Shown here: positions 1 to 64,000 of the stretch, piece after piece | How positions within the stretch are numbered: position 1 is the first letter of the stretch | Layout of the letters: every line of letters begins with the position of its first letter | DNA from: Natronorubrum daqingense | GTDB taxonomy: Archaea; Halobacteriota; Halobacteria; Halobacteriales; Natrialbaceae | Reading direction: 5' to 3' | Assembly (NCBI RefSeq): GCF_001971705.1 | Contig: NZ_CP019327.1 | Coordinates: 2,170,001-2,234,000, forward strand | DNA length: 64,000 bases | Position numbers and translations under genes: made by a program | Notes under the pieces: model-generated | The model's database searches: none | What the model was told of the DNA's origin: nothing | Seen by the model: only the letters and a program-made list of their open reading frames with translations

Positions 1-1
1 C

Positions 2-148
2 TGTGGTCGGGAGTTCACGAGCGAGGCGACCGTCGCCGCGATCGAAGATCGAATCGGCGAGCGCGTCGCTGAACTCTCGCCGACGGCCGACAGGAGCATT
101 ATCGAGTACTGTCCGGAATGTCGAGCGAACTTGCTCCACGAGCGCTAA
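2..148 (+). CDS. C-terminal end of a zinc-ribbon-like protein (5' truncated by window)
   Basis: An open frame enters from the left edge and ends at the TAA at 146-148, giving 48 residues of a C-terminus. It begins Cys-Gly-Arg-Glu-Phe and carries a second pair, CPEC, ten residues before the end. The first Cys is probably half of a CxxC pair cut by the window edge, so a four-Cys zinc-binding module is likely. The segment between is helical and acidic. Function cannot be assigned. Confidence 0.55.
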   Translation, partial: CGREFTSEATVAAIEDRIGERVAELSPTADRSIIEYCPECRANLLHER

Positions 149-270
149 ACCAGCGACGACGCGAAAACCGAGGTCGGCGTGTTATTCTGGCTCTGATTCG
201 CCAACAGTCACGAGGAGAGGCACGTCCGTCGGTGTGACGACTGTGAGTGTGATAGACCGACCGAGTCCGC

Positions 271-1044
271 TCAGTCCCCGCCCTCGTCGGCGACTTCTTC
301 GTCGGATTCGATCTCGAAGGTCCCCTGTCCACCGATCTCGAGGTCGGCTTCCTGGTTGGTGACGGTAATCGTGGCAGTCGCCGTCTCCGTAACGGTCAAG
401 TCTCCCTGCTCTGGGACGACGACCTCGAGAGTGGCCTCTAACTCGCGGACGGTCGTCTCGCCGTCACCCGGCGCTTCGAAGTCGCTCAGATCGATTTCGG
501 AGTGGTCCGCGACGGAGACCGGCTCTGATTCGCCGAACACGTCCTCCCAGGTGAAGGCCTCTGATCCGGTCGTTCCCTCGACCTGTTCGGTTCCGGACGC
601 TAACTCCTCCGACTCGGTCGTTTCGGTCGGCTCCTCACCGCCGGTCCAGTCGCCGCCGTCGCCGCCGTCGGTGCCCGCGAGGAGGATATTGAACGTGAGT
701 TCGCGATCGTCGTCGAAGCCCGACCACTCGACGATCAAGCGATCGTCGTCGTCCTCGAGTTCTCCGCTGTCCTCGATCTCGTCGGGGTCACCGAACGTAA
801 CCGCATCGACGCTACCGTCTTCGGTCGTAATTTCGGCCGAGTTGGCGATCCACTCTTCGGGGTTGTCGACGGCGAGTGTCGGCTGGCTCCCCCACCACAG
901 ATAGCCCAGTCCTGCACCGCTTACGCCGGCGGCGACCGCGGCACCTTTTCCGAAGTTGCGACGGGTGAGCATCGATCCGCCCGACGACGACTCGGCTTCG
1001 CTTGCTGACTGTGCGTTCGAACTGGGTGTGGAATCGAATCCCAT
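271..1044 (-). CDS. Tat-signal secreted hypothetical protein
   Basis: Predicted 257 residues. The N-terminus has a Ser/Ala-rich leader, then the twin-arginine motif TRRNFGKG followed by a hydrophobic Ala/Gly stretch, as in Tat substrates; the mature part is strongly acidic and low in hydrophobic residues, consistent with an extracellular haloarchaeal protein. No lipobox Cys is seen. The ATG at 1044 is preferred over a TTG nine bases upstream because an AT-rich TATA-like box lies about 25-30 bp upstream; a later ATG at 972 would give a more usual short n-region. No domain recognised. The C-terminal half reads like beta-strands ending in an acidic tail. Confidence 0.7.
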   Translation of the reverse strand: MGFDSTPSSNAQSASEAESSSGGSMLTRRNFGKGAAVAAGVSGAGLGYLWWGSQPTLAVDNPEEWIANSAEITTEDGSVDAVTFGDPDEIEDSGELEDDDDRLIVEWSGFDDDRELTFNILLAGTDGGDGGDWTGGEEPTETTESEELASGTEQVEGTTGSEAFTWEDVFGESEPVSVADHSEIDLSDFEAPGDGETTVRELEATLEVVVPEQGDLTVTETATATITVTNQEADLEIGGQGTFEIESDEEVADEGGD

Positions 1045-1064
1045 GATGAACAACCCGGCAAGGA

Positions 1065-1078
1065 TCGATAAAGTTATA
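1065..1078 (-). promoter_or_regulatory. TATA-like box for the Tat-signal gene
   Basis: On the minus strand this reads roughly ataactttatcg, an AT-rich island in GC-rich surroundings, 21-34 bp before the ATG at 1044. That spacing fits a leaderless haloarchaeal transcript. Confidence 0.45.
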
Positions 1079-1529
1079 GATCTATAAGATGAAATAAAGA
1101 GTTGGCTACTTCAGTTGTTCATCGACGAACACGGAGGATACGACCCACTGAAATGGAGTACGGTCCGCGAACGTCGGGGTCGATATCCACTCCAGAAGCG
1201 ATTACCCTCGCGCGCCTGAGGACGACTGCCGCGAGACGCGGCGAGCACCGATTTCGAGAGCGCCGTCGTTCGCGACTCTCGTTTTTGGTCGACGGCTTCA
1301 GCCGGTGCAATCGATGGTTCAGCGGGCGTACAGGCGAGAGGGATTTGCCGCGATCAGGGTCGAATCGGACGTATCTGTCGAGTTTCTCGCGGTCGTCGCT
1401 CGAAGATGCGACACCCGCACTACGCAAAGTATGTTAGTCCTACGACAACACTCGCGAGTGAAACGACGAACGTAACTCGGCTTTCCTCGAGCCAGCGTGT
1501 CCCGATCACCCACCCGACCCAGTCGGGTT
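1079..1529. other. Intergenic stretch with no convincing gene
   Basis: About 450 bp between two minus-strand genes. Frames on both strands are Arg-rich, lack the acidic bias of neighbouring proteins and are best read as spurious. The only candidate is a 29-residue frame at 1420-1509 (listed separately). Confidence 0.5.
1420..1509 (-). CDS. Possible 29-aa membrane microprotein
   Basis: A GTG-started frame lies 20 bp downstream of the stop of the flavoprotein gene on the same strand. It would encode a short polar N-terminus followed by one hydrophobic segment (VTFVVSLASVVVGLTYF) and a stop, the shape of a single-pass microprotein. There is no Shine-Dalgarno sequence I trust and no homologue I recognise, so this is a weak candidate that could be chance. 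Confidence 0.2.
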   Translation of the reverse strand: MIGTRWLEESRVTFVVSLASVVVGLTYFA

Positions 1530-3017
1530 TCAGTACTTGTGCTCGCTCGAGGGGAGGCCGAGGCTCTCGTAAAAGTTCAGATCGATGTGGTTGCGCTCGG
1601 CGAGCCACCCTTCGAACGTGGAGCGTTCTTCCGGATAGGACTCGTAGTGGTGTTCGTACGCGGAGACGTAGTTGCGCGTCTTCCGTACGGTTCGGATGGC
1701 CTCGAGTAGTTCGCCCGTGCTCACGTCGAGTGCGTCGAAGGTGTGCTTGCGATACTCCGAAACGAAGTTTCTGAGGACGCCGGTTCCCACGAGAAGTTTG
1801 CTCTTGAGACTGTCTACTTCCGTCGAGGTGCCGACGATCTCTCGGAGTTCTTTTTCGGGAAGTAACGCGGTGAGTGCTCGGAGGAGGTTCACCTCGATGG
1901 AACTCGCGGCGACGTTGTAGGCGTCCCACGAGGCGAGTTTCGCGGCTTCACCGTGCTCGCGGAACAGCCAGCGGTTGTGCTCCCAGAGTCCGGCCTCGGA
2001 GACGTCTCCGTCTTCGACGGCTTCGGCGGCGGCACGTCCGGCGGAGTAGCCGGAGTACGCCGCTCCACGGATACCTTTGCCCGTTATCGGGTGTGTCGTC
2101 CCTGCCGCACCGCCTGCGGCCAGGTAGCCGGGGGCAACCATCGAATCCAGGGGCCGACGGAGCGCGATTGCCGCGCCGAGTTTGTTCGTTTTGCCGAATC
2201 GCTCGGCGACTGTTGCACCCTGATACTCGGGGCGGTTCTCGATGTCGCGGCGCAAGCGATCGGCGAGCGGAATCGGACTCTTGTTCATCTGGAACCCCAG
2301 GCCAACGTTGATCTGGGTGGGCGTCCGCGGGAAGTACCAGATGTAACCCATCTCTTCTAAGGGCTTCCCGACGATGGCGTTGTGATACTCGACCGGCTCT
2401 TCGGTCTCGATGATCTCGCGGTAGGCCGACCCGAAGTGGGTGTAGTGGGGGACCTCGAACGTCGGCTGGCCGGGCGTGTCGAGGCCGTCGAAATCGACCA
2501 TATCCTGGAGGATCGACTGCGCGCCCGCGGTGTCGATCAAGACGTCACACTCGTAGGTCACCGCCTCGCCGTCGCGAACCGCTTCGACGCCGGTAACGCG
2601 ACCGTTCTGGGTCACGTCGTTGACCACCGTGTCGTAGTGTTGCTCCACCCCTCGGTCGGCGGCCTGCTCGAGGAGCCGTTGACCGAACTCGTACCGGTCG
2701 ACGACGTTACTGCCCGTCTCGTAGGGCAAGACCTTCCGCACGTCGAGTTCCTCGTCCCAGTACTCGATCTGATCGATGTTGTTGTCGACGAGGACGGACT
2801 CGTCGTCGGCGATGGCGGCCATGTCGATCGGACCCGGGTAGTGGCCTGGATCTCGAGGGCTCTTGATCGCGTCGCCACAGGCGATGAACCCGCCCTGTTC
2901 GCGGGGTTTACGTTCTAATTGAACGACGTCGATTCCTTCGACCGCCGCTGTGGCCGCCGCAAAACAGCCCGCTATCCCGCCCCCGACAACGATCACGTCA
3001 TACTGGTTTCGCACCAT
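1530..3017 (-). CDS. Geranylgeranyl reductase family FAD-dependent oxidoreductase
   Basis: Predicted 495 residues. An N-terminal Rossmann FAD-binding motif (VIVVGGGIAGCFAA, glycines at 12-14 and 17) is followed by an acidic residue at the end of the second strand, and a second FAD-contact region, AAGGAAGTTHPITGKG, lies near residue 300. Order and length fit the geranylgeranyl reductase/digeranylgeranylglycerophospholipid reductase family, which saturates isoprenoid chains of archaeal membrane lipids. Haloarchaea carry several paralogues, so the lipid substrate is uncertain. The frame stays open upstream to 3698, but the ATG at 3017 is where protein-like sequence begins. An Arg/Glu-rich C-terminal extension follows the FAD domain. 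Confidence 0.82.
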   Translation of the reverse strand: MVRNQYDVIVVGGGIAGCFAAATAAVEGIDVVQLERKPREQGGFIACGDAIKSPRDPGHYPGPIDMAAIADDESVLVDNNIDQIEYWDEELDVRKVLPYETGSNVVDRYEFGQRLLEQAADRGVEQHYDTVVNDVTQNGRVTGVEAVRDGEAVTYECDVLIDTAGAQSILQDMVDFDGLDTPGQPTFEVPHYTHFGSAYREIIETEEPVEYHNAIVGKPLEEMGYIWYFPRTPTQINVGLGFQMNKSPIPLADRLRRDIENRPEYQGATVAERFGKTNKLGAAIALRRPLDSMVAPGYLAAGGAAGTTHPITGKGIRGAAYSGYSAGRAAAEAVEDGDVSEAGLWEHNRWLFREHGEAAKLASWDAYNVAASSIEVNLLRALTALLPEKELREIVGTSTEVDSLKSKLLVGTGVLRNFVSEYRKHTFDALDVSTGELLEAIRTVRKTRNYVSAYEHHYESYPEERSTFEGWLAERNHIDLNFYESLGLPSSEHKY

Positions 3018-3145
3018 TTGGTACTGTTCGTTCCTTCGGAAAAGCGGAACGTAACTCTTGCTTTTGCGATAGCGTCGTGAGTGAGCACGCAGCGAAGCGG
3101 TGAGCGGACACCACCTCACATTCGAAAACGACGCGAGTTTACGGG

Positions 3146-3334
3146 TTACTCGTCCTCGAGTTCCTCGACACGGCGCTCGAGCGCCGAGAGTCGCCGTTCG
3201 TAGCCGCGTTTCGCGTCCAGGAAGTTGTAGACGGCAACGACGATGAGTACCGGTACCGTCAGAGAGATGAGCGCCATGCCGAGCAAGACCAAAAGTTCCG
3301 GCCCGCCGGGGACGGGTGCGACCAAAGGGTGCAT
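3146..3334 (-). CDS. Small membrane protein with C-terminal coiled coil
   Basis: Predicted 62 residues. One long hydrophobic segment (about residues 10-35, ELLVLLGMALISLTVPVLIV) is followed by a charged amphipathic tail (RRLSALERRVEELEDE) typical of a short coiled coil. This layout, one membrane helix plus a cytoplasmic coiled coil, recurs in haloarchaeal preprotein-translocase-like and envelope microproteins, but I do not recognise a family. The frame is open far upstream; the ATG at 3334 is the first that yields membrane-protein-like sequence. Confidence 0.6.
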   Translation of the reverse strand: MHPLVAPVPGGPELLVLLGMALISLTVPVLIVVAVYNFLDAKRGYERRLSALERRVEELEDE

Positions 3335-3402
3335 ACGAAACCGTATCCGATCGAATAAATATAGGTATTTTGACTGATGGAGAGTTCGGCGAGTATCGGC
3401 CG

Positions 3403-4326
3403 TTACTCGGCGTGTTCGATCTCCCAGTCGGCGTTCTCCGCTGCCGTCTCGAGCGGGACGAACTCCCAGTCGGCGGCCTCCGCGATCCACTCGTCGCCGG
3501 CCGTGCCGACGAGGACCATTCGCTCCGCGTAGAACATCGATTCGGGTGTGACATCGGCGAGTCGCTGATCTGGCCCGTTCTCCGAGCCGCCGAAGAAGTC
3601 CAGTTCGATGGTGTGATCGCGCTGGAACTTCCGGATCGCCGGGGTGGAGACCTTGCCGACGATGCCGATCCAGTCGGACCAACTGCGGGCGTCGGCAATA
3701 CAAAAGCGCGGGTCCTCGAGTCGGTTGATCGCCTCGTAGGTCATCGCGAGCGTCATATCGTCCGCCTCGGTTTCCTCTCCGTGATTCGTCGTTCGCTGCG
3801 AGGACCCACTCGAGGCGGTTGTCGTCGGCTCGTCCGCGTTCGCACTCGAGGACGCGCTGCTCGAGGACGGGGAGCCACCGCCGGAGCCGCCCTTGGATTC
3901 CGGGACGCCGACCGGCCCGGACGGCCCGCCGGGGACTTTCGGCGTCCTGGGAGCTGCGGACTCGTCGTCGCCCGAATCGTCGACGTCGACAGCGGAATCG
4001 GAGCCGTCGGCGTCGACGGCCGAATCCGAATCGTCGGGATCGCGAACGTCCGCGCTCGCTTCGGCGCTTGCTGGTGAATCGCCACTCGCCACCCCGACTT
4101 CGTCGCTGGCCGGGATCTCGTCACCGTCCGGCGATTTCGGTACCTCGCTCGAGCCCCCATCGCCAGCGTCGGTCGCTGCGGAATCAGAGCGGACCCAGCG
4201 TGGCTCCGGTTCGTCGTCCGGGTCGCCTTCGCCACGCCAGAGCCAGTCGCCGTAGTTGGCGTCGCTTTCTTGATCGTCTGCCGAGTCGTCGACTGTCATT
4301 TCGTCGAGGTCGATGCTGTCGGTCAT
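3403..4326 (-). CDS. Acidic haloarchaeal protein with conserved C-terminal domain (unknown function)
   Basis: Predicted 307 residues in two parts. Residues about 1-195 are low-complexity, rich in Asp, Ser, Glu and Pro and probably disordered. Residues about 200-307 form a compact domain (starts TLAMTYEAINRLEDP, contains WSDWIGIVG and ends in WEIEHAE), which I recall only as a haloarchaeal domain of unknown function. Its ATG overlaps the stop of the AOR-like gene by four bases (ATGA), so the two are translationally coupled and may act together. No cofactor motif is visible. Confidence 0.7.
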   Translation of the reverse strand: MTDSIDLDEMTVDDSADDQESDANYGDWLWRGEGDPDDEPEPRWVRSDSAATDAGDGGSSEVPKSPDGDEIPASDEVGVASGDSPASAEASADVRDPDDSDSAVDADGSDSAVDVDDSGDDESAAPRTPKVPGGPSGPVGVPESKGGSGGGSPSSSSASSSANADEPTTTASSGSSQRTTNHGEETEADDMTLAMTYEAINRLEDPRFCIADARSWSDWIGIVGKVSTPAIRKFQRDHTIELDFFGGSENGPDQRLADVTPESMFYAERMVLVGTAGDEWIAEAADWEFVPLETAAENADWEIEHAE

Positions 4327-6125
4327 TGTCGAGTACCTCCGTCTTGGGGTTCCAAATCTGACGCGCGTGGAATCGGCGTCTCCTCGTCGGGAACGTCCGC
4401 GAGGTCCAGTCTGTGAAGCAGGTCTCGCGTCGGGCGACCCTGTCGGTCCCACTCGCGCTGTGCGTAGTAGTGCTCGAGCAGGGAGTCGAACGACGCGCGG
4501 TCGACGGCCGACTCCGCACTCGAGTCGTCCTCGAAGGGTTCCGTCAACGGCGACGGGAGTTCGTCGTCCGCTCGCGTGAAGCCCTCGCGGATGTTGAACA
4601 GTCGCACGAGCGTCCAGACGCGTTCGCCGACGCGAGCGAGGTCTTCGGGCTCGAGGTCGTAGCCGACGGCCGCGAGCCACTCCGCGCCGTCGTCGACGCG
4701 CAACACGTCCTCGAGGAAGTCGTCCGCGATCAGACTCCAGAGGAGCGCCCGGTGGTTCTGCTCGGCGACGACTGCAGTTGCACGTTCTCGGACGCTTCGT
4801 TGGGAACCGGACACCGGCTCGATTTCGACCGGGCGGGCGCGTCGGTGACAGCCGCCGCGGTCGCTCGTCGCGTACGCGAGCGCCATCGTCTCCGCGCTGC
4901 GCGGGTCGTACGAGGAGAGTTCCATCCCTTTCACGGTCGGGATCAAGTCGTCGCCGCCGAATCGCTCCACCGCACCGTCGACGCCCTCCGCGAGCGCGTC
5001 GCCGAGTGGAGTCGAGCGGTGGGCGATCTCCTCGATCAGTGCTCGAGCGGCGTGTTCGTCGCCGAACGAAAGGTCGCGGTCGATCAACCCCTCCTCGCTG
5101 GCGCGGACCGCCCAGGCAACCGCGTTGCCCGCGGTGATCACGTCGAGCGCGAGGTGATCGCAGATCGCGCCGAGGGTCGCGACGGCGTCGAAATCGTCGA
5201 TTCCGAGCCCCGCGCCGAGGACGATCGGCGTCGCGCCGCGGGGGACGCTCTCGCCTTCCTCGCTGTCGACGCGAAAGCCACCCGGTACGGCGTCGTCCGG
5301 ACGCTCGCGCCCGGTCGATGCCTCGCGCGCCCGTTCGATACCGATCGCGTCAGCTCCCTCGAAGCTCCCCTCCTGCCAGCCTCGAGTCGGGAGTACGCCA
5401 ACCTCGTTGGCGAAATCGACCGTCTCGAGCGTGTCGCTCGCCGCGAGCCACTGGCCGGCGTCGCTCTCGGCGAACGCGTCGTCGTATTGGTCTCGCAGCG
5501 CGTCTAAGCCGTCGGGCGCGTCGTCGTGGGCGACGACGGCCTTCAGGTTCTTCGAGCCCATGACGGTGCCCGCGCCGCCGCGGCCCGCGTGGTGGTCGCC
5601 CCCGTCGGAGGCGATCGTCGCGTACTGAACACCCTGCTCTCCCGCGGGTCCGATGGATGCGACCGAACCGTCCGGAAACCGCGCGTCCGTTTCGCCGGCG
5701 TCGAGTCCCCACACGTCCGCTGCGGGCTCGAGTGTCGCGTCGCCGTCGGCGACCGACAACACGACTGGTTCGTCGGCCTCGCCGGTGACGAGAATTCCGA
5801 GGTGGTTCTCGAGCGACCCGGCGAGGCGACCCGGGAACGTGCCGCCGCCGTAGGAGTCCAGAAAGGCCCCCGTCAGTGGCGATTTCGTAATCGCCGCGTA
5901 CCGCTGTTCGCCCGGCGTAAATCCGGTCAGCGGGCCGAGCATGAACAACAAGACGTTCTCCGGACCGGCTGGATCGGTCCCCGCCTCGAGTTCCTCGTAG
6001 AGGTATCGCGCACCGATTCCTTTGCCCCCGACGTACTCTTGGAGCCATCGCTCGGGAATCGCGTCGCTGCTCACGCGTGGTGCCGAGAGATCGACTCGCA
6101 GGATTCTATCTGGCCGGGGCATCAC
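4323..6125 (-). CDS. Aldehyde:ferredoxin oxidoreductase family protein lacking Fe-S cysteines
   Basis: Predicted 600 residues, the usual AOR length. Tungsto/molybdopterin-binding elements are present: GPAGEQGV near 159, GRGGAGTVMGSKNLKAV at 181-197 and SYDPRSAETMALAYATSDRG at 405-424. In canonical AORs a CxxCxxxC motif near residue 285 and a later Cys bind the [4Fe-4S] cluster. Here that stretch reads RERPDDAVPGGFRVD, and the whole protein has only two Cys (322 and 426). The pterin may bind, but electrons cannot leave through the usual cluster. It is transcribed divergently from a formate-dehydrogenase-like operon and coupled to the acidic gene at 3403-4326. Substrate unknown. Confidence 0.85.
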   Translation of the reverse strand: MMPRPDRILRVDLSAPRVSSDAIPERWLQEYVGGKGIGARYLYEELEAGTDPAGPENVLLFMLGPLTGFTPGEQRYAAITKSPLTGAFLDSYGGGTFPGRLAGSLENHLGILVTGEADEPVVLSVADGDATLEPAADVWGLDAGETDARFPDGSVASIGPAGEQGVQYATIASDGGDHHAGRGGAGTVMGSKNLKAVVAHDDAPDGLDALRDQYDDAFAESDAGQWLAASDTLETVDFANEVGVLPTRGWQEGSFEGADAIGIERAREASTGRERPDDAVPGGFRVDSEEGESVPRGATPIVLGAGLGIDDFDAVATLGAICDHLALDVITAGNAVAWAVRASEEGLIDRDLSFGDEHAARALIEEIAHRSTPLGDALAEGVDGAVERFGGDDLIPTVKGMELSSYDPRSAETMALAYATSDRGGCHRRARPVEIEPVSGSQRSVRERATAVVAEQNHRALLWSLIADDFLEDVLRVDDGAEWLAAVGYDLEPEDLARVGERVWTLVRLFNIREGFTRADDELPSPLTEPFEDDSSAESAVDRASFDSLLEHYYAQREWDRQGRPTRDLLHRLDLADVPDEETPIPRASDLEPQDGGTRQ

Positions 6126-6143
6126 ACGATGTTGGCGGTGTAG

Positions 6144-6156
6144 CCAAATTAAATGT
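6144..6156 (-). promoter_or_regulatory. TATA-like box for the AOR-like gene
   Basis: Minus strand reads catttaatttgg, 19-32 bp before the ATG at 6125, consistent with a leaderless or near-leaderless transcript. Confidence 0.45.
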
Positions 6157-6278
6157 CACGGTGTCACAGACGAGTGACTAAAATTCTACAAAAGATGGAG
6201 GTATTTGTATGGAACTATAATCAAAATAACCGCTATCATTAGTTGAGTAACCAATAATTGTAGATCTCATCCGATGTC

Positions 6279-6287
6279 TTTATACTA
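6279..6287 (+). promoter_or_regulatory. TATA-like box for the formate-dehydrogenase-like operon
   Basis: The sequence tttatacta sits 22-30 bp upstream of the ATG at 6309 in a conspicuously AT-rich divergent promoter region (about 6175-6300), predicting a leaderless mRNA for the operon. Confidence 0.55.
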
Positions 6288-6308
6288 TATACACATGTAT
6301 GGGTTCCT

Positions 6309-9305
6309 ATGTCACGGGCATCACTAGACCTCGATCGGCGAGGCTTCCTTAAAGCCGGCGTCGGTGGAAGCCTTGCAGCGGCGGTCGGGGGACGAACCCT
6401 GTTGCAGCGAGACAGTGAAGACGGTGAACCGCTCGACCCAGACGCAGCGGACGAACTGGTGAAGACGGTCTGTACGCACTGTTCTGTTGGCTGTGGTGTG
6501 CACATGGCCGTCGAAGACGACGCCGTCATCGGACAGGAAACCTGGGACGACAACCCGGTCAATCAGGGCGGAGTCTGTTCGAAGGGGGCATCGTTGACCC
6601 AGTCCGTCAACTCCGAACAGCGCCTGAAGGAGCCGCTGAAACTCGAGGACGGCGAGTGGGTGCAGATGGATTGGGACGAGATTCTGCCGGAGATTACCGA
6701 ACGCCTCAACGACATTCGAGAGGACGTCGGCCCCCACGGCACGATGTGGGTCGGCTCCGCGAAACACTCGAACGAGGCGGCGTACCTCATCCGAAAGCTC
6801 TCGGCGCTCTACGGCACGAACAACATCGACCACCAGGCGCGAATCTGTCACTCGACGACCGTCGAGGGCATCGCGAACACCTGGGGCGTCGGCGCGATGA
6901 CGAACAACTCGAACGATATGGCCAACGTCGACGTCAACCTGATCATCGGCCACAACCCCCTCGAGAGCCACCCCGTCGCCTGGCAGTACTTCCAGGACGC
7001 ACAGGAAAACGGCGGGAAACACATCGTCGCCGAGCCACGGTACACGAAGACGGCGGCAGCCTCGGACGACTACTTCCACTTCCGGTCGGGGACCGACGTC
7101 GCGTTCATCTACGGGCTCATCTACCACATCGTCAACAATCTCGAGGCTCACGACGAGGAGTTCATCGAGAGCCGCGTCATGGTCGAGACGTGGGAGGAGT
7201 TCCGGGACGACTACCTTCCAGAGTACGACCTCGAGACGGTCTCCGACATCTGTGGAACGCCAGTCTCGGACCTCGAGGAACTCGCGGAGGAACTCGCCGA
7301 CGCCGACGTGAGTTGCGTCGAGTGGGCGATGGGTGGCACCCAGCACAACAACGCGACGGGCAACGTCCGAGCGTACGCGATGTTGAACCTCGCGCTGGGC
7401 CACTCCGCACAATCCGCGGGTGGCACGCCGATTTTCCGCGGCCACGACAACGTACAGGGAGCGACCGACCTCGGCGTCGACGCCGGGAACACGCCCGGCT
7501 ACTACGGACTCGACCAGGGAGCCTGGGAACACTGGGCCAACGTCTGGGACGAGACGGAGAGCACCTCGGGCGACCTGACCTACGACGAACTGGCAGATCG
7601 ATACCACGATACGGAGCTGATGGAGAAAAACGGCTTCACCGTCGCCCGCTGGTACGAAGGCGTCCTGGACGACGAGTGGGAGATCTACCAGCCCGATCCG
7701 CTGCAAGCGGCCGTCTTCTGGGGCCACGGACTCGCCTCGCTGACGGAGTACAAGAAGGTCAGAGAGGCGGTCAACCAACTCGACTTCATCGTCAACGTCG
7801 ACGTCTTCCCGAACCAGGTCGCCGAACTCGCGGACAGCGACACGGACGTCTACATGCTGCCAGCCGCGACGAACATCGAAGAAGCCGGCAGCGTCGTGAA
7901 CACGGGACGACAGCTCCAGTGGCGATCCCAGGCGATCGAGCCACGCCACAACTCCAAGACCGACTGGGAGTTGCTCTGTGAGTTTGCTGACCACCTCGGC
8001 TTCGGCGAGCACTTCGACTACGACGAGGTCGAAGACGTCACCCGGGAGATCAACCTCGGCGTTCGGTCGGTCGGCTACGTCGGCCAGACGCCCGAGCGTC
8101 TCAAGGCTCACCAACAGAATGCAGACCTCTTCAGTCCGGAAGACCTGCGGGCCGATTTCGACGAACTCGACGTCGACGAGGACGACGTCGACGGCGTCCA
8201 AGACGGCGACGTCTACGGACTGCCGTGGCCGTGTTGGCACGACGAACACCCCGGAACACCGATTCTCTACGACTCTTCGTTGCACCCCTCCGACGGTGGC
8301 ATGGACTTCCGATCCAACTGGTGGGACGACGCGGTCGACGAAGACGACCCGGAGATCGAACCGGAAGACCACCTCCGAGATCCGTTCACGCCGGAGTGGA
8401 CCGATCAGGAACTCGAGGGGGTGCCACAGTACCCGCTTTTCACCACGGTACTGCCGGACCCGGAGAACCCGGCGGCAGCGACGATTCCGATCGAGGGCGC
8501 GTTCGACGAGGACACGTCCGTCGCGGACGTCGCTCAACAACTCGACGAGGAAGGCTACGACGTCGACCTCGAGCGCTACGAGGAGTTCGACAACCCACAG
8601 CCCGACGCGCCGTGGGGTCGCGGTCGCGCCCGGATGAAGGCCTGGAACCTCACCGACGAGATTCCAGTCCACCGCGAACCCGCGGTCACGCCGCGACCGG
8701 ATCTCGTCGACGAGTACCCGTGTAACGACCGAACCGAGGACCACTGGCGCGTCGAACTCGACAACGCGCAGGTCCAACAGGACAATATCGACGCCGTCGA
8801 CGACCACGACCTCGTCCTCACGTCCGGACGGCAGGTCGAGCACAAGGGTGCCGGGGCAGTCACCCGGAGCACGCAGGGAACCGCCTCGCGCGCGCCGATG
8901 ATGTACCTCGAGATCCACCCGGAGGTCGCCGAAGAGCAACTCGACGGCGTCGAGGAGGGCGAGTGGATCGTCGTCGCGACGCCACACGCCGAGATGGTCG
9001 TGCAGGCGCGGCCAACCGAACGAGTCGCTCCGGATCACGCCTTCGCGCCGTACCACTGGAGTGGGATCCTCGAGGGCGAGAAGATGACGGATCGGTTCGG
9101 CGGCGAGATGGAGGGACTCGAGCCGCTGGTGATCGGCGAGTCGATCAACGCCGGGACGGCCCCAGCGTACGATCGCGAGACCCAGATGCAAGAGTCGAAG
9201 GTGACGCTGTGTAGCGTCCGACTGGCCGAGGACGACGAGGTTCCGGATCTCTCACAGCGCCAACTCGACTGGCAGGAACAGCGAATCAACCGACACAAGC
9301 GATAG
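6309..9305 (+). CDS. Formate-dehydrogenase-like molybdopterin oxidoreductase, catalytic subunit
   Basis: Predicted 998 residues, close to FdnG-type formate dehydrogenases. A Tat signal (LDRRGFLKAG) opens the protein, so the mature enzyme should face outside. A proximal [4Fe-4S] is bound by C55, C58, C62 and C90, with K92 in the electron path. The molybdenum-site motif reads ARICHSTTVEGIANTWGVGA with Cys180-His181, the position of Sec-His in FdnG, so this is a Cys variant. A C-terminal molydopterin dinucleotide-binding domain (about 820-970) includes LTSGRQVEHKGAG. It heads an operon with ferredoxin, NrfD and TorD genes. Formate oxidation is the best guess; related oxidoreductases share this layout and the substrate is not proven. 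Confidence 0.85.
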   Translation: MSRASLDLDRRGFLKAGVGGSLAAAVGGRTLLQRDSEDGEPLDPDAADELVKTVCTHCSVGCGVHMAVEDDAVIGQETWDDNPVNQGGVCSKGASLTQSVNSEQRLKEPLKLEDGEWVQMDWDEILPEITERLNDIREDVGPHGTMWVGSAKHSNEAAYLIRKLSALYGTNNIDHQARICHSTTVEGIANTWGVGAMTNNSNDMANVDVNLIIGHNPLESHPVAWQYFQDAQENGGKHIVAEPRYTKTAAASDDYFHFRSGTDVAFIYGLIYHIVNNLEAHDEEFIESRVMVETWEEFRDDYLPEYDLETVSDICGTPVSDLEELAEELADADVSCVEWAMGGTQHNNATGNVRAYAMLNLALGHSAQSAGGTPIFRGHDNVQGATDLGVDAGNTPGYYGLDQGAWEHWANVWDETESTSGDLTYDELADRYHDTELMEKNGFTVARWYEGVLDDEWEIYQPDPLQAAVFWGHGLASLTEYKKVREAVNQLDFIVNVDVFPNQVAELADSDTDVYMLPAATNIEEAGSVVNTGRQLQWRSQAIEPRHNSKTDWELLCEFADHLGFGEHFDYDEVEDVTREINLGVRSVGYVGQTPERLKAHQQNADLFSPEDLRADFDELDVDEDDVDGVQDGDVYGLPWPCWHDEHPGTPILYDSSLHPSDGGMDFRSNWWDDAVDEDDPEIEPEDHLRDPFTPEWTDQELEGVPQYPLFTTVLPDPENPAAATIPIEGAFDEDTSVADVAQQLDEEGYDVDLERYEEFDNPQPDAPWGRGRARMKAWNLTDEIPVHREPAVTPRPDLVDEYPCNDRTEDHWRVELDNAQVQQDNIDAVDDHDLVLTSGRQVEHKGAGAVTRSTQGTASRAPMMYLEIHPEVAEEQLDGVEEGEWIVVATPHAEMVVQARPTERVAPDHAFAPYHWSGILEGEKMTDRFGGEMEGLEPLVIGESINAGTAPAYDRETQMQESKVTLCSVRLAEDDEVPDLSQRQLDWQEQRINRHKR

Positions 9306-9315
9306 GTGAACGAAA

Positions 9316-9918
9316 ATGAGCACACAAGATTCCAACGGCGGACCGGCACGAGTCATTCCCAACTGGGAGTCCTGTATCGACTGTGGTGCGTGTGAGGTCG
9401 CGTGTCAGCGGACGTGGGACCTCCCGCCCGAGTCCGATCGAATTCAGGTCGTCGCGATCGAACACGGGACGGACAACGAGACGAACAAGCCGATGCAGTG
9501 TTACAACTGCGCGGAAGCGCCGTGTATCGACGTCTGTCCGACGGAGGCGCTTCACTACACGGACAACGGCAGCGTCCGCGTCAGCGGCGACAAGTGTATC
9601 GGCTGTCACTACTGTGGCGTCGGCTGTCCGTTCGGCGCACCGCAGTTCCCCGACGGCGAGGTTCCAGAAGCACAGGAATCCGAGCCGCTGGGGGCCCGCG
9701 GAAACGGTCTGATGGACAAGTGTACGACCTGCGAACCGCGCCAGGAGAACGACCTCGAGCCGGCGTGTTCCTCCGAGTGTCCGACGGACGCCTTGCTGTT
9801 TGGCACGCCGGAAGAGCTCTCCGAAAAGCTCGACGAAGACAACGTTTCAACGCCGTTCAACGAGGAGTCCGCACAGATCATCTTCGGCGATGACGCGGAC
9901 GAGGTTATGGGGGACTAG
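9316..9918 (+). CDS. Four-cluster ferredoxin-like electron-transfer subunit
   Basis: Predicted 200 residues with sixteen Cys in four groups: CIDCGACEVAC, CYNCAEAPCIDVC, CIGCHYCGVGC, and CTTC...CSSEC. This is the DmsB/FdnH/PsrB-type subunit that carries electrons between the molybdopterin subunit and the membrane subunit through four [4Fe-4S] clusters. It starts 10 bp after the catalytic gene, with an aggtga ribosome-binding-like sequence at the junction. There is no C-terminal membrane helix of the FdnH kind, so it is held by the NrfD partner. It is probably carried across the membrane with the Tat-tagged subunit. Confidence 0.9.
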   Translation: MSTQDSNGGPARVIPNWESCIDCGACEVACQRTWDLPPESDRIQVVAIEHGTDNETNKPMQCYNCAEAPCIDVCPTEALHYTDNGSVRVSGDKCIGCHYCGVGCPFGAPQFPDGEVPEAQESEPLGARGNGLMDKCTTCEPRQENDLEPACSSECPTDALLFGTPEELSEKLDEDNVSTPFNEESAQIIFGDDADEVMGD

Positions 9919-9925
9919 ATCACCG

Positions 9926-11047
9926 ATGCCAACTGAAGTCACGTACGGCCTACCGTACGACCAATGGAACTGGCGTATCGGCGTCTACATCGCCATGATC
10001 GGACTCGCAGGCGGGGCCTACCTCACCGGGTACGTCGCCGACTTGCTCGCCGAAAAACGCGACTCGAGGCAGTACGGACAGGTCGCTACGTTCGGCTACC
10101 TCGTCGGATTAGGTGGGCTGGCCATCGGGCCGCCGATCTTGCTCTCACACCTCGCGGCACCGTTCCGTGCCATGATGATTCCGCTGACGATGACGAATCT
10201 GGGGTCGTGGATGTCCATCGGCGCGTACATGCTGATGGGCTTCGGACTGGGAACGACGTTGATGTTCCTCTGGCTTGCGTTCGGCACGAACCGTCCACAC
10301 GTCCAAACGCTGGACTCGAGTAACGAGGTTGCAGCCGACGGCGGCGAAGATGTCGCAGCCGACGGTGGCCCGGCCAAAGCCGCGACCAGCGACGAAACGG
10401 CTGGTGGCTTCCGCGGCGCTGCGAACAAGGTCGGCCTCATGAACCTCCTCGACAGTATCGCGGACTACACCCGTCCGTCCCGGCGAAACCGACTCGTCGT
10501 CGGTGCACTCTTCGGGATCTTCGCGGCCGGCGTGTTGGTCTACTCCGCGATGGCCTACGGCTCCGGTTCGACCGAACGCGTCGCGCTCTGGGACCCGACG
10601 TTCTTGCTCCCGGTGCAGATCCTCACCGGTCTCGGTGCCGGACTCACCATCGCAGTCGGCCTCGCCGCACTCGCCGAGCGAGACGTCGGGCGACCCATCC
10701 AGAACTGTTCGCTCGGTGCTGCCGGCTTGCTCGCAGGCGGACTCGTCGCAGTGCTCGCGACGCTGTTCCTCTTGCCCGAGCAAATTCCGGAAGCCCAACC
10801 AGCAGTCGACAACCTGACGTCGGCCTACGCACTCGAGTTCGTCGGCATCGCACTCGTCGGCGGCCTGCTCTTGCCGATCGTGCTCTCGATCGCTGGGACA
10901 CTCGGCGTGCGTCGTGACGCGCTCTCTGACTCCGGTGCCGTCGGAGCCTACGTCGCCGCGGCCGCGCTGGTCGTCGCCGGCAAACTCGCGCTCGCGCTCA
11001 GCTACCTCATGGCCGCCGAGTTCACGCCGATGCCGCTCCCAGTATAG
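9926..11047 (+). CDS. NrfD/PsrC-family membrane subunit
   Basis: Predicted 373 residues with about eight to nine hydrophobic segments, beginning TEVTYGLPYDQWNWRIGVY, the conserved N-terminus of NrfD/polysulfide-reductase membrane subunits that exchange electrons with menaquinone. A hydrophilic acidic loop (about residues 120-160) interrupts the helices. It starts 7 bp after the ferredoxin gene, completing a three-subunit Tat-exported complex. Use of NrfD rather than a cytochrome b anchor separates it from classic FdnI-type formate dehydrogenases. The frame is open upstream inside the ferredoxin gene; ATG 9926 gives the family N-terminus. Confidence 0.88.
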   Translation: MPTEVTYGLPYDQWNWRIGVYIAMIGLAGGAYLTGYVADLLAEKRDSRQYGQVATFGYLVGLGGLAIGPPILLSHLAAPFRAMMIPLTMTNLGSWMSIGAYMLMGFGLGTTLMFLWLAFGTNRPHVQTLDSSNEVAADGGEDVAADGGPAKAATSDETAGGFRGAANKVGLMNLLDSIADYTRPSRRNRLVVGALFGIFAAGVLVYSAMAYGSGSTERVALWDPTFLLPVQILTGLGAGLTIAVGLAALAERDVGRPIQNCSLGAAGLLAGGLVAVLATLFLLPEQIPEAQPAVDNLTSAYALEFVGIALVGGLLLPIVLSIAGTLGVRRDALSDSGAVGAYVAAAALVVAGKLALALSYLMAAEFTPMPLPV

Positions 11048-11099
11048 CCCGGCCGATTTCCGAACCAACTGATTTCCCTTTCGAGGACGACACCTACCT

Positions 11100-11768
11100 A
11101 TGACACAGCCGAGCAACACGACGGGCGAACTCGCGGAACTCTACGCCTTCGTCTCGAGCGTACTCGCAGATCCGCCCGACGAGATCGCCGTCGAACGACT
11201 CTCGACCGAACAGTTTCCCGCACAGGCCTCCCCGCAGTCACTCGAGAACGGGTTCCGACTGCTCCGCCAGTGGCAAGCCGACGTAGACGAGCCAAGCGAG
11301 ACAGCCGACGAACTCAAACGAACACATACGAAGCTCTTCGTCGGTCCGCGACCCAGACTCCAGATTTACGAGTCCTGGTACGCAGACGACTACCTCGGCC
11401 AGCCCCTCGCGGCCGTCAAGAGCTCCTACCGAGATCTGAACATCCACCCGACGGAGGACCTCAAGGAAGAAGCAGACCACGCCGCCGTCGAGTTAGCAGC
11501 CCTCCAGACGCTCGCTCGAGACGGCGACGACGAGCACCGACGCGCGTTCCTCATGGCCCACGGCTGGTGGCTGACGGACCTCGCGACGGATCTCCAGGAG
11601 ATGGTCGACGACACGTTCTACGAGGCCATCGGCTGGCTCGTCGAGGGCATCGTCGATCTGGACTGTTACCTGCTCAGCCTCGATCCGAACGACCTCGAGC
11701 GCGGGTACGACGACAGTCCCTACACGCCGGTCGAGCCGTCGTTCAAAGCGCCGTTCGAAGAGCAGTAA
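11100..11768 (+). CDS. TorD/DmsD-family molybdoenzyme chaperone
   Basis: Predicted 222 residues, all-helical and acidic. It has the family pattern of an N-terminal LAELYAFVSSVLADPP helix, a YESWYADDYLGQ stretch in the middle and a conserved D/H-rich C-terminal half (HGWWLTDLATDLQE). TorD proteins bind the Tat signal and apoenzyme of molybdopterin oxidoreductases until cofactor is inserted. The position 52 bp after the NrfD gene makes the catalytic subunit at 6309-9305 the obvious client. Confidence 0.85.
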   Translation: MTQPSNTTGELAELYAFVSSVLADPPDEIAVERLSTEQFPAQASPQSLENGFRLLRQWQADVDEPSETADELKRTHTKLFVGPRPRLQIYESWYADDYLGQPLAAVKSSYRDLNIHPTEDLKEEADHAAVELAALQTLARDGDDEHRRAFLMAHGWWLTDLATDLQEMVDDTFYEAIGWLVEGIVDLDCYLLSLDPNDLERGYDDSPYTPVEPSFKAPFEEQ

Positions 11769-11795
11769 CTCGACGACGCCGACTCGAGGGTCGGC

Positions 11796-12689
11796 TCACT
11801 CGAGCATGAATTCTTCCAGAAAGTCGTACACCCGAGTCATGTCGCTGTCGAAGCCTTTCTTCGTCTTCGCGTAGCCGGCGAGGTCGCGGGTGAGGTGACC
11901 GAGGAGCATCGGGACCTGTTGTTCGCCCGCGAACTCAGAGAGCAGCCGCATGTCCTTCTCCATGAGGCCGATTTTGAAGCCCATATCGTACTCACCGGTG
12001 AGCACGTAGTTCGGAATCTTGTCCTGATTCGCGCTGTTTCGTCCGCTAGAGACGCTGAAGACGTCGACGAGCGTCTGCCTGTCGAGACCCGCCGCGTCGC
12101 CGAGGATCACCGCCTCGGAGGTCGCCAGCAGCGCGATGTTCGAGAGGTAATTGTTGAGGAGTTTGACCGCGTGGCCGTGACCGACGCCGTCGCCGACGTG
12201 GAAGACGTCCGAGCCGATGACCTCGAAGAGTGGCTCACACGCCTCGAAGACCGCCTCGTCGCCGCCGACGATGATCGATAGCGTCCCGGCATCCGCACCG
12301 GAGGAGCCCCCGCTGACGGGCGCACCCAACACGTCGATATCCCGGTCAGCGAGTCGGTTTGCGATCGCTTCCGTCGTCCCCGGCGTCGAGGTGGTGAGAT
12401 CGACGAGGATCGACCCCGCCTCGAGGTCGGCTTCGATTTCGTCGACGACCGCGGCGACGTTGTCCGGGCCCGGAAGCGAGAGGAAGACGACCTCCGCGCC
12501 CTCGACTGCGTCCGCGGTGGACGTCGCCGCCGTCGCGCCGGCGTCGGAGATCGCCTCGAGTGCGTCGTCGTCGAGGTCGTACGCCGTTAGGTCGTGGTCC
12601 GCCGAAACCAGGTTTTTCGCCATCGGTCCGCCCATCGAGCCGAGTCCGATGAATCCAAGAGAAGACACATCCGTGTATCTCGCGACCAT
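11796..12689 (-). CDS. 3-hydroxyisobutyrate dehydrogenase-family NAD(P)-dependent oxidoreductase
   Basis: Predicted 297 residues. The N-terminal nucleotide-binding motif GFIGLGSMGGPMA (12-24) is followed by the substrate-binding signature APVSGGSSGADAGTLSIIVGG (123-143) and the catalytic-lysine motif GHAVKLLNN with Lys176. This is the beta-hydroxyacid dehydrogenase family (hydroxyisobutyrate, tartronate semialdehyde or glyoxylate reductase). The sequence does not decide between substrates. It is convergent with the TorD gene. ATG 12689 adds eight residues before the fold. Confidence 0.82.
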   Translation of the reverse strand: MVARYTDVSSLGFIGLGSMGGPMAKNLVSADHDLTAYDLDDDALEAISDAGATAATSTADAVEGAEVVFLSLPGPDNVAAVVDEIEADLEAGSILVDLTTSTPGTTEAIANRLADRDIDVLGAPVSGGSSGADAGTLSIIVGGDEAVFEACEPLFEVIGSDVFHVGDGVGHGHAVKLLNNYLSNIALLATSEAVILGDAAGLDRQTLVDVFSVSSGRNSANQDKIPNYVLTGEYDMGFKIGLMEKDMRLLSEFAGEQQVPMLLGHLTRDLAGYAKTKKGFDSDMTRVYDFLEEFMLE

Positions 12690-12779
12690 CGCAAAACTGT
12701 TTGGGACGCCAGCGCCGTCGTCGGGCGCGTGCGGCCACCGCCACTCGAAAGCCAGCGAACGTCGGGGTTCGGGCGTCGG

Positions 12780-14654
12780 CTACACGTGTTCGTCGAGGAA
12801 GTCGACGATTTCGGTGTAGGCTTCGATCCGGTTCTCGAGTTTCGAGAAGCCGTGGCCCTCGTCGTCGAAGATGAGCGTGCGGACGGGCACGCCCTGTTCG
12901 GCCGCCCGCTCGGCGATCTGTTCGGCCTCGCCGACGGGCACGCGGGGGTCGTTCTCGCCGTGGAGGACGAACAACGGCGAATCGATGTGTTCGACGTTGT
13001 TGATCGGCGAAATTTCCTCGAGGAACTCGCGATCCTCGGCGAGGCTGCCGTACTCGGCCTCTCGAAGCTCCCGACGCCAGTCTCCGGTGTTCTCGAGGAA
13101 CGTGACGAAGTTCGCGATGCCGACGACGTCGATGCCGGCGGCCCACAGATCGGGATACTCGGTCAGCGACGCGAGCACCATGAATCCGCCGTAGGAGCCA
13201 CCCTTGGCGACGATTCGGTCGGGGTCGACCGCGGGGTGGTCCTGGAGCCACTCCACGCAGGCCTCGATATCCGCCACGGAGTCCATCCGCTTCTCGACGT
13301 CATCGAGGGCGGCGTAGTTGGCACCGTAGCCCGCCGACCCGCGAACGTTCGGCTCGAAGTAGGCGTAGCCCCGATCGAGGAAGTACTGCTTGACGCTCGA
13401 GAAGGAGGGGCGACGCTGGCTCTCGGGGCCGCCGTGGATGTCGACGATAACCGGCGTGGTCCCCTCCCCTCGGTCGTCGGGGAGCGTCAGAAAGCCGGGG
13501 ACCTCCAACTCGTCGAAACTCTCGACGTGGACGAGGTCGGACGCGTCGAACGACGCTCGAGGGATGCCAGCCGTCGGGGCGTCTGTCCAACGCTCCGTCT
13601 CGCCGGTCTCGATATCGACGACGAAGACGTTCGTGTTGACCGTATCGCCGCTGGTAGACAGCGCGAAGCGCTCCGCGTCGGGGTCGAAGCTGACGCCGCC
13701 CGCGATTCCACCCGGCAGATCCGGTTCCGGGAACGTCTCGAACGCGGTCGGATCGTCCGCGTCGAACTCGCCGACCGTGAGTTCGGTGTAGCCCTCGACG
13801 TTTCGCGAGTAGACGAACCGGCCCGTCTCGTCGTCGAGCGCGATGCCGTCGACGTTCCACTCTCCTCCCTCGACGACCGTCTCGAGAGTCGCGCTCTCGC
13901 GGGTCGCTTCGCTTCCCGATCGAGTTTTCGAGTCGCTTTGTGACCCACGCTCGAGGTCGAGATACGCCAGATAGAGCGTGTCCGCGTCGCCCTCGTCGGT
14001 GACGAGGTAGAGGCCGCTTCCGTCGGGGGCCCAACTGGCGCTCTGGTATCGGACGTCACCCTCGTGGGGCGTCAGGTGCTCGAGTTCGGGTTCCTCAGCT
14101 TCGATATCGAGCACGTAGAGGTCCTGATCGAAGTTCGAGTACGCCTGCGAGACGAGCAGTTTCGAATCGTCGGGGCACCACCCCGAGAGCGAGAGCCAGC
14201 CGTCGCCCTCGTAGACGAGCGTCGCCTCGTCGCCCGTCTCCGTCCGATTCTGAACGTAGATGTCGAAAACCGACTCGTCGCGTCGGTTCGAGGCGAACGC
14301 GAATCGCTCTCCGTCGTGACTCCAGCCACCCCAGCGGTGTTTCGCGTCCGGCTTGCCCGTGAGGTTCGTGATCTCGCCGGTCTCGGCGTCCAACTTGAAT
14401 AGCTGCGCGCGCTCGTTGCCGCCTTCGTCCATCCCGAAGACTACTTCCGGACGCTCCGGCGACCACGACGCGAACGTCACGCGTTCGTCGTAGAACGTCC
14501 GTTGCTCGGGCCAGGCCCGGGGCTCCTCGAGCGTCCAGAGCTGTCCGGTTCCGGTCGTGTTCATCAAAAACGAGAGGCACTCGCCGTCGGGGCTAAAGGA
14601 CGCGCCGTACGCGCTGCGGATGTTGAGGTAGCGTTCGATCTCGTAGCTGTCCAT
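12780..14654 (-). CDS. S9-family serine peptidase (acylaminoacyl-peptidase-like)
   Basis: Predicted 624 residues. An N-terminal beta-propeller (about 1-370, with repeated SWSP/FSPDG/SHDG motifs) is followed by an alpha/beta-hydrolase domain. The catalytic triad reads Ser487 in GGSYGGFM, Asp569 in GENDPRVP and His601 in DEGHGFSK. This is the prolyl-oligopeptidase clan, and the motifs match acylaminoacyl-peptidase/dipeptidyl-peptidase-like enzymes that cleave short peptides. There is no signal peptide, so it is cytoplasmic. I start at ATG 14654 (MDSYEIERYLNI), three codons inside the longest frame. Confidence 0.88.
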   Translation of the reverse strand: MDSYEIERYLNIRSAYGASFSPDGECLSFLMNTTGTGQLWTLEEPRAWPEQRTFYDERVTFASWSPERPEVVFGMDEGGNERAQLFKLDAETGEITNLTGKPDAKHRWGGWSHDGERFAFASNRRDESVFDIYVQNRTETGDEATLVYEGDGWLSLSGWCPDDSKLLVSQAYSNFDQDLYVLDIEAEEPELEHLTPHEGDVRYQSASWAPDGSGLYLVTDEGDADTLYLAYLDLERGSQSDSKTRSGSEATRESATLETVVEGGEWNVDGIALDDETGRFVYSRNVEGYTELTVGEFDADDPTAFETFPEPDLPGGIAGGVSFDPDAERFALSTSGDTVNTNVFVVDIETGETERWTDAPTAGIPRASFDASDLVHVESFDELEVPGFLTLPDDRGEGTTPVIVDIHGGPESQRRPSFSSVKQYFLDRGYAYFEPNVRGSAGYGANYAALDDVEKRMDSVADIEACVEWLQDHPAVDPDRIVAKGGSYGGFMVLASLTEYPDLWAAGIDVVGIANFVTFLENTGDWRRELREAEYGSLAEDREFLEEISPINNVEHIDSPLFVLHGENDPRVPVGEAEQIAERAAEQGVPVRTLIFDDEGHGFSKLENRIEAYTEIVDFLDEHV

Positions 14655-14867
14655 ACACCCCACACTCCCTTCGACGCGGTAGTGGTTTTGGTTGTCACGC
14701 TGTCGCGAGGTGGCTCGCTGAGCGTCCGCTGGCCCCCGCTGTTAGACCGGTAATACCGGCTTCAGTCGGAACTAAACAGTGTACGTGAACGATACTCGAA
14801 CGAGTCTATCCCTCCGAGTGGTTTCGGTACGGGTAACAAAGCGTCTCGAGTCACCCAGAGAAGAGTG

Positions 14868-15533
14868 ATGGACGATACGGGCGAGAGACGGGACGAAAGC
14901 GACGGCGATCGATCGACGGCGGCCGTTTTGATCACCGTGGGGGTCGTCCTCGTCGCGTTCGGGGTGACGATGGCGATCGTGGGCGCCGGATTTTCACCCG
15001 GCGAATCATCGCCGGAGACGAACAGCAGCGACGAAAATCCGATAGACGGCGGTGAGGACGACTCCGAGGACGAACTGGTCGACCTCGAGGAGGAACTCGA
15101 GAACGTCACGGACGACGAGAACGGCACCGATGGGCTGGATAGCGTCGGTATCGATGACGACGCGGACGACGAGACCGAAGACGATGCGGAAACAGACGAG
15201 AACGAGACGGACGGCGATGACGCTGACGATGCACTCGAGGAGGAAAGCGATGACGAGGCCGAGGATGACGCAGACGACGCGGACGAGGAAGATGCTGACG
15301 GCGACGATGAGACAGCCGACGACGAGGCGGACGACGGGGACGATGGCGACGCAGAGGCAGACGACGATGACGAAACTGACGACGGTGCCGAGGCAGACGA
15401 CGATGACGACGCAGACGACCAGGCAGACACTGTCGACGTGGACGACGGCGATGACGCTGACGAGGACCAGAGCATTCTCGATCGTGTGACGGAGTTCTTC
15501 ACCGATACGTTCTCATTCGGTGACACGGAGTAA
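14868..15533 (+). CDS. Membrane-anchored, extremely acidic repeat-like protein
   Basis: Predicted 221 residues. An N-terminal charged stretch (1-19) is followed by one membrane helix (about 20-42, AAVLITVGVVLVAFGVTMAI). The rest is a tail in which well over half of residues about 60-205 are Asp or Glu, interspersed with Ala, Gly and Thr. A short C-terminal part (SILDRVTEFFTDTFSFGDTE) looks folded or amphipathic. ATG 14868 is preferred to the GTG one codon earlier. No family recognised; the tail could be a surface ion-binding region. The acidic run is an unusually simple D/E/A code, so length may vary between strains. Confidence 0.65.
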   Translation: MDDTGERRDESDGDRSTAAVLITVGVVLVAFGVTMAIVGAGFSPGESSPETNSSDENPIDGGEDDSEDELVDLEEELENVTDDENGTDGLDSVGIDDDADDETEDDAETDENETDGDDADDALEEESDDEAEDDADDADEEDADGDDETADDEADDGDDGDAEADDDDETDDGAEADDDDDADDQADTVDVDDGDDADEDQSILDRVTEFFTDTFSFGDTE

Positions 15534-15654
15534 CTGATCGCTGGACGCGTCGCGTTGGCTGTGAGACCCGCCGTAGGTGGTGTGGAGTCCCGTCGCCGTG
15601 AGCGAACAGTCCAAAAGAAGTGACTTTTTATCCCACCGCTGCGTCCCGCGACAC

Positions 15655-16716
15655 ATGCAGATTGCGTTCGTCTCGATCGAGACGGTTCACCACCACGACA
15701 CCGAGGCGAACCGGCGGTGCCAGACCGTCCTCGAGGTGCTACGCGATCACGGCCACGACGTTCACTGTTTCTGTGCAAAGTTTTGGGACGACGAGTCGCC
15801 CTCGCTCGAGCGAGACGACATTACGTATCACGCCGTCACGGACGACGTGGCGTCGCGGCGGTCGTTTTGCCTCCGGCTGCCCTTCGATCTGGCCGCGGAA
15901 AGTCCGGACGTCGTCCACGCGAGCGCTCGGCCGCCCACAACGGTGCTCGCCGCCGCGGGTGGGGCAATGCTCGCCCGGACACCCCTGCTCGTCGAGTGGT
16001 ACGGCGACGACGGCGTCGCCGACGATTCGTGGACCCAGCGGGCGGCCAAGCGCGGCGACCGACTCGTCGCTCCCTCGGAACTCGTCGCGACGTGGGTCCG
16101 AGAGCGAGGGGGCGACGGCGACCGCGTCGAGACGATTCCGAACCCCATCGACATCGACAGCATTCAGGAGGTCTCGCCGGGCGAGCGAGTCGACGTGGTC
16201 TACGCCCGCCGACTCGACGAGGGCGCGAACCTCGAGAGCCTCTTACTCGGATTGGCGGAGCTTCGCGACCGAGACTGGTCGACGACCGTCATCGGTGACG
16301 GGCCGGAACGGGAGGCCTACGAACGCCTCGCGAGCGACCTCCGGATCGACGACCGAATCACGTTCGCCGGCGAGTGCTCGCTCGAGGAACGGCTCGCAGC
16401 CTATCGGGGCGCTCACGTCTTCGCCCAGACGGCAGAACGCTGCGTGTTCCCGACGGAAATGTGCTGGGCGCTAGCCTCGGGATGTGTCGGCATCGTCGAG
16501 TACCACGCGAACTCGAGCGCCCACGAACTCGTCGAGGGCTGGGACCGTGGCTTTCGCACCACGAGCGAGGAGGAGCTGGCCGACGCGATTCTCGAGGCGG
16601 GCAACCTCGAGTACCGCGACTTCGACGATCGATTCGGGGCGTACGACGAGTCGGTGATCGGGGATCGCTACCTCGAGCAGTACCGGACGCTACGGGACGA
16701 ACAGGGTCTATTATAG
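15655..16716 (+). CDS. GT-B fold glycosyltransferase (family 4-like)
   Basis: Predicted 353 residues. It begins MQIAFVSIETVHHHDTEANR, a GT4-type N-terminus, and the donor domain carries the family patterns IPNPIDIDSI (about 160), VVYARRLDEGANLESLLLGL (about 180) and VIGDGPEREAYERLA (about 215), then a late FPTEMCWALASGCVGIVEY region where the sugar-nucleotide-binding glutamate motif lies. It should transfer a sugar from a nucleotide donor onto a surface glycan or lipid. Acceptor unknown; no glycan cluster flanks it. The frame is open 26 codons further upstream, but ATG 15655 fits the family. Confidence 0.82.
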   Translation: MQIAFVSIETVHHHDTEANRRCQTVLEVLRDHGHDVHCFCAKFWDDESPSLERDDITYHAVTDDVASRRSFCLRLPFDLAAESPDVVHASARPPTTVLAAAGGAMLARTPLLVEWYGDDGVADDSWTQRAAKRGDRLVAPSELVATWVRERGGDGDRVETIPNPIDIDSIQEVSPGERVDVVYARRLDEGANLESLLLGLAELRDRDWSTTVIGDGPEREAYERLASDLRIDDRITFAGECSLEERLAAYRGAHVFAQTAERCVFPTEMCWALASGCVGIVEYHANSSAHELVEGWDRGFRTTSEEELADAILEAGNLEYRDFDDRFGAYDESVIGDRYLEQYRTLRDEQGLL

Positions 16717-16906
16717 GTAGATTTGTCCGTCAGAATCGTCAGTCGAGTTGGTAGAACACCTGGATCGACCTAACCGAGATGTCACGGGGAGAGGGTACAA
16801 TGAAGAGCGTGTCATAGAATCGCCCCACAGGATTTTTTCACCAGGACCTTCAACGAACCAGCCGTTAGATAGAGCGTGCGAACCTGACAGAGAAATATGG
16901 ATGGAT

Positions 16907-16914
16907 ATTTAGGA
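16907..16914 (+). promoter_or_regulatory. TATA-like box for the small membrane gene
   Basis: The sequence gatattta lies 22-29 bp before the ATG at 16936, supporting that start over an in-frame ATG at 16897. Confidence 0.4.
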
Positions 16915-16935
16915 CTTGTTTCAAATAACAGTCGT

Positions 16936-17199
16936 ATGAACCAGTGGTATCTCTATCATCTCTTAATGGGAATCATTGGTCTTAGTGTGGGATTTGTGGG
17001 TTTTAGCGAGATTCTCTCGCAGGGAATTAGCCTCGGAACTTCACTGATGGCTGTCGGTGCTCTGGCTATTCTTTCTCAGACTGGATATGCTCTCTTTATA
17101 AGAGAATCCTCAGAACTTACAGAAAGGCAGAGTATTGAAATTGTTGCTATTGGTGCAATACTTTGCTCAGCCGGAGCACTACTTCATATTCTCGTATAA
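16936..17199 (+). CDS. Small three-helix membrane protein, AT-richer than neighbours
   Basis: Predicted 87 residues with three hydrophobic segments: LLMGIIGLSVGFVGF, LMAVGALAILSQTGYALFI and VAIGAILCSAGALLHIL. The codon use is visibly AT-richer than in flanking genes (runs such as tcatctcttaatgggaatca), suggesting recent acquisition. It sits next to a likely transposase remnant. The start at 16936 is chosen from the TATA-like box. Function unknown. Confidence 0.55.
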   Translation: MNQWYLYHLLMGIIGLSVGFVGFSEILSQGISLGTSLMAVGALAILSQTGYALFIRESSELTERQSIEIVAIGAILCSAGALLHILV

Positions 17200-17277
17200 G
17201 TGCTCAGTAGTGTTTCCTCCATCTCCTGTATCTGTCACTTCGATTACTTCGGTCACTTCGAAGGGGATTGAAGAGTT

Positions 17278-17361
17278 CTATAACACACTCATGAAGGCTA
17301 CAGCGAGCGTTTCGTTCACTCTGGCAGCAGGGATTTCCACGTCCTCCCCAGCCGATTGCGG
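17278..17361 (-). pseudogene. Probable transposase (TnpB/IS1341-type) C-terminal remnant
   Basis: Minus-strand translation gives AGEDVEIPAARVNETLAVA followed by a few residues and a stop at 17278. I recall this kind of sequence from C-termini of haloarchaeal TnpB-type transposases. Immediately upstream the frame decays, with related-looking residues (HEAVRGMRTAAT) in another frame, as expected for a frameshifted relic. The rest of the gene and any partner transposase are absent. Identification is from memory of the family, not a search. Confidence 0.35.
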
Positions 17362-17474
17362 TCCTCGCTCCTCACGTCGCTGCGGTCCTCATCCCTCGCA
17401 CGGCTTCGTGGTGGGATTCGCGTTCGCTCACCCCACCACAGCGTGCGCCACCGCGCGTGGTTCGGGCGACGGGT

Positions 17475-17580
17475 CGAAACGAGAACGGAGAGAACGACAA
17501 CTGAAAGACCGAGAACGAAGGGGAGTGAGAACGGACGAAACGAGAACAGAGAGAACGAGAACGGACGGGAGTGAGAGACT
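17475..17580. repeat. Purine-rich degenerate repeat downstream of trpB
   Basis: A run of about 105 bp composed almost entirely of gagaacg-like units. A 23-bp unit recurs with one mismatch at 17475-17497 and 17536-17558. The strand asymmetry (purines on plus) is striking. It begins five bases beyond the trpB stop codon on the downstream side. Confidence 0.6.
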
Positions 17581-17585
17581 TCGAG

Positions 17586-18737
17586 TTACAGGTCGAACTT
17601 CGAGGCGGCGGTTTCCATATCCTTGTCGCCACGGCCCGAGAGGTTCACGAGGATGGTGTCGTGCTCGCCGGCTTCGGCGAGGTGGATCGCGCGGGCGATG
17701 GCGTGACTGGACTCGAGGGCGGGGACGATGCCTTCCGTCTCGCTCAGTTCGCGGAAGGCCGCGAGGGCCTCTTCGTCGGTGATTCCGGTGTACTCACAGC
17801 GGCCGACGGCACGGTACATGGCGTGTTCCGGACCGACGCCGGGGTAGTCGAGGCCGGCCGAGACGGAGTGGACGTCGACGTCGTCGTCGATGACTCGAGT
17901 CTTCATGCCGTGGATGACGTCGTCGGCCCCCGACGCCAGCGGCGCCGCGTGGCGACTCGAGTCCGCACCCTCACCGCCGCCTTCGGCACCGTAAAAGTCC
18001 ACGTCGTCGTCTCGGAAGGCGTGAAAGAGGCCGATGGCGTTCGACCCGCCGCCGACGCAGGCGACCGCGGCGTCGGGGAGGCCGCCCGTCCGGTCGCGAA
18101 TCTGCGCGCGGGCTTCTCGCCCGATGACGGACTGGAAGTCCCGGACCATCCGCGGGAACGGATCGGGGCCGACGACGCTGCCCACGAGGTAGTGGGTGTC
18201 GTCGACGTTCTCCGCGAAATCCTCGAGCGCGGCGTCGACGGCGTCTGCGAGGCCCTGCTCGCCGCGCGTGACCTCGTTGACCTCGGCACCCATGAGTCGC
18301 ATCCTGAAGACGTTCATCTCCTGGCGCGCGACGTCTTTCGCGCCCATGTAGATCTCCGTCTCGAGGTCGAGCAGCGCGCCGACCATGGCCGTCGCGGTGC
18401 CGTGTTGGCCGGCCCCCGTCTCGGCGATCAGTCGCTCTCGACCGGCGCGTTTGGCCAGCAGCGCCTGCCCGAGCACGTTGTTGATCTTGTGTGCGCCGCC
18501 GTGGAGCAGATCCTCGCGTTTGAGGTAGATTTCGGCCCCGTAGCGTTCACTCAGGTTTCGGGCGTAGTACAGCGGGGTCGGTCGCCCGGCGAACTCCTCG
18601 AGGAGGTCGCGCAGTTCGGTCTGGAACGCCTCGCTCTCGGCGACGTCGTCGTAGGCCGTCGCGAGTTGCTCGAGTGGCTCGAGAAGCGGGTCGGGGACGT
18701 GACGGCCGCCGTAGCCGTCGAAGACACCATCGGACAT
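17586..18737 (-). CDS. trpB: Tryptophan synthase beta subunit
   Basis: Predicted 383 residues. It makes tryptophan from indole (or indole from TrpA) and serine using PLP. The PLP lysine is Lys84 in HGGAHKINN, the catalytic glutamate is Glu106 in ETGAGQHG, and the phosphate loop GGGSNA is at 229-234. The N-terminus GYGGRHVPDPLLEPLEQL is the classic TrpB1 start. No trpA or trpC adjoins it: pstB follows upstream on the same strand 164 bp away. It is either a dispersed trp gene or a second copy. Confidence 0.92.
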   Translation of the reverse strand: MSDGVFDGYGGRHVPDPLLEPLEQLATAYDDVAESEAFQTELRDLLEEFAGRPTPLYYARNLSERYGAEIYLKREDLLHGGAHKINNVLGQALLAKRAGRERLIAETGAGQHGTATAMVGALLDLETEIYMGAKDVARQEMNVFRMRLMGAEVNEVTRGEQGLADAVDAALEDFAENVDDTHYLVGSVVGPDPFPRMVRDFQSVIGREARAQIRDRTGGLPDAAVACVGGGSNAIGLFHAFRDDDVDFYGAEGGGEGADSSRHAAPLASGADDVIHGMKTRVIDDDVDVHSVSAGLDYPGVGPEHAMYRAVGRCEYTGITDEEALAAFRELSETEGIVPALESSHAIARAIHLAEAGEHDTILVNLSGRGDKDMETAASKFDL

Positions 18738-18763
18738 ACTGGTGGAGTAAAGCCGAGGCTGGA

Positions 18764-18772
18764 ACTATATTC
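18764..18772 (-). promoter_or_regulatory. TATA-like box for trpB
   Basis: Minus strand gaatatagt lies 27-35 bp before the trpB ATG at 18737, predicting a transcript with little or no leader. Confidence 0.45.
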
Positions 18773-18901
18773 TGTCGGTGCCACGTCGATTCGGGCCATC
18801 GATCCTGTTCGACCGGTAGAAAGCTGGGTTCTGGTCCGTGAAATCCAGAAATCGGAAAATGAACGCGTCAAGACGGGGAGGAAGTGCACGCGGCTGCGGG
18901 A

Positions 18902-19741
18902 CTACTCGGCCGTTGGGGTGTCCACTTTCGTGTTCGAGTCTGTCTCGTCTTCGGAATCGTCGTACTCGACTGCCGTGTGACCTTTGACGAACTCCTTGGT
19001 CCGCTCGTTCTGTGGGTTCTCGAAGAACGATCGAGTGTCGTTCGCCTCGATGAGGTCCCCGAGGTAGAGGAAGACGACGTCGTCGGCGAGTCGTTTCGCC
19101 TGATCCATACTGTGGGTGACCATGATGATCGTGTACTCCTCTTTGAGGTCGGCGAGGGTTTCCTCGACGGTTTCGGCCGAGACGGGATCGAGTGCTGAGG
19201 TGACCTCGTCACAGAGCAACACCTCCGGTTCGACGGCCAGCGAACGGGCGAGACAGAGTCGCTGGATCTGGCCGGTCGACAGCTCCGCACCGGGTGTGCT
19301 CAGCCGGTCTTTTACCTCGTCCCAGAGGTTCACTTTCCGCAGGTAGCTCTCGACGATGTCGTCGAGTTCGTCTTTGTCCTCGTAATTGCCGTGGATCTTC
19401 GCACCGTAGGCGACGTTGTCGTAGATCGAAAGCGGAAGCGCGGTCGGCGTCTGCGGAACGTAGCCGATCCGCCGACGGATCTCCGGTGCCGGTTCGTCGG
19501 TGTCGTAGATCGGCTCCTCGCCGAGGTAGACGTCACCGTCGATGTCGACGTTCGGTTGAATCTCGTGGAGTCGATTGAGCGATTTCAGCAGCGTCGACTT
19601 GCCACATCCCGACGGGCCGATGATGGCCGTCAACTGGTTCGAGGGGAACTCGAGCGAGACGTTCTTCAACGCCTCGACGTCCTCGTTCCCGGTGTACGTT
19701 ACGCTGAGTTCGTTTGTGGTGAGTGCTGGTTTCGAGGTCAT
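18902..19741 (-). CDS. pstB: Phosphate ABC transporter ATP-binding protein PstB
   Basis: Predicted 279 residues. Walker A GPSGCGKST is at 42-50, the signature LSTGQIQRLCLARSLA near 155, Walker B VLLCDEVTSALD near 178, and the switch His in MVTHSMDQ near 209. It powers phosphate import with PstA and PstC. Its ATG overlaps the pstA stop by four bases. A C-terminal acidic tail (about 25 residues) follows the conserved fold. No phoU gene follows. Confidence 0.93.
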   Translation of the reverse strand: MTSKPALTTNELSVTYTGNEDVEALKNVSLEFPSNQLTAIIGPSGCGKSTLLKSLNRLHEIQPNVDIDGDVYLGEEPIYDTDEPAPEIRRRIGYVPQTPTALPLSIYDNVAYGAKIHGNYEDKDELDDIVESYLRKVNLWDEVKDRLSTPGAELSTGQIQRLCLARSLAVEPEVLLCDEVTSALDPVSAETVEETLADLKEEYTIIMVTHSMDQAKRLADDVVFLYLGDLIEANDTRSFFENPQNERTKEFVKGHTAVEYDDSEDETDSNTKVDTPTAE

Positions 19742-20598
19742 GAGTGTCTTCCTCCTGGTGTGTACCGAGCGAACCGTCCCGCCAGTACCTTCGAGATGGC
19801 GATCAGCGCGAGGACGACGACGATGAGCAGGAACGACGCCGCGTACGCCTGCGCCACGAGTTCGTCGTTCGGCGACGTCGCGTTCTCGTAGATGAGAATG
19901 GGGAGCGTCGTCGCGCCGTCCATCGGACCTCCCGGCATGTTCGTGCTTCGCCCAGCCGTGAACAAGACGGTTGCAGCGTCACCGATACCACGAGCAAAGC
20001 CCATGATGACGCCGGCGATAACACCCGGAAGCGCCGAGCGGACCGTCATCCGTGCAGTTTCGAATCTCGTCGATCCGAGCCCGTAAGAGGCCTCTTTCAC
20101 CGTATCCGGCGCAGATCGCAACGCCTCGTCGGTGTAGCGAGTCATGATCGGATACTGGAAAATCGCGATCGCGATGATCCCGAACAACAGGCTCTGTCGA
20201 GCGCCGACCGTGAAGATGATGGTCAGGACGAACACCCCGTAGACGATCGGTGGGGTCCCCCAGAGCACGTTGAGGAACATGTTCGCCAGGTCGGAGAACC
20301 GTTCGCTCGAGTAGTCGCTCTGGAGGTAAATTGCGGTCGAGATCGCCAGTATCGTCGAGACGATCGTCGCCGGGATCACGATGAAGACGCTCCCCACGAT
20401 CGCGTGGAGGAAGCCGCCCTCCGCCTGGAGCGTGTACTGTGAACCCGGCGGCGTGACGACGATCGACGGGTCGGTGAGGAGGATACGCGCACCCCTGTAG
20501 ATCGTCACGCCGACGACGAACACCATCACGCTGACGACGATGGCAGTTGCGCCTCGGGCGAGGAGGCCGATGAGGCGCTGCTTGGCGTAACGGTCCAT
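19738..20598 (-). CDS. pstA: Phosphate ABC transporter permease PstA
   Basis: Predicted 286 residues with six hydrophobic segments and the permease EAA-type loop (EASYGLGSTRFETARMTV) before a conserved Pro-Gly region. It pairs with PstC to form the phosphate channel. I start at ATG 20598 because it overlaps the pstC stop in a TGATG junction, the usual translational coupling; an ATG twelve bases further up would add four residues. Confidence 0.9.
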   Translation of the reverse strand: MDRYAKQRLIGLLARGATAIVVSVMVFVVGVTIYRGARILLTDPSIVVTPPGSQYTLQAEGGFLHAIVGSVFIVIPATIVSTILAISTAIYLQSDYSSERFSDLANMFLNVLWGTPPIVYGVFVLTIIFTVGARQSLLFGIIAIAIFQYPIMTRYTDEALRSAPDTVKEASYGLGSTRFETARMTVRSALPGVIAGVIMGFARGIGDAATVLFTAGRSTNMPGGPMDGATTLPILIYENATSPNDELVAQAYAASFLLIVVVLALIAISKVLAGRFARYTPGGRHS

Positions 20599-21539
20599 CA
20601 GTACTGCCACCTCCGTCTGAGCCGCCGTCGGATAAGCATGGCGCTGAAGTTGAACAGCCAGACGACGACGAGCAACATGACGCCGACGAAGATCAGCGCC
20701 GACTGGTTCAGTGGCAGGCTCATCAGTTCACCGAAGTCGTTGACGATCAGCGTCGGGAGGGTCTGGCCCGTCGCGAACGGCGAGTCGGGAATGTGCGTCT
20801 GTCCCCCGATGAGCATCGCGGGGACGATCGTTGCGCCGAAGACGCGTCCGAACCCGAGCAAGACGGCCGAGAAAATCCCCGGCCCGGCGGCTCGAAGCAG
20901 TACCGTTCTGATCGTCTCCCACTTGGTCGCGCCGACGCCGAGTGAAGTCTCGCGGAGTTCGTCCGGGAGCGCCTCCAGGGACTCGACGGACAGCGAGATC
21001 ATAAACGGCGTCACGATGATCGACATGACCAGACTGACGGTGAAAATTCCCTGACCGGTGGCGCTCGAGCCGAAAGCCGGAGCCAGGTGGTTGCCAACGA
21101 ACGGAACGACGGCGAACAGGGCGACCAGCCCGAAGATGACGCTCGGGATGGCCGCGAGCACGTCGATGAACGAGCCGACGAGGGTCTTCATCCGCCCCTC
21201 GGCGTACTCGGCGAGGTAGATCGCGGTGAGAATCGCGATCGGCGTTCCCATGACCATTGTAAGAATGCTCACGTACACCGTGCCGACGATTGCGGGCAGG
21301 AATCCGAACTCGTTCTGGTCGGGGTTCCAGTTCGAGGACGACACCATCTGGGCGATCGAAAACTCCTCTAACAGTGGCAGCGACTGGTAAATCATCGTCA
21401 CGACGATCAGCACGAATATACCGATCGCGAAGTAGCCAGCGACGGTGAACCAAGCGCTGCTCAGTCGTTCGCGTCGGAGTCGCTTGGAGAAGCGACCCCC
21501 CGTTTGGTTCGACTCGGCCGATTCCGTTGATTCTGCCAT
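20598..21539 (-). CDS. pstC: Phosphate ABC transporter permease PstC
   Basis: Predicted 313 residues. After a polar N-terminus it has about six membrane helices and the coupling loop ETSLGVGATKWETIRTVLLR. It forms the heteromeric membrane channel with PstA. It begins 8 bp after pstS and ends in a one-base stop/start overlap with pstA. The order pstS-pstC-pstA-pstB is the usual one. Confidence 0.92.
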   Translation of the reverse strand: MAESTESAESNQTGGRFSKRLRRERLSSAWFTVAGYFAIGIFVLIVVTMIYQSLPLLEEFSIAQMVSSSNWNPDQNEFGFLPAIVGTVYVSILTMVMGTPIAILTAIYLAEYAEGRMKTLVGSFIDVLAAIPSVIFGLVALFAVVPFVGNHLAPAFGSSATGQGIFTVSLVMSIIVTPFMISLSVESLEALPDELRETSLGVGATKWETIRTVLLRAAGPGIFSAVLLGFGRVFGATIVPAMLIGGQTHIPDSPFATGQTLPTLIVNDFGELMSLPLNQSALIFVGVMLLVVVWLFNFSAMLIRRRLRRRWQY

Positions 21540-21547
21540 CGTTCAGA

Positions 21548-22522
21548 TCAGGGACCCTCTTCGAGCGTCTGCTGTGCCTCCTCGAGACGGTCCTCTTCGA
21601 GCGGAACGTACCCGCTGTCGCGAACGTACTCCTGGCCGTCGGACAGAACCCACTCGACGAAGTCGTACGCCTCGTCCTCGAACTGGCCGTCCGAAGCCAG
21701 GAACATCTCCCGCGCCGGCGGCATCGGATACTCGCCCTCCTCGACGGCGTCGAGGAACTCCTCGCGGTTCCCGTAGAAGTCCTCCTCGTCGGAGAGTCCG
21801 TCACCGTCCTGATCGAGAGGGATGGGCCGGATGGCACCCTCGAGTTCGCCGCTGTCGAGGTCGTAGACGTAGTTGATGTTGTTCAGTGAAACGGCGTTCT
21901 CGTTGTTGGCGATCGCCTCTTGAACCGCCGAGTCACCGTCGTGATTTCCATCAGAGAGGCTCTCGAGTTCGTTCTCGGTGTGATAGTCGTCTTCCCCGCC
22001 GAGGAAGTCACCCCACTTCTGATACGCTGCAGAGGCGTCCGACCGACCGTAGACGGTGATATCTTCGTCGGCGTCGACGTCGTCGTAGACGTCACCCCAG
22101 TTCTCGGTCTCTTTCGTGAAGATTGCCTCCATATCTTCGCGGGTGAGTCCTCGTTCCTGGATCTCGTCGATGATCGGGTTGTCCTCGTGGACTGTGCCGA
22201 CGACGGTGTCGATGAGCATCGGGACGGCGAACAGTCCCTGATCGATCTCGTCTTCATCGGGGGTCCGGCCCATCATCGCGATATCGACTTGATTCTCGAG
22301 GACCTCGGAGACGCCCACACCGGTTCCACCGCCACCGACGTCGAACGACACGTCGTGTTCGTCGTTGTAGAGGTCCGCCCACGTTTCGACGGCCATTCGC
22401 GGTCCGACACCGCCGGAGATATTGACATCAGTGCTAGAGCCAGAGAGACAGCCGGCCATCGCAGCAACCGATCCGCTTCCAAGAATTCCTAATACAGATC
22501 TTCGCGAGTAGTCTCGTTCCAT
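21548..22522 (-). CDS. pstS: Phosphate-binding lipoprotein PstS
   Basis: Predicted 324 residues. The N-terminus has a twin-arginine motif (SRRSVLG) and an archaeal lipobox ending at Cys25 (AAMAGC), so the protein is Tat-exported and lipid-anchored outside. Type II periplasmic-binding features follow: SGGVGPRMAVETWADLY near the start, VGGGGTGVGV and a GRSDASAAYQKWGDF phosphate-contact region. It captures phosphate for PstCAB. Such operons are typically induced by low phosphate; no operator was identified. Confidence 0.9.
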   Translation of the reverse strand: MERDYSRRSVLGILGSGSVAAMAGCLSGSSTDVNISGGVGPRMAVETWADLYNDEHDVSFDVGGGGTGVGVSEVLENQVDIAMMGRTPDEDEIDQGLFAVPMLIDTVVGTVHEDNPIIDEIQERGLTREDMEAIFTKETENWGDVYDDVDADEDITVYGRSDASAAYQKWGDFLGGEDDYHTENELESLSDGNHDGDSAVQEAIANNENAVSLNNINYVYDLDSGELEGAIRPIPLDQDGDGLSDEEDFYGNREEFLDAVEEGEYPMPPAREMFLASDGQFEDEAYDFVEWVLSDGQEYVRDSGYVPLEEDRLEEAQQTLEEGP

Positions 22523-23009
22523 GCGTACCCCACCGTATTAGCTAGTCCCTTGTAGGACCTCTCTACCCAGCAATTCTGCGGTGTACAACACGATACCAGC
22601 AACATTTGCGCCCCCGTGAGTGCTGATCACTACCATAATTTGCTCGAGAAACTACTCACGCAAATACGCTCGAGAGAGACCCGGTCGGATCCAGTTAGAG
22701 TCGACTCAGATCAGCGCCACCACGAACGGTCGAGCGGAGACCGATAATTCGACAGAACAGGTCCTGAGTCGGCGTTTCAGACCGTCACGAGGCCGATTTC
22801 GATCTCACGATAGATGACAGTTTTACCGGTACCTAAAACAACCTAATCGAGGAGTCGAACGACGACTCCGAAGGCGTACTCGATAGGCTCTCGAAATCGG
22901 CGAACCGGGCGGGTTCGGCCATAGCGACTCGAGTGGCAACGATCGACCATCGAGGGCCAACGACCAGTGAGTTGAATCGAACGGCTGCAGGAGTTGCATT
23001 CGTCGCCGA
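22523..23009. other. Intergenic region upstream of pstS
   Basis: 487 bp between pstS and the YeiH-type gene, both on the minus strand. It must hold the pst promoter, but I see no gene, no clear phosphate box and no strong TATA element at the expected distance from pstS. AT-rich spots occur near 22620-22660 and 22810-22845. Confidence 0.5.
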
Positions 23010-23993
23010 CTAAAACAGCGCCACCAACACTGCGAGCGACGCGAGGCTGCTGAGGAAGAACGCAACGAGGACGACGAGCGCGGGTGTCACGCCGGTATTG
23101 CGAAGGTCAGCGAGTCTGATTTCCGTTCCGAGGCCGACGAACGCGAGGACGAACAGCCAGTTGTAGGCGTTCTCGATCGAGTTCAGTTGGCCAGCGGAAA
23201 GCACGCCCGCGCTCGCGAGGAGTGCGAGCGCGAGGAACCCGAGGACGAACTTCGGAAACTCGTCCCAGAGGGTCCGGACCGAGGGACGACCGCCGCCGAC
23301 GTGGCGAGCGTAGTAACTCGCGTACGCGAGGACGACCACGCCGATCAGCGCGTTTCGTGACAGTTTCGTCATCGTCGCCCACTGGCCGGCCGCGTCGGAA
23401 TGCGCGAACCCCACGGCGACGACCGGACCCGTCGAGAACATCGTGACTCCGGCCCACGTCCCAAAGACGACACTCGAGAGATCCAACAGATCGCCGATGA
23501 TCGGATAGACGACGATCGTGATCGCGTCGAACAACAGGACCGTCGCGGCCGCGTACGCGATCTGTTCTTCGCGGGCACGAACGGCACCGGCGACCGCGAC
23601 GACCGCTGAAACCCCACAGATGCTGGCACCGGCTGCGAGCAGCGATCCCATTCGATCGGTCAACCCGAACACGTTGCGCGCGAGAAGTTCGACGACGAGC
23701 AACGTCCCAGCGGTCACTCCGACGACGATAACCAGAATAGGGCCGCCAACTTCGAGGACGGTCTCGAGCGAGATCGACGCGCCCATGAGGACGATTCCGG
23801 CACCCAGCCACACCTTGTGCGTCGCGATTCCTGGCTCGAGTCGATCGGGAATTCCGACCACGTTCGTCGCAACGAATCCGAGTGCGATCGCGAGCAAGAG
23901 GTGATTTACTCCGAACGAAACGGCGAGCACTCGAGCGACGATCGCGCCGAGACAGAGAGCCACCAATCCCGGGGCCAGCCGACTGACGTTCAT
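23010..23993 (-). CDS. YeiH-family (UPF0324) putative transporter
   Basis: Predicted 327 residues with about ten hydrophobic segments. Conserved family stretches visible are VWLGAGIVLMGASISL, LLAAGASICGVSAVVAVAGAV (the ICG-SA motif) and LFDAITIVVYPIIG. The family is often annotated as putative sulfate exporter, but the substrate is not established. I start at ATG 23993 because the open frame upstream is not protein-like. A 46-residue membrane microprotein gene ends four bases before this start. Confidence 0.82.
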   Translation of the reverse strand: MNVSRLAPGLVALCLGAIVARVLAVSFGVNHLLLAIALGFVATNVVGIPDRLEPGIATHKVWLGAGIVLMGASISLETVLEVGGPILVIVVGVTAGTLLVVELLARNVFGLTDRMGSLLAAGASICGVSAVVAVAGAVRAREEQIAYAAATVLLFDAITIVVYPIIGDLLDLSSVVFGTWAGVTMFSTGPVVAVGFAHSDAAGQWATMTKLSRNALIGVVVLAYASYYARHVGGGRPSVRTLWDEFPKFVLGFLALALLASAGVLSAGQLNSIENAYNWLFVLAFVGLGTEIRLADLRNTGVTPALVVLVAFFLSSLASLAVLVALF

Positions 23994-23997
23994 CGCG

Positions 23998-24138
23998 TCA
24001 CCACGGAATCGGGAGTTCGAACGCACCGACCAGCACGACGATAGCAACCCCGATGAAAACGCTCTGCCAATCACGCTCGAGCGCGCTCCAGCGATCCGTC
24101 ACGTTGTCGACGGGCGACCACAGGCTATCGATCGACAT
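23998..24138 (-). CDS. 46-aa single-pass membrane microprotein next to YeiH gene
   Basis: ATG at 24138 opens a 46-residue frame ending TGA at 23998. Residues 1-26 are amphipathic (SLWSPVDNVTDRWSALERDW) and residues 27-42 form one membrane helix (SVFIGVAIVVLVGAFEL), ending IPW. The stop lies only four bases before the YeiH ATG, so the two are almost certainly co-translated. Residue composition fits haloarchaeal membrane proteins. It may be a small subunit or stability factor of the transporter. The alternative, a chance frame, is less likely given the tight spacing. Confidence 0.6.
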   Translation of the reverse strand: MSIDSLWSPVDNVTDRWSALERDWQSVFIGVAIVVLVGAFELPIPW

Positions 24139-24473
24139 ATCTCTGTTCGCGCGACGGTTGCAGTTAACTGTTATCGATTCCGTCGCAGATACAGGAAATA
24201 TTCTCTTCTATCTACGACAAGGTTGCGGCAACGTATCGGACCTATCTATGATAACAATCGGCATATTACTGCTACCTACGACAGAATGACACTGAAATAT
24301 ACAGGTATTGCCGCACATGATAACGCGAGTCGACAGACTTCAGATCGAGAAAGAGAACACGTCGCTTCCGATCGCTCACGACACGCAGACCGGAACGAAT
24401 GCCGAAAACGTGTCCCCAGAGTCGTGGTCCGAATCTCTGCGTTCAAGCCAGTGAGCCAATCAGCGGACGGTGG
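24139..24473. other. Intergenic region upstream of the microprotein-yeiH pair
   Basis: 335 bp, AT-richer around 24165-24320. The minus-strand promoter for the microprotein and YeiH pair must lie here. No gene or repeat recognised. Confidence 0.5.
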
Positions 24474-26159
24474 TCAGCGGTCGACGCTTCCGAGCACGAT
24501 ATCCAGACTGCCGAGCGAGGCGATGAGATCCGCAACGTACTCGCCTTCTGCCATCTCGGGCAACGCAGAGAGGTTGTGGAAACAGGGGCTTCGAATCTTG
24601 AACCGTGCCGGCGAGTTCGAGCCGTCGGCACGGATGTAGATACCGAGTTCACCCTTGGGAATCTCGACCGCGCGATAGGTTTCCTTCCCAGCGTCGGGTT
24701 TGAGCGTTCGCGGGACGTTGCTCTGGACCTCCCGCTCGTCTTCGGGCCAGGCCTCGAGCACGTCGAGACACTGCTCGACGATCTTGGCCGACTCTTCGAC
24801 CTCGCGCATTCGGACGAGGACGCGACTGTAGTTGTCACAGCCGTCCTCGGTGACCACGTCCCACTCGAGATGATCGTAGTAGCCGTAGGGGTCGTCGCGT
24901 CGGAGGTCGTAGTCGATGCCCGAGCCGCGGGCGACGGGCCCGGTACAGCCGTAGGATTTGGCGACATCAGGCTCGAGAATGCCGGTGTCGATCGTCCGGA
25001 TTTGGAAGATTTCGTTGCCGGTGAGCAGGTCGTGGTACTCGTCGACTTTCGCGGGCAGTTCGTCGAGGAAGTCCCGCGTCTTCTCGAAAAACGCTTCACG
25101 GGGTTCGGGAAGGTCCCAGGCGACGCCGCCCAGACGGAAGTAGTAGAACATCATCCGCTGGCCGGTGAGGTCTTCCATGATGTCCTGGACGACCTCTCGA
25201 TCCCGGAACGCGTACTGGAAGATGGCCGTGAAGTCGCCGTAGACGTCGAGTGCGAACGTCCCGAGCGCGAGGAAGTGACCGAGCATCCGAGTGAGTTCGG
25301 TCGACATCGTCCGAAGGATCTGGGCGTATTCGGGCACCTCGAGGTCGGCGATGTCTTCGATCGCCCGGGCGACCGCCCACTCGTTAGGCAGGTTCGCCGT
25401 GTAATCCCAGCGATCCGCGTACGGAATGATCTGGTGACGGTAGGTCCCCTGCTGGCACATCTGTTCCTCACAGCGGTGGAGGTAGCCGATGTCGGGATCG
25501 ACGTCGGCGACCGTCTCGCCGTCCAGCGTCGCCTTGAGGTGGAGTACGCCGTGCGTCGCCGGGTGGTGGGGCCCGATGTTTAGTAACATCGTGTCGCTCT
25601 CGGCGACGCGGTGGTCGGGCTGGACCGGGTTGACGTGTTCCGCGAATCGGACGACTTGCGGTTTGTTCTGATCGTACTCGAGGGACAACGGGTGGCCCTG
25701 CCAGGATTCGGGGAGCAGGATTCGACGCGGATCGGGGTGACCCTCGTACTCGATTCCCACGAGGTCGAACGCCTCTCGCTCGTGCCAATCCGCCGTTCGA
25801 AACACGGGTTCAGCGCTCTGACAGACGGGGTCGTGCCGTGGGAGCTGTGCGATCAGCGTCACCTCGTGCGTTCGCTCGTCGTACTTCGTCACGTGGTAGA
25901 TCGACTCGTAGCGATCTTCGTACTCCTGTGGCGTGACACACGAGAGGTGGTCGAATCCGGCCTCGTCGCGCAAGCGTTCCAGTACCTCCTGGACGTCGTC
26001 CGGGCGAATAACGAACGCCGGTGCGTTCTCGTGGTCGTCGCGACCGAGCGCGTACTCCGCGAGCGCGGCCTCGAGTCGGCCCTCGTCGACGCCGCTCTCC
26101 CTTCGGTGGTCGTACTCGGGATCGATACCCGCCGGATCGTGGTGGTGCGTTTCGCTCAT
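24474..26159 (-). CDS. nuoCD: NADH-quinone oxidoreductase subunit C/D fusion, orphan copy
   Basis: Predicted 561 residues. Residues about 30-170 are NuoC-like (EREAFDLVGIEYEGHPDPRR) and about 195-561 are NuoD-like: NIGPHHPATHGVLHLKATLD, IGYLHRCEEQMCQQG, a GPVARGSGIDYDLRRDDPYGYY block and the C-terminus ASLGSLDIVLGSVDR. These subunits form the quinone-site core of complex I. The N-terminus is His-rich. In haloarchaea nuoCD normally lies among nuoA-B-H-I-J-K-L-M-N; none of these is nearby. This is therefore a stand-alone copy, either a paralogue or a relocated gene. Start ATG 26159. Confidence 0.85.
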   Translation of the reverse strand: MSETHHHDPAGIDPEYDHRRESGVDEGRLEAALAEYALGRDDHENAPAFVIRPDDVQEVLERLRDEAGFDHLSCVTPQEYEDRYESIYHVTKYDERTHEVTLIAQLPRHDPVCQSAEPVFRTADWHEREAFDLVGIEYEGHPDPRRILLPESWQGHPLSLEYDQNKPQVVRFAEHVNPVQPDHRVAESDTMLLNIGPHHPATHGVLHLKATLDGETVADVDPDIGYLHRCEEQMCQQGTYRHQIIPYADRWDYTANLPNEWAVARAIEDIADLEVPEYAQILRTMSTELTRMLGHFLALGTFALDVYGDFTAIFQYAFRDREVVQDIMEDLTGQRMMFYYFRLGGVAWDLPEPREAFFEKTRDFLDELPAKVDEYHDLLTGNEIFQIRTIDTGILEPDVAKSYGCTGPVARGSGIDYDLRRDDPYGYYDHLEWDVVTEDGCDNYSRVLVRMREVEESAKIVEQCLDVLEAWPEDEREVQSNVPRTLKPDAGKETYRAVEIPKGELGIYIRADGSNSPARFKIRSPCFHNLSALPEMAEGEYVADLIASLGSLDIVLGSVDR

Positions 26160-26737
26160 CGAACTTTCCTCCCGTGTTGAGATAGCACGGCACGCGTCTG
26201 CCGGAGCTACGGCAGACGGGGGGTTGAGAATTTTCCCGGGTCGCGCCGACAGTCTTCCCCGGCGGACGGTCACCTGTCCCAGCCAGAGCACGTCGTGAAT
26301 TTTCGGCGGGTTTCCTCCCAGAGCGCCGCCACAACGGCGAAATACTCCAGTCTCGCAGTCGAATGCAACGGGGCGTCTCGAGGCGCTCGAGCGCGTCGCA
26401 CTCGGCGAGGAGCACGACGAGTGTTGGAAACGTGTCGACGCCTTCGGCAGGGGTCACGGCGTGAGATCGACGGTGAAAGTCGGTGTGGAACACGGACACG
26501 TCTGAAAGCGCTTCGACCAGCCATCGGCCGGTATCGGCGACGGCACCGTCGAACCCCCTCGAGACGAGTCCGGGGGCTGTGAACCTGTGAACGCTACGTC
26601 GCGGGGCTGCACGCGATGGGGTCGAAAGCGTATCTGGTCAGAGAGCCGGCGAAAACTGTGCTTATACAGAGGATAAGGATCGGCAAGGCGAGCACACAAC
26701 CGAACCACTATCAATACTGCGGCCAATACCACGGCAT
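26160..26737. other. 578-bp stretch without a supported gene
   Basis: Lies between divergent genes. Several frames are open on the minus strand but are Arg- and Pro-rich and not protein-like. One (around 26290-26500) reads a mildly plausible helical stretch (PAEGVDTFPTLVVLLAECDA) but has no clear start and runs into the nuoCD promoter. I call it non-coding with low certainty; a decayed gene is possible. Confidence 0.4.
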
Positions 26738-27637
26738 ATGACAAAGCGGTACGTCTCGCTCCCCGACGAGGCGGAGGCGGGAATGCGCGAGTTCATCAGC
26801 GAGGTCGACCAGCGTCTGGCAGGCGAGGAAGACACCTGTTCTGTCGTCGAAGACGTCCTCATCGATCTCTCGGGCGATCGCGAGGCCTACGAACGCTGGC
26901 AAGCCGGCGAGTCCGTCTCGACGGCCGAACGCATTCGACTCCAGAGTTACGACCCCTGTAACACGACCCTCGAGAGCGAGTACTACGCCGAAAAAGACGA
27001 GGCACAATTCCGCCGCTCGAAGCACCTCCAGTGGCTCTGGCGCCAGTTCGACAGCCTACCGATCGCGGACAACGTCGAGTTCGCCCTCCGGTTCCGACGG
27101 ATGCTCGCCGACCACCTCTTCGAGGAGTGTGGCGACGGCTGCCGATTCTTCAAAGGAATCTCGTTCACCTACGGCCACAACATCACGATCGGCGACAACA
27201 CGGTCGTCCACGACGACGTCCACCTGGACGACCGCGGGAAGTTGACCATCGGCGATCGCGTTTCGATTTCCGACGGCGTGCACATCTACAGCCACGATCA
27301 CGACGTCGTCGACCAGACCGAGGTGCGAAACTACCACACGACCGTCGAAGACGACGTTCGACTCACCTACGACTCGATGGTCCGGGCGGGCTGTACCGTC
27401 GGCGAAAACGCCATCGTCGGCGCTCGAGGCATCGTCCAACACGACATCCCCGCCCACCACATCGCAATCGGCGCGCCCGCCAAGAGCGCCAAAATCAAAC
27501 CCGGCTGGGAAGACGTTGCGACACCAATCGAGGAAGCCGGCATCAATCGACAGGAGGAGCGACGACTCGAGTACGACCTCCCCGAAGAGCTAACCGTTTT
27601 CGACGAATTCGGCCGCGACCTCTCGACGCCGGAGTAG
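26738..27637 (+). CDS. Hexapeptide-repeat acyltransferase (left-handed beta-helix)
   Basis: Predicted 299 residues. The N-terminal 135 residues are charged and helical and not recognised. Residues about 145-255 carry hexapeptide repeats ([LIV]GxxxxI-like: ITIGDNTVVHDDVHL, LTIGDRVSISDGVHI, CTVGENAIVGARGIV) and end AIGAPAKSAK, the usual acyl-CoA-binding corner. A His-rich stretch, HIYSHDHDVV, provides the catalytic His region. The enzyme likely O-acetylates a sugar or similar hydroxyl group. Acceptor unknown. The long N-terminal domain is an addition compared with maltose acetyltransferase. Confidence 0.8.
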   Translation: MTKRYVSLPDEAEAGMREFISEVDQRLAGEEDTCSVVEDVLIDLSGDREAYERWQAGESVSTAERIRLQSYDPCNTTLESEYYAEKDEAQFRRSKHLQWLWRQFDSLPIADNVEFALRFRRMLADHLFEECGDGCRFFKGISFTYGHNITIGDNTVVHDDVHLDDRGKLTIGDRVSISDGVHIYSHDHDVVDQTEVRNYHTTVEDDVRLTYDSMVRAGCTVGENAIVGARGIVQHDIPAHHIAIGAPAKSAKIKPGWEDVATPIEEAGINRQEERRLEYDLPEELTVFDEFGRDLSTPE

Positions 27638-27761
27638 GAACCCTCGAGCGTCGACTCGCCGTCGCCCGGTAGCTAGTTGCAACCTCATTTCGACCGTTTG
27701 GACACTCTCTGTCTCGTGATTCAGGGAATATCCAAGTGGCTTGAGACCATATCACACAGTG

Positions 27762-28091
27762 ATGGAGCTCTGGGGCTGGCTCATCGGATACGTCGTGCTG
27801 TTCACCCTCTTGCACCTGCTACTGTACTACGTCTACGTCAAGAGTGACAGCGACGAGCGCGCCGGGTCGCCGTCGTTCGCCGACCCGAATCGAACGAGTC
27901 CCCACAGGTCGTCCGGCCCGGATCGCTACCCCAGGAGGGCCGACGACCTCGACGACCCGGACGACCTCGAGGAAGAGTGCGACCTCGAGTTCGACGGCGA
28001 AACGATGCGCTGTCCACATTGTGGGGCGCGAAACGAAGCCGATCAGACGTTTACCTTCTGTTGGAACTGTATCTCGATGCTTCGGCGCTGA
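27762..28091 (+). CDS. Membrane protein with C-terminal zinc ribbon
   Basis: Predicted 109 residues. One membrane helix (about 4-26, LWGWLIGYVVLFTLLHLLLYYV) is followed by a charged linker and a C-terminal zinc ribbon, CPHCGARN...CWNC. The layout is common in haloarchaea; function unknown. It converges on the TraB-like gene with a 32-bp gap. ATG 27762 begins just before the helix. Confidence 0.7.
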   Translation: MELWGWLIGYVVLFTLLHLLLYYVYVKSDSDERAGSPSFADPNRTSPHRSSGPDRYPRRADDLDDPDDLEEECDLEFDGETMRCPHCGARNEADQTFTFCWNCISMLRR

Positions 28092-28123
28092 GACCGAATC
28101 GGGAGCAAAACTCGGTAGCGCTC

Positions 28124-28873
28124 TCAGGACTCGAGTGCGTCCGCGAGGCGCTCGAGGTGATCGACGCCGACGACGGCGACGAGGTCGCCGTCTTCGCTCG
28201 CGCGCAACTCCTCGAGTCGGTCGACCATACAGCGCTCGCGGGTCTCGTCGCGGTAGGAGAGGGCGCTTCCCTCGGTGGAAACGCTTCTGAGGAGGGCCTG
28301 CACGCCGCTGACGTGTGAACGCTCGTGGGACGCCTGTCGCTCCGGCGTGTCCTCGTGCGTGCACTCGTACTCGATGGGGTCGTCACAGGCGACGGTGATC
28401 GAGGTCGCGTTGGTCAACGTCGCGGCGACGCGACAGGTCAACACGTCCCGCGTCGCGCCGCCGAGACTCGAGATGACGCGTCGGGCCGTCGCGGCCGAGA
28501 CGCGGTCGGCGACTAATCGCGTCACGAGTCGGCGCAGGAACGACCAGTTCGGCGCGTCGATGCCGACGACCGAGTTCGCCGGCGCGGCCCGAATCGCCGC
28601 GCTCATCTCGCCGCCGAACTGCGGCGGGACGTCGTCGGAGCCGTCTCGAGCGTACGCTCGATACAGGGGCACCGCGGCGGCGGGTAACTCGAGTGCGACC
28701 GTCTCCGGTTCGACGGACTCGAGGATAGTCGTGACGCGGGCGACGCTCGCGGGGTGGTCGTGGACGACACCGAGGAGGAGGTAGTCGCCCGACGATCCGG
28801 TGACACGCCGACAAAACTGGGGCGTGATCCGCGGGTCGTCGAACGATTCGGTGAGGGAGGGCGCTTCGTCCAT
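28124..28873 (-). CDS. TraB/PrgY-like domain protein
   Basis: Predicted 249 residues. Family features are an N-terminal strand-loop LLGVVHDHPASV, the VALELPAAAVPLYRAYAR region, a late YRDETRERCMVDRLEEL (the RDxRM motif) and the C-terminal VAVVGVDHLERL. TraB-type proteins share a GxxH...ALE...RD fold and include pheromone-shutdown and mitochondrial members; archaeal roles are unknown. No membrane helices are seen, unlike archaeal TraB proteins with a C-terminal membrane part, so this is a short soluble version. Confidence 0.72.
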   Translation of the reverse strand: MDEAPSLTESFDDPRITPQFCRRVTGSSGDYLLLGVVHDHPASVARVTTILESVEPETVALELPAAAVPLYRAYARDGSDDVPPQFGGEMSAAIRAAPANSVVGIDAPNWSFLRRLVTRLVADRVSAATARRVISSLGGATRDVLTCRVAATLTNATSITVACDDPIEYECTHEDTPERQASHERSHVSGVQALLRSVSTEGSALSYRDETRERCMVDRLEELRASEDGDLVAVVGVDHLERLADALES

Positions 28874-29138
28874 TGATCGAGTGGTAATACGTGACTACCG
28901 CCATAACCCTTCTGTTGTGCTCGAGTGTCATCGAGCGAGTAGTCGGCCAATGTGGAGTAAGGTCAGCCTACTCGGGGGCCGTCGGCGGAAGGAGCCGTAA
29001 CTATCGTCTGGAAGGAGGGAACGATTTTATCGGTTTATTAGCCACGCATCCATGCGACCGATATCGGGTGTCGTGCACACCATGCCGAGTGGCCGTCTCG
29101 GAGACCGTTCGGCTGGGTGCACGATCCGGTCTCAGAGA

Positions 29139-29384
29139 ATGACCGACGAGACGCTGACGAAAGCCGACGAAGGAAAACGGGTGGTCAACGCCGACGGGAC
29201 GACCGTCGGCCGACTCGTCGACGTTCGAGACGGATACGGCTACGTCGAGCCGAACTCGGGCGTCGTGGACACGCTCAAAGCGAAACTCGGCTGGGGAACC
29301 CGAAGTGACGAGGCCCACCCACTCGACGAGGGGAGTATCGACGAAATTACCGACACCGAGGTTATTCTGCGGGGAACCCTCTGA
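29139..29384 (+). CDS. PRC-barrel-like small protein
   Basis: Predicted 81 residues. The sequence DEGKRVVNADGTTVGRLVDV followed by a GYGYVEPNSG strand looks like the first half of a PRC-barrel beta domain, as in haloarchaeal CdvA/RimM-like PRC proteins; the rest is short and acidic. ATG 29139 is chosen on composition. An upstream in-frame ATG at 29052 lies behind an AT-rich TATA-like spot (29022-29041), but its 29 extra residues are Arg- and Gly-rich and look untranslated. Confidence 0.62.
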   Translation: MTDETLTKADEGKRVVNADGTTVGRLVDVRDGYGYVEPNSGVVDTLKAKLGWGTRSDEAHPLDEGSIDEITDTEVILRGTL

Positions 29385-29445
29385 GGGGCGTCTCGAGTGA
29401 GTAATACGACGTTACTCCGGGCTTCACGAGGGTTGATCCATCCTC

Positions 29446-29500
29446 GAGCGGGTGTAAACGGTCGAGAGCGGAGCGGGTGTAAACGGTCGAGAGCGGAGCG
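29446..29500. repeat. Tandem 25-bp direct repeat (2.2 copies)
   Basis: The unit beginning gagcgggtgtaaacggtcg occurs perfectly at 29446-29470 and 29471-29495, then a partial third copy. It lies in the 121-bp gap between the stop of the PRC-like gene and the stop of the release-factor gene, six bases before the latter. Confidence 0.75.
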
Positions 29501-29505
29501 AGTGA

Positions 29506-30765
29506 TTAGACGCCGGTGCTGTAGCGAAGCAAACCGGCGAAGCCGCCGAAGGCGTTGTAGAGTTGTTCGCCCTTCTCGAAGTCCGTCGAGATGAACTTCG
29601 TCTCCGTGCCCCGTTGTTCGGCGATTTCGATGAGGTGATCGATGGCGTCCTCTCGGTCCTCGTCGGTCGCCTCAACCTCACTTCCACAGTCGTTGCAGGT
29701 GTGCTCGGGCGTCGACTTACGGCGGTCGATCACCTCGTAGTCGGTGTTGCCACACTCCCCGCAGTCGTAGGTGATGGCGTCCTTCCGGAGGTCCTCGCTG
29801 ATGAGAAGTCGGTCGACGGCACCCATCATCAGGTTGCGCCGCGTCTGCGCGAAACCGTAGGTCGCGCGGTCGCCCGCGTTGAGCTCCTCGAAGAACTCCT
29901 CCATCTGCTTTTTGTCCTTCATCACCTCGGCGTCGGCCAAGGCGTCCTCGGCGTTATCGACGAGGTCCTTCAGGCCGGACTCGTCCGTGTAGGCGACGTC
30001 GAACTTGCCGATCACGTTGTCCTGAATCTCGTGGTGGAGGTAGTCGCCGTCGAGGAACTCGTCTTTCGTCGGGGAGGGACCGCCGACGAGGATGCCGTCG
30101 AGTTCGTGTCGGCGCGGGACGAAGAGATCGTTCGCCATCCCTGCAACCTCCTGATAGAAGTTGTCAATGGCCTCGAGGCGCAGTCGGGCGAATCGCTGGG
30201 CGGACTGGCCACCCTTTCGCTGCTTACCGGGGACGAGCGAGGAGGCGGATTTGACGGGCTCGATACGTTTTCCCTTCAGCCAGCCGACGTTGGCTTCGCG
30301 TCGGTCGAGGACGACGAGTCCGTAGAGGCCCTTGTCGGCGAGCATCTCTTCGAGTGGCTCCGTCAGGAAGTCCGAGTCACAGTGATAGCGGAAGGACTCG
30401 ACGGGCTGTGGCGGGCTCTCTAAGACGTTCGTCACCATCTCGGTGCGGCCGCCGCCGGAGTCGACGGCACCGGAGAACAACACCAGTCCGTTCTCCGGCG
30501 GGTAGGTGTCGTAGTAACGCAGTCTGTCTTTGATGCTTGTCAGCGCGTCCTGGACAGCCGTCCGGGTCTGCTTGGACTTGATGTTGGCCGCCTCGCTGTG
30601 TTCTTGCGTGACGTGTTGGACGACGTCACTGATCTGTCTATCGTCGGGCACGTAGATCGTTACGAGCTGTGTCCCGGAGCCGTCGAAGTCCTTGAGATCC
30701 TCGATGACCTTCCGGAACTCGTATTTTTTCCGGTCGGATTGCTCCTGCTCGCCCTCCTGGCTCAT
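29506..30765 (-). CDS. prf1: Peptide chain release factor aRF1
   Basis: Predicted 419 residues. The codon-recognition motif NIKS is at 61-64 and the peptidyl-tRNA hydrolysis motif GGQ at 185-187 (in RKGGQSAQRFARLR). The C-terminal domain carries CGECG and CNDCG pairs, a zinc-like mini-domain. It reads all three stop codons and releases the finished protein. It starts at ATG 30765; the frame remains open upstream but is not conserved-looking. A divergent MinD-like gene lies 222 bp away. Confidence 0.95.
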   Translation of the reverse strand: MSQEGEQEQSDRKKYEFRKVIEDLKDFDGSGTQLVTIYVPDDRQISDVVQHVTQEHSEAANIKSKQTRTAVQDALTSIKDRLRYYDTYPPENGLVLFSGAVDSGGGRTEMVTNVLESPPQPVESFRYHCDSDFLTEPLEEMLADKGLYGLVVLDRREANVGWLKGKRIEPVKSASSLVPGKQRKGGQSAQRFARLRLEAIDNFYQEVAGMANDLFVPRRHELDGILVGGPSPTKDEFLDGDYLHHEIQDNVIGKFDVAYTDESGLKDLVDNAEDALADAEVMKDKKQMEEFFEELNAGDRATYGFAQTRRNLMMGAVDRLLISEDLRKDAITYDCGECGNTDYEVIDRRKSTPEHTCNDCGSEVEATDEDREDAIDHLIEIAEQRGTETKFISTDFEKGEQLYNAFGGFAGLLRYSTGV

Positions 30766-30987
30766 TGTCCGTACAAAACGGTGCTGTGGGTAAGAATCCT
30801 TTGACACAGCCGCTAACGTGGTACCGTCTGTCGGGATCGAAGGAAACGGCAGCCACTCGAGTCCCACCGTGTGCGCCGTCGGCGATCGGGACAGTATTTT
30901 CGAGTGATTAGTCCGACGGCTGAGATAGTCAGCGTGATGGGGTAAGATTCACGGTGCTCCCGTGTGACTGTCCGGACAGTATTCAGT

Positions 30988-31992
30988 ATGTCTCAGGAGA
31001 CGGTTTATGCGATCGCGAGTGGCAAGGGTGGCGTCGGAAAAACGACAACAACGGTGAATCTCGGGACGGCGCTCGCCCAGGCAGGCGAACGCGTCGCCAT
31101 CGTCGACACGGATCTCGGGATGGCGAACCTCGCCGGCTTCGTCAGTCTCTCGGCCGACTCGACGACGTTACACGACGTTCTCGCTGACGACGCGCCCCTC
31201 GAGGACGCGACGTACGAGATTACGGACGACATCGTCGCCGTGCCGAGTGGAACCGGACTCTCCGAATACGCAGATATCTCGCCCGAAGGGCTTCGCGACG
31301 TCGTCTCGGAGCTTCGCGAGGAGTTCGACTACGTCTTCCTCGACGTCGGTGCCGGTATCAGCCACGAAACCGTCCTTCCCCTGGGGCTCGCCGACACCGT
31401 CATCCTGCTTTCGACGCCCGAACCCGCCGCCGTCCACGACGCGAAGAAAACCCTCGAGTTGACCGAGCGATCCGGCGGCGACGTCGCCGGACTCGTTCTC
31501 ACTCGCACGCGCCCGGATAGCGACGTCTCCCACGACGAAATCGCCGCCCGTCTCGAAACGCCGTTGCTCGCGACCGTTCCGGAGGATCCGTCCGCTCGAG
31601 AGAGCGTCTACGCGGGAACGCCGCTGGTCGTCTACAGTTCAGAGGGGCCCGCCGCGACCGCCTACCGTCGACTCGCGGCGCAACTGGTCGGAATCAAGGT
31701 TCCCGAACCCGCGACGCAGACGGCGAACGAAGGCGACACGACCGACTCTGAGGACGGTACCGACGAAGCGGACGATACCGACGAGGCGGACGCACCCGCC
31801 GACTCGAGTGAAGCGGATGCCGACGCGTCCGACGACTCGAGCGGAGTAGACGATGATGCGGACGACGACTCGAGCGACGGCGACGAAGACGAACCGACGA
31901 CGGCCGAACCGGCGACCGGCGAGTCGGGCAATCGCGAGGCCGCACACGACGACGTCTCGAGTGCGATCACGGAAGCCGAATCCGACTCGTAA
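30988..31992 (+). CDS. MinD/ParA-family ATPase with acidic tail
   Basis: Predicted 334 residues. The deviant Walker A motif SGKGGVGKTT is at 11-20 and switch I/II regions (VAIVDTDLGMAN; YVFLDVGAG) follow. Residues 1-240 fit the MinD/ParA fold, a dimerising ATPase that positions cell-division, motility or chromosome machinery. Residues about 245-334 are a low-complexity Asp/Glu/Ala tail with repeated DDTDEAD-like units, and the amphipathic membrane-targeting helix of bacterial MinD is not seen. Haloarchaea carry several MinD paralogues; which one this is cannot be said. Start ATG 30988. Confidence 0.85.
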   Translation: MSQETVYAIASGKGGVGKTTTTVNLGTALAQAGERVAIVDTDLGMANLAGFVSLSADSTTLHDVLADDAPLEDATYEITDDIVAVPSGTGLSEYADISPEGLRDVVSELREEFDYVFLDVGAGISHETVLPLGLADTVILLSTPEPAAVHDAKKTLELTERSGGDVAGLVLTRTRPDSDVSHDEIAARLETPLLATVPEDPSARESVYAGTPLVVYSSEGPAATAYRRLAAQLVGIKVPEPATQTANEGDTTDSEDGTDEADDTDEADAPADSSEADADASDDSSGVDDDADDDSSDGDEDEPTTAEPATGESGNREAAHDDVSSAITEAESDS

Positions 31993-32339
31993 CGCCCGCG
32001 GTCGGCCGGAGCGCCGTCTCGCTGGATCACCTCGCGAAAGCGTACCGACGTCGGACGATCGTCGAATCACCACCGTAGGCGGTTCCTGCGTGCCGCATTC
32101 ACTCGAGAAACCCCCGGAAACTCGTGTTTCAGTGAACATCTGAAACGTGGGAAAGTCGTGTGGAACGATCGTTTCACCTCCATTACTTCGCGCACACTCC
32201 GTTCAGGACCGTCCGAATAGTGGCTACAGCGGGTTCAGATAGATCGTTCACGGTCCGCTGTCTGTCTCGCAACGATTCACTTTATTGCAAGACAGTAACG
32301 AGCTGATTACTAATCATACCCGATACCGATCCCTCGAAC
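31993..32339. other. Intergenic region between MinD-like and lipoprotein genes
   Basis: 347 bp with no gene seen. It contains an inverted repeat (gtttcag at 32126-32132 and ctgaaac at 32140-32146, seven-base loop) and an AT-rich actttattgc at about 32279-32288 that may be the TATA box of the lipoprotein gene. Confidence 0.45.
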
Positions 32340-32855
32340 ATGGAGCGACGTAAAATCCTCCTCGGCAGTGGCGCAGCATTGGCAACCGCACTCGCTGGCT
32401 GTTCGGAAACCAGTGGCGGGTCAGACGACGACTCGAGCGACGATGGCGGGTCCGACGACGGTGGTAGTGACAACGGCGATGACAACGGGTCGAACGGGAA
32501 CGGAACGGACGACGTTCCCGGGTTCGACGGCTCGAAGTTGGATATCGACAGCGACGCGCTGTCGATCACGTCCATCGAGAAGAAAGACGACACGGTGCAG
32601 GTCCTCGTCGAAACAGACCTCACCGACTACCAGGAGTTGATCGACGAACTCGAACCGCTCGCGGGTAAACACGACGACGCGATCGACGACATCGAAGCGT
32701 TCGTCGCGGAAATCGACACGATCGAGTGGATCGCCGAACACGACGGGGCGAAAGTCGTCTCGCTGTTCGTCGACGTCGAGTGGGTCGTGAGCTTCCTCGA
32801 GGACGAACTCTCCGAAGACGAGTTCTTCGAGAAGGTCGAAGAGACAGCCGAGTAA
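32340..32855 (+). CDS. Tat lipoprotein of unknown function
   Basis: Predicted 171 residues. The N-terminus is a short Tat lipoprotein signal (MERRKILLGSG) with lipobox LAGC, Cys21. A Ser/Asp/Gly-rich spacer (about 22-60) leads to a C-terminal domain (about 62-171) of alternating strands and a long helical part (SITSIEKKDDTVQVLVETDL, then acidic helices). No recognised family. The lipid anchor places it on the outer face of the membrane. Confidence 0.7.
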   Translation: MERRKILLGSGAALATALAGCSETSGGSDDDSSDDGGSDDGGSDNGDDNGSNGNGTDDVPGFDGSKLDIDSDALSITSIEKKDDTVQVLVETDLTDYQELIDELEPLAGKHDDAIDDIEAFVAEIDTIEWIAEHDGAKVVSLFVDVEWVVSFLEDELSEDEFFEKVEETAE

Positions 32856-32945
32856 CACCGGCGTCTCAGGTAATCGGTCGCTGTTCGACACCGGATTTTT
32901 GTGGACGACCGTCACCAGTAGAGAGTCCGACGGGTCAACCGACAG

Positions 32946-34733
32946 TTACATCGAGCGCGGAGCCTCGACGCCGAGAATCGACAGCGCGTTCGCGACGGTG
33001 TGTTTCGACGCCGCCACGAGCGCGAGTCGAGCCTCGCGAGTCTCGGGATCGACGTCGTCGGCGAGCACGGGACACTCCCGGTAGAAGCCGTTGAACCGGT
33101 CGGCGAACTCCCGCGTGTACGTCGCGATCTGGTGGGGCTCGAGGTCGTCCGCGGCTTCCTCGACGACGGCGGGGAATCGAGCGATGGTCTCGAGTAAGTC
33201 GCGTTCGGCGTCGGTCTCGAGGGCGTCGGCCTCGAGTGCCTCGAGTTCGACGTCCTGGGTCGCGAGCGCGCGCTCGGGATCGAGTCCCGCTTCCTCGAGA
33301 ATACCGCAGGTTCGGGCGTGGACGTACTGCACGTAGGGTGCGGACTGGGCTTCGAAGTCGAGGGCTTGCTCCCACTCGAAGGTGATCGCTTTCGTCGGCT
33401 GTTTCGAGACGATGTCGTAGCGAACGGCACCGATACCGACCTGGTGGGCGATTCGATCGATGTCGTCCTCGGAGAGGTCGTCGTCGCGGATGCGCTCGTC
33501 GAGTCGGTCCTCGACTTCCTGGCGGGCGCGGTCGATGGCCTCGTCGAGGAGGTCGTCTAAGTCAACGCCGGTACCTCGACGGGTGCTCATCTTCCCTTCC
33601 GGCAGGTTGACGTAGGAGTAGAGCACCTGCTGGAGGTCGTCGGTGTCGTTGCCGAGTAACTCGAGGGTCGTCCGCAGTTGCCTCGCTTGCAGCTTGTGGT
33701 CCTCGCCGAGGACGGTCACGGCCTCGTCGTAGTTGTCGAACTTCCACTCGTGGTGGGCGAGGTCACGGGTCGCGTACAGCGAGGTGCCATCCGAGCGAAG
33801 GAAAACGAGGTTCTTGTCGATGCCGTGGTCCTCGAGTTCGAGTTGCCAGGCGTCTTCCTCGTAGACCGCTTCGTCGAGATTCTCGAGGCGTTCGACGAGG
33901 TCGTCGGTGTCGCCGTTTCGCATGAACCTCGTCTCCTTGACGAACTCGTCGAACTCGGCTGGGAGGCGCGCGAGGCAGGCTTTCATCCCCGAGAGAACCT
34001 GATCGACGACCTCGCTGACGCGCTCGTAGGCTTCCTCCTCGCCCTTCTCGAGACCCTGCATGATCGACCCGATTTCGGCTTCCGCCTCGGCGACCTCGTC
34101 CTCGGGTGCGTTCTCGAGGAAGGCGTTGCCCCTGCGGTAGTAGCGCACGAGGTCGTACTCGATGCGGTCGCGTTCCGGCTCGCCCTCGAGGTCGTCCTCG
34201 TCGAAGGTTTCGTAGGCCCAAGTGAAGACGGCCATCTGGCGGCCCGCGTCGTTGACGTAGTAGTGTCGGTCGACGTCGTAGCCCGCGAAGTCGAGGAGGG
34301 AGGCAACGGCGTCACCGACGATCGGGTTCCGCGCGCGACCGACGTGAACGGGTCCGGTCGGGTTCGCGCTCGTGTGCTCGACGACGACGGACGTCTCTCG
34401 GTCCTCGAGTCGCCCGTAGGACTCCTCGGTCGCCGTCTCGAGCGTCGTCGCGAAGTAAGCGTCACTCGGCAGGAAGTTGAGATAGGGGCCTTGCGTCTGG
34501 ATCGCAGAGACGTACGTCAACTCGTCGGTGTCGATTTCCTCGGCGAGTTCGCCGGCGACCTGTGGCGGCGGTGCGCCGGCTTCACTGGCGAGTCGGAAGG
34601 CAACGCTCGAGGCGAGGACGCTCTCGACGTCGTCCGGCGGTTCTTCGATCCCGAGGTCGTCGGTCGGGTACTCGAGTGACGACAGCGCGTCCTCGAGGGC
34701 GGCTTCGACTTCCGCGCGCAAAGAGAGGAACAT
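32946..34733 (-). CDS. argS: Arginyl-tRNA synthetase
   Basis: Predicted 595 residues. Class I signatures are the HIGH-like HVGR at 130-133 (in [15 protein letters not shown]) and the KMSK-like KMSTR in [13 protein letters not shown]. Residue order matches ArgRS: N-terminal additional domain, catalytic core, and a C-terminal helical anticodon-binding domain ([11 protein letters not shown] and [15 protein letters not shown]). It charges tRNA-Arg. Starts at ATG 34733; an uridine kinase gene follows in the same direction upstream. Confidence 0.95.
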
Positions 34734-34824
34734 ACCCGCCCGTATTCAGGGCTGGAGTAAAGGAATGTCGGGTTCGTCCGTTCGGACACAAGAGGGAGCC
34801 GTCGACGGGCCCGCGTGACGGGAA

Positions 34825-35505
34825 TCACTCCGTCGTCGGGCTGTTGAACGACAACTCGGGATCGACGCCAGCCTCGCGTTCCACGCCGTCGTCGGTCAGT
34901 TCGGCCTGGACCTTCTCGGTCAACAAGTCGACGGCCACCCGGTTCGCACCTTCGGGGATAATCACGTCCGCACTCTTTTTCGTCGGTTCGACGAACTGTT
35001 CGTGCATCGGTTTGACCGTTCCCAAGTACTGCTGGATGACGCCCTCGAGGTTGCGGCCGCGGTCGATGACGTCGCGTTCGATCCGGCGGAGGATTCGAAC
35101 GTCGGCGTCGGTCATTACATAGACGCGCAGATCGAGCATGTCGAGGATCTCCTCGTCGTACAGCGAAAGGATTCCCTCGAGGACGATCACGTCCGTTGGC
35201 TCGACGGTGACGCGTTCGTCCTTTCGGTTGTGAATCTCGAAATCGTACTGTGGCATCTCGACCGATTGGCCCATGAGCAGGTCGTTCAGTTGCTCGCGAA
35301 GCAGTTCCCACTCGAAGGCCGAGGGGTGGTCGTAGTTGACGTCCGCTCGCTCCTCGAAGGGCATGTGCGAGAGATCCTGATAGTAGTTATCGAGCGGAAT
35401 GCGGGTGACGGCTTCGCCGACCGTCTCCGCGACGGTTCGCGAGACGGTCGTCTTCCCCGCCCCCGTCCCGCCGGCGATTCCGATGGCGAACGACGGTATA
35501 CTCAT
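34825..35505 (-). CDS. udk: Uridine kinase
   Basis: Predicted 226 residues. P-loop GGTGAGKTT at 12-20, then IPLDNYYQDL, the acceptor-binding DVNYDHPSAFEWELL region and IVLEGILSLYDEEI. This is the uridine/cytidine kinase family, which phosphorylates uridine for pyrimidine salvage. A C-terminal tail (about 25 residues) follows. Gap of about 90 bp to argS. Confidence 0.93.
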   Translation of the reverse strand: MSIPSFAIGIAGGTGAGKTTVSRTVAETVGEAVTRIPLDNYYQDLSHMPFEERADVNYDHPSAFEWELLREQLNDLLMGQSVEMPQYDFEIHNRKDERVTVEPTDVIVLEGILSLYDEEILDMLDLRVYVMTDADVRILRRIERDVIDRGRNLEGVIQQYLGTVKPMHEQFVEPTKKSADVIIPEGANRVAVDLLTEKVQAELTDDGVEREAGVDPELSFNSPTTE

Positions 35506-35599
35506 CGTCCGATTCTCGGACGGGCCGATAATGAATCCCTTGATACCGAGTCGAACTGCGCCGAGCCCCCGTCAGGTTTCCAGAGACTCCGAGACCACC

Positions 35600-36151
35600 T
35601 CACCGAGAACTCGAGAAATCGTCGCTGGCGACGGCCTCGCGAAACCGCTGTTCGTGAATCGGCCGGAACGTTTCGGCCGTGTCGTCAAATGCCGCAGGCG
35701 ACCAGAACCGGGCCGAGCGCGCGTCGCTGCCGGCCGTCGGTTCGCCGCGTGCTTCGGACGCGTCGGCCACGTAGTGGATCGTCACGACGTGTTTGCCCTC
35801 CCGAGGCGGGAACGCCGTCGCCTCGAGCAGCGAGAGCGCGTCGGGGTCGAGCCTGACGCCGGTTTCTTCCTCGAGTTCGCGGACGGCAGCCACGGCGGGG
35901 TCCTCGCCGATTTCCATGTGCCCGCCGGGGAGCGTCCACTCGCCGACTCCCGGCGGCACGTCGCGTTCGACGCACAGTACCGCGGGGTCGGGTCTCGATC
36001 GATCGACGACGGCGACGCTCGCACAGGGGACCGGATTGTGCCAGATAATCTCCTCGCACGTCGAACAGCGCGCGCGTTCGCGGCCGTCGAACGAGGTCGT
36101 CTCGAGGGATCCACCGCAACGCGGACAGAAGCGAGCAGGGCGGCTGACCAT
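35600..36151 (-). CDS. Nudix hydrolase with N-terminal zinc ribbon
   Basis: Predicted 183 residues. An N-terminal zinc ribbon (CPRCGGSL...CSTC) is followed by a Nudix domain with the box GHMEIGEDPAVAAVRELEEE at about 81-100, matching GX5EX7REUXEEXGU. Such proteins hydrolyse nucleoside diphosphates linked to other groups, for example ADP-ribose or NADH; the zinc ribbon arrangement resembles the NudC/ADP-ribose type. Substrate not decided. ATG 36151; a threonine-synthase-like gene lies 27 bp upstream. Confidence 0.85.
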   Translation of the reverse strand: MVSRPARFCPRCGGSLETTSFDGRERARCSTCEEIIWHNPVPCASVAVVDRSRPDPAVLCVERDVPPGVGEWTLPGGHMEIGEDPAVAAVRELEEETGVRLDPDALSLLEATAFPPREGKHVVTIHYVADASEARGEPTAGSDARSARFWSPAAFDDTAETFRPIHEQRFREAVASDDFSSSR

Positions 36152-36178
36152 CTGTTCACCCTGTCGGAGCCGAGGGTA

Positions 36179-37333
36179 TCAAAGCGTTTTCAATCCGCTT
36201 CCCGTCAGCGGGACGACGACGTCCGCGTCGGAATCCACTAGCCCGAGTTCCCGATACTCCTCGAGCGCTGCAGGGGCGACCGCACAGGTCGGTTCGACGT
36301 AGAACCCGTTACGGTGGAGTCGATCGAGGGCGCTCTCGATCGGATCCGCACCGAGGGCGATCGCGTCGCCGTCAGTCGCCTCGATGGCCTCGAGAATTTC
36401 GTCTTTGCGGGCGGGTTCCGCGATCTGGATGCCGTCGGCGATGTCGGTTTCGAAATCGTCTTCGTCGGCCGGTTCCCAGCCGAGTTCGTCGACGATCGGC
36501 GCGTGTCCGGCAGCCTGTGCGCCGAACAATTGGGGCATTCGGTCGACGATTCCCGCTTCGGCGAGCAACGAGAACCCACGATACGCACCGAGAAAGAGCG
36601 TGCCGTGGCCGATCGGGAGAACGATGGCATCCGGTACGCTCCAGCCACGTTGGGCGGCGATTTCGAACGCGAATGTCATCGTCCCCGCGTAAAAGGCCGG
36701 ATTCCAGGCGTGGCTGGCGTACCAGCCCGCGTCGGTCTGTCGGGGGGCGTTCCCGCTCTCAGTTCTCGAGGCGCTTTGGGCCCCGCTCTCGACGGCGTCG
36801 ATACAGGCTTCGGTCACGTCCTGGCGGCTCCCCTCGATCCGAACCGGACGGGCGTCGGCGCGCTGAATCGTCATCAGCTTCGATTGCGTGACGTCCGCCG
36901 GCACGTAGATGTCGGCGTCGATACCCGCACGGGCCGCGTACGTCGCGATCGCAGCGCCGGCGTTGCCCGAAGAGTCCTCGACGACCTTCTCGACGCCGAG
37001 TTCGACGGCTCGAGAGAGCGTCGTCGTAGCTCCGCGATCCTTGAACGACCCCGTCGGAAAGACGTACTCGAGTTTGAACTGCGCGTCCCACTCGGGGGCG
37101 TCGACGAGGGGCGTAAAGCCCTCGTGGAAGGTGACGTGTTTCTCGATGGGCAGGAACTCGTGGAACGTCCAGAGTCCGTCGCTGGTGTCGAGGTTGTGCA
37201 AGGGAAGCGGATCGCCCTCCGGATGGGGCCGTTCGGTGAACTCGAGGGCGTGGCCACACGCACAGCGCCACGGTTCTGCTGGTCCCGCGTCGTAGACACG
37301 CTCGCAGGCCGGGCAGATGAGATCAGCCGGCAT
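36179..37333 (-). CDS. Threonine synthase-like PLP enzyme
   Basis: Predicted 384 residues. An N-terminal zinc ribbon-like segment (CPACERVY...WRCACG) precedes a fold-type II PLP domain. The PLP lysine sits in VFPTGSFKDRGA, and the pyridine-phosphate loop reads LPIGHGTLFLGAYRG. This matches threonine synthase-like proteins, which turn O-phosphohomoserine into threonine, but paralogues act on other hydroxy or sulfur amino acids. No hom or thrB gene is near. A one-base gap separates it from the aspartoacylase-like gene upstream, so the two are likely co-expressed. Confidence 0.75.
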   Translation of the reverse strand: MPADLICPACERVYDAGPAEPWRCACGHALEFTERPHPEGDPLPLHNLDTSDGLWTFHEFLPIEKHVTFHEGFTPLVDAPEWDAQFKLEYVFPTGSFKDRGATTTLSRAVELGVEKVVEDSSGNAGAAIATYAARAGIDADIYVPADVTQSKLMTIQRADARPVRIEGSRQDVTEACIDAVESGAQSASRTESGNAPRQTDAGWYASHAWNPAFYAGTMTFAFEIAAQRGWSVPDAIVLPIGHGTLFLGAYRGFSLLAEAGIVDRMPQLFGAQAAGHAPIVDELGWEPADEDDFETDIADGIQIAEPARKDEILEAIEATDGDAIALGADPIESALDRLHRNGFYVEPTCAVAPAALEEYRELGLVDSDADVVVPLTGSGLKTL

Positions 37334-37334
37334 G

Positions 37335-38294
37335 TTAGTGCTCGTCGATGTCGGTGGCGACCGAGCAGACGTACTCTCCCGTCGCGACCTGTGGCAGTCG
37401 GCGCGTTCGCCAGAGGATGCCGTCGCTGTCTGCGCTCACCGTCGTCTTCGGTTCGCCGAAGGGCGTCGTCACTTCGAAGAGCGTCTCGCCGCGCTGGACG
37501 CGCTCGCCCAGTTCCACCTGAAAGGAGATGAGACCGCCACACGAGGCACCGTACTGTTCGAATCCGCGAGCGCGCGTCTGCGGGGACGGGTCGACGCTTC
37601 CCTCGAGGAAGTCGTAGTACGTGAGCACGTTGAAGATTCCTTCGACACCCTTCTGGATGCTCGTCTCGTCCCAGCCGACGGCCCCGCCGAGTTCGGGGTC
37701 GACGGTCGGCACGCCTTCGTCGGGCGCGGCACGAGCGAGTTGGCCTTCCGGTCCTTTCTGGTCGAGAATGTAGCCACAGCCGAACACCTTGGCCAACTCG
37801 AGACACGACGAGTGGAGTCGATGGCGTTTGCCACAGCGGACGCGAACCTCGTCGATCATCCGACTCGTCGAGCCCTGGTGGAGGTCCAACACGAGATCCG
37901 CTCGCATCGCCGTCTCGAAGGTCACGTGGGCGATCCGTTCGCTCGAGGTTCCGGTTTCGGTACCTGGGTAGGCGCGGTTCATCTTCGTGTCGTCGATCGG
38001 ATTGCGGTGTTGGGCGACCTGAAACGCGTGATAGTTGACGATCCCGACGATCAAAATTGTGCCCGCGAGTTCCGTCGGATCGAGTTGCGGGACGAGTCGC
38101 TGGACAACGCCGACACCGTTGAGTTCGTCGCCGTCACTCGCCGCCTGTATGTAGAGCGTCTTCCCCGACCGTTCGCCGTTGATCACGGCGACTGGGAGAC
38201 CGAACGGGCTGCCGTCTCTGGTTTCCCCGACCTCGAGACGGCCCGTATCGATCTCACCGGGATCCGCGCTCGCCGTTCCGAGCGTCGTCGTCAT
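37335..38294 (-). CDS. Succinylglutamate desuccinylase/aspartoacylase-family protein
   Basis: Predicted 319 residues. Zinc-carboxypeptidase-like features include the DGDELNGVGV motif near 55 and LVLDLHQGSTSRM, giving a metal-binding His/Glu pair. The C-terminal 100 residues are a beta-strand barrel (QVELGERVQRGETLFEVTTP), a lipoyl-like domain seen in the AstE/AspA group. It probably hydrolyses an N-acylated amino acid. The start is the ATG at 38294; frame open upstream. It is adjacent to the threonine-synthase-like gene. Confidence 0.75.
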   Translation of the reverse strand: MTTTLGTASADPGEIDTGRLEVGETRDGSPFGLPVAVINGERSGKTLYIQAASDGDELNGVGVVQRLVPQLDPTELAGTILIVGIVNYHAFQVAQHRNPIDDTKMNRAYPGTETGTSSERIAHVTFETAMRADLVLDLHQGSTSRMIDEVRVRCGKRHRLHSSCLELAKVFGCGYILDQKGPEGQLARAAPDEGVPTVDPELGGAVGWDETSIQKGVEGIFNVLTYYDFLEGSVDPSPQTRARGFEQYGASCGGLISFQVELGERVQRGETLFEVTTPFGEPKTTVSADSDGILWRTRRLPQVATGEYVCSVATDIDEH

Positions 38295-38568
38295 GTGCCA
38301 GCAGACGGAACCGCTCACCTTTATTGGTTCGGTGTTCACCGGCCTGCGCCACCCACAGCGCATCGTTCGCCCGGCAACTGCGGGCCTCGTACCAAGTGTT
38401 ACCACTAGCTGTGAAACTGCTCGGTCAAAATAGGTAAGAAAGGGACTACGCATCGTTCTCTCTCCAGCAGCTCCCAAAAATTCCCAGGCAGAGATGAGAA
38501 AGGAATATGATGAACGTAAAGCCAAACAGCCCTATACTTTCTTGTGTTTAGAGTTTTACTTCAAATGT

Positions 38569-38772
38569 ATGTCCAGTAATAGTGGCCAGAATGAAATGAT
38601 TCCACATGCAGCTATCGTGAGCCTTCTCGTCATTTTCGGTTTCGTCGTTGGAATGGGATTTGAAATGTTAGGAGTGATAATACAGGTGTTCGGGGTCGTT
38701 CTCGGGCTATTTTCAGTATATCTTCTCTATCGGATTACCGTCGCTGTTGAACACATAGCCGATAATTCGTAA
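38569..38772 (+). CDS. Two-helix small membrane protein, AT-richer than neighbours
   Basis: Predicted 67 residues. After nine polar residues there are two hydrophobic segments (IVSLLVIFGFVVGMGFEMLGVII and VVLGLFSVYLLYRITVAV). A TATA-like ctatactt lies about 30-37 bp before the ATG at 38569, which supports that start over an in-frame ATG at 38494. Codon use is AT-richer than in flanking genes. No family recognised. Confidence 0.5.
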   Translation: MSSNSGQNEMIPHAAIVSLLVIFGFVVGMGFEMLGVIIQVFGVVLGLFSVYLLYRITVAVEHIADNS

Positions 38773-39003
38773 TCACGAAATCAATCAATAGTGTTGCGCT
38801 GGACGAGACTATTGAGTAATTCACAGCGCTACTGAACGACCGATTCACTACCTTCTGCGAGAAATAAACGAGGGTTCCGTGCAGAATTCTTTCTCTGTCT
38901 CTTACACACCGTTCTTCGCAGCTATTGAGGAGTTGAACAGGACCTTCGTCCCGAAAAGAAGCGGAACACACTCGAGCCCGAGAGAATCTGCCTCGAACGG
39001 GTG

Positions 39004-40164
39004 TTAGGAAGACAGCAAGTCGTCGGCGATGATACGCTTTTGAATCTCGCTGGTGCCCTCGAAGATTCGGGTGAGCCGGGCGTCTCGCCAGTAGCGTTCC
39101 ACGTCGAACTCGGTCGTGTAGCCGTAGCCGCCGTGGATCTGGATCCCTTCGCTCGTCACCTCTTCGGCGATTTCGCTCGCGAAGAGCTTCGCCATCGCCG
39201 CCTCCGCGTCGGCTCGTTCGCCGCTGTCGACGGCCTCCGCGACGAGCAAGGAGAGGGCTCGAGCGGCCTCGACTTTCGTCGCCATCTCCGCGAGGTTGAA
39301 TCGGATCGCCTGGAAGTCGCTGATCGGGCCGTCGAACTGCTCGCGCTCCTGTGCGTACTGGAGGGAATCCTCGAGTGAGGCGCGAGCGAGGCCGACGGCT
39401 CGAGCGGCCGTGTGGACGCGCCCTTCCTCGAAGAACTCCATGATCTGGTAGAAGCCCTGGCCCTCCTCGCCGCCGACGAGTTTGTCCGCGCTCACGCGAA
39501 CGTCGTCGAAGTTGACTTCCCAGGTCTTCCAGCCGTGATACCCGATCTTATCGATTGGCTGGCCGCTCAGGCCCTCACGGTCGAACGTGCCGGCTGGTTT
39601 TTCGACGATGAAGCCCGATATCCCCTTGTAGGCGGGTTCTGCGTCCGGGTCAGTGACGGCGTACGTGAGGATGAAGTCGGAGCCCTTCGCGAACGTACAC
39701 CACATCTTCTGGCCGTTGAGGACGTACTCGTCGCCGTCTTTCTCCGCTCGCAGGCGCATGTTCGAGACGTCGCTGCCCGCGTCGGGTTCGCTGATGGCGA
39801 TACTCTTTAACAGCTCGCCGCTGGCCATCTTCGGCAGGTACTCTTCCTTTTGTTCCTCGGTCGCGCCGGCCAGGCTCTGTCCGCGGGCGATGATGCTGCC
39901 GACGCTGAGCCAGCCTCGAGAGAGTTCCTCGGCGATGACGGCGTAGGCCTTCAGATCGAGACCGAGTCCGCCGTACTCCTCGTCGATGAGAATGCCGAAA
40001 AAGCCCATCTCGCCGAGTTGGTCGATGAGGTCCCCAGACATCTCCTCGCCCTCCGAATCTCGCTCGCGCGCTTCGGGTGTGACTTCGTTGTCGACGAAGC
40101 GTTTCGTTTCGTCACGAAAGAGTTGGTGTTCGTCCGAGAGGATTACGTCACTAAGATTCTGCAT
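39004..40164 (-). CDS. Acyl-CoA dehydrogenase
   Basis: Predicted 386 residues with the full family layout. The FAD/acyl contact reads AISEPDAGSDVSNMRL near 118, MWCTFAKGSDFIL follows, and the catalytic glutamate lies in RIFEGTSEIQ near residue 370, the usual position. The C-terminus (HGGYGYTTEFDVERYWRDAR) binds FAD. It oxidises an acyl-CoA with an electron-transfer flavoprotein as acceptor. Chain-length preference unknown. No enoyl-CoA or etf gene is adjacent. Confidence 0.9.
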   Translation of the reverse strand: MQNLSDVILSDEHQLFRDETKRFVDNEVTPEARERDSEGEEMSGDLIDQLGEMGFFGILIDEEYGGLGLDLKAYAVIAEELSRGWLSVGSIIARGQSLAGATEEQKEEYLPKMASGELLKSIAISEPDAGSDVSNMRLRAEKDGDEYVLNGQKMWCTFAKGSDFILTYAVTDPDAEPAYKGISGFIVEKPAGTFDREGLSGQPIDKIGYHGWKTWEVNFDDVRVSADKLVGGEEGQGFYQIMEFFEEGRVHTAARAVGLARASLEDSLQYAQEREQFDGPISDFQAIRFNLAEMATKVEAARALSLLVAEAVDSGERADAEAAMAKLFASEIAEEVTSEGIQIHGGYGYTTEFDVERYWRDARLTRIFEGTSEIQKRIIADDLLSS

Positions 40165-40309
40165 ACCGTAGGTCTCACCGTGTGCCTATTAGTACCACCC
40201 GAAATCGTTCCTGGCAATTTTTCTGAGTGTTCACCGTGAATAGGGACCACTCACGCGATTTTCCAGCTTTGAATGCTGATAGAAACCGGACGAGGGAGGA
40301 CTGGCGGAC

Positions 40310-41842
40310 TCAGACGAACGGCTGGAAGTAGTAGGGACTCAGAAAGCCCTCGATGGCCGCCGCGATCGCGAGCAAGATGCCCACGCCAACGAGCACCCAG
40401 AACGTCCGCTCGAGCGCGTCCGCGAACTCGACGCGACTCGCCCGGCCACGGAGCGCCCGCCACCAGATCCGGCCGAGCCAGACGCCGACTGCGGTCGCGA
40501 TGAAGATGGCCGGAATCTCGAAGATGCCGTGTGGAATCACGAACGCGAGCAACTCGAGGGGTTCGACCTCGGTTCGCCCGTGGAAACCGAGGAACAGGCC
40601 GTTGAACACCAGCGAGGCGATCGCGGGGGCGACAAGGGCAACCCCGGAGAAGGCCGTCGTGAGCGCGACCATCCAGTTGTTGCCGAAGAACTCGAGCGTC
40701 GCCGCGAGGGGGTTGTGATCCTCGAGACGGGCGGAGATCGAGGTCTCGAGGCCGGCGTTGGCGATGGGTTCGGCGGCTTCCCAGCCGACCCAGAAACTGA
40801 GGAGGCCGAGCGCGACGACGAGCGCGTGCGTGCCGAGGCTCTGTCTGATAAACGTCGTCATTTCGCGCCAGCCGCGTCCCATTCCGCTCTTGAACTGTCG
40901 ACGGAGCGTGCGATCGGGCGTCGACGGCGGAGCCAGCCGGTTACGGTAATCGTTGTAGAGGGCGACCTTCAGTAGGTCGAGGAACGGGAAGAGGAGGATC
41001 ATCGTGAGGAGCGAGGAGAAGGCGACGACGTCGAAGAACACGAGGACCCCCGAAACCGTCGACACGGCGATCATCGATCCGATCGTGATGAGGTAGTAGA
41101 ACCCGGCGGCGACCGGACTCGACCAGATGAACGACGCGGCGTTCGAAACGGAGGCGAACGTCGTCGTGTCGTCGACGACGACGGCGACCGGAGCGAACGC
41201 GAACACCGCCCGGATAGCTGCGAGGACGGCGATGAAGCCAAACAGCGCGACGACCGCGAACACCCCGGCGAGGAGTCCTTCCCCCGTTAGGGCAGTGACG
41301 ACCGTCGCGGTGAACGCCACCCCCATTCCGACTGCAATGACGGCACCGACCCAGAGCAGAAATTCGAGGATGTACAGCCCGAGAAAGCGCAGCCAGTACC
41401 GGCGTGCGCCGGCGATCCCGGCGGTCAAACCACGTTTGTCGATGAGTCTGGCACTACAGGCGGTGAGTTGGCCGGCGCTGACGAACGGGAACAACACGAG
41501 GATCAGCCCGACCGAGACGATGATCGTCGCGAGCACGATGAGGGCCATCGTCGGCGTGAACAGTTGCTCGAAGACGGGTTCGAATCCGCCCGCCCACTCG
41601 TCGAACGCCTCCTGGTCTGCGTGTTGATCCGGCGGCGAACCGTCGATCTGGCCGAGAGAGTCGTGCATCACCGCGAGTCGCCCGGTGAGCTCGAGATAGA
41701 GGTATCCGACGACGACGGCGAGAAACGGCACGAGTCGCACGATCGCGGGGATCGCCGCGCCGAGGAGATACCAGGGGAGGAAATCCGACGGACGACGCCG
41801 AAACACCGCCACGGCGGCAGTGATGGAATCGGAGAGGGACAT
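40310..41842 (-). CDS. SpoIIM (stage II sporulation M)-domain membrane protein
   Basis: Predicted 510 residues with about ten hydrophobic segments. The C-terminal third carries the SpoIIM signature region: FNGLFLGFHGRTEVEPLELLAFVIPHGIFEIPAIFIATAV, split here as PHGIFEIPAIFIATAVGVWLG. The N-terminal two thirds (residues about 1-310) is a separate multi-helix part found fused to SpoIIM in archaea. In archaea these proteins are thought to be membrane integrity or transport factors; no sporulation is implied. Followed on the same strand by a small two-helix protein gene 77 bp upstream. Confidence 0.78.
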   Translation of the reverse strand: MSLSDSITAAVAVFRRRPSDFLPWYLLGAAIPAIVRLVPFLAVVVGYLYLELTGRLAVMHDSLGQIDGSPPDQHADQEAFDEWAGGFEPVFEQLFTPTMALIVLATIIVSVGLILVLFPFVSAGQLTACSARLIDKRGLTAGIAGARRYWLRFLGLYILEFLLWVGAVIAVGMGVAFTATVVTALTGEGLLAGVFAVVALFGFIAVLAAIRAVFAFAPVAVVVDDTTTFASVSNAASFIWSSPVAAGFYYLITIGSMIAVSTVSGVLVFFDVVAFSSLLTMILLFPFLDLLKVALYNDYRNRLAPPSTPDRTLRRQFKSGMGRGWREMTTFIRQSLGTHALVVALGLLSFWVGWEAAEPIANAGLETSISARLEDHNPLAATLEFFGNNWMVALTTAFSGVALVAPAIASLVFNGLFLGFHGRTEVEPLELLAFVIPHGIFEIPAIFIATAVGVWLGRIWWRALRGRASRVEFADALERTFWVLVGVGILLAIAAAIEGFLSPYYFQPFV

Positions 41843-41919
41843 AGCCCTCCATTGGAGGGACTATCAGATAAGTTACCCTCTCTGGGCTCTGCGATTCCCG
41901 TCGAACGAAACAGCCTCGA

Positions 41920-42198
41920 TCAGTTGAAGGTGCGATCTTCGAACGTCTCGTCGCCCTCGTCGCTCGAGCCAGAACCGGACAGACGAGGCGTAAACCCGCC
42001 GGTGAGAATGACGGAGACGACGACTAACGCTGCGGAGAGGACGACGAAGTCCGCGCTTGGGTCGTAGCCGGCGAGGCCGGCTCCGGTCGAGATGACGAAA
42101 ATCGCCACGGCGAAGACGATCGTCGCGAGCAGGCCGATGACGATGATGCCGATGACGCTGGCGAGGAGTCCACTGAGGATACCACGGATTGCTGTCAT
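41920..42198 (-). CDS. Small two-helix membrane protein
   Basis: Predicted 92 residues. Two hydrophobic segments (about 8-35 and 50-68, SVIGIIVIGLLATIVFAVAI and FVVLSAALVVVSVILTG) are followed by an acidic C-terminus. ATG 42198 is the first reasonable start; the long upstream open frame is not protein-like. It sits just beyond the SpoIIM gene and may be its partner. Confidence 0.65.
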   Translation of the reverse strand: MTAIRGILSGLLASVIGIIVIGLLATIVFAVAIFVISTGAGLAGYDPSADFVVLSAALVVVSVILTGGFTPRLSGSGSSDEGDETFEDRTFN

Positions 42199-42443
42199 TC
42201 GTTGAACCTGAATTTCGAGCGAACGAACGTAACCATTGTGACATCGACGGGAACTCGAGAGCAGTCGGTGAGCCGGCCGACGCTCCGATAGGAGGGCGGA
42301 TGGCGACGAATCAGTCATCAGCTGACAGCAGGCCAACTGGTCTGTGCCGGCCTTCCAGTCCCAAAGATCACCGCACACATACGCCGCCGGGCGTGGATAC
42401 GCCGTGACGACGTTTACAACGCCGGCGAACGTAGGTGATACAC

Positions 42444-43640
42444 ATGGTCACGACCCTCTCTGCTGACCGACTCGCCGCGTTACTCGACGAGGACGAGGAG
42501 TTCACGCTCGTCGATACGCGTCCCGAAGAGAGCTACAAATCCTGGCACATGCCGGGCGCGCTCCACTTTCCCTTCGGGCCGGAAGAGGAGCTAAACGGGC
42601 GACTCGAGGAGTTCGAGGAGACCGTCGGCGACGCGGAACGCGTCATCACGACCTGTGCGAAGGGGATCTCCTCGGGGAACCTGGCGACCCAACTCGAGTC
42701 GGCGACGGACGAGTACGACGTGCAGACGGTCGACGGCGGGATGGAAGGCTGGAGCGGCGTCTACAGTCACGTCGAAATCGAGACGGACGAACGCGGCGGG
42801 GACGGTCTCACGGTCGTTCAGGTCCAGCGGCGAGCGAAGGGCTGTCTGGGCTACGTCGTCGGCTGTGCCCGATCCGGCGAGGCGGTCGTCGTCGATCCCA
42901 CCGCCGACATCGACGAGTACCAACTCGCCGCCGAAGAAGCCGGGCTGACGATCGCCGGCGTGATCGACACGCACGTTCACGCCGATCACATCTCCGGCGG
43001 CCGGGACCTCGCCGACCGACTCGAGGTCCCCTACTACCTCGGCGAGCGGGCGACCGGACGTGACGTCGAGGTCGAGTTCACGCCCCTCGAGCGAAACGAG
43101 GTGGTGTCGGTCGGCGAGCGCGAGGTGAAAGCCGTTCTCGCGCCGGGGCACACGAGCGAGATGATCAACCTGCTCGTCGACGACGTCGCGCTGTTGAGCG
43201 CCGACACGTTACACGTCGACTCGACGGGACGGACGGAACTCGAGTTCGACGAGAGCGAGTCAGAAGACGACTCGGAATCGAACGACGAACCTGCGAAATC
43301 GGGCGAGACGGGTGCGCGGCTGCTCTACGAATCGCTGCACAGGACGCTCCTCGCCGAACCCGAGAGTATTCTCGTCCTGCCGGGACACGTCACCGTCACC
43401 GCCGACGGCGAGTTCGAACACGGCTCCCCGGGTGAGGCGGTCGAGACGACCATCCGCACGGCGCGAACCGAGATCGATCTGCTCGACCTCGAGGAGGAGG
43501 AGTTCGTCGACCGGATGGCCGACGCGGGCGAGAAGCCGGCGAACTACGAGGAGATCATCGACCTCAATCGCGGGGCGAAAGAGGCACCCCCCGAAGAACG
43601 AACGGAACTCGAACTCGGGCCGAACAACTGCTCGGCCTGA
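42444..43640 (+). CDS. Rhodanese-metallo-beta-lactamase fusion (persulfide dioxygenase-like)
   Basis: Predicted 398 residues. Residues about 1-110 are a rhodanese domain with active-site Cys71 in ITTCAKGISSGN. Residues about 120-345 are a metallo-beta-lactamase domain with THVHADH (His177, His179, Asp181, His182), LAPGHTS and a further LPGHVT. Fusions or pairs of this kind handle sulfane sulfur: the MBL part resembles persulfide dioxygenase (ETHE1-like), oxidising persulfide to sulfite, and the rhodanese part accepts sulfur. Domain order is rhodanese first, opposite to some known fusions. Acidic inserts in the MBL domain are halophile-like. Confidence 0.85.
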   Translation: MVTTLSADRLAALLDEDEEFTLVDTRPEESYKSWHMPGALHFPFGPEEELNGRLEEFEETVGDAERVITTCAKGISSGNLATQLESATDEYDVQTVDGGMEGWSGVYSHVEIETDERGGDGLTVVQVQRRAKGCLGYVVGCARSGEAVVVDPTADIDEYQLAAEEAGLTIAGVIDTHVHADHISGGRDLADRLEVPYYLGERATGRDVEVEFTPLERNEVVSVGEREVKAVLAPGHTSEMINLLVDDVALLSADTLHVDSTGRTELEFDESESEDDSESNDEPAKSGETGARLLYESLHRTLLAEPESILVLPGHVTVTADGEFEHGSPGEAVETTIRTARTEIDLLDLEEEEFVDRMADAGEKPANYEEIIDLNRGAKEAPPEERTELELGPNNCSA

Positions 43641-43723
43641 GAGACTCGAGACCGTGTCACGGGTCGGGCGAACAGTCGGCAAACGGGCCAGTTTCGGAGT
43701 GTCTCCAGCCCGCCTGAAAATTT

Positions 43724-43733
43724 GTTATATACT
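43724..43733 (+). promoter_or_regulatory. TATA-like box for the small zinc-ribbon gene
   Basis: gttatatact lies 32-41 bp before the ATG at 43765 in an AT-rich spot, predicting a short leader. Confidence 0.45.
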
Positions 43734-43764
43734 ACCGAGTCAAAGTTTAGCACGGTGGACGCGA

Positions 43765-43938
43765 ATGCAACTCACAGCGACACGCCAGGTCAAGTGCTAC
43801 CACTGTGATGCACTGACCAGTATCGAAGTTCCCGACGAGGACGTCAACCTCGAGACCAGCCACTCGGTCGCAGCGTTCGGTGAGCAACGGAAAGTAACCT
43901 GTGCGAACGGACACACGTACTGGGTCCACTTCTGCTAA
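43765..43938 (+). CDS. 57-aa zinc-ribbon protein
   Basis: Predicted 57 residues. A CYHC pair at the start and CANGH...C at the end resemble a treble-clef or ribbon zinc site. The small size, the upstream TATA-like box and codon use favour a real gene. Function unknown; it converges with the SnoaL-like gene. Confidence 0.62.
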   Translation: MQLTATRQVKCYHCDALTSIEVPDEDVNLETSHSVAAFGEQRKVTCANGHTYWVHFC

Positions 43939-43960
43939 CGTCTTTTCGGTGCGCCCGCTG

Positions 43961-44284
43961 TTATCGCGAGTACGTCTCGAGCCGCGTGATTCGCCCGTTT
44001 TCGAGGGCGAACACGTCCGCAAACTCGAGCAAGACCGCCCCATCGTTGAGGACCCGACCGCTGACTGCGACGTGATCACCGTCGGCAACGACCCTCTCGA
44101 GGTCGTGGCTGGTGTCGGGATTCGGTCGCTCTTCGCGCATGAACCGGACGAACGCCTCGCGGTTCTCGAACGTTCTGTCGGGGCGACGCTGGACGAACTG
44201 GGGGGAGAGCACGTCCTCGAGCGTCTCGTACTCGTGTTGGTCGAGCGCGTCGTAGTAGCGCCGGACGAGGGCGACCGAGTCCAT
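43961..44284 (-). CDS. SnoaL-like/NTF2-fold protein
   Basis: Predicted 107 residues starting MDSVALVRRYYDALDQHEYE, the typical SnoaL/NTF2-like N-terminal helix and strand. The conserved core includes GDHVAVSGRVLNDGAV and an ENGRITRLETY C-terminal strand. These alpha+beta barrel proteins are small hydrolases, isomerases or binding proteins; no activity can be assigned. Confidence 0.8.
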   Translation of the reverse strand: MDSVALVRRYYDALDQHEYETLEDVLSPQFVQRRPDRTFENREAFVRFMREERPNPDTSHDLERVVADGDHVAVSGRVLNDGAVLLEFADVFALENGRITRLETYSR

Positions 44285-44443
44285 AGTCGAAACGGTTCGA
44301 GCGCGAGCGCCAAAAGCGTGGCACTTCGAGCGACCGTCTCTTCGTCCTGACGTACTCGGAAAACCCGACTCGCCGGTGATCGACCTGCGTCCGATAACTG
44401 ATTACAGCGAACACTTACGCCGGTTCGTGTCAACAGGTAACGT

Positions 44444-46267
44444 ATGGCGTCCGAAGACGGGTTTCACGCGGCAGTCTCGTTGGCCGACCTCGAGGAAACG
44501 GGTCGCGAACTGGTGAGTATCGACGGAACCCCACTCGCCGTGTTTTCCCACGAAGACGAGGTTCGAGCCGTGAACAATCGCTGTCCGCACATGGGATTTC
44601 CGCTGGTCGAAGGGACCGTCGACGACGGCATTCTCACCTGCCACTGGCACCACGCGCGGTTCGAACTCTCCTGTGGCGATACGTTCGATCCGTGGGCCGA
44701 CGACGTCCAGACGTATCCGATCGAGATCCGAGACGGCACCGTCTACGTGAATCCGAATCCAGCGCGCGAGTTGCCGCCCGAAGATCACTGGGCGACGCGC
44801 CTCGAGGCCGGCCTCGAGGAGAACCTTCGACTCGTCACCGCGAAGTCGGCGATCGGACTGCTCGACGCTGGCGTCGACTACCGGGAACCCATGGCGACGA
44901 CCCTCGAGTTCGGGACGCGATACCGGGAGTCCGGTTGGGGTCCCGGCCTCACGATCCTCGGGTGCATGGCGAACGTGATCGACGACCTCGAGGCGATCGA
45001 TCGAAAGCGCGCCCTGTATACGGGCGTTCGCCACGTCGCGAACGACTGTGCGGGTGAACCGCCGCGCTTCGGCCAGCCCTCGTTTTCGACCGAGAACGTC
45101 GACTTCGGCCGATTGAAATCGTGGTTTCGCGACTGCGTCGACGTTCGCGACCGCGACGGTGCCGAACGGTGTCTCCGCACCGCCGTGGCGTCGGGGCGTT
45201 CCGAATCCGAGGTCGCGGAATTGCTCGTCTCCGCCGCGACCGACCACCCCTATCTCTCGACCGGGCACGTCCTCGACTTCGTCAACAAGGCCTTCGAAAG
45301 CCTCGAGCACGTCGGCTGGGAGGCCGCCGACGAGATTCTGCCGAGTCTAATCGAGCCCCTCGTGAGTGCCGATCGCAGCGACGAGCGGTCGTCGTGGCGC
45401 CAACCGGTCGACCTCGTCGCGATCCTCGAAGACGTTTACGGCGGCGACGTAACGGAAACGAGCGGCCTCGAGGAACTGGTCGCGGCGGGTGCGGCCGCGG
45501 AGGCGACCTGGTCGCCGCCCGCCGGGTTCCAGGAGACGCTGCGCAGCGACGATCCCGACGCCATCGTCGACGCGCTCGCCGACGCGGTCAGCGCGGGAGC
45601 GACGGCCGAAGCCCTCGCCGACGAAGTTACCTACGCCGCCGCGACGCGCGTCGCCCAGTTTGGCACTGCGAACGAGTTCAGCGACTGGAACACCGTCCAT
45701 CACACGTTCACGTACGCGAACGCGGTGCAGCAGTCGACACGACGGACGGACGCGGTCGAGTGCTATCGCGGAGTCTTCGACGCGGCCATCTCGGTCTACC
45801 TCGATCGGTTCCTCAACACGCCGCCCGCGCCGATCCCCGAACCCGGTGACAACGACACCGGCCGCGACACGGAGGCGATCCTCGACGACCTCCTCGAGAC
45901 CTTCGACACCGAGGACGACGTGAACGAAGCCGGACGGCTCGTCGCCGAGTTCTACGATTGCGACGGCGATCCTGACGCGCTCCGACGCACGCTGGGCCAC
46001 GGACTGCTGCGCGAAGACGCTGGGTTCCACACGCTCCAAAACCTCGAGGCGGCGTTCCGACAGGCCGAACTCGCCGAGGAACGGGCGAACGACGGCGAGG
46101 ACGCTCGAGACGGCGAGTCGACGATCGACCTCGAGCAGCGACGTCGAGTCCCGCTGATCGCGAGCGCCCGCTATATGGCCGCGCACTTCCCGACTCGACG
46201 CGAGGCGGATCAGACGTTCTCCATCGCGGTGCGTCTGAATCGCGGCGAGACGATTCACGAAGCCTGA
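44444..46267 (+). CDS. Rieske [2Fe-2S] domain fused to a large helical domain
   Basis: Predicted 607 residues. Residues about 1-115 are a Rieske domain: CPHMGF with Cys47 and His49, and CHWHH with Cys66 and His69, the [2Fe-2S] ligands. The remaining 490 residues are mostly helical with acidic linkers, and include a [15 protein letters not shown] stretch near 419 with a His pair, and [10 protein letters not shown] near 196. I recognise no family for this part with certainty. The whole looks like a soluble oxygenase- or dehydrogenase-type enzyme with its own Rieske electron carrier; I would not call it an aromatic dioxygenase, because the catalytic domain is different. A tsr3 gene follows. Confidence 0.72.
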
Positions 46268-46383
46268 GTCGGGACTCGGAACCCCTCGCGTCGCTCGCCT
46301 CCCCGGCCGACCGAGATGTCGTGCTCGAGGCGGTGGCCACGGTTATCGACTGGCTTTTCCCGGGTCCGATCGTATTCGAGGCC

Positions 46384-46920
46384 GTGGAGTGTCACGTCTA
46401 CTACGAGGGCGACGACGACCCGAAGAAGTGTACCGCCCGTCGACTCGAGAAGTTCGACGAGGCGACGCTCTACCGACGGATGGAGCAAGTGCCCTACGGC
46501 GTCGTCTTGAATCCCCACGCCGAGCAGGCGCTCTCGCCGGCCGACCTCGAGGACGGACTCGGGACGCTCGTGGCACTCGATTGTTCCTGGGAGTCCGCCG
46601 AAGCGGCCTCGTTTCGGATGAACGGCGTCCACCGGGCGCTCCCCTTCCTCGTCGCGGCGAATCCGATCAACTACGGTCGCCCGTTTCAGCTGACGACCGT
46701 CGAAGCCCTCGCCGGGGCGTGCTGTATCTTCGACCGTTACGAGCGGGCCGAAGCGCTCCTCGAGCCGTTTCGCTGGGGCGAGACGTTTCTGACGCTCAAC
46801 GAAGAGCCCCTGCGACGCTACAGCGAGTGTGGCGACTCGAGTGACGTCGTCGCCGTTCAAGACGAGTATCTGGCAGACGAGGACCCTGCCGACGAGTCGA
46901 CTGCGACGGACGGCTCCTGA
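46384..46920 (+). CDS. tsr3: 18S/16S rRNA aminocarboxypropyltransferase Tsr3-like
   Basis: Predicted 178 residues with the family signatures [31 protein letters not shown] and [12 protein letters not shown]. Tsr3 adds the 3-amino-3-carboxypropyl group to a modified uridine near the small-subunit rRNA decoding site. I prefer GTG 46384, which begins right before the conserved HVYYEGDDD strand, over GTG 46321, which adds 21 unconserved residues. It follows the Rieske gene after 116 bp and precedes the L40e gene. Confidence 0.82.
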
Positions 46921-46977
46921 GCCGGATTCGGCTCCCTTTGCGATCAACGGCCCCGGCGGAGTGTCGGACCACAGCGG

Positions 46978-46985
46978 TTATATGG
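46978..46985 (+). promoter_or_regulatory. TATA-like box for rpl40e
   Basis: ttatatgg lies 22-29 bp before the L40e ATG at 47007, consistent with leaderless transcription. Confidence 0.55.
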
Positions 46986-47006
46986 TCGACAGGCTAACGA
47001 AGCGAT

Positions 47007-47156
47007 ATGGCCAGTTTCGACGCCGCAGAAAAACGAACGCTAGAGAAAATGATCTGCATGCGCTGTAACGCCCGTAACTCCCAGAGTGCGGACAGTTGCC
47101 GCAAGTGCGGTTACAAGAACCTCCGACCGAAGGCGAAAGAAGCCCGCGCAGCATAA
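47007..47156 (+). CDS. rpl40e: 50S ribosomal protein L40e
   Basis: Predicted 49 residues from ATG 47007 to TAA 47154-47156. It is basic, unlike its neighbours, with a zinc-finger pair of pairs: Cys17 and Cys20 (ICMRC), and Cys31 and Cys34 (CRKC), then [15 protein letters not shown]. This is the short archaeal L40e of the large ribosomal subunit. The gene is easily missed because of its length. A TATA-like box 22-29 bp upstream makes it leaderless. Confidence 0.9.
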
Positions 47157-47280
47157 TCCGACGGCAACGGTCTTTTCGACTTCTCACAACACTTACGACC
47201 GACAGGACTCCGTTCGATTCGCGTCGTGTGCCAGCGACGCGGAGCGGGTCACACGGTGGATACTCGTCCGCCAGCACGTC

Positions 47281-47700
47281 TCAGTCGACGGATACGGAAA
47301 CTCCCTCGAGAGTCGCACACGCCGCGAGAAGCGGCGGCAATTCGGTGTAACAGCGTCGATAACGGACCATCTGGCTTCGGGTGTCGTACTCGACGATACC
47401 CGCGCCCGCCAGTTTTGGCAGAGTACCGTGTACGAGTGCGGTGTGGACGGCATCGAAGTCGCCGCCTCCGTGCTCGAGTGACGGTCGTTCCTGGTACTCT
47501 CTCAGAAGGTACTGGGTCAATTCCTCGACCGTCGCAACCTCGTGTTCGAGCAAATAGTACAGGGCAAACCGACGATGGCAGTTCGACAGAACGTCCAAGA
47601 GGAGTCCCAACCGACGATACGTCTCCGTTCCCCCATCCACGGATGATAGTAACTCACACCCTCCGTCAGTGCTGGACCCGTCGCTCTTGTCGTGAGCCAT
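47281..47700 (-). CDS. Haloarchaeal winged-helix regulator-like protein
   Basis: Predicted 139 residues. The central LLDVLSNCHRRFALYYLLEH, a helical VATVEELTQYLL and a strand-wing end (VEYDTRSQMVRYRR) match the haloarchaeal winged-helix family (DUF7344-like in my recollection). It likely binds DNA as a transcription regulator. Target unknown. ATG 47700; a second ATG at 47721 is possible. It lies convergent to the L40e gene. Confidence 0.65.
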   Translation of the reverse strand: MAHDKSDGSSTDGGCELLSSVDGGTETYRRLGLLLDVLSNCHRRFALYYLLEHEVATVEELTQYLLREYQERPSLEHGGGDFDAVHTALVHGTLPKLAGAGIVEYDTRSQMVRYRRCYTELPPLLAACATLEGVSVSVD

Positions 47701-47927
47701 GCACACTAAAAATTGCCGCAATACCGTATTCTTTTCGGTAGTTGAACAGGTCCTAACGGTACACGACGGTGAAAGCCATCTGACAACTGTTGCACGATCG
47801 AGTTGGCGTCGAAGTCGTGACCTCGCGTGAACGGTTTACTCGAGAACCGTTCTGACGATGAACGGATGCGTCTGAACGGTGCGTGAGTGTCTCCGAGGAG
47901 CTGACGCTCGTTCGGCAGGAGACTCAC

Positions 47928-48539
47928 TCACTCGTCGGGGTACTTCGGCTGGCGCTCGCTCGCTCGCTCGAGAGCGGTTTCGACGACGTCCCGGACATCG
48001 CCGTGAAAGATGCCGCCGTGACCGGCGTACATGTGTTCGATTCCGTCGGGCAGCCGCTCGAGGAGTGTCTCGATGCTCTCGATGAGCCGCTCGCGGGATT
48101 GCCCTGCCATGTCCGTCCGACCGAAACTGCCGTAGTCGAACGCGCCGTCGTCGTGGACCACGACGTCACCCGAGAAGAGCGACGACTCGGAGACGAACGA
48201 GACGTGGTCGTCCGCGTGGCCGGGCGTGTAAACCACGTCGAAGTCGTCGTCGCCGATCGACACCGTGTCGCCGTCGCGAATCTCCTGCGTCCGCGTCGGA
48301 TGGTCGTCGTAGGCGTACACGTCCGGATCGAAGGCGTCGACGACGGCCTCGAGTTGGGCGACGTGATCGCCGTGTTGGTGGGTGAGAACGACGCTATCGA
48401 CCTCGTCCGTGTACAACTGGATCTCGTCGACGACGCCGTCCCACGCGCCGGCGTCGACGAGCGTCGTCTCCTCGCCGAGGACGAGAAAGGCGTTGCAGGT
48501 GAACGTCTCCGCATCTGCCGTGACGTGATGAACGTCCAT
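47928..48539 (-). CDS. Metallo-beta-lactamase-fold hydrolase
   Basis: Predicted 203 residues. The metal-binding HQHGDH is in VVLTHQHGDHVA near 55, with YTPGHADDHV, LFSGDVVV and YAGHGGIFHGD further along. This is the glyoxalase II-like group. Substrate unknown; lactamase activity is not implied. ATG 48539. A small DUF5786-type gene is divergent. Confidence 0.82.
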   Translation of the reverse strand: MDVHHVTADAETFTCNAFLVLGEETTLVDAGAWDGVVDEIQLYTDEVDSVVLTHQHGDHVAQLEAVVDAFDPDVYAYDDHPTRTQEIRDGDTVSIGDDDFDVVYTPGHADDHVSFVSESSLFSGDVVVHDDGAFDYGSFGRTDMAGQSRERLIESIETLLERLPDGIEHMYAGHGGIFHGDVRDVVETALERASERQPKYPDE

Positions 48540-48686
48540 ACGTGGCGACTCGAGGGCCGGCCTCAAAATGGTGCCGTCCGGAGGGGGACGACCGAGGGCG
48601 CACAGGGAGTGGCGTGGTCGTTGAGGGAGGAGTGTGAACGAACTGACCACGAGATTTTTTACCCGGAAAGACGTAGTGATGCCCGT

Positions 48687-48860
48687 ATGGGTTTCGGGAG
48701 TTACGACGAATCTGAGCAACAGGAAGTGGACGCAGATTTTGACGACGAGGAAGCGGTACAATCCGGTGAAAACAACCACGACGGGACGATCGAGTTCGAA
48801 AATGGTGCCTCGAGCGACGAGTTACTCGATCGACTCGAGGACATCAAAGACGAGGAGTGA
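48687..48860 (+). CDS. DUF5786-family small acidic protein
   Basis: Predicted 57 residues beginning MGFGSYDESEQQEVDADFDD, which I recall as the haloarchaeal DUF5786 N-terminus. The rest is acidic and probably disordered or helical. Its TGA overlaps the following ATG by one base, so it is translationally coupled to the DUF99 gene. Confidence 0.75.
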   Translation: MGFGSYDESEQQEVDADFDDEEAVQSGENNHDGTIEFENGASSDELLDRLEDIKDEE

Positions 48861-49438
48861 TGAAGCCCGGGGTGCGGGCGCTGGGAATCGCCGAATCGGT
48901 CGGGCCGAGCGACGAGCGAAGCACCCTCGCCGGCGTTGTCGTCCGTCGTGATCGAGTCGTCGAAGACGCCGCCTTTCGGTCGTGTGCTGTCGGTGGAACC
49001 GACGCGACGGACGCCGTCTGCTCGCTGCTCGAGGAGTGTATCCGACCGGACGTCCGGTACGTGCTCGTCGGCAGCGTCGCCCCCGCGTGGTACAACCTTC
49101 TCGACCTCACACACATCCATCAGAGAGCCGACCGGCCAGTGATCGCCGTCACGTTCGAAGAGAGCGACGGCCTCGAGTCGGGACTCCGCGATGCCTTCAG
49201 CGGTGCGTCTCTCGAGGACAGACTCGAGCGCTACCGCGCGCTCCCAGCGCGTCGGCCCGTCTCGGTCAACGACGAGACGGTCTACGTTCGTCACCTCGGC
49301 TGTGATGCGAGCGACGCCGCGACGGTCGTGCGAGCGTTCACTCCCGAGGGCGGGCGACCGGAGCCGATTCGGGTCGCGAGCGCGCTCGCTCGAGCGGGGA
49401 ATCAGTACGCGGGCCGGCGCTCTCGTCTCGAGAAGTGA
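48860..49438 (+). CDS. DUF99 family protein (endonuclease V-like fold)
   Basis: Predicted 192 residues with the family pattern GIAESVGPSDERSTLAGVVV, a RPVIAVTFEES strand and a C-terminal RVASALARAGNQYAG. DUF99 is related to endonuclease V, but key acidic residues cannot be confirmed by eye and enzymatic activity is unproven. Starts at ATG 48860 overlapping the preceding stop. Confidence 0.8.
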   Translation: MKPGVRALGIAESVGPSDERSTLAGVVVRRDRVVEDAAFRSCAVGGTDATDAVCSLLEECIRPDVRYVLVGSVAPAWYNLLDLTHIHQRADRPVIAVTFEESDGLESGLRDAFSGASLEDRLERYRALPARRPVSVNDETVYVRHLGCDASDAATVVRAFTPEGGRPEPIRVASALARAGNQYAGRRSRLEK

Positions 49439-49458
49439 CGGCAATTGGTCGCGAAGAA

Positions 49459-49665
49459 TTAATCGTCGCTTGGCTCTGCGTCGGGCGTGGCCGAGGCGGC
49501 GACTCCGCTCGTCTGACCGCCCCACGAGGAGAAGACGGGAGCGAGTGCGAAGGCGACCATCCCGAGGACGAAGACGGCAAGCATGACGCTTGCGACGACG
49601 GCGATACCGTACGTTGGGTCGAACGGAACGATACTCGCGACGGTTCCACTTGCAGCGAGGGTCAT
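49459..49665 (-). CDS. Small single-pass membrane protein
   Basis: Predicted 68 residues. One membrane helix (about 22-44, AVVASVMLAVFVLGMVAFALAPV) is followed by a Ser/Ala/Asp-rich C-terminus. The N-terminal residues are polar and Pro-rich. Convergent with DUF99 gene (20-bp gap). No family recognised. Confidence 0.6.
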   Translation of the reverse strand: MTLAASGTVASIVPFDPTYGIAVVASVMLAVFVLGMVAFALAPVFSSWGGQTSGVAASATPDAEPSDD

Positions 49666-49865
49666 TGGTGCTCTAATCGTCCGTTACTTCCCAGCGCATA
49701 TGAGAATTTCTGTGTCAACCCACGGATGTATACTGGTATCTAGTAGCATGCTTGTGTGAGTCAAACGCACCACGAAGAGATGGTGCGTCGCCACTGAGGA
49801 GAGACGAAAATCGCATAGTATAGCTGAGGTGTAGAATATCGGTCGACTAGCGAAGCCGACGAGCG

Positions 49866-50930
49866 TTACAACCGCTGAACCGCACCGATCGCACTCGAGA
49901 GCGGCGGCGCGTCGAACAGTTCGTGCCCGGTGTAGGCGTTTGCCCCGGCACAGTAGAGGTTGCGAGCGAGTTCGATCACGTCGTCCTCGAGCGGGTCTGG
50001 CTCCGCCTCACAGAGCGATTTCCAGTCCGCGACGTCGCTCTCTCTGGCTTCGGCCTTCGCGTCTTTGACGGCCTGAACCCACTCCGGCTGGGTTCGCTTG
50101 TGATACTGTCGAAGAACCTCTTTGGAGAGTTGGGTCCCTTCGTAGCTGAATCGGTTCTCGTCGAAGGTGCCCACGACGTCGGCGACGCGAACCTCGCCGC
50201 TCACGGGCCCGTTGGCCCGTTCGCCATCGGCGGCAGCAGCCGCCCCGTAGTACAGACATTCGATCTTGCCATCCTCGTGGACCAGATCGGCCGATTCGGC
50301 TTGCTCGGTGATGACTCGGTTGACCTCACGAGCGAGCGACTCGAGGTCCGAAATAGCGGCGCGGCCGGCGATGGCGTCGGCTTCCTCGCGTGCGAGGTAG
50401 CGGTCGCCCTCCTCGTACTTCGTCGAGAATTCGACGATCGGCTCCTCGAGTTCGACGACTCCTTCCGGCCACTCGTCGAAGTCGAGACCGTGATCGGACG
50501 GGTCGGTCCGTCGTCGCAGACTCGAGCCGATAGGGACCCGATTCCGGAAGACGATCTCGAGGGGAATCAGGTAGTTCTCGCCGGCCGCCTCGTGATAGTG
50601 GTCGTAGTCGTACTCGCGGCCGTCGTTCGGCAGGTCGGGCACCTGCGTGAGGTCGATGGCCATCTCCCAGGGCGGACGCGACGCCTCCTCGAGGGGGACG
50701 ACTTCGCCTTGCTCGAGGACGCCGCGGTAGTGAGTCGGGACGCCCTCGGACTCGAGCAGTTCGAAGTTGTACGCCCCCATCGCACAGAGGCTCGCTCCCT
50801 TCTCGGGGATCTGATCGGGCATCTTCCCCCAGTCGAAGACCGAGTACGCGTCGGTGAAGACGAACGTCCCCCGGCCGAGTTCGTCGGCCGTCGCCGCCTC
50901 GTCGATGCGGAACTCCTTGACGCTCGTCAC
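49866..50930 (-). CDS. purC: Phosphoribosylaminoimidazolesuccinocarboxamide synthase
   Basis: Predicted 354 residues. SAICAR-synthetase features include [21 protein letters not shown] (start), the [25 protein letters not shown] loop (read here in parts) and [19 protein letters not shown], with a [17 protein letters not shown] strand-turn near 255. It ligates aspartate to CAIR in purine synthesis. It is longer than bacterial PurC (about 240) but matches archaeal/haloarchaeal members. GTG 50930 gives the conserved start MTSVKEF; another GTG nine bases upstream is possible. Confidence 0.85.
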
Positions 50931-51082
50931 GTGTGACACCTCTGATCGTGACCGCCGCCGCAGTTCATACCTCAGTTGCCGTGTCCGGACCGTAAGAAGG
51001 TTTCAGTATCTGTCGCGGACTCGAGTGATCGAGGGCGAAACACCGTCACGGACGGCCTACCGTTGTCGGGACACGACTGCCG

Positions 51083-52453
51083 TTACCGAGGGGACGCGTC
51101 CTCACGGTCGTTGGAGGGACCCTCGAGCACGCCGAGCACGGAGACGACGACGATCACCGAGGCGGCGACGAGCAGGATCCCGGCGACGACGAGGAAGGCG
51201 ACGAGCACGGACGTCACGTCGATGAGCGCCCCGAGAAGCGCCGGGCTCAAAACGGCACCGAGTGAGAGTCCGGTGAAGAAGAAGCCGAAGCTCTTGCCGG
51301 TCGAGCCGGCCTCGGCCATGGTCGTCGCGAACGTGTCTCTCGAGGGCAACGCGATGCCGATCGCTACACCGACGAACGCGAAGATCACGGCGGCCACGAC
51401 GAAGGACATGTTCGGGGCGACGGCGACCGCCCCAACGGTGCCGACGGCGGCGATGGCGAACGCGCCCACGAGAACGGGCTGGAACGGCACGCGATCGGCG
51501 AGTGGCCCGCCCGCGATGACGCCGACCGCGGTGCCGACGAGGTACGCGGTCAACACGTTGTTCGCGCTCGCGTCGTCGAAGCCGAGCGAGTCGACGGCGA
51601 ACACCGTCGTGAACGACTGCAACGCGACGATCGCCATCATCGAGAGCAGATAGAACACGAAGACGACGAGCAGGCGGGGCTGGAGAAGTTGGGCCGCAGT
51701 CTGGCGGAGCGTCGATCCGGAGGTGGTCGATTCAGTGTCACCCGGCTCGCTCGAACCTGACTCGGTCGTCCGCTCGTTGATCGGATTCTCGGTCTCGAGT
51801 TCGCTCGCGAACTCACCGTCGTCGCGTCCGCCATTCGTCTCGCGAGTGTGGATCTGCCGGCGGTACACTGGTGCGGCGGTGAGCGCGAGGACCGCGGCGT
51901 AGAGAAACCCGAGCGAGCCGGTGACGAACAGCGCCAGTTGCCAGTCGTACCTGATCCCGATTCCGCCGAGCAACATGGGCGCGGCGGCGAACCCGGCGAA
52001 GCCGCCGAACGTGTGCAAACTGAACGCCTTCCCTTGATTCGACTCGGTCGTCACGCTCTCGAGAAACGCGTAGTCGGCGGGGTGAAAGACCGACTGGCCG
52101 ACTCCCGAGAGGAGCGCGAACGCGAGTAGCATCCAGTAGGAGGTCGCCGCGCCGGCGAGCGTGATCCCCAGCGAGGTCACGACGAGACCGCCGATGAGGA
52201 TGCGTTTCGCCCCGATTCGGTCGACGAGCTCGCCGAGGGGAATCTGGAGGACGAGCGTCGGAATGTAAATCGCCGTCACGAGCAGTCCGAGTTCGCCGGT
52301 CGTCAGATCGAACTCGGATCCCAACAACGGAAACAGCGGCGGGAACGCGAGCAAGTAGATGTGAGAGAGAAAGTGCGCACCCGAAATCGCTCCCACGATG
52401 TACGCCGTTTCGTCCCGTCGCAATCGTCCCACACCGATCGGCGAGCGTTCCAT
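51083..52453 (-). CDS. MFS transporter
   Basis: Predicted 456 residues with about twelve hydrophobic segments and an acidic central loop (about residues 205-260) between halves. The loop-2 motif GELVDRIGAKRILIGGLV fits the major facilitator superfamily GxxxDRxGRR signature. Substrate unknown; the sequence suggests the drug/sugar-type efflux group. ATG 52453 (MERSPIGVG) is preferred to 52486. Lies between purC and cofH, facing away from the latter. Confidence 0.82.
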   Translation of the reverse strand: MERSPIGVGRLRRDETAYIVGAISGAHFLSHIYLLAFPPLFPLLGSEFDLTTGELGLLVTAIYIPTLVLQIPLGELVDRIGAKRILIGGLVVTSLGITLAGAATSYWMLLAFALLSGVGQSVFHPADYAFLESVTTESNQGKAFSLHTFGGFAGFAAAPMLLGGIGIRYDWQLALFVTGSLGFLYAAVLALTAAPVYRRQIHTRETNGGRDDGEFASELETENPINERTTESGSSEPGDTESTTSGSTLRQTAAQLLQPRLLVVFVFYLLSMMAIVALQSFTTVFAVDSLGFDDASANNVLTAYLVGTAVGVIAGGPLADRVPFQPVLVGAFAIAAVGTVGAVAVAPNMSFVVAAVIFAFVGVAIGIALPSRDTFATTMAEAGSTGKSFGFFFTGLSLGAVLSPALLGALIDVTSVLVAFLVVAGILLVAASVIVVVSVLGVLEGPSNDREDASPR

Positions 52454-52622
52454 TCGTATCACGTGCTGATCCTCACACACGTTCATTGTTTCGGACGGAA
52501 CGACGCGATTCGACCCCTCCCCGGCATAATTCTCCGCTATTCGGGAGAGACAGTCCCGACTTTCCGGTGAGGGACACGACAATCCATCACCCTTTTCTCG
52601 CTGTGCGGGTATTGCTTCGTCG

Positions 52623-53996
52623 ATGGAGCGCCCGGTGACCGAGGCAGATCTGACGTTCGAGCACGTCCCCGAGACCGACCAGTCCTTCGAGAATGCACTG
52701 GCGAAAGCACGCGCTGGCGACCGACTCACGGTCGACGACGCGATTGCACTACTGACGACGGGAACGGACGACGAGGGAATCGACCGAACCCGCAAAGAGC
52801 AGGTGCTCGAGGCTGCCGACCGCCGGCGCGCGGACGTCGTCGGCGAGGAGGTCACGTTCGTCGCGAACCTGAACAACAACGTCACGACGGCCTGCAACGT
52901 CGGCTGTCTGTTCTGTAACTTCAAAGACGCCGCACACACCTTCGAGCGCGACGCCGACGTGGAGACGGCCGGGTTCACGAAGACGCCCGCGGAGTCCCGC
53001 GAGATCGTCGCCGACGCCGTCGACCGAGGCATCTACGAGGTTACCTCGGTTTCCGGGCTTCACCCCGCGTTCGCACTCGACGAGGAACACCGAGAGATTC
53101 TCGAGGCCCACCCCGACCCGAAGGCGGTCAATTACAAGCCCCCGGAACGGTACGCGACCGATCCGGGCACCTACGTCGAGCAGATGGACGCGATGAGCGT
53201 CGACGGCGTCCACGTCCACTCGATGACGCCCGAGGAGGGCTACCACGCCCGACGAGGCACGGAGTGGTCCTACGAGGAGGTTTACAGCCGCCTTCACGAG
53301 GCCGGTCTCGATACGGTTCCCGGGACGGCGGCCGAAATTCTCGTCGACGAGGTCAGAGACGTCATCTGCCCCGGCAAGATCGATACCGACGGCTGGCTCG
53401 AGGCCATGGAGGCGGCCGCGAACGTCGGCATGGGGCTGACGGCGACGATGATGTACGGGCACGTGGAGAACGAGGCCCACCGCGCACTACACCTGAAGCG
53501 GGTGCGTGACCTTCAAGAGCGCGTCGACGGCGCGATCACGGAGTTCGTCCCGCTCTCGTTCGTCCACCAGAACACCCCTCTCTTCGAGCACGACGTCGTC
53601 TCCGGCGGGGCGAGCACCGACGAGGACGAACTGCTGATCGCCGTCTCGAGGCTCTTTCTCGACAACGTCGATCACATCCAATCCTCGTGGGTCAAGTACG
53701 GCGACGAGCAGGGGCTGAAGATGCTCTCCTGTGGCGCGGACGACTTCATGGGGACGATTCTCTCCGAGGAGATTACCAAGCGCGCGGGCGGGGAGTACGG
53801 CGAGTATCGATCGTTCGCGGACTACGCCGACCTGATCACCTCGGTCGGTCGCGTCCCGGTCGAACGATCGACGGATTACGAGACCCGCCGAATCGTCGAC
53901 CCCGACGAGTCGCCGATCGGGCCGCGACTCGGCCCGAAGTCCGACGGCACCCCGTTACTTTCGACTGAGGAACGAGTCGCGCCAGCGGACGACTGA
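52623..53996 (+). CDS. cofH: FO synthase subunit CofH (F420 biosynthesis)
   Basis: Predicted 457 residues. The radical SAM CxxxCxxC is Cys91, Cys95, Cys98 in ACNVGCLFCNF. Conserved stretches such as TSVSGLHPAF and SLSFVHQNTP-type sequence (FVPLSFVHQNT) match CofH, which builds the deazaflavin FO from a tyrosine-derived radical and 5-amino-6-ribitylaminouracil together with CofG. The cofG and cofC genes lie about 2-4 kb further on. Confidence 0.92.
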   Translation: MERPVTEADLTFEHVPETDQSFENALAKARAGDRLTVDDAIALLTTGTDDEGIDRTRKEQVLEAADRRRADVVGEEVTFVANLNNNVTTACNVGCLFCNFKDAAHTFERDADVETAGFTKTPAESREIVADAVDRGIYEVTSVSGLHPAFALDEEHREILEAHPDPKAVNYKPPERYATDPGTYVEQMDAMSVDGVHVHSMTPEEGYHARRGTEWSYEEVYSRLHEAGLDTVPGTAAEILVDEVRDVICPGKIDTDGWLEAMEAAANVGMGLTATMMYGHVENEAHRALHLKRVRDLQERVDGAITEFVPLSFVHQNTPLFEHDVVSGGASTDEDELLIAVSRLFLDNVDHIQSSWVKYGDEQGLKMLSCGADDFMGTILSEEITKRAGGEYGEYRSFADYADLITSVGRVPVERSTDYETRRIVDPDESPIGPRLGPKSDGTPLLSTEERVAPADD

Positions 53997-54135
53997 CGCC
54001 CTCGAGCGGTCAGCGTCTCGAGTCTCACCGCCCAGTTCCGACCCATCCGCAGGTTCGTTCTCGCGTTGGCTATATCTGTGGGAAGTATTGGCATACGCCG
54101 GCACTTTATTGTAGGATGTTCTCGGAGCAGAGAGT

Positions 54136-54894
54136 ATGCGACTCGAAGACAAGACAGCGTTTATCACGGGAGCCGGCTCCGGACTCGGACGAGAAGCAGC
54201 CACGCGCTTTGCCGAAGAAGGCGCCACGATCGTCGCGGCGGATATCGACGGCGAAGCGGCCGAGGAGACGCTCGCGCAACTCGAGCAAGAGGGGCACGAG
54301 GGGGCGGCACTCGAGGTCGACGTCTGTGACGCGGCGGGCGTGCAGGCGGCGGTCGACGAGACGATCGCGGAGTACGGACTCGACATCATGGTGAACAACG
54401 CGGGGGTGAGCCACCAGCGCGCGTCGATCGAAGAGATCGACGAGAGCGAACGGGATCGCGTGATCGACGTGAACGTCAAGGGCGTCTGGAACGGCTGTCA
54501 GGCCGTTATTCCGCAGTTCAAGGACCAGGGCTCCGGAGCGATCGTCAATACCGCGTCGCTGGCCGGCGTCATCGGCGCGCCACAACTCGGCGCGTACTCG
54601 CTGTCGAAAGGGGCCATCGTCAACTTCACCCGCACGGTCGCCTCGGAGGTCGGCCCCCACGGCGTGCGCGCCAACGCGGTCTGTCCCGGCGTCACCGACA
54701 CGCCGATGCCCCGCAGTAACCGAAGCGAAGGGGAGTGGGAGGCGACCAAAGAGGAGATGTCCCGGTACTACCCGCTGAAACGCCTCGGCGAGCCCGAAGA
54801 TATCGCCAACGCGATGTTGTTCCTGGCGAGCGACGAGGCCGACTGGATCACCGGCCACGCGCTCGTCGTCGACGGCGGTTTCTCCTGTTCGTAA
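54136..54894 (+). CDS. Short-chain dehydrogenase/reductase
   Basis: Predicted 252 residues. The Rossmann motif TGAGSGLG is at 11-18, followed by VNNAGVSH, the catalytic Ser in NTASLAGV, and YSLSK (Tyr and Lys) near 154. C-terminal VDGGFSCS. This is a classical SDR; cofactor preference is probably NAD(H), from the Asp after strand 2 (AADIDG). Substrate unknown. Sits between cofH and cofG; whether it acts in F420 metabolism is only suggested by position. Confidence 0.85.
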   Translation: MRLEDKTAFITGAGSGLGREAATRFAEEGATIVAADIDGEAAEETLAQLEQEGHEGAALEVDVCDAAGVQAAVDETIAEYGLDIMVNNAGVSHQRASIEEIDESERDRVIDVNVKGVWNGCQAVIPQFKDQGSGAIVNTASLAGVIGAPQLGAYSLSKGAIVNFTRTVASEVGPHGVRANAVCPGVTDTPMPRSNRSEGEWEATKEEMSRYYPLKRLGEPEDIANAMLFLASDEADWITGHALVVDGGFSCS

Positions 54895-55110
54895 TCGTCG
54901 GCACGAGGACGGGCGCACGATTGACCGCCAACGAACTCGAGTCGGTCGAACTCGAGTTGTGGACGACGGTCACCAGTGTGGCGTCCTGTTCGATGTGTGC
55001 AAGCGCGAACGTCGACGCGGGGCTCGAGTGGAGAGGGAGGGGAAATATGCGGCGGTGGACGATGTAACCACCGAGAAACACGACACGCCCTCCGACGGCG
55101 TACGAGAAGT

Positions 55111-55119
55111 TATTTATTT
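55111..55119 (+). promoter_or_regulatory. TATA-like box for small membrane gene
   Basis: tatttattt lies 21-29 bp before the ATG at 55140. Confidence 0.45.
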
Positions 55120-55139
55120 CCTGATATATTACGACAGCT

Positions 55140-55421
55140 ATGAAAGAGCGAATATTCAGAGAACCCGATGGGTGGACTACAGGAGGTGTCTGGATAGCCA
55201 TCGGTCTCTTCTTCCTCGCTCTATACGCCTACTACCATCTCGTCGGCTTGGAGAGTGTCTCGGCTGCGCTGTACTTTGGCATTCTGTGGATTCTAATGGG
55301 GATTCCGGAACTGCTCCCAAAGGAACAGGAGCGCACCGCCGCCGGGTTACGAATTATTGGATTGGTGTACACCGCCGCGTTACTCGTGTTCTATCTCTCC
55401 CGGCTACCTATCTTCCAATAA
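55140..55421 (+). CDS. Small membrane protein between cof genes
   Basis: Predicted 93 residues with three hydrophobic segments: VWIAIGLFFLALYAYYHLV, AALYFGILWILMGIPELL and AGLRIIGLVYTAALLVFYL. The upstream TATA-like box and starting ATG support a real gene. Codon use is slightly AT-richer than in its neighbours. No family recognised. Confidence 0.6.
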   Translation: MKERIFREPDGWTTGGVWIAIGLFFLALYAYYHLVGLESVSAALYFGILWILMGIPELLPKEQERTAAGLRIIGLVYTAALLVFYLSRLPIFQ

Positions 55422-55517
55422 GTTGGGAGGGACCAGTGTTTACGTCTACCAATCACACGCATTCGTCGAGCCGAACGTGTGGTTCGGTTGTTTTCCGGCT
55501 GCCAAACCGTCGTCCGG

Positions 55518-56714
55518 TTACTGCTCTCGCGACACGACGGTCGTCTCGCTTCGAAGCACCGACCGGTAGCGCTCGCCAGCCTCGTCGTCGGCCGCGAGTG
55601 CGTCGCGAATCGTCGGTGAAATCCACTCGCGATCTGCGTTCGGGTTCCGATTCCCGCTCGCGCCGACCGTTCCGTCAGCAGCCACGCCGTCGAACGCGTT
55701 GGTTCGCAGGTCGTCTGGCAGGAATCGCTCGTAGACCGGCAGCCGTTCGCCCAGTGGCAGGTCCGCGGCGGCGGCGATCTCCTCGAGTTCGCGCAGCGCG
55801 GGCCACTTGTAGTCGGGGTTGATGTGGTCGTCCGTGACGGGCGAGACCCCGCCGAGGTCGTCGACGCCGCAGTCGATCAGCTCTCGAGCGGGGGCGAGAT
55901 TCGGCGGGACTTGGACCGAAATCTCCTCGGGGAGGGCGACGCGGGCCATCGCCGTCACCCGTCGCATCGCCTCGAGGGCGGGCGAGCCGTCCGACCAGCG
56001 CTCGTTGTCGACGACGGGCTGGACGATTACCTCCTGAATGTGGTCGTAGCGCTCGTGCATCTCGCGGATGGCGAGGAGGCTCTCGGCTCGGTCGCGCCAC
56101 GTCTCGCCGATGCCGACGAGAATGCCCGTCGTGAACGCGACGTCGAGTTCACCCGCGGTCTGGATCGTCCGGAGTCGCTGTCCCGGCTCTTTCTGTCGGG
56201 GGCCAGCGTGAGCGTCGACCTCGGCCGTCGTCTCGAGCATGACGCCCATGCTGGCGTTGACGTCGGCGACCGTCTCCATCTGCTCGCGCGTCTGGTCTCC
56301 CGGATTCGCGTGAGGTAAGAGCCCCTCCTCGAGGGCGACCTCGCAGGCCGCGCGCAGGTAGGTGTGAATCGAGTCGTAGCCCCACTCGGAGAGTTGCTCG
56401 TGAATCTCGGTGTAGCGCTCGTCCGGGTCGTCGCCGAACGTAAAGAGCGCCTCCGTACAACCTGCGTCAGCACCGCGCTTACAGATGTCTCGGACTTCCT
56501 CGAGGCTGAGCAGCGAGGCTTGCCCCGGCGCGTCGAAGTACGTACAGTACGTACAGGTGTAGCGACAGGCCGTCGTCAACGGGATGAAGACGTTCCGTGC
56601 GAAGGTCAGTTCCGGCGGTGCGTCGACGTCGTCGGGAGTCACCGCACAGAGGTCCTCGACCGCCGCCTCGTCGACCGTCAGGTCGATACCGTACTCGCTC
56701 GCCCCGGGAATCAT
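55518..56714 (-). CDS. cofG: FO synthase subunit CofG (F420 biosynthesis)
   Basis: Predicted 398 residues. The radical SAM CxxxCxxC is Cys50, Cys54, Cys57 in LTTACRYTCTYCTY. The pattern FGDDPDERY and GILVGIGETWRDRAESLL match CofG. It works with CofH to form FO. ATG 56714 begins right at MIPGASEYGI; the frame is open upstream. It converges with the small membrane gene and lies 71 bp from cofC on the same strand. Confidence 0.92.
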   Translation of the reverse strand: MIPGASEYGIDLTVDEAAVEDLCAVTPDDVDAPPELTFARNVFIPLTTACRYTCTYCTYFDAPGQASLLSLEEVRDICKRGADAGCTEALFTFGDDPDERYTEIHEQLSEWGYDSIHTYLRAACEVALEEGLLPHANPGDQTREQMETVADVNASMGVMLETTAEVDAHAGPRQKEPGQRLRTIQTAGELDVAFTTGILVGIGETWRDRAESLLAIREMHERYDHIQEVIVQPVVDNERWSDGSPALEAMRRVTAMARVALPEEISVQVPPNLAPARELIDCGVDDLGGVSPVTDDHINPDYKWPALRELEEIAAAADLPLGERLPVYERFLPDDLRTNAFDGVAADGTVGASGNRNPNADREWISPTIRDALAADDEAGERYRSVLRSETTVVSREQ

Positions 56715-56785
56715 TACGTCGAATTCCCGTGGCTCGACACATAAGCGCTTCACATCGTGCGACGGCCAGTGGGGGGTGGTCCTAT

Positions 56786-57490
56786 TCAACTCGAGGAAGG
56801 CGTTGCTCGAGCGATTCCGACGCGGCCACTCGAGCGCTCGAGTTCGAATCCGAGTCGACGAAGGCAGGTGAGGGTGCGATTCGACGCCGATCCGTGGACG
56901 AGCACCTCGACGAGGTCCTCGGGTTCGTCGACGTCCGTACCGAGACGGAACGAATCGAGGGTTTCGAGCGTCGCATCGACGGCCGTCGCCGTCTCACAGT
57001 GATCCAGATAGGACGCGCCGTGGTAGTCGACTCGGAACTCGGGGTGGCGAACGACGAGCGCGTTCGTTCCGCCACCACGCCCCGGAGCGACGACCACGTC
57101 GCCGTCCGCGCCGAACAGTCGCTCGAGCGCATCGGTCGTCGCGAGCGCGAGATCGGCCATGACGACCGCAACCGCGTCGCGTTCGCCGTTCTGGATGTCG
57201 GCGTCCTGCTCTCGCTCGTCGCCGCCCGGAAGGCGCGCGTTGACCGCGTCGGAGAGCGATCGCTCGTCGACCTCGACAGAAATCGACTCGAGGACGTGTC
57301 CCTCGAGATCCAGCGCGGTCGTTTCGAGGGGCGTCGTCGATACGATCACCACCTCGTGGCCCGTCTCGACGACCGTCTCCACCACGTCTGCGAGCATCGC
57401 TCGAGCCAGTCGCGAGCGCTCCGCTGGGGTCAACAGCGACTCGAGTCGGGTCTTCGGGTCGGCGGCGGCGAAGGGCACGACGACGTGCAT
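56786..57490 (-). CDS. cofC: 2-phospho-L-lactate guanylyltransferase CofC
   Basis: Predicted 234 residues. N-terminal MHVVVPFAAADPKTRLESLL, then AVVMADLALAT and VVVAPGRGGGTNALVV, the nucleotidyltransferase pattern of CofC. It activates phospholactate with GTP (or phosphoenolpyruvate in other lineages) for joining to FO. Directly precedes cofG in the same direction, forming the F420 gene pair. Confidence 0.9.
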   Translation of the reverse strand: MHVVVPFAAADPKTRLESLLTPAERSRLARAMLADVVETVVETGHEVVIVSTTPLETTALDLEGHVLESISVEVDERSLSDAVNARLPGGDEREQDADIQNGERDAVAVVMADLALATTDALERLFGADGDVVVAPGRGGGTNALVVRHPEFRVDYHGASYLDHCETATAVDATLETLDSFRLGTDVDEPEDLVEVLVHGSASNRTLTCLRRLGFELERSSGRVGIARATPSSS

Positions 57491-57578
57491 TGATCGATCG
57501 ATTGGGACGACGCGGGCAAAAACACGTCGGAGATTAGTCGTCGCGTCGCTCTCGAGTACCAAAAAACAGTGATAGGAA

Positions 57579-57646
57579 CGGTTGTAAGTCAGTTCCGGTC
57601 AGTCACCACTCCACTCTGGCGACTGACCGGTACCCAGTTACAACCG
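57579..57646. repeat. Long inverted-repeat hairpin between cofC and cetZ1
   Basis: Outer arms cggttgtaa (57579-57587) and ttacaaccg (57638-57646) are perfect complements. Inner arms ccggtcagtc (57595-57604) and gactgaccgg (57621-57630) are also perfect, around a 16-base loop. Seven-base unpaired bulges lie between arm pairs. It lies 93 bp beyond the cetZ1 stop and 89 bp before the cofC start (both minus strand), so it could terminate cetZ1 transcription or control cofC. Confidence 0.7.
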
Positions 57647-57738
57647 ACCCTATGACGCCACAACCCACCGTTCGACCACGATCGTGCCCCCCGACACGAA
57701 TGCGGCCGCTGGCGTCATCGCACCGGACGAATGCGAGC

Positions 57739-58920
57739 CTAAAACAGCGGCTCGAGTTCGTCCTCGTCGTCTTCGACGAGTTCTTCTAAGTTCTCCTCGC
57801 TCTCTTGTTGGATGTCGTCCATGTTGTCTTGGGCCTCGATCGCAACCTGCTGGAGGCGTTTGATCCGCGGGACGTTCGTGACACCCGAAAGCAGTATCGC
57901 CGCAGCCACTTCCGGCTCCTCGCGCGGGAAGTCTCCACCACGGACTTCCATGCTGCCGGTTTCCTCCTCGAGCCACTTCCGGCCGCGCTCGATGCCTTTC
58001 CGGTTGAGGTACTCCGATGGTCCGGAGACGACGAGCAACGCACGCTCTGCGCCTTCGATCTCACAGGGTAGCGTCAGCCGGCCGAGTGCAGCCTTGCGGA
58101 CGAGACTCGTGATTCGGTTCGTCGTGTTCGCGGCGTCCAAGTTGTCGGTGTTCCCACCGCTGTCGCCGGTAAAGCGCGAGAGGAGGCCGCCGCCCGTATT
58201 GACCTCGACGTCCTCGCTTGCGAAGCCGACGGTCGAAACACCACCACCCGAGAGGGTGTTGATGATCTCCGAGGAGTCGACGACGCTCTCGGCGACTTCC
58301 TGATCGCCGCTGACTTCGCCCGCACCGAAGAGAATGCCGAACCGACGGACGATCTCTTCGTTGATCTGGTCGTAGCCGCCCTCGACGGACTCGCCAGTCT
58401 GTCGCCAGGAATCGTTGTCGAAGACGAGCAAGTTGTCGACTTCGCGAACGAACGTCTGGAACGAGCGAGCCGCGTTGAGCGTGTAGATCCCGCCTTCGTC
58501 GGTTCCCGGCAGCACGCCGAGTCCGTAGACTGGGATCGTGTAGATCCGTTTGAGGTGTTTCGCGAGGACCGGCGCGCCGCCGGATCCGGTGCCGCCACCC
58601 ATTCCGGAAACGACCAAGAATGCGTCGACCTCGTGGGTCGGAATCTGATCGATTGCGTTCTGGACCTCGTCGATGTCCTCCTCGGCGATTTCCGCGCCGA
58701 GTTCGTTGTCTGCACCCACGCCATGGCCCTTCACGCGGGCCTGACCGATGAGTACGCGATTCTCCTGTGGTATATTCTCGAGACCGATGAGGTCCGCTTT
58801 CGCGGAGTTGACGGCAAGCGCCGCACGGACGATTCCGCTATTCGTCCGATCGTCGTAATCGAGGAATCGATCGACGATCTTACCACCGGCCTGTCCGAAT
58901 CCGATCATCGCCAACTTCAT
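57739..58920 (-). CDS. cetZ1: Tubulin/FtsZ-superfamily protein CetZ1
   Basis: Predicted 393 residues. The GTP-binding signature GMGGGTGSGG is at 106-115, the N-terminus is MKLAMIGFGQAGGKIVDRF and the C-terminus ends DDEDELEPLF, both as in CetZ1. CetZ1 proteins polymerise under the membrane and control rod-cell shape and swimming in haloarchaea. Conserved stretches RVKGHGVGADNELGAEIAEE and TLPCEIEGAERALLV add support. ATG 58920. It is flanked by F420 genes and an NDUFA9-like gene, not by division genes. Confidence 0.93.
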   Translation of the reverse strand: MKLAMIGFGQAGGKIVDRFLDYDDRTNSGIVRAALAVNSAKADLIGLENIPQENRVLIGQARVKGHGVGADNELGAEIAEEDIDEVQNAIDQIPTHEVDAFLVVSGMGGGTGSGGAPVLAKHLKRIYTIPVYGLGVLPGTDEGGIYTLNAARSFQTFVREVDNLLVFDNDSWRQTGESVEGGYDQINEEIVRRFGILFGAGEVSGDQEVAESVVDSSEIINTLSGGGVSTVGFASEDVEVNTGGGLLSRFTGDSGGNTDNLDAANTTNRITSLVRKAALGRLTLPCEIEGAERALLVVSGPSEYLNRKGIERGRKWLEEETGSMEVRGGDFPREEPEVAAAILLSGVTNVPRIKRLQQVAIEAQDNMDDIQQESEENLEELVEDDEDELEPLF

Positions 58921-58963
58921 TATTTGTCAGGGGGCTCCGTTGAATTGGAACCAGAGTGATTAA

Positions 58964-58978
58964 GGACATAAATCTTTT
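58964..58978 (-). promoter_or_regulatory. TATA-like box for cetZ1
   Basis: On the minus strand this reads aaaagatttatgtcc, about 44-58 bp before the cetZ1 ATG, implying a 5' leader of about 20 nt. Confidence 0.4.
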
Positions 58979-59170
58979 GTTGGCGTGAATGTCTGCTCTC
59001 GTTTTGTGTTCGAAGAAACTGAGGGCAAGCGCGCCGTTGAATGCTCGAAATAGGCTCGAGAAACGTTTCCGTAGCGACATTGGTCCGTTGCTTTATACTG
59101 TCCTATTGCGCACATAGCCTGGGACTCGAGACGATCGTGGGTCGTGTCAAGGCGCTTTTATATTTACGGT

Positions 59171-60091
59171 TCAGGCGGACAGTCGCTGTGGGTCCCACTG
59201 TCCGTGACCGTTCAATCCGAGGTACGCACCGACCGTCTGCAGGTCGTCCTCTGTGACGCCAAACGCTGTCACATCGTTCGTGACGACCGTGTTGTTCAAC
59301 TCGAGCGAGCGCGCTTGATCCGGACCGAACGGAACGAACGGGACGGGACCGACCGCTTTGAGACCGACTTTCGTGAGCGCGCTCGGAATCGGGAGGATCG
59401 TGACCGACTTGTCCTCGGCTTCGTAGAGCAGTTCCGTCGCATCCGCGAGCGTCACGATCTGTGGCCCGGCGAGTTCGTAGCGCTGGCCGACGTGACGCGC
59501 GTCCTCGAGGGCACTCGCGAGCAAGGGAACGAGGTCACCGACCCAGATCGGCTGAAAGCGCGTCTCGCCACCACCCGGCAATCCGGTGACGTACGGCGTC
59601 GTGACCAGTTTCGTAAACTCGAGGAACTCGCCGCCGTCGCCGAAGACGACGGAGGGGCGAACGATCGTCCACTCGAGACGTGAATCGGTAACGAGTGTTT
59701 CGGCACGGCCTTTCGCGCGGATGAAGTCGGTGGGACCGTTCGGGTCGGCATCGAGTGCGCTCATCTGAAGGAATCGGTCGACGTCGTGTTCCTCGGCGGC
59801 GCGGACGAGGTTCGCCGTCCCGCCCGCGTGAACGGTTTCGTGATCGAGGCCATCCGGTGGCTGGTACAACGGCGAGAGCGAGACGAGGTTGACGACCGCG
59901 TCGTGGCCTGCGACGGTGTCCACGATCGAATCGTAGTCGGTGACGTCGCCGCTCACGCGCGAAACGTCGGCAGGAAGGTCGCCCTCGTCCGGGTTACGCG
60001 AGAGCGCCGTCACGTCGTGGCCGCGTTCGTCGAGTTCCGCACAGAGTTCCGTTCCGATGAAGCCAGTTCCGCCGGCGACGAGGACCTGCAT
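59171..60091 (-). CDS. NAD(P)-binding NDUFA9-like protein
   Basis: Predicted 306 residues. The Rossmann start MQVLVAGGTGFIGTEL has the GxxGxxG-type motif GGTGFIG. Extended-SDR-like features follow (VVNLVSLSPLY, FLQMSALDADP, VRPSVVFGDG), but the SDR catalytic Tyr-Lys pattern is not evident. This matches atypical SDRs of the NDUFA9/complex-I-assembly type, found in many bacteria and archaea as NAD(P)-binding proteins. Role uncertain. ATG 60091. Confidence 0.83.
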   Translation of the reverse strand: MQVLVAGGTGFIGTELCAELDERGHDVTALSRNPDEGDLPADVSRVSGDVTDYDSIVDTVAGHDAVVNLVSLSPLYQPPDGLDHETVHAGGTANLVRAAEEHDVDRFLQMSALDADPNGPTDFIRAKGRAETLVTDSRLEWTIVRPSVVFGDGGEFLEFTKLVTTPYVTGLPGGGETRFQPIWVGDLVPLLASALEDARHVGQRYELAGPQIVTLADATELLYEAEDKSVTILPIPSALTKVGLKAVGPVPFVPFGPDQARSLELNNTVVTNDVTAFGVTEDDLQTVGAYLGLNGHGQWDPQRLSA

Positions 60092-60215
60092 ACGGGAACG
60101 GTATCCCGTGCAAGGGTAAATAGCTGGTTGACGCTTCACTCACTCGGGTGACTTGAGGGGCCAACCCAGCAACTCGATGGATTGGCCTAAGTAGCTCTCT
60201 CCCAGAGGTGCGAGC

Positions 60216-60818
60216 ATGCTGGTCACGCTCGAGGGGCTAGACGGCAGCGGCAAGACGACCGTCTGGGAGGCGCTCCAGGAGACCTATCCCGACGCGACGT
60301 TCACCCGCGAACCGACGAACGACTCCTGGTACGGCGACGCCGTCTACCGATCGATCGGAGACGACGACGCGGACTCGCTCGCGGAACTGTTTCTCTACAC
60401 CGCCGACCACGCCGACCACCTCTCCCGGACGATCGAACCCGCCCTCGAGCGCGGCGACCTCGTGATCTCCGATCGCTACTCCGACTCCCGCTTCGCCTAT
60501 CAGGGAGCGACTCTCGAGACGTCGGACCGACTCACGGTCGACGACCCTCTCGAGTACGTCGTCGACGTCCACGAACCGTTCTCCAGACCCCCAGACCTGA
60601 CGCTCTACCTCGACGTCGACCCGAAGACGGCCGCCGAACGCGCCGGCGCGACGAACAAGTTCGAACGCGTCGAGTACCTCGAGTCCGTCCACGCGAACTA
60701 CGAACGGTTACTCGAGCGCGACCCCGAGCGGTTCGTTCGCGTGGATGCGAGCCAAGAACCGGAGGCCGTGCTCGAGGAAGTGCGAGACGTGCTGGCAGAA
60801 GCGGTCGGAGACGAGTAA
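60216..60818 (+). CDS. tmk: Thymidylate kinase
   Basis: Predicted 200 residues. P-loop [10 protein letters not shown] at 6-15, the lid/base motif [13 protein letters not shown] and [17 protein letters not shown]. It phosphorylates dTMP to dTDP. Start ATG 60216; strong match to the archaeal tmk pattern. A cluster of hairpins follows. Confidence 0.93.
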
Positions 60819-60888
60819 CGGAACTGGTCTCCGTAGAAAACGGATGTATTATCGGCCGAGAAGTACAGACGAACCTCTTTTCGTCTCG

Positions 60889-60905
60889 GGTGCGCTTGGC
60901 GCACC
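60889..60905. terminator. GC-rich hairpin downstream of tmk
   Basis: A 7-bp perfect stem, ggtgcgc and gcgcacc, closes a 3-base loop. It lies 70 bp past the tmk stop and could help end that transcript. The context is not T-rich, so the terminator role is not certain. Confidence 0.45.
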
Positions 60906-60934
60906 GCTCGACGAAAACCCGTTCATGCCAAAAA

Positions 60935-60959
60935 GCCGGTCTCGCTTCGCTCGACCGGC
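60935..60959. terminator. Second GC-rich hairpin downstream of tmk
   Basis: A 7-bp stem gccggtc and gaccggc encloses an 11-base loop made of tcgcttcgctc. It is one of a cluster of hairpins in this gap. Confidence 0.4.
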
Positions 60960-61063
60960 GAATCGCGCTCACTACCGGGTCCTTCGGACCGCTCGTTCGC
61001 GCGAATGCTCGTGTTCGATTCGCAGATGTATTGAACGATTGTTCGATCTCTGAATAGGTTCTA

Positions 61064-61222
61064 TGGCCGGGCGCGCGCCTCGAGCACCGCGAGCGGCGCG
61101 CAACCCGGGGAAAGGCAGGCTGGTGTCCAGAAAATCACCGCGAGCGAGGCCGCAGGCCGAGCGAGCGGGCCGACGACCGATGTGAGTGACTGAAGGGAAC
61201 GAACGGAGGGAGGAGTGCTTTT
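61064..61222. repeat. Left arm of 159-bp inverted repeat flanking asnC-trkA-asnC
   Basis: This block is the reverse complement of 62663-62821, about 89% identical by eye over 159 aligned positions: a 32-bp perfect block at one end, a variable middle of about 16 bp, and about 80 bp with two mismatches at the other end (through gtgactgaagggaacgaacg). It lies downstream of the minus-strand asnC-domain gene stop. Confidence 0.8.
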
Positions 61223-61244
61223 GGTCCAGGTTTTACCGAGGGAC

Positions 61245-61281
61245 GCCGCGCTGACGGCAGCAAGGCGGCCGTCAGCGCGGC
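61245..61281. terminator. 14-bp perfect hairpin 3' of the left AsnC-domain gene
   Basis: gccgcgctgacggc (61245-61258) pairs perfectly with gccgtcagcgcggc (61268-61281) around a 9-base loop. It lies 25 bp past the stop of the gene at 61306-61536, in its transcription direction, and may act as its terminator or mRNA end. Confidence 0.6.
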
Positions 61282-61305
61282 AGACCGCAGGGTAAAAGCT
61301 GGGTT

Positions 61306-61536
61306 CTAGTCCATCGCGATGTACGTCTGCGTGTTCTCGATGCCCGAAATGCCCTGTATCTGGGTTGCGGCGATTTCTTTGACCGCCGCCGGGGTGTCGA
61401 CTTGCGCTTTCGCGATGATGTCGACGTCGCCGGCGACGATGTGAGCCGATTGGACACCGTCGAGGTCCTGAATACTCTCTCGCAGTCGATCCGCCTCGCC
61501 CGTATTCGCCTTGATCATGATAAACGCTGTTACCAT
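61306..61536 (-). CDS. Lrp/AsnC ligand-binding-domain protein (no HTH), left copy
   Basis: Predicted 76 residues: VTAFIMIKANTGEADRLRES and SAHIVAGDVDIIAKAQV are the RAM/ligand-binding domain of Lrp/AsnC regulators, without any helix-turn-helix. Such stand-alone RAM domains bind small molecules such as amino acids and often dimerise. It is translationally coupled to the TrkA_N gene (TGATG overlap), so it probably senses a ligand for that protein. A paralogue (about 45% identical by eye) lies at 62377-62607 in inverse orientation. Confidence 0.82.
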   Translation of the reverse strand: MVTAFIMIKANTGEADRLRESIQDLDGVQSAHIVAGDVDIIAKAQVDTPAAVKEIAATQIQGISGIENTQTYIAMD

Positions 61537-62255
61537 CAGTTCACACCTCCTGTGCTCGAGGTCGCATCCGAGCCCGCGTTAGCACTCGCCTCCCGTTCCG
61601 ACTCGCCGATCAGCAGTTGTCGAATCGTGCTCAACACGTCGTAATCTGCGAGCACCACGAGTCGATCACCGACCTCGAGCGAGAGGTCGTCGCCGGGTAA
61701 CTCGAGTTCCTGTCCGGATTTGCCGAAGGCGAGGACGGTCGCGTGTGCGGGCAGTTGCAGTTCGTTGACCGTGTAGCCGTTGGTCGGGGCCTCGTCCGTG
61801 ATCGTGTGCTCGACGACCTGTAAATGGGGCGCGATATCCGCAATCGCCCGAATCGTGCCCCCGAGCAGCGCGTTTTTCGCGCTGATGGCACCCAGCCGTT
61901 CGGGGTAGATCACCTCGTCGACTTCGTCGGCGTACGTCCGATAGATGTTCTCACGGTAGGCCTCGTCGATCCGCATGATCGTCCGGCAGCCGTGGTGGTT
62001 GGCGATCATACAGGCCGTGAAGTTGACGTTTAGGTCGCCCGTCAGGGCCCCCAAGGCGTCAGCGTCGGCTATTCCGGCTGTCTCGAGCACGTCTTCTTTC
62101 GAGCCGTCGCCGTCGACGACGGTGAACTCTTGGGAACGGGCCCGGCGAATCATCCCCTCGTCGCGTTCGATTAGCGTCACCTCGTGGCCTTCGTCTCGGA
62201 GGACGCGCGCCGTGCGCAAGCCGACTCGTCCTGCCCCGATAATCACGAACCGCAT
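61536..62255 (-). CDS. TrkA_N/TrkA_C potassium-channel regulatory protein
   Basis: Predicted 239 residues. The Rossmann motif MRFVIIGAGRVGLRTARVL is TrkA_N (RCK), binding NAD(H) or ATP, and the second half (TVNELQLPAHATVLAFGKSG, then LEVGDRLVVLADYDVLS) is the TrkA_C domain. These units gate potassium transport. There is no neighbouring ion channel gene. Start ATG 62255. Its stop overlaps the left AsnC gene, and a divergent right AsnC copy begins 121 bp upstream. Confidence 0.85.
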   Translation of the reverse strand: MRFVIIGAGRVGLRTARVLRDEGHEVTLIERDEGMIRRARSQEFTVVDGDGSKEDVLETAGIADADALGALTGDLNVNFTACMIANHHGCRTIMRIDEAYRENIYRTYADEVDEVIYPERLGAISAKNALLGGTIRAIADIAPHLQVVEHTITDEAPTNGYTVNELQLPAHATVLAFGKSGQELELPGDDLSLEVGDRLVVLADYDVLSTIRQLLIGESEREASANAGSDATSSTGGVN

Positions 62256-62337
62256 GGCCCGGAGTACGCTCGCCCCACCAATAAGCTTGCCCCCAAGTAC
62301 CATGCTAGACGTTCAGTTTCCGCTCGAGAACGGGCAA

Positions 62338-62347
62338 AGTTTTTAGT
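62338..62347 (+). promoter_or_regulatory. AT-rich promoter element for the right AsnC-domain gene
   Basis: agtttttagt lies 30-39 bp before the ATG at 62377, in the divergent promoter between the TrkA gene and the right AsnC gene. Confidence 0.35.
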
Positions 62348-62376
62348 CGTGTGATAGTGTACCACACCTTCGAGCG

Positions 62377-62607
62377 ATGGTTCACGCATTTATTATGGTG
62401 AAGACGGCAGCCGGGAAATCAGAGGGGCTCCTCGAGTCGATTCGTGACCTCGAGGCAGTGTCCGACGCGCACATCGTCGCTGGCGACTACGACATTATCG
62501 TCGAGATCGACGCCGCGGAAGTCTACGATATCCTTCAGAGCGTCTCCTCAGAATTACAGAGCCTCGAGGGCGTCACGGAGACGAAGACGTACATCGCGAT
62601 GGACTAG
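62377..62607 (+). CDS. Lrp/AsnC ligand-binding-domain protein (no HTH), right copy
   Basis: Predicted 76 residues: VHAFIMVKTAAGKSEGLLES and DAHIVAGDYDIIVEIDAA. Identical design to the left copy, with the same TYIAMD C-terminus. Its presence on the other side of the TrkA gene in opposite orientation makes the locus nearly palindromic. Probably binds a ligand; a homo- or hetero-dimer with the left copy is possible. Confidence 0.82.
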   Translation: MVHAFIMVKTAAGKSEGLLESIRDLEAVSDAHIVAGDYDIIVEIDAAEVYDILQSVSSELQSLEGVTETKTYIAMD

Positions 62608-62626
62608 CACCGAAGTTTTGCGCTAC

Positions 62627-62645
62627 GGGTCGGCTTCGCCGACCC
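62627..62645. terminator. Hairpin 3' of the right AsnC-domain gene
   Basis: gggtcggc and gccgaccc form a perfect 8-bp stem around the loop ttc, followed by an A/T run (aaaaattcg). It lies 20 bp past the TAG stop of the right AsnC gene, a plausible transcription end. Confidence 0.55.
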
Positions 62646-62662
62646 TCGGCAAAAATTCGATT

Positions 62663-62821
62663 AAAAGCACTCCTCCCTCCGTTCGTTCCCTTCAGTCACT
62701 CACATCGGTCGTCGGCCCGCTCGCTCAGCCTGCGGCTTCGCTCGCGGTCGATGAACGGTCGCATGCCTGCCTTTCCCCGAGGCGCGCACCGCTCGCGGTG
62801 CTCGAGGCGCGCGCCCGGCCA
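62663..62821. repeat. Right arm of 159-bp inverted repeat
   Basis: Reverse complement of 61064-61222 (see left arm). It begins aaaagcactcctccctccg and ends at a GC-rich block ggcgcgcgcccggcc. It lies downstream of the plus-strand AsnC gene, so both arms sit beyond the 3' ends of the two paralogous genes. Confidence 0.8.
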
Positions 62822-62882
62822 TCTGAACGACGTGAATCCGAGCTCAAAAGAGAATAAGCGGACGACGACCGGTCGCTCGTTT

Positions 62883-63407
62883 TTACATCGGCATCCCGCC
62901 GCTCTCTCCCTCGCTGGCCTGCTGGCCGCGGCCCTGTGCGTTCTCGAGCAACGTCGCGGCGGGGCCACGGTACTCGTAGCCGGGGATAATTCCCTGTGCG
63001 TACGTTCCTTCGACGTACTCGACGAGCGTCTTCGCGTCCTCGACGCCCTCGCCGGCGTCCCAGGCGGAGTACTCGAGTGAGACCGTCACGTTGCTCGCTT
63101 CGCGTTCGACCACCGGGTCGTCGTGGGTGTCGGTGTACGCGACGGTGTAGACGTCCTCGAGTCGTCGCTCGAGCGTCTCGAACCAGCCGTCTTCGACGAC
63201 TGACGCGACGGTCTCGCCGGCGACGGCGGCGTCGAGGGTGGGGAGCGTGACGGTGACGTGAAATCGGCCGGCTCGCTTATCTGGGGCGGGTTCGGCGTCG
63301 ATTTGGGTCTCGAAGACGGTCGTCTCGAGTGCGAAAGCGTCGTCTGCGCGCGCGAACGCGTCGTGAGACTCGAGTCCGGCCGCGATTTCCTCGGGAAGGG
63401 TGCTCAT
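62883..63407 (-). CDS. Haloarchaeal protein of unknown function (DUF5813-like)
   Basis: Predicted 174 residues, acidic, mixed alpha/beta. The pattern FALETTVFETQIDAEPAPDK, then FHVTVTLPTLDAAVAGETV and YVEGTYAQGIIPGYEYRGPA, is what I recall for a conserved haloarchaeal family. A C-terminal Gln/Gly/Ser tail follows. No catalytic motif is evident. Confidence 0.72.
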   Translation of the reverse strand: MSTLPEEIAAGLESHDAFARADDAFALETTVFETQIDAEPAPDKRAGRFHVTVTLPTLDAAVAGETVASVVEDGWFETLERRLEDVYTVAYTDTHDDPVVEREASNVTVSLEYSAWDAGEGVEDAKTLVEYVEGTYAQGIIPGYEYRGPAATLLENAQGRGQQASEGESGGMPM

Positions 63408-63602
63408 TATGAATTCGAAGGGGCGTGAGCGAAAAGGGTGTTACGCTGTCGGCCGACTGTATCGTGGGGCTACTATCACGAAGGTAACTGTTACAGCGGG
63501 TAAATCGCCATACTGCGGCGGGATCGTTTCACGATCGTAGTCGCGGCTTTCGGGGACAAATGGGCTGCATTACTACAACGGATATTGCCGTTTTCCGTCG
63601 GC

Positions 63603-63782
63603 ATGAGTCTCGATAAACACGCCGCCGAACGCCGCCGATTCGCTCGTCTGCTCGGAACCGACGGCGAACTCGGCTGTGGCTTGCCGATCGGCACCCACTC
63701 GAGTCGCCACGCCGGCGACGATGCCGACCGCGACCATCCTCCGAAACGAACGGCACCCTCGAGCGACTCGAGCGGTGAGTAG
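63603..63782 (+). CDS. Small haloarchaeal hypothetical protein
   Basis: Predicted 59 residues: MSLDKHAAERRRFARLLGTD, then a Gly-Cys-Gly stretch and a His/Asp/Arg-rich disordered tail. The start fits an ATG at 63603, six codons into a longer frame. No domain recognised. Confidence 0.5.
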   Translation: MSLDKHAAERRRFARLLGTDGELGCGLPIGTHSSRHAGDDADRDHPPKRTAPSSDSSGE

Positions 63783-63813
63783 GTGCAGAAAGGGAGTGCG
63801 TCGACGCGGGTAA

Positions 63814-64000
63814 TTACTCGATTTCGCGGGAGTCGAGGAACGAATTGAGCGCCGTCGCGACCTCTTCGAAGTCCTTGACGGTGAGTCCGTCGGTCGTGAC
63901 GAAGACGCCTTCGCTATCGTTCGTGACGCGGATGAGGAAGCCGTTGTCGAAGACGCGGATCGTGTAGTTGTAGTCGCCGAGTTCCGACCCGTCGTAGGCC
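63814..64000 (-). CDS. C-terminal fragment of a hypothetical protein (5' end beyond window)
   Basis: A minus-strand frame entering from the right edge ends at TAA (63814-63816), giving 61 residues plus a partial codon. The sequence (YTIRVFDNGFLIRVTNDSEG, VFVTTDGLTVKDFEEVATAL) is strand-rich then helical, as in conserved haloarchaeal proteins of unknown function. Nothing more can be said. Confidence 0.6.
   Translation of the reverse strand, partial: AYDGSELGDYNYTIRVFDNGFLIRVTNDSEGVFVTTDGLTVKDFEEVATALNSFLDSREIE

Follow-up and report, generated by a model that had tools for sequence, protein, structure and literature searches.

The window analysed here, 64,000 nucleotides of Natronorubrum daqingense DNA (contig NZ_CP019327.1), encodes an AOR-family protein with no cysteine at the positions where AORs bind their [4Fe-4S] cluster, and its gene diverges from genes for a formate dehydrogenase (FDH)-like complex. 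What does such a protein do? A redox metalloenzyme branch without its cluster and its catalytic acid, yet under selection, is unusual, and a 2026 survey of the AOR family found very little variation at these residues (PMC13328260). No cluster-less clade was found in the part of that survey's text reached by a term search (PMC13328260), and no description of one was found in the open-access PMC papers searched. The features that the argument needs are as follows.

1..145, plus strand: 3' end of the gene for an HdrA/FlpD-like Fe-S protein (whole gene -1990 to 145; L159)
3403..4326, minus strand: DUF7124 protein, 307 aa, with a long acidic N-terminal part (Pfam PF23439, on an orthologue linked to the Cys-less AOR)
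4323..6122, minus strand: Cys-less protein of the AOR family, 599 aa, start ATG 6122; stop TGA 4323-4325
4722..4724, minus strand: D468 where 1aor has C494, the fourth ligand of the cluster (78/79 clade rows carry Asp)
4845..4850, minus strand: C426-H427 (1aor C447-H448); active-site His in every complete clade member
5232..5240, minus strand: R296-G297-A298, replacing the family-invariant E311-Y312-E313 (R and G in 78/79 clade rows)
5274..5300, minus strand: former cluster loop, residues 276-284, PDDAVPGGF replacing PCYACPIGC (alignment)
6309..9305, plus strand: FDH-like Mo/W-bisPGD catalytic subunit, 998 aa, divergent from the Cys-less AOR (TIGR01591, 437 bits, cut-off 666)
9316..9918, plus strand: FdhB/NrfC-like iron-sulfur electron-transfer subunit
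9926..11047, plus strand: NrfD-like membrane subunit, a weak match (TIGR03148, E 1.4e-4; no Pfam match)
11100..11768, plus strand: TorD/NarJ-family redox-enzyme maturation chaperone

Loss of the cluster ligands and catalytic glutamate in one clade

The gene lies on the minus strand, a correction to the first-pass annotation of this DNA. Orthologue comparison placed the start at ATG 6122; an alternative GTG at 6125 opens a 600-aa reading frame, whose numbering we use for the residues of the protein. Pfam AFOR_N (203.7 bits) and AFOR_C (313.4 bits) matches span the full length, and Pfam and NCBIfam scans returned no families besides AOR ones, the FdhD domain (PF02634) not being among the Pfam matches. 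An AlphaFold2 model from 29 clade sequences (pLDDT 83.7, pTM 0.89) matched 1b25, 9mqx and 1aor in Foldseek with TM 0.87-0.89, and the closest solved structures are AORs and FORs. By sequence and fold, the protein belongs to the AOR (WOR) family. No signal sequence was seen at its N-terminus, which reads MPRPDRILRVDLS.

Alignment with P. furiosus AOR (1aor) left the cluster loop ungapped, with NKPCYACPIGC opposite RERPDDAVPGGF; C288, C291 and C295 are replaced by D277, V280 and F284, and C494 by D468. MAFFT also showed no cysteine at the loop, but placed the loop gaps differently. The first-pass annotation had described an AOR-family protein without cluster ligands, with Cys322 and Cys426 as the only cysteines in 600 residues, and we confirmed both the loss and the count. 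It had also regarded the pterin motifs as intact, which does not hold for the second one, where DxxGLC (489-494) is changed to WSLIAD, and it had not noticed that the catalytic Glu313 is lost as well.

Named haloarchaeal genomes and a set of 61 related genomes supplied the orthologues, which gave an alignment of 79 clade rows and 40 outgroup rows. Cysteine was absent from the four ligand positions in every clade row (0/79) and CCCC was present in 40/40 outgroup rows; loss of the ligands together with Glu313 was seen in 79/79 clade rows versus 0/40 outgroup rows. The outgroup has E, Y/F and E at positions 311-313, and the clade carries Ala, Gly or Ser at the Glu313 position. Conservation of at least 90% in the outgroup combined with change in most of the clade was seen at C288, C291, C295, C494, E311, Y312, E313 and G460, while R76, G95, G188, T243, D343, Y427, R430 and H448 are retained. 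New near-invariant residues have appeared in the clade, namely Asp 494, Arg-Gly 311-312, Glu 285, Arg 449 and Trp 489. In a tree of 75 rows, a single branch (SH-aLRT 100) set apart the Cys-less proteins, which are about 50-95% identical, and their sister was a haloarchaeal clade that retains the cysteines. The four cluster ligands and E311-Y312-E313 were lost in one event, and the cysteine loss marks a conserved clade, as the first-pass annotation had asked. The two trivial explanations that it had named were both ruled out: the two cysteines that are present align with the inherited AOR positions 1aor C337 and C447 and are not displaced ligands, and a sequencing error or frameshift does not account for a loss that 79 sequences share and that has a single origin. 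Between close pairs dN/dS was 0.12-0.31, showing a maintained protein under purifying selection.

The cofactor-site residues that vary little in the family survey are Thr243, Glu313, Tyr427 and His448 (PMC13328260); the Cys-less AOR keeps three of the four and has lost Glu313, and reads D/V/F/D at the CxxCxxxC and late Cys positions that bind [4Fe-4S]. It is an AOR by fold that lacks the defining enzyme features we tested. Because the cluster ligands and the catalytic Glu are lost, the protein is not expected to oxidise simple aldehydes with electron exit through the cluster, and the earlier judgement that it cannot work as a normal ferredoxin-reducing AOR is supported by these residues. Use of another electron acceptor, also proposed earlier, is disfavoured by the loss of Tyr312 along with Glu313.

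Association with formate dehydrogenases, YqeC and MobA

A 183-bp gap separates the Cys-less AOR gene from the divergent FDH-like gene, whose product has a DHQARICHS motif with the Cys-His pair of FDHs and an N-terminus that reads as a Tat-type signal (RRGFLK). On the other side, the AOR stop and the DUF7124 ATG share 4 nt (ATGA), and the two genes are likely co-translated. DUF7124 as a specific partner was nevertheless weakened by the occurrence of its domain in 194/194 haloarchaeal genomes, with two copies in the source genome; the AOR-linked copy is an extra paralogue. An AlphaFold2 model of the DUF7124 protein (pLDDT 89, a confident alpha/beta fold) did not match any PDB entry significantly (best E 0.023). 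To the left of the window, beyond the HdrA/FlpD-like gene, lies a YqeC gene (-3500 to -2775). The HdrA/FlpD-like Fe-S protein recurs beside Cys-less AOR and FDH genes and is a possible electron-transfer partner of FDH.

We surveyed the neighbours of 56 named Cys-less AOR loci, mostly with 10 kb flanks, in composition-filtered reading frames. FDH-like catalytic subunits were present at 29 loci, YqeC at 22 (calls over the NCBIfam cut-off), MobA at 17 (called as best NCBIfam match, under its cut-off) and DUF7124 at 17, followed by TorD-like (15), HdrA/FlpD-like Fe-S (14), DUF7405 (11) and NuoF-like (10) proteins. At least one of FDH, YqeC and MobA stood beside the AOR at 38/56 loci, and the recurrent neighbours were absent at 11/56, where some contigs are short. 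Three FDH subclasses were found near the AOR, with DHQARICHS, DNCARLCHS and DNCTRMCHAS motifs; all have the Cys-His pair, and their partner subunits differ. Of the two neighbours that the first-pass annotation had asked about, the acidic one (DUF7124) is common beside the AOR gene but not invariably so, and its domain is universal in haloarchaea; the FDH association extends beyond the divergent operon.

The association extends across 194 Halobacteria genomes, although these are related, so that the Fisher p values overstate independence and are descriptive. The Cys-less AOR occurs in 108/194 genomes, and YqeC is present in all 108. An FDH-like subunit also accompanies it in 108/108, 107 of them at E <= 1e-90 and the last being G112, with a DHQARICHS FDH about 6 kb from the AOR. 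YqeC lay within 10 kb in 65/108 genomes, compared with 0/26 for ordinary AORs (the clade-83-like group), and among the matches listed FDH lay within 12 kb in at least 40/103, compared with 0/26. The FDH search scored the best few candidates per genome, and FDH counts are therefore lower bounds, above all for the Tat-type FDH. With this reservation, the Tat-type DHQARICHS FDH was found, among the matches listed, in genomes with the Cys-less AOR only (16/16, plus G095 and G163).

We separated genomes with 'tandem-type' FDH-like enzymes post hoc, after inspection of active-site motifs. Without these enzymes (DNCNRLCH/DNRARLCH) and one non-FDH match, YqeC was present in 132/132 FDH genomes (at least 132) and the Cys-less AOR in 108 of them; the other 24 all have YqeC. 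The Cys-less AOR is therefore not needed for every FDH, and YqeC is the more general FDH companion, with the AOR in a subset. Within the source genus, one genome lacks the AOR, YqeC and FDH, and two have FDH and YqeC without the AOR. The tandem pair (DNCNRLCH, about 760-900 aa, and DNRARLCH, about 660 aa; L129, L133-L143, L146, L150-L154) is a different FDH-like system, in genomes mostly without YqeC and all without the Cys-less AOR.

A candidate role in FDH cofactor maturation

In bacteria, the FDHs tested depend on FdhD, which adds sulfur to the bis-MGD cofactor and shields it (PMC6239281, PMC13197769). We found FdhD in 0/194 haloarchaeal genomes, with the control of the same search positive in 8/14 reference genomes. 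Halobacteria often have FDH without fdhD, and the proteins responsible have been called an unsolved problem (PMC10609526); the FDH, MobA and YqeC company of the Cys-less AOR in FdhD-less genomes offers named candidates for this question of cofactor insertion and sulfuration. The biochemical role of YqeC is uncertain (PMC11448449), and the protein would gain a new context. In the FdhD-less haloarchaea, the distribution of YqeC, otherwise a marker of selenium-dependent molybdenum hydroxylases, follows that of FDH-like enzymes almost without exception when the tandem-type enzymes are set aside.

The genomic association suggests a candidate role for the Cys-less AOR as an FDH maturation factor. 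In the explanation that we favour, at a probability of about 0.4, it has been neofunctionalised within the AOR family, as a non-redox protein that helps to make or deliver the metal-pterin cofactor of haloarchaeal FDHs. The cofactor that AORs natively carry is a nucleotide-free metal-bis-pyranopterin, which is also what MobA guanylylates, and it is for this reason that a cofactor-holding role in maturation is favoured. MobA guanylylates the metal-bis-pyranopterin, adding the nucleotides (PMC13197769). The pocket of the Cys-less AOR is partly conserved and binding of a W/Mo-bis-pyranopterin is putative; the protein would still bind the W or Mo form without nucleotides, as AORs do, and would neither pass electrons on nor oxidise aldehydes. 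It could act as a holder or chaperone that passes the cofactor on towards FDH, for example via MobA, or may alternatively protect the cofactor during sulfuration. Against such a role, the pocket by the second pterin is altered (D489 to W, C494 to D). The wider proposal, that the Mo/W-bisPGD cofactor of FDH is matured without FdhD by YqeC and, in most lineages, a pterin-holding cluster-less AOR, is more doubtful; if true, it would mean that an enzyme has been converted into a chaperone for the cofactor of another enzyme family. An obligate substitution for FdhD is unlikely because the Cys-less AOR is not universal in FDH-bearing genomes; the 24 genomes with FDH and YqeC and without it weaken the case for the AOR alone.

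Other explanations have less to recommend them. A cofactor-free pseudoenzyme, regulating or scaffolding FDH or maturation proteins through protein contact, is unlikely. In its favour, the second pterin motif has changed as well as Glu313 and the cluster ligands, and the conserved Arg 311 and Asp 494 could pair ionically in the vacated space. Against it, a contact-only role would not obviously need the cofactor-side residues H448, T243, Y427, R430 and D343, which are conserved. Most pocket differences from 1aor (Y93, H182, H183, R450 and W489) also occur in Cys-bearing relatives and, being shared, are alone no argument against pterin binding; the change of C494 to Asp is specific to the Cys-less clade.

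The same retained residues H448, Y427 and T243 could serve new chemistry in formate or one-carbon metabolism, in a W/Mo-pterin enzyme that is non-redox or that works as a redox enzyme at the metal with an external acceptor. Metal-pterin enzymes can be non-redox, acetylene hydratase being the precedent, and some loci carry a formaldehyde-dehydrogenase-like gene (at L098, TIGR02819 337 bits, under cut-off). Glu313 and Tyr312 are gone, however, and the neighbours are chiefly cofactor-assembly genes and several FDH types, not one substrate pathway; we rate this explanation as quite unlikely, after the pseudoenzyme.

The first-pass annotation had further proposed that the protein partners the divergently encoded FDH-like complex. 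The link to FDH is real, but a dedicated structural subunit is improbable, despite the adjacency across the 183-bp gap and the restriction of the listed Tat-type FDH matches to genomes with the Cys-less AOR. The AOR also occurs with two further FDH subclasses, whose partner subunits differ, at variable distance, so that no one FDH type shares an operon with it throughout; FDH within 12 kb is confined to the at least 40/103 genomes given above; and the Tat-type FDH is presumably exported, whereas the AOR has no signal sequence. Since it is found with three or more FDH subclasses as well as MobA and YqeC, a shared maturation role fits better. Finally, a gene decaying on its way to loss, for which a few frameshifted copies (L099, L102, G140) might speak, is ruled out for practical purposes by the dN/dS values, the presence in 108/194 genomes and the invariant residues, peculiar to the clade, that now occupy the lost sites.

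Comparison with known systems

The tungsten AORs (AOR/WorL: P. furiosus AOR, 1aor; FOR, 1b25; Haloferax volcanii WOR83, 9q1t) have AFOR_N and AFOR_C, the fold and H448, T243, Y427 and D343 in common with the Cys-less AOR, which, unlike them, lacks the [4Fe-4S] ligands, Glu313 and Tyr312 and has an altered second pterin motif. Their context is aldehyde, compared with FDH maturation here. The sister haloarchaeal AORs (L035-L038, L096, L097), from the same host group and 40-47% identical to the Cys-less AOR (SH-aLRT 100), differ by keeping CCCC and Tyr-Glu, and their neighbours are, by names read from sequence, aldehyde dehydrogenases, an aminotransferase and an aldo/keto reductase. The likeness to FdhD/FdsC, the FDH cofactor sulfurtransferase/chaperone, is confined to the proposed role, the handling of metal-pterin for FDH; the fold is different and no sequence similarity was found with Pfam and NCBIfam. 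YqeC (TIGR03172), the constant genomic partner, is an unrelated protein.

Three further AORs are encoded in the source genome, and each retains the four cysteines. Two divergent AOR paralogues of this genome, L003 (C1:2533073) and L004 (C1:1197863), are of a kind common in haloarchaea; they retain CxxCAxxC and the His of GCH, and have Asp in place of Cys447.

Follow-up and report, generated by a model that had tools for sequence, protein, structure and literature searches.

The 46-codon reading frame that stands before the YeiH-type transporter gene of Natronorubrum daqingense is a genuine gene, and its product is probably a dedicated single-pass subunit of the short-form YeiH protein, packing in place of the helix that is fused to the transporters of the PSE_2 type. 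The gene lies within the 64,000-nucleotide stretch of DNA that was analyzed (the window) as the first cistron of a pair: read on the minus strand from position 24138 to 23998, it encodes, from ATG to TGA, the single-helix microprotein MSIDSLWSPVDNVTDRWSALERDWQSVFIGVAIVVLVGAFELPIPW (46 codons plus TGA). The first-pass annotation had reported an ATG-TGA frame of 46 residues and had left its strand unstated; the frame is indeed present, on the minus strand, and the translation of the plus strand at 23998-24138 yields a polar stretch unlike the peptide that had been described. Likewise, the reported distance of four bases to YeiH is correct, as the spacer cgcg (4 nt; 23994..23997, minus strand) separates the TGA of the microprotein gene from the ATG of the PF03601 gene. 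A promoter-like GTTAA element is predicted from the sequence 30 nt 5' of the microprotein start (24164..24168, minus strand).

The neighboring gene (23010..23993, minus strand) encodes a YeiH/PSE transporter of 327 aa, identified by its profile match and delimited by the annotated start of a homologue; it is of the short form, which lacks the two additional helices at the N-terminus. Residues 8-307 match PF03601 (Cons_hypoth698) with 202.3 bits at a cut-off of 24.5, and the score of 110.7 bits against TIGR00698, the model that NCBI names "YeiH family putative sulfate export transporter," falls below its cut-off of 232.6. Hence, the protein is a PF03601 relative rather than a member of NCBI's YeiH subfamily proper, and the label "YeiH family" given to it earlier holds at the level of Pfam only. 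It is the single PF03601 gene of this genome, and a search of its sequence against solved structures found no relative. Upstream on the same strand, at a distance of about 335 bases, lies a gene of the NADH dehydrogenase 30/49-kDa type (26291..24474 in the window); downstream, after about 490 bases, follow genes that encode a substrate-binding protein and a pair of ABC permeases. On plasmid 2 of Halalkalicoccus jeotgali (L032:1-3645), genes of a tripartite tricarboxylate transporter (substrate-binding protein, TctB, and permease) are followed on the same strand by the microprotein and YeiH genes.

Upstream of YeiH genes in other haloarchaea, the place where the first-pass annotation had proposed to look for a conserved short frame, such a frame was found at 115 of 145 distinct places (118 of 148 rows) when about 330 nt before YeiH were searched with the microprotein profile at a threshold of 10 bits. 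Control scans of the same 148 rows gave 0/148 matches on the reverse strand and 0/148 inside the YeiH gene. A locus without YeiH (L029) and the window's own place (L002; the same microprotein is present in L001) had been dropped before this count. Because the loci from the best-frame-match fetch and L177 had been picked for holding a microprotein match, we give separately the figure for the other 119 loci, which were fetched by PF03601 alone: 89 of these carry an upstream microprotein. The best 30 frame matches among 61 genomes (its own and those of relatives) lie at loci with YeiH in 29 cases, the exception being L029. Among 391 genomes of the class, PF03601 is present in 234, and 202 are matched by the microprotein profile A1 at E-values up to 0.01; both occur together in 191 genomes, YeiH alone in 43, and a microprotein match alone in 11. 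Matches were thus obtained in 191 of the 234 genomes with PF03601 versus 11 of the 157 without it, and those 11 all have E-values of 2e-4 or weaker. Where genomes with two YeiH loci were examined, each locus was preceded by its own microprotein copy in seven of eight cases. Selection acts on this frame at the level of the protein: in 30 intact 46-codon copies, the median pN/pS is 0.66 when the true frame is read, compared with 1.16 and 1.13 for the two shifted ones, and protein motifs are shared by relatives down to about 30% identity. Seven copies judged by eye to be decayed (L022, L026, L171, L172, L155, L098, and L176) were left out of the profile and the pN/pS analysis, L001 was left out of the tree and the pN/pS count, and the duplicate places L168, L118, and L059 were left out of the later profile and the tree.

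The family that emerges from these copies has the consensus core RWTALERGWQAVLVGALIVALVALLGLQIPW and the core motif W..LE..W(Q/K)(A/S)V..G....PW. In the window's protein, the conserved core is formed by W17..L20 E21..W24 Q25, the predicted helix spans approximately residues 26-41, and PW stands at the C-terminus. Among the 110 intact copies, with starts chosen by rule, 31 have 46 residues and the lengths range from 36 to 62; PW is found at the end of 71 members, and [DGE]W[QKRIW][AGS] in 106. The single membrane helix proposed for the window's protein is the only one predicted in it, and a 16-residue stretch with a mean hydropathy above 1.6 is present in 107 of the 110 copies. The amphipathic start that had been ascribed to it fared less well: as many as 8% of shuffled sequences reach the helical moment of the window's N-terminal part, and the effect is modest in the family at large, with 25 of 93 members below 5%. 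Over the 110 members, the segment before the helix contains 388 K+R and 434 D+E residues, while the short tail contains 12 K+R and 3 D+E, a split around the helix that makes an N-in/C-out topology likely. Neither Pfam nor NCBIfam provides a name for this family, as the window's microprotein has no Pfam match and a best NCBIfam E-value of 0.08, and 26 members scanned against both collections gave nothing below an E-value of 0.03; our literature search turned up no publication describing a small protein that partners YeiH. The expectation that annotation would skip so short a gene proved true in part. There is nothing at the matching place in two of five haloarchaeal plasmid records, two others annotate a hypothetical protein, and in the fifth no feature is annotated across the match except for the CDS of YeiH, which extends over the end of the match.

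PF03601 transporters have been described in two forms (PMC8396727): one has 9 helices, and the other has 11, two of which are extra helices at the N-terminus. Such long forms are encoded by Archaeoglobus-like genomes, which belong to the same phylum, and by many bacteria. Their front is made up of a W..L...EDWWA..LG helix and a P..W tail (GWKEL.LKEDWWA..LG...P.KW); EDWW or DDWW occurs within the first 90 residues of 81 of 90 long forms, and E-D-W-W-A and the P..W tail are invariant in 71. The window's microprotein has E-R-D-W-Q-S and a terminal PW; it lacks the second Trp, which is invariant in those 71 long forms and is mostly Gln or Lys in the microproteins. Residues 4-306 of the window's YeiH match a long form from its residue 85 on (E-value 1e-27); the window's YeiH is thus itself without the N-terminal segment and falls outside PSE_2. 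A long form modeled with AlphaFold2 (pLDDT 88.7) has helices at residues 10-30 and 48-79, ahead of a portion (residues 82-445) that can be aligned with Na/H antiporters and folds of a similar kind. Consequently, the microprotein gene occupies the position that the beginning of a long gene would take up. In Archaeoglobus-like genomes (L038:962-5519 and L047:1036-6127), a gene for a PAS/DUF835 sensor-like protein lies between a short and a long YeiH gene, all three on one strand, and L047 has a second short-long YeiH pair close by with a 749-aa frame in between. In a member of the Nitrospirota (L183:196-2264), the gene for a long PSE transporter lies directly behind those for a histidine kinase and a sigma-54 response regulator.

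Profile comparisons are no more than suggestive of homology between the microprotein and the fused PSE_2 helix, a link that the first-pass annotation had not drawn. Against the N-terminal 105 columns of the long forms, the microprotein profile falls in register with the EDWWA helix (P 8.5e-4), and against whole long forms it gives P-values of 0.014 and 0.0083 and an hhalign probability of 3 to 5%; zone-shuffled profiles scored as high in 7 of 500 and 9 of 300 cases. When long forms were searched with the microprotein HMM, the top-scoring hit included the EDWW motif in 62 of 86 proteins (median score of these hits, 3.6 bits); the highest score among 80 hits to reversed decoys was 2.0 bits. Among the long PSE transporters (PSE_2, with 11 helices; Archaeoglobaceae, Nitrospirota, Desulfobacterota, and Proteobacteria), the W..L...EDWWA..LG helix and the P..W tail directly precede the same PF03601 core that follows the microprotein gene in haloarchaea. 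However, in the former the helix is fused and accompanied by a second extra helix, whereas haloarchaea have a separate 46-aa protein, no second helix, and DWQ for DWW.

These data lend themselves to a model in which the two-gene unit would produce a short-form (PSE_1-like) YeiH together with a single-pass subunit of 46 aa dedicated to it. This subunit would be made first, and translation of YeiH would follow at once across the gap of 4 nt. The N-terminal half of the subunit, which carries the W..LE.DWQ motif, would lie at the cytoplasmic face of the membrane, its helix would cross the bilayer, and its PW tail would end outside. The subunit would then pack onto YeiH at the position that is occupied in PSE_2 by the fused N-terminal helix (KEDWWA...P.KW), and could thereby help the scaffold side of the transporter to assemble, to stay stable, or to work, with a possible effect on transport. 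The earlier suggestion of an accessory subunit is thus still the best reading of a conserved frame before YeiH, although the physical association of the two proteins is something we infer from that arrangement.

A different kind of YeiH partner, one that is not the equivalent of the fused helix, is the most serious competing explanation, even if we judge it rather unlikely. The microprotein would then be a small regulator or inhibitor that binds elsewhere on the transporter in the manner of AcrZ or further one-helix modulators, and the likeness of the motifs would reflect convergence at the membrane interface. Such a reading accommodates a profile similarity that is suggestive at most, as well as the mismatch between two extra helices in the long forms and one in the microprotein; losses and decay of the gene beside a retained YeiH would also fit a dispensable modulator. 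It accounts less readily for the same place before the same core domain, for the shared W..L...DW..A...G motif with a similar terminal P.W, and for the fact that each paralogue has a copy of its own instead of sharing a single regulator.

The losses themselves can be followed in a tree of 144 YeiH rows, 28 of which are without a microprotein and 7 of which have a decayed one. The labels for absence and decay are scattered over the tree yet clustered, and the microprotein label needs 19 changes. No microprotein accompanies YeiH on the Halobacterium salinarum plasmid PHS2. In three loci from one genus (L022, L171, and L172), the microprotein carries substitutions such as Trp to Arg and Leu to Pro beside a YeiH that retains its full match. 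In these three and in L026 and L155, replacements of Trp by Arg and similar AT-to-GC changes are numerous, and the adjacent YeiH still matches well, as if the microprotein gene were decaying without stop codons. Losses and decay beside a retained YeiH imply that YeiH can do without the partner, or depends on it only with certain substrates or under certain conditions. Outside the class, the minus strand of an AT-rich locus (L056) from an archaeon that belongs to a different family of the phylum holds a 26-aa frame, MDRGWIAFLFGLIIISAILLGLKVPW, that ends in PW and lies 26 nt before YeiH; it is the shortest copy seen, and this place was the only match in a profile search of that genome (E-value 0.17). 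The same search of eleven other non-haloarchaeal genomes gave nothing better than an E-value of 0.12. Before 13 of 14 short YeiH genes from non-haloarchaeal genomes, the short frames were not microprotein-like, the fourteenth being L056, and the same was true of the short frames before short YeiH genes on Selenomonas, Leptolyngbya, and Bacteroides plasmids.

The tight spacing of the two genes raises the question whether the frame acts as a leader or short upstream reading frame whose only role is to govern the translation of YeiH through coupling or stalling, in which case the peptide would need no partner. The frame is always upstream, and in 100 of 113 cases it either overlaps YeiH or ends no more than 10 nt before it, 4 nt being the commonest distance (36/113). 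A promoter-like element just 5' of the frame would suit a leader as well: of the 114 stretches of 90 nt before the frame, 26 contain GTTAA (always between -30 and -37, and in 17 cases at -32), versus about 6 with shuffled sequences. This placement suggests a promoter ahead of the microprotein rather than of YeiH. In the window's family, CGACGGAATCGACAA..GTTAA(C/G)TGC is conserved about 30-50 nt before the microprotein start and is possibly a promoter plus operator. We nevertheless regard a leader peptide as very unlikely in view of the amino acid conservation with a pN/pS below 1, the membrane helix in 107 of 110 copies, the protein motifs that persist in distant relatives, and gap lengths (4, -1, 2, -4, -7, 3, 14 nt, and others) that differ in frame between species. 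The same variation in frame led us to reject a fused product formed by frameshift or read-through, as did the consideration that a helix ending outside could not run directly into a YeiH start inside.

It is highly improbable, too, that the microprotein is a small membrane protein with a task of its own that is merely co-transcribed with YeiH. That idea draws on the fact that a partnership with YeiH is what we infer, and on the decayed copies, which show that the two genes can part; the microprotein is, however, almost never found without YeiH (the 11 weak matches in 157 YeiH-less genomes), and each YeiH locus has its own copy in seven of eight two-locus genomes. The chance that the frame is spurious is virtually nil: although GC-rich DNA abounds in open frames (75 of at least 30 aa in 6.5 kb here), we rejected this explanation on the grounds of the upstream conservation with 0/148 in the controls, the pN/pS of the true frame, the co-occurrence with YeiH across genomes, and the copy in the AT-rich DNA of L056.

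The haloarchaeal pair, which we interpret as a transporter with its own subunit, can be set against several known systems. To our knowledge, enterobacterial YeiH of the E. coli type works without such a small partner. Like the window's YeiH, this short form (PSE_1, with 9 helices; E. coli and Salmonella) has a PF03601 core with no extension at its N-terminus. Salmonella YeiH is required for resistance to sulfite (PMC12880088). Within the literature consulted, we found no substrate for an archaeal YeiH; sulfite or a related anion is thus a putative substrate of the two-gene unit, carried over from the work on the enterobacterial protein.

One-helix subunits or modulators of membrane complexes are well represented by CydX, AcrZ, and KdpF, which have, like the microprotein, fewer than 50 residues and a single helix and are encoded with, or act on, a large membrane partner. 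The microprotein differs from them in matching no Pfam or NCBIfam family and in having as its putative partner a transporter of the CPA/AT clan. It would represent a new family with an uncommon trait, namely a likely fused counterpart. Tentatively, one may go further and picture haloarchaeal YeiH proteins as two-chain transporters, in which a scaffold helix that other prokaryotes fuse to the front of a long PSE transporter is made as a free peptide a few dozen residues long, with one dedicated copy per paralogue, so that assembly or regulation could proceed by adding or withholding one helix. If this holds true, the CPA/AT clan would gain a new family of transporter subunits that consist of a single helix. 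YeiH/PSE transporters are widespread and poorly understood, and a dedicated, mostly unannotated one-helix partner across an archaeal class would provide a handle on the assembly of their fold; the naturally fused, split, decayed, and absent states of the helix permit a direct test of its purpose at the N-terminus. At the same time, annotation can miss a gene that has been retained in most of a class.
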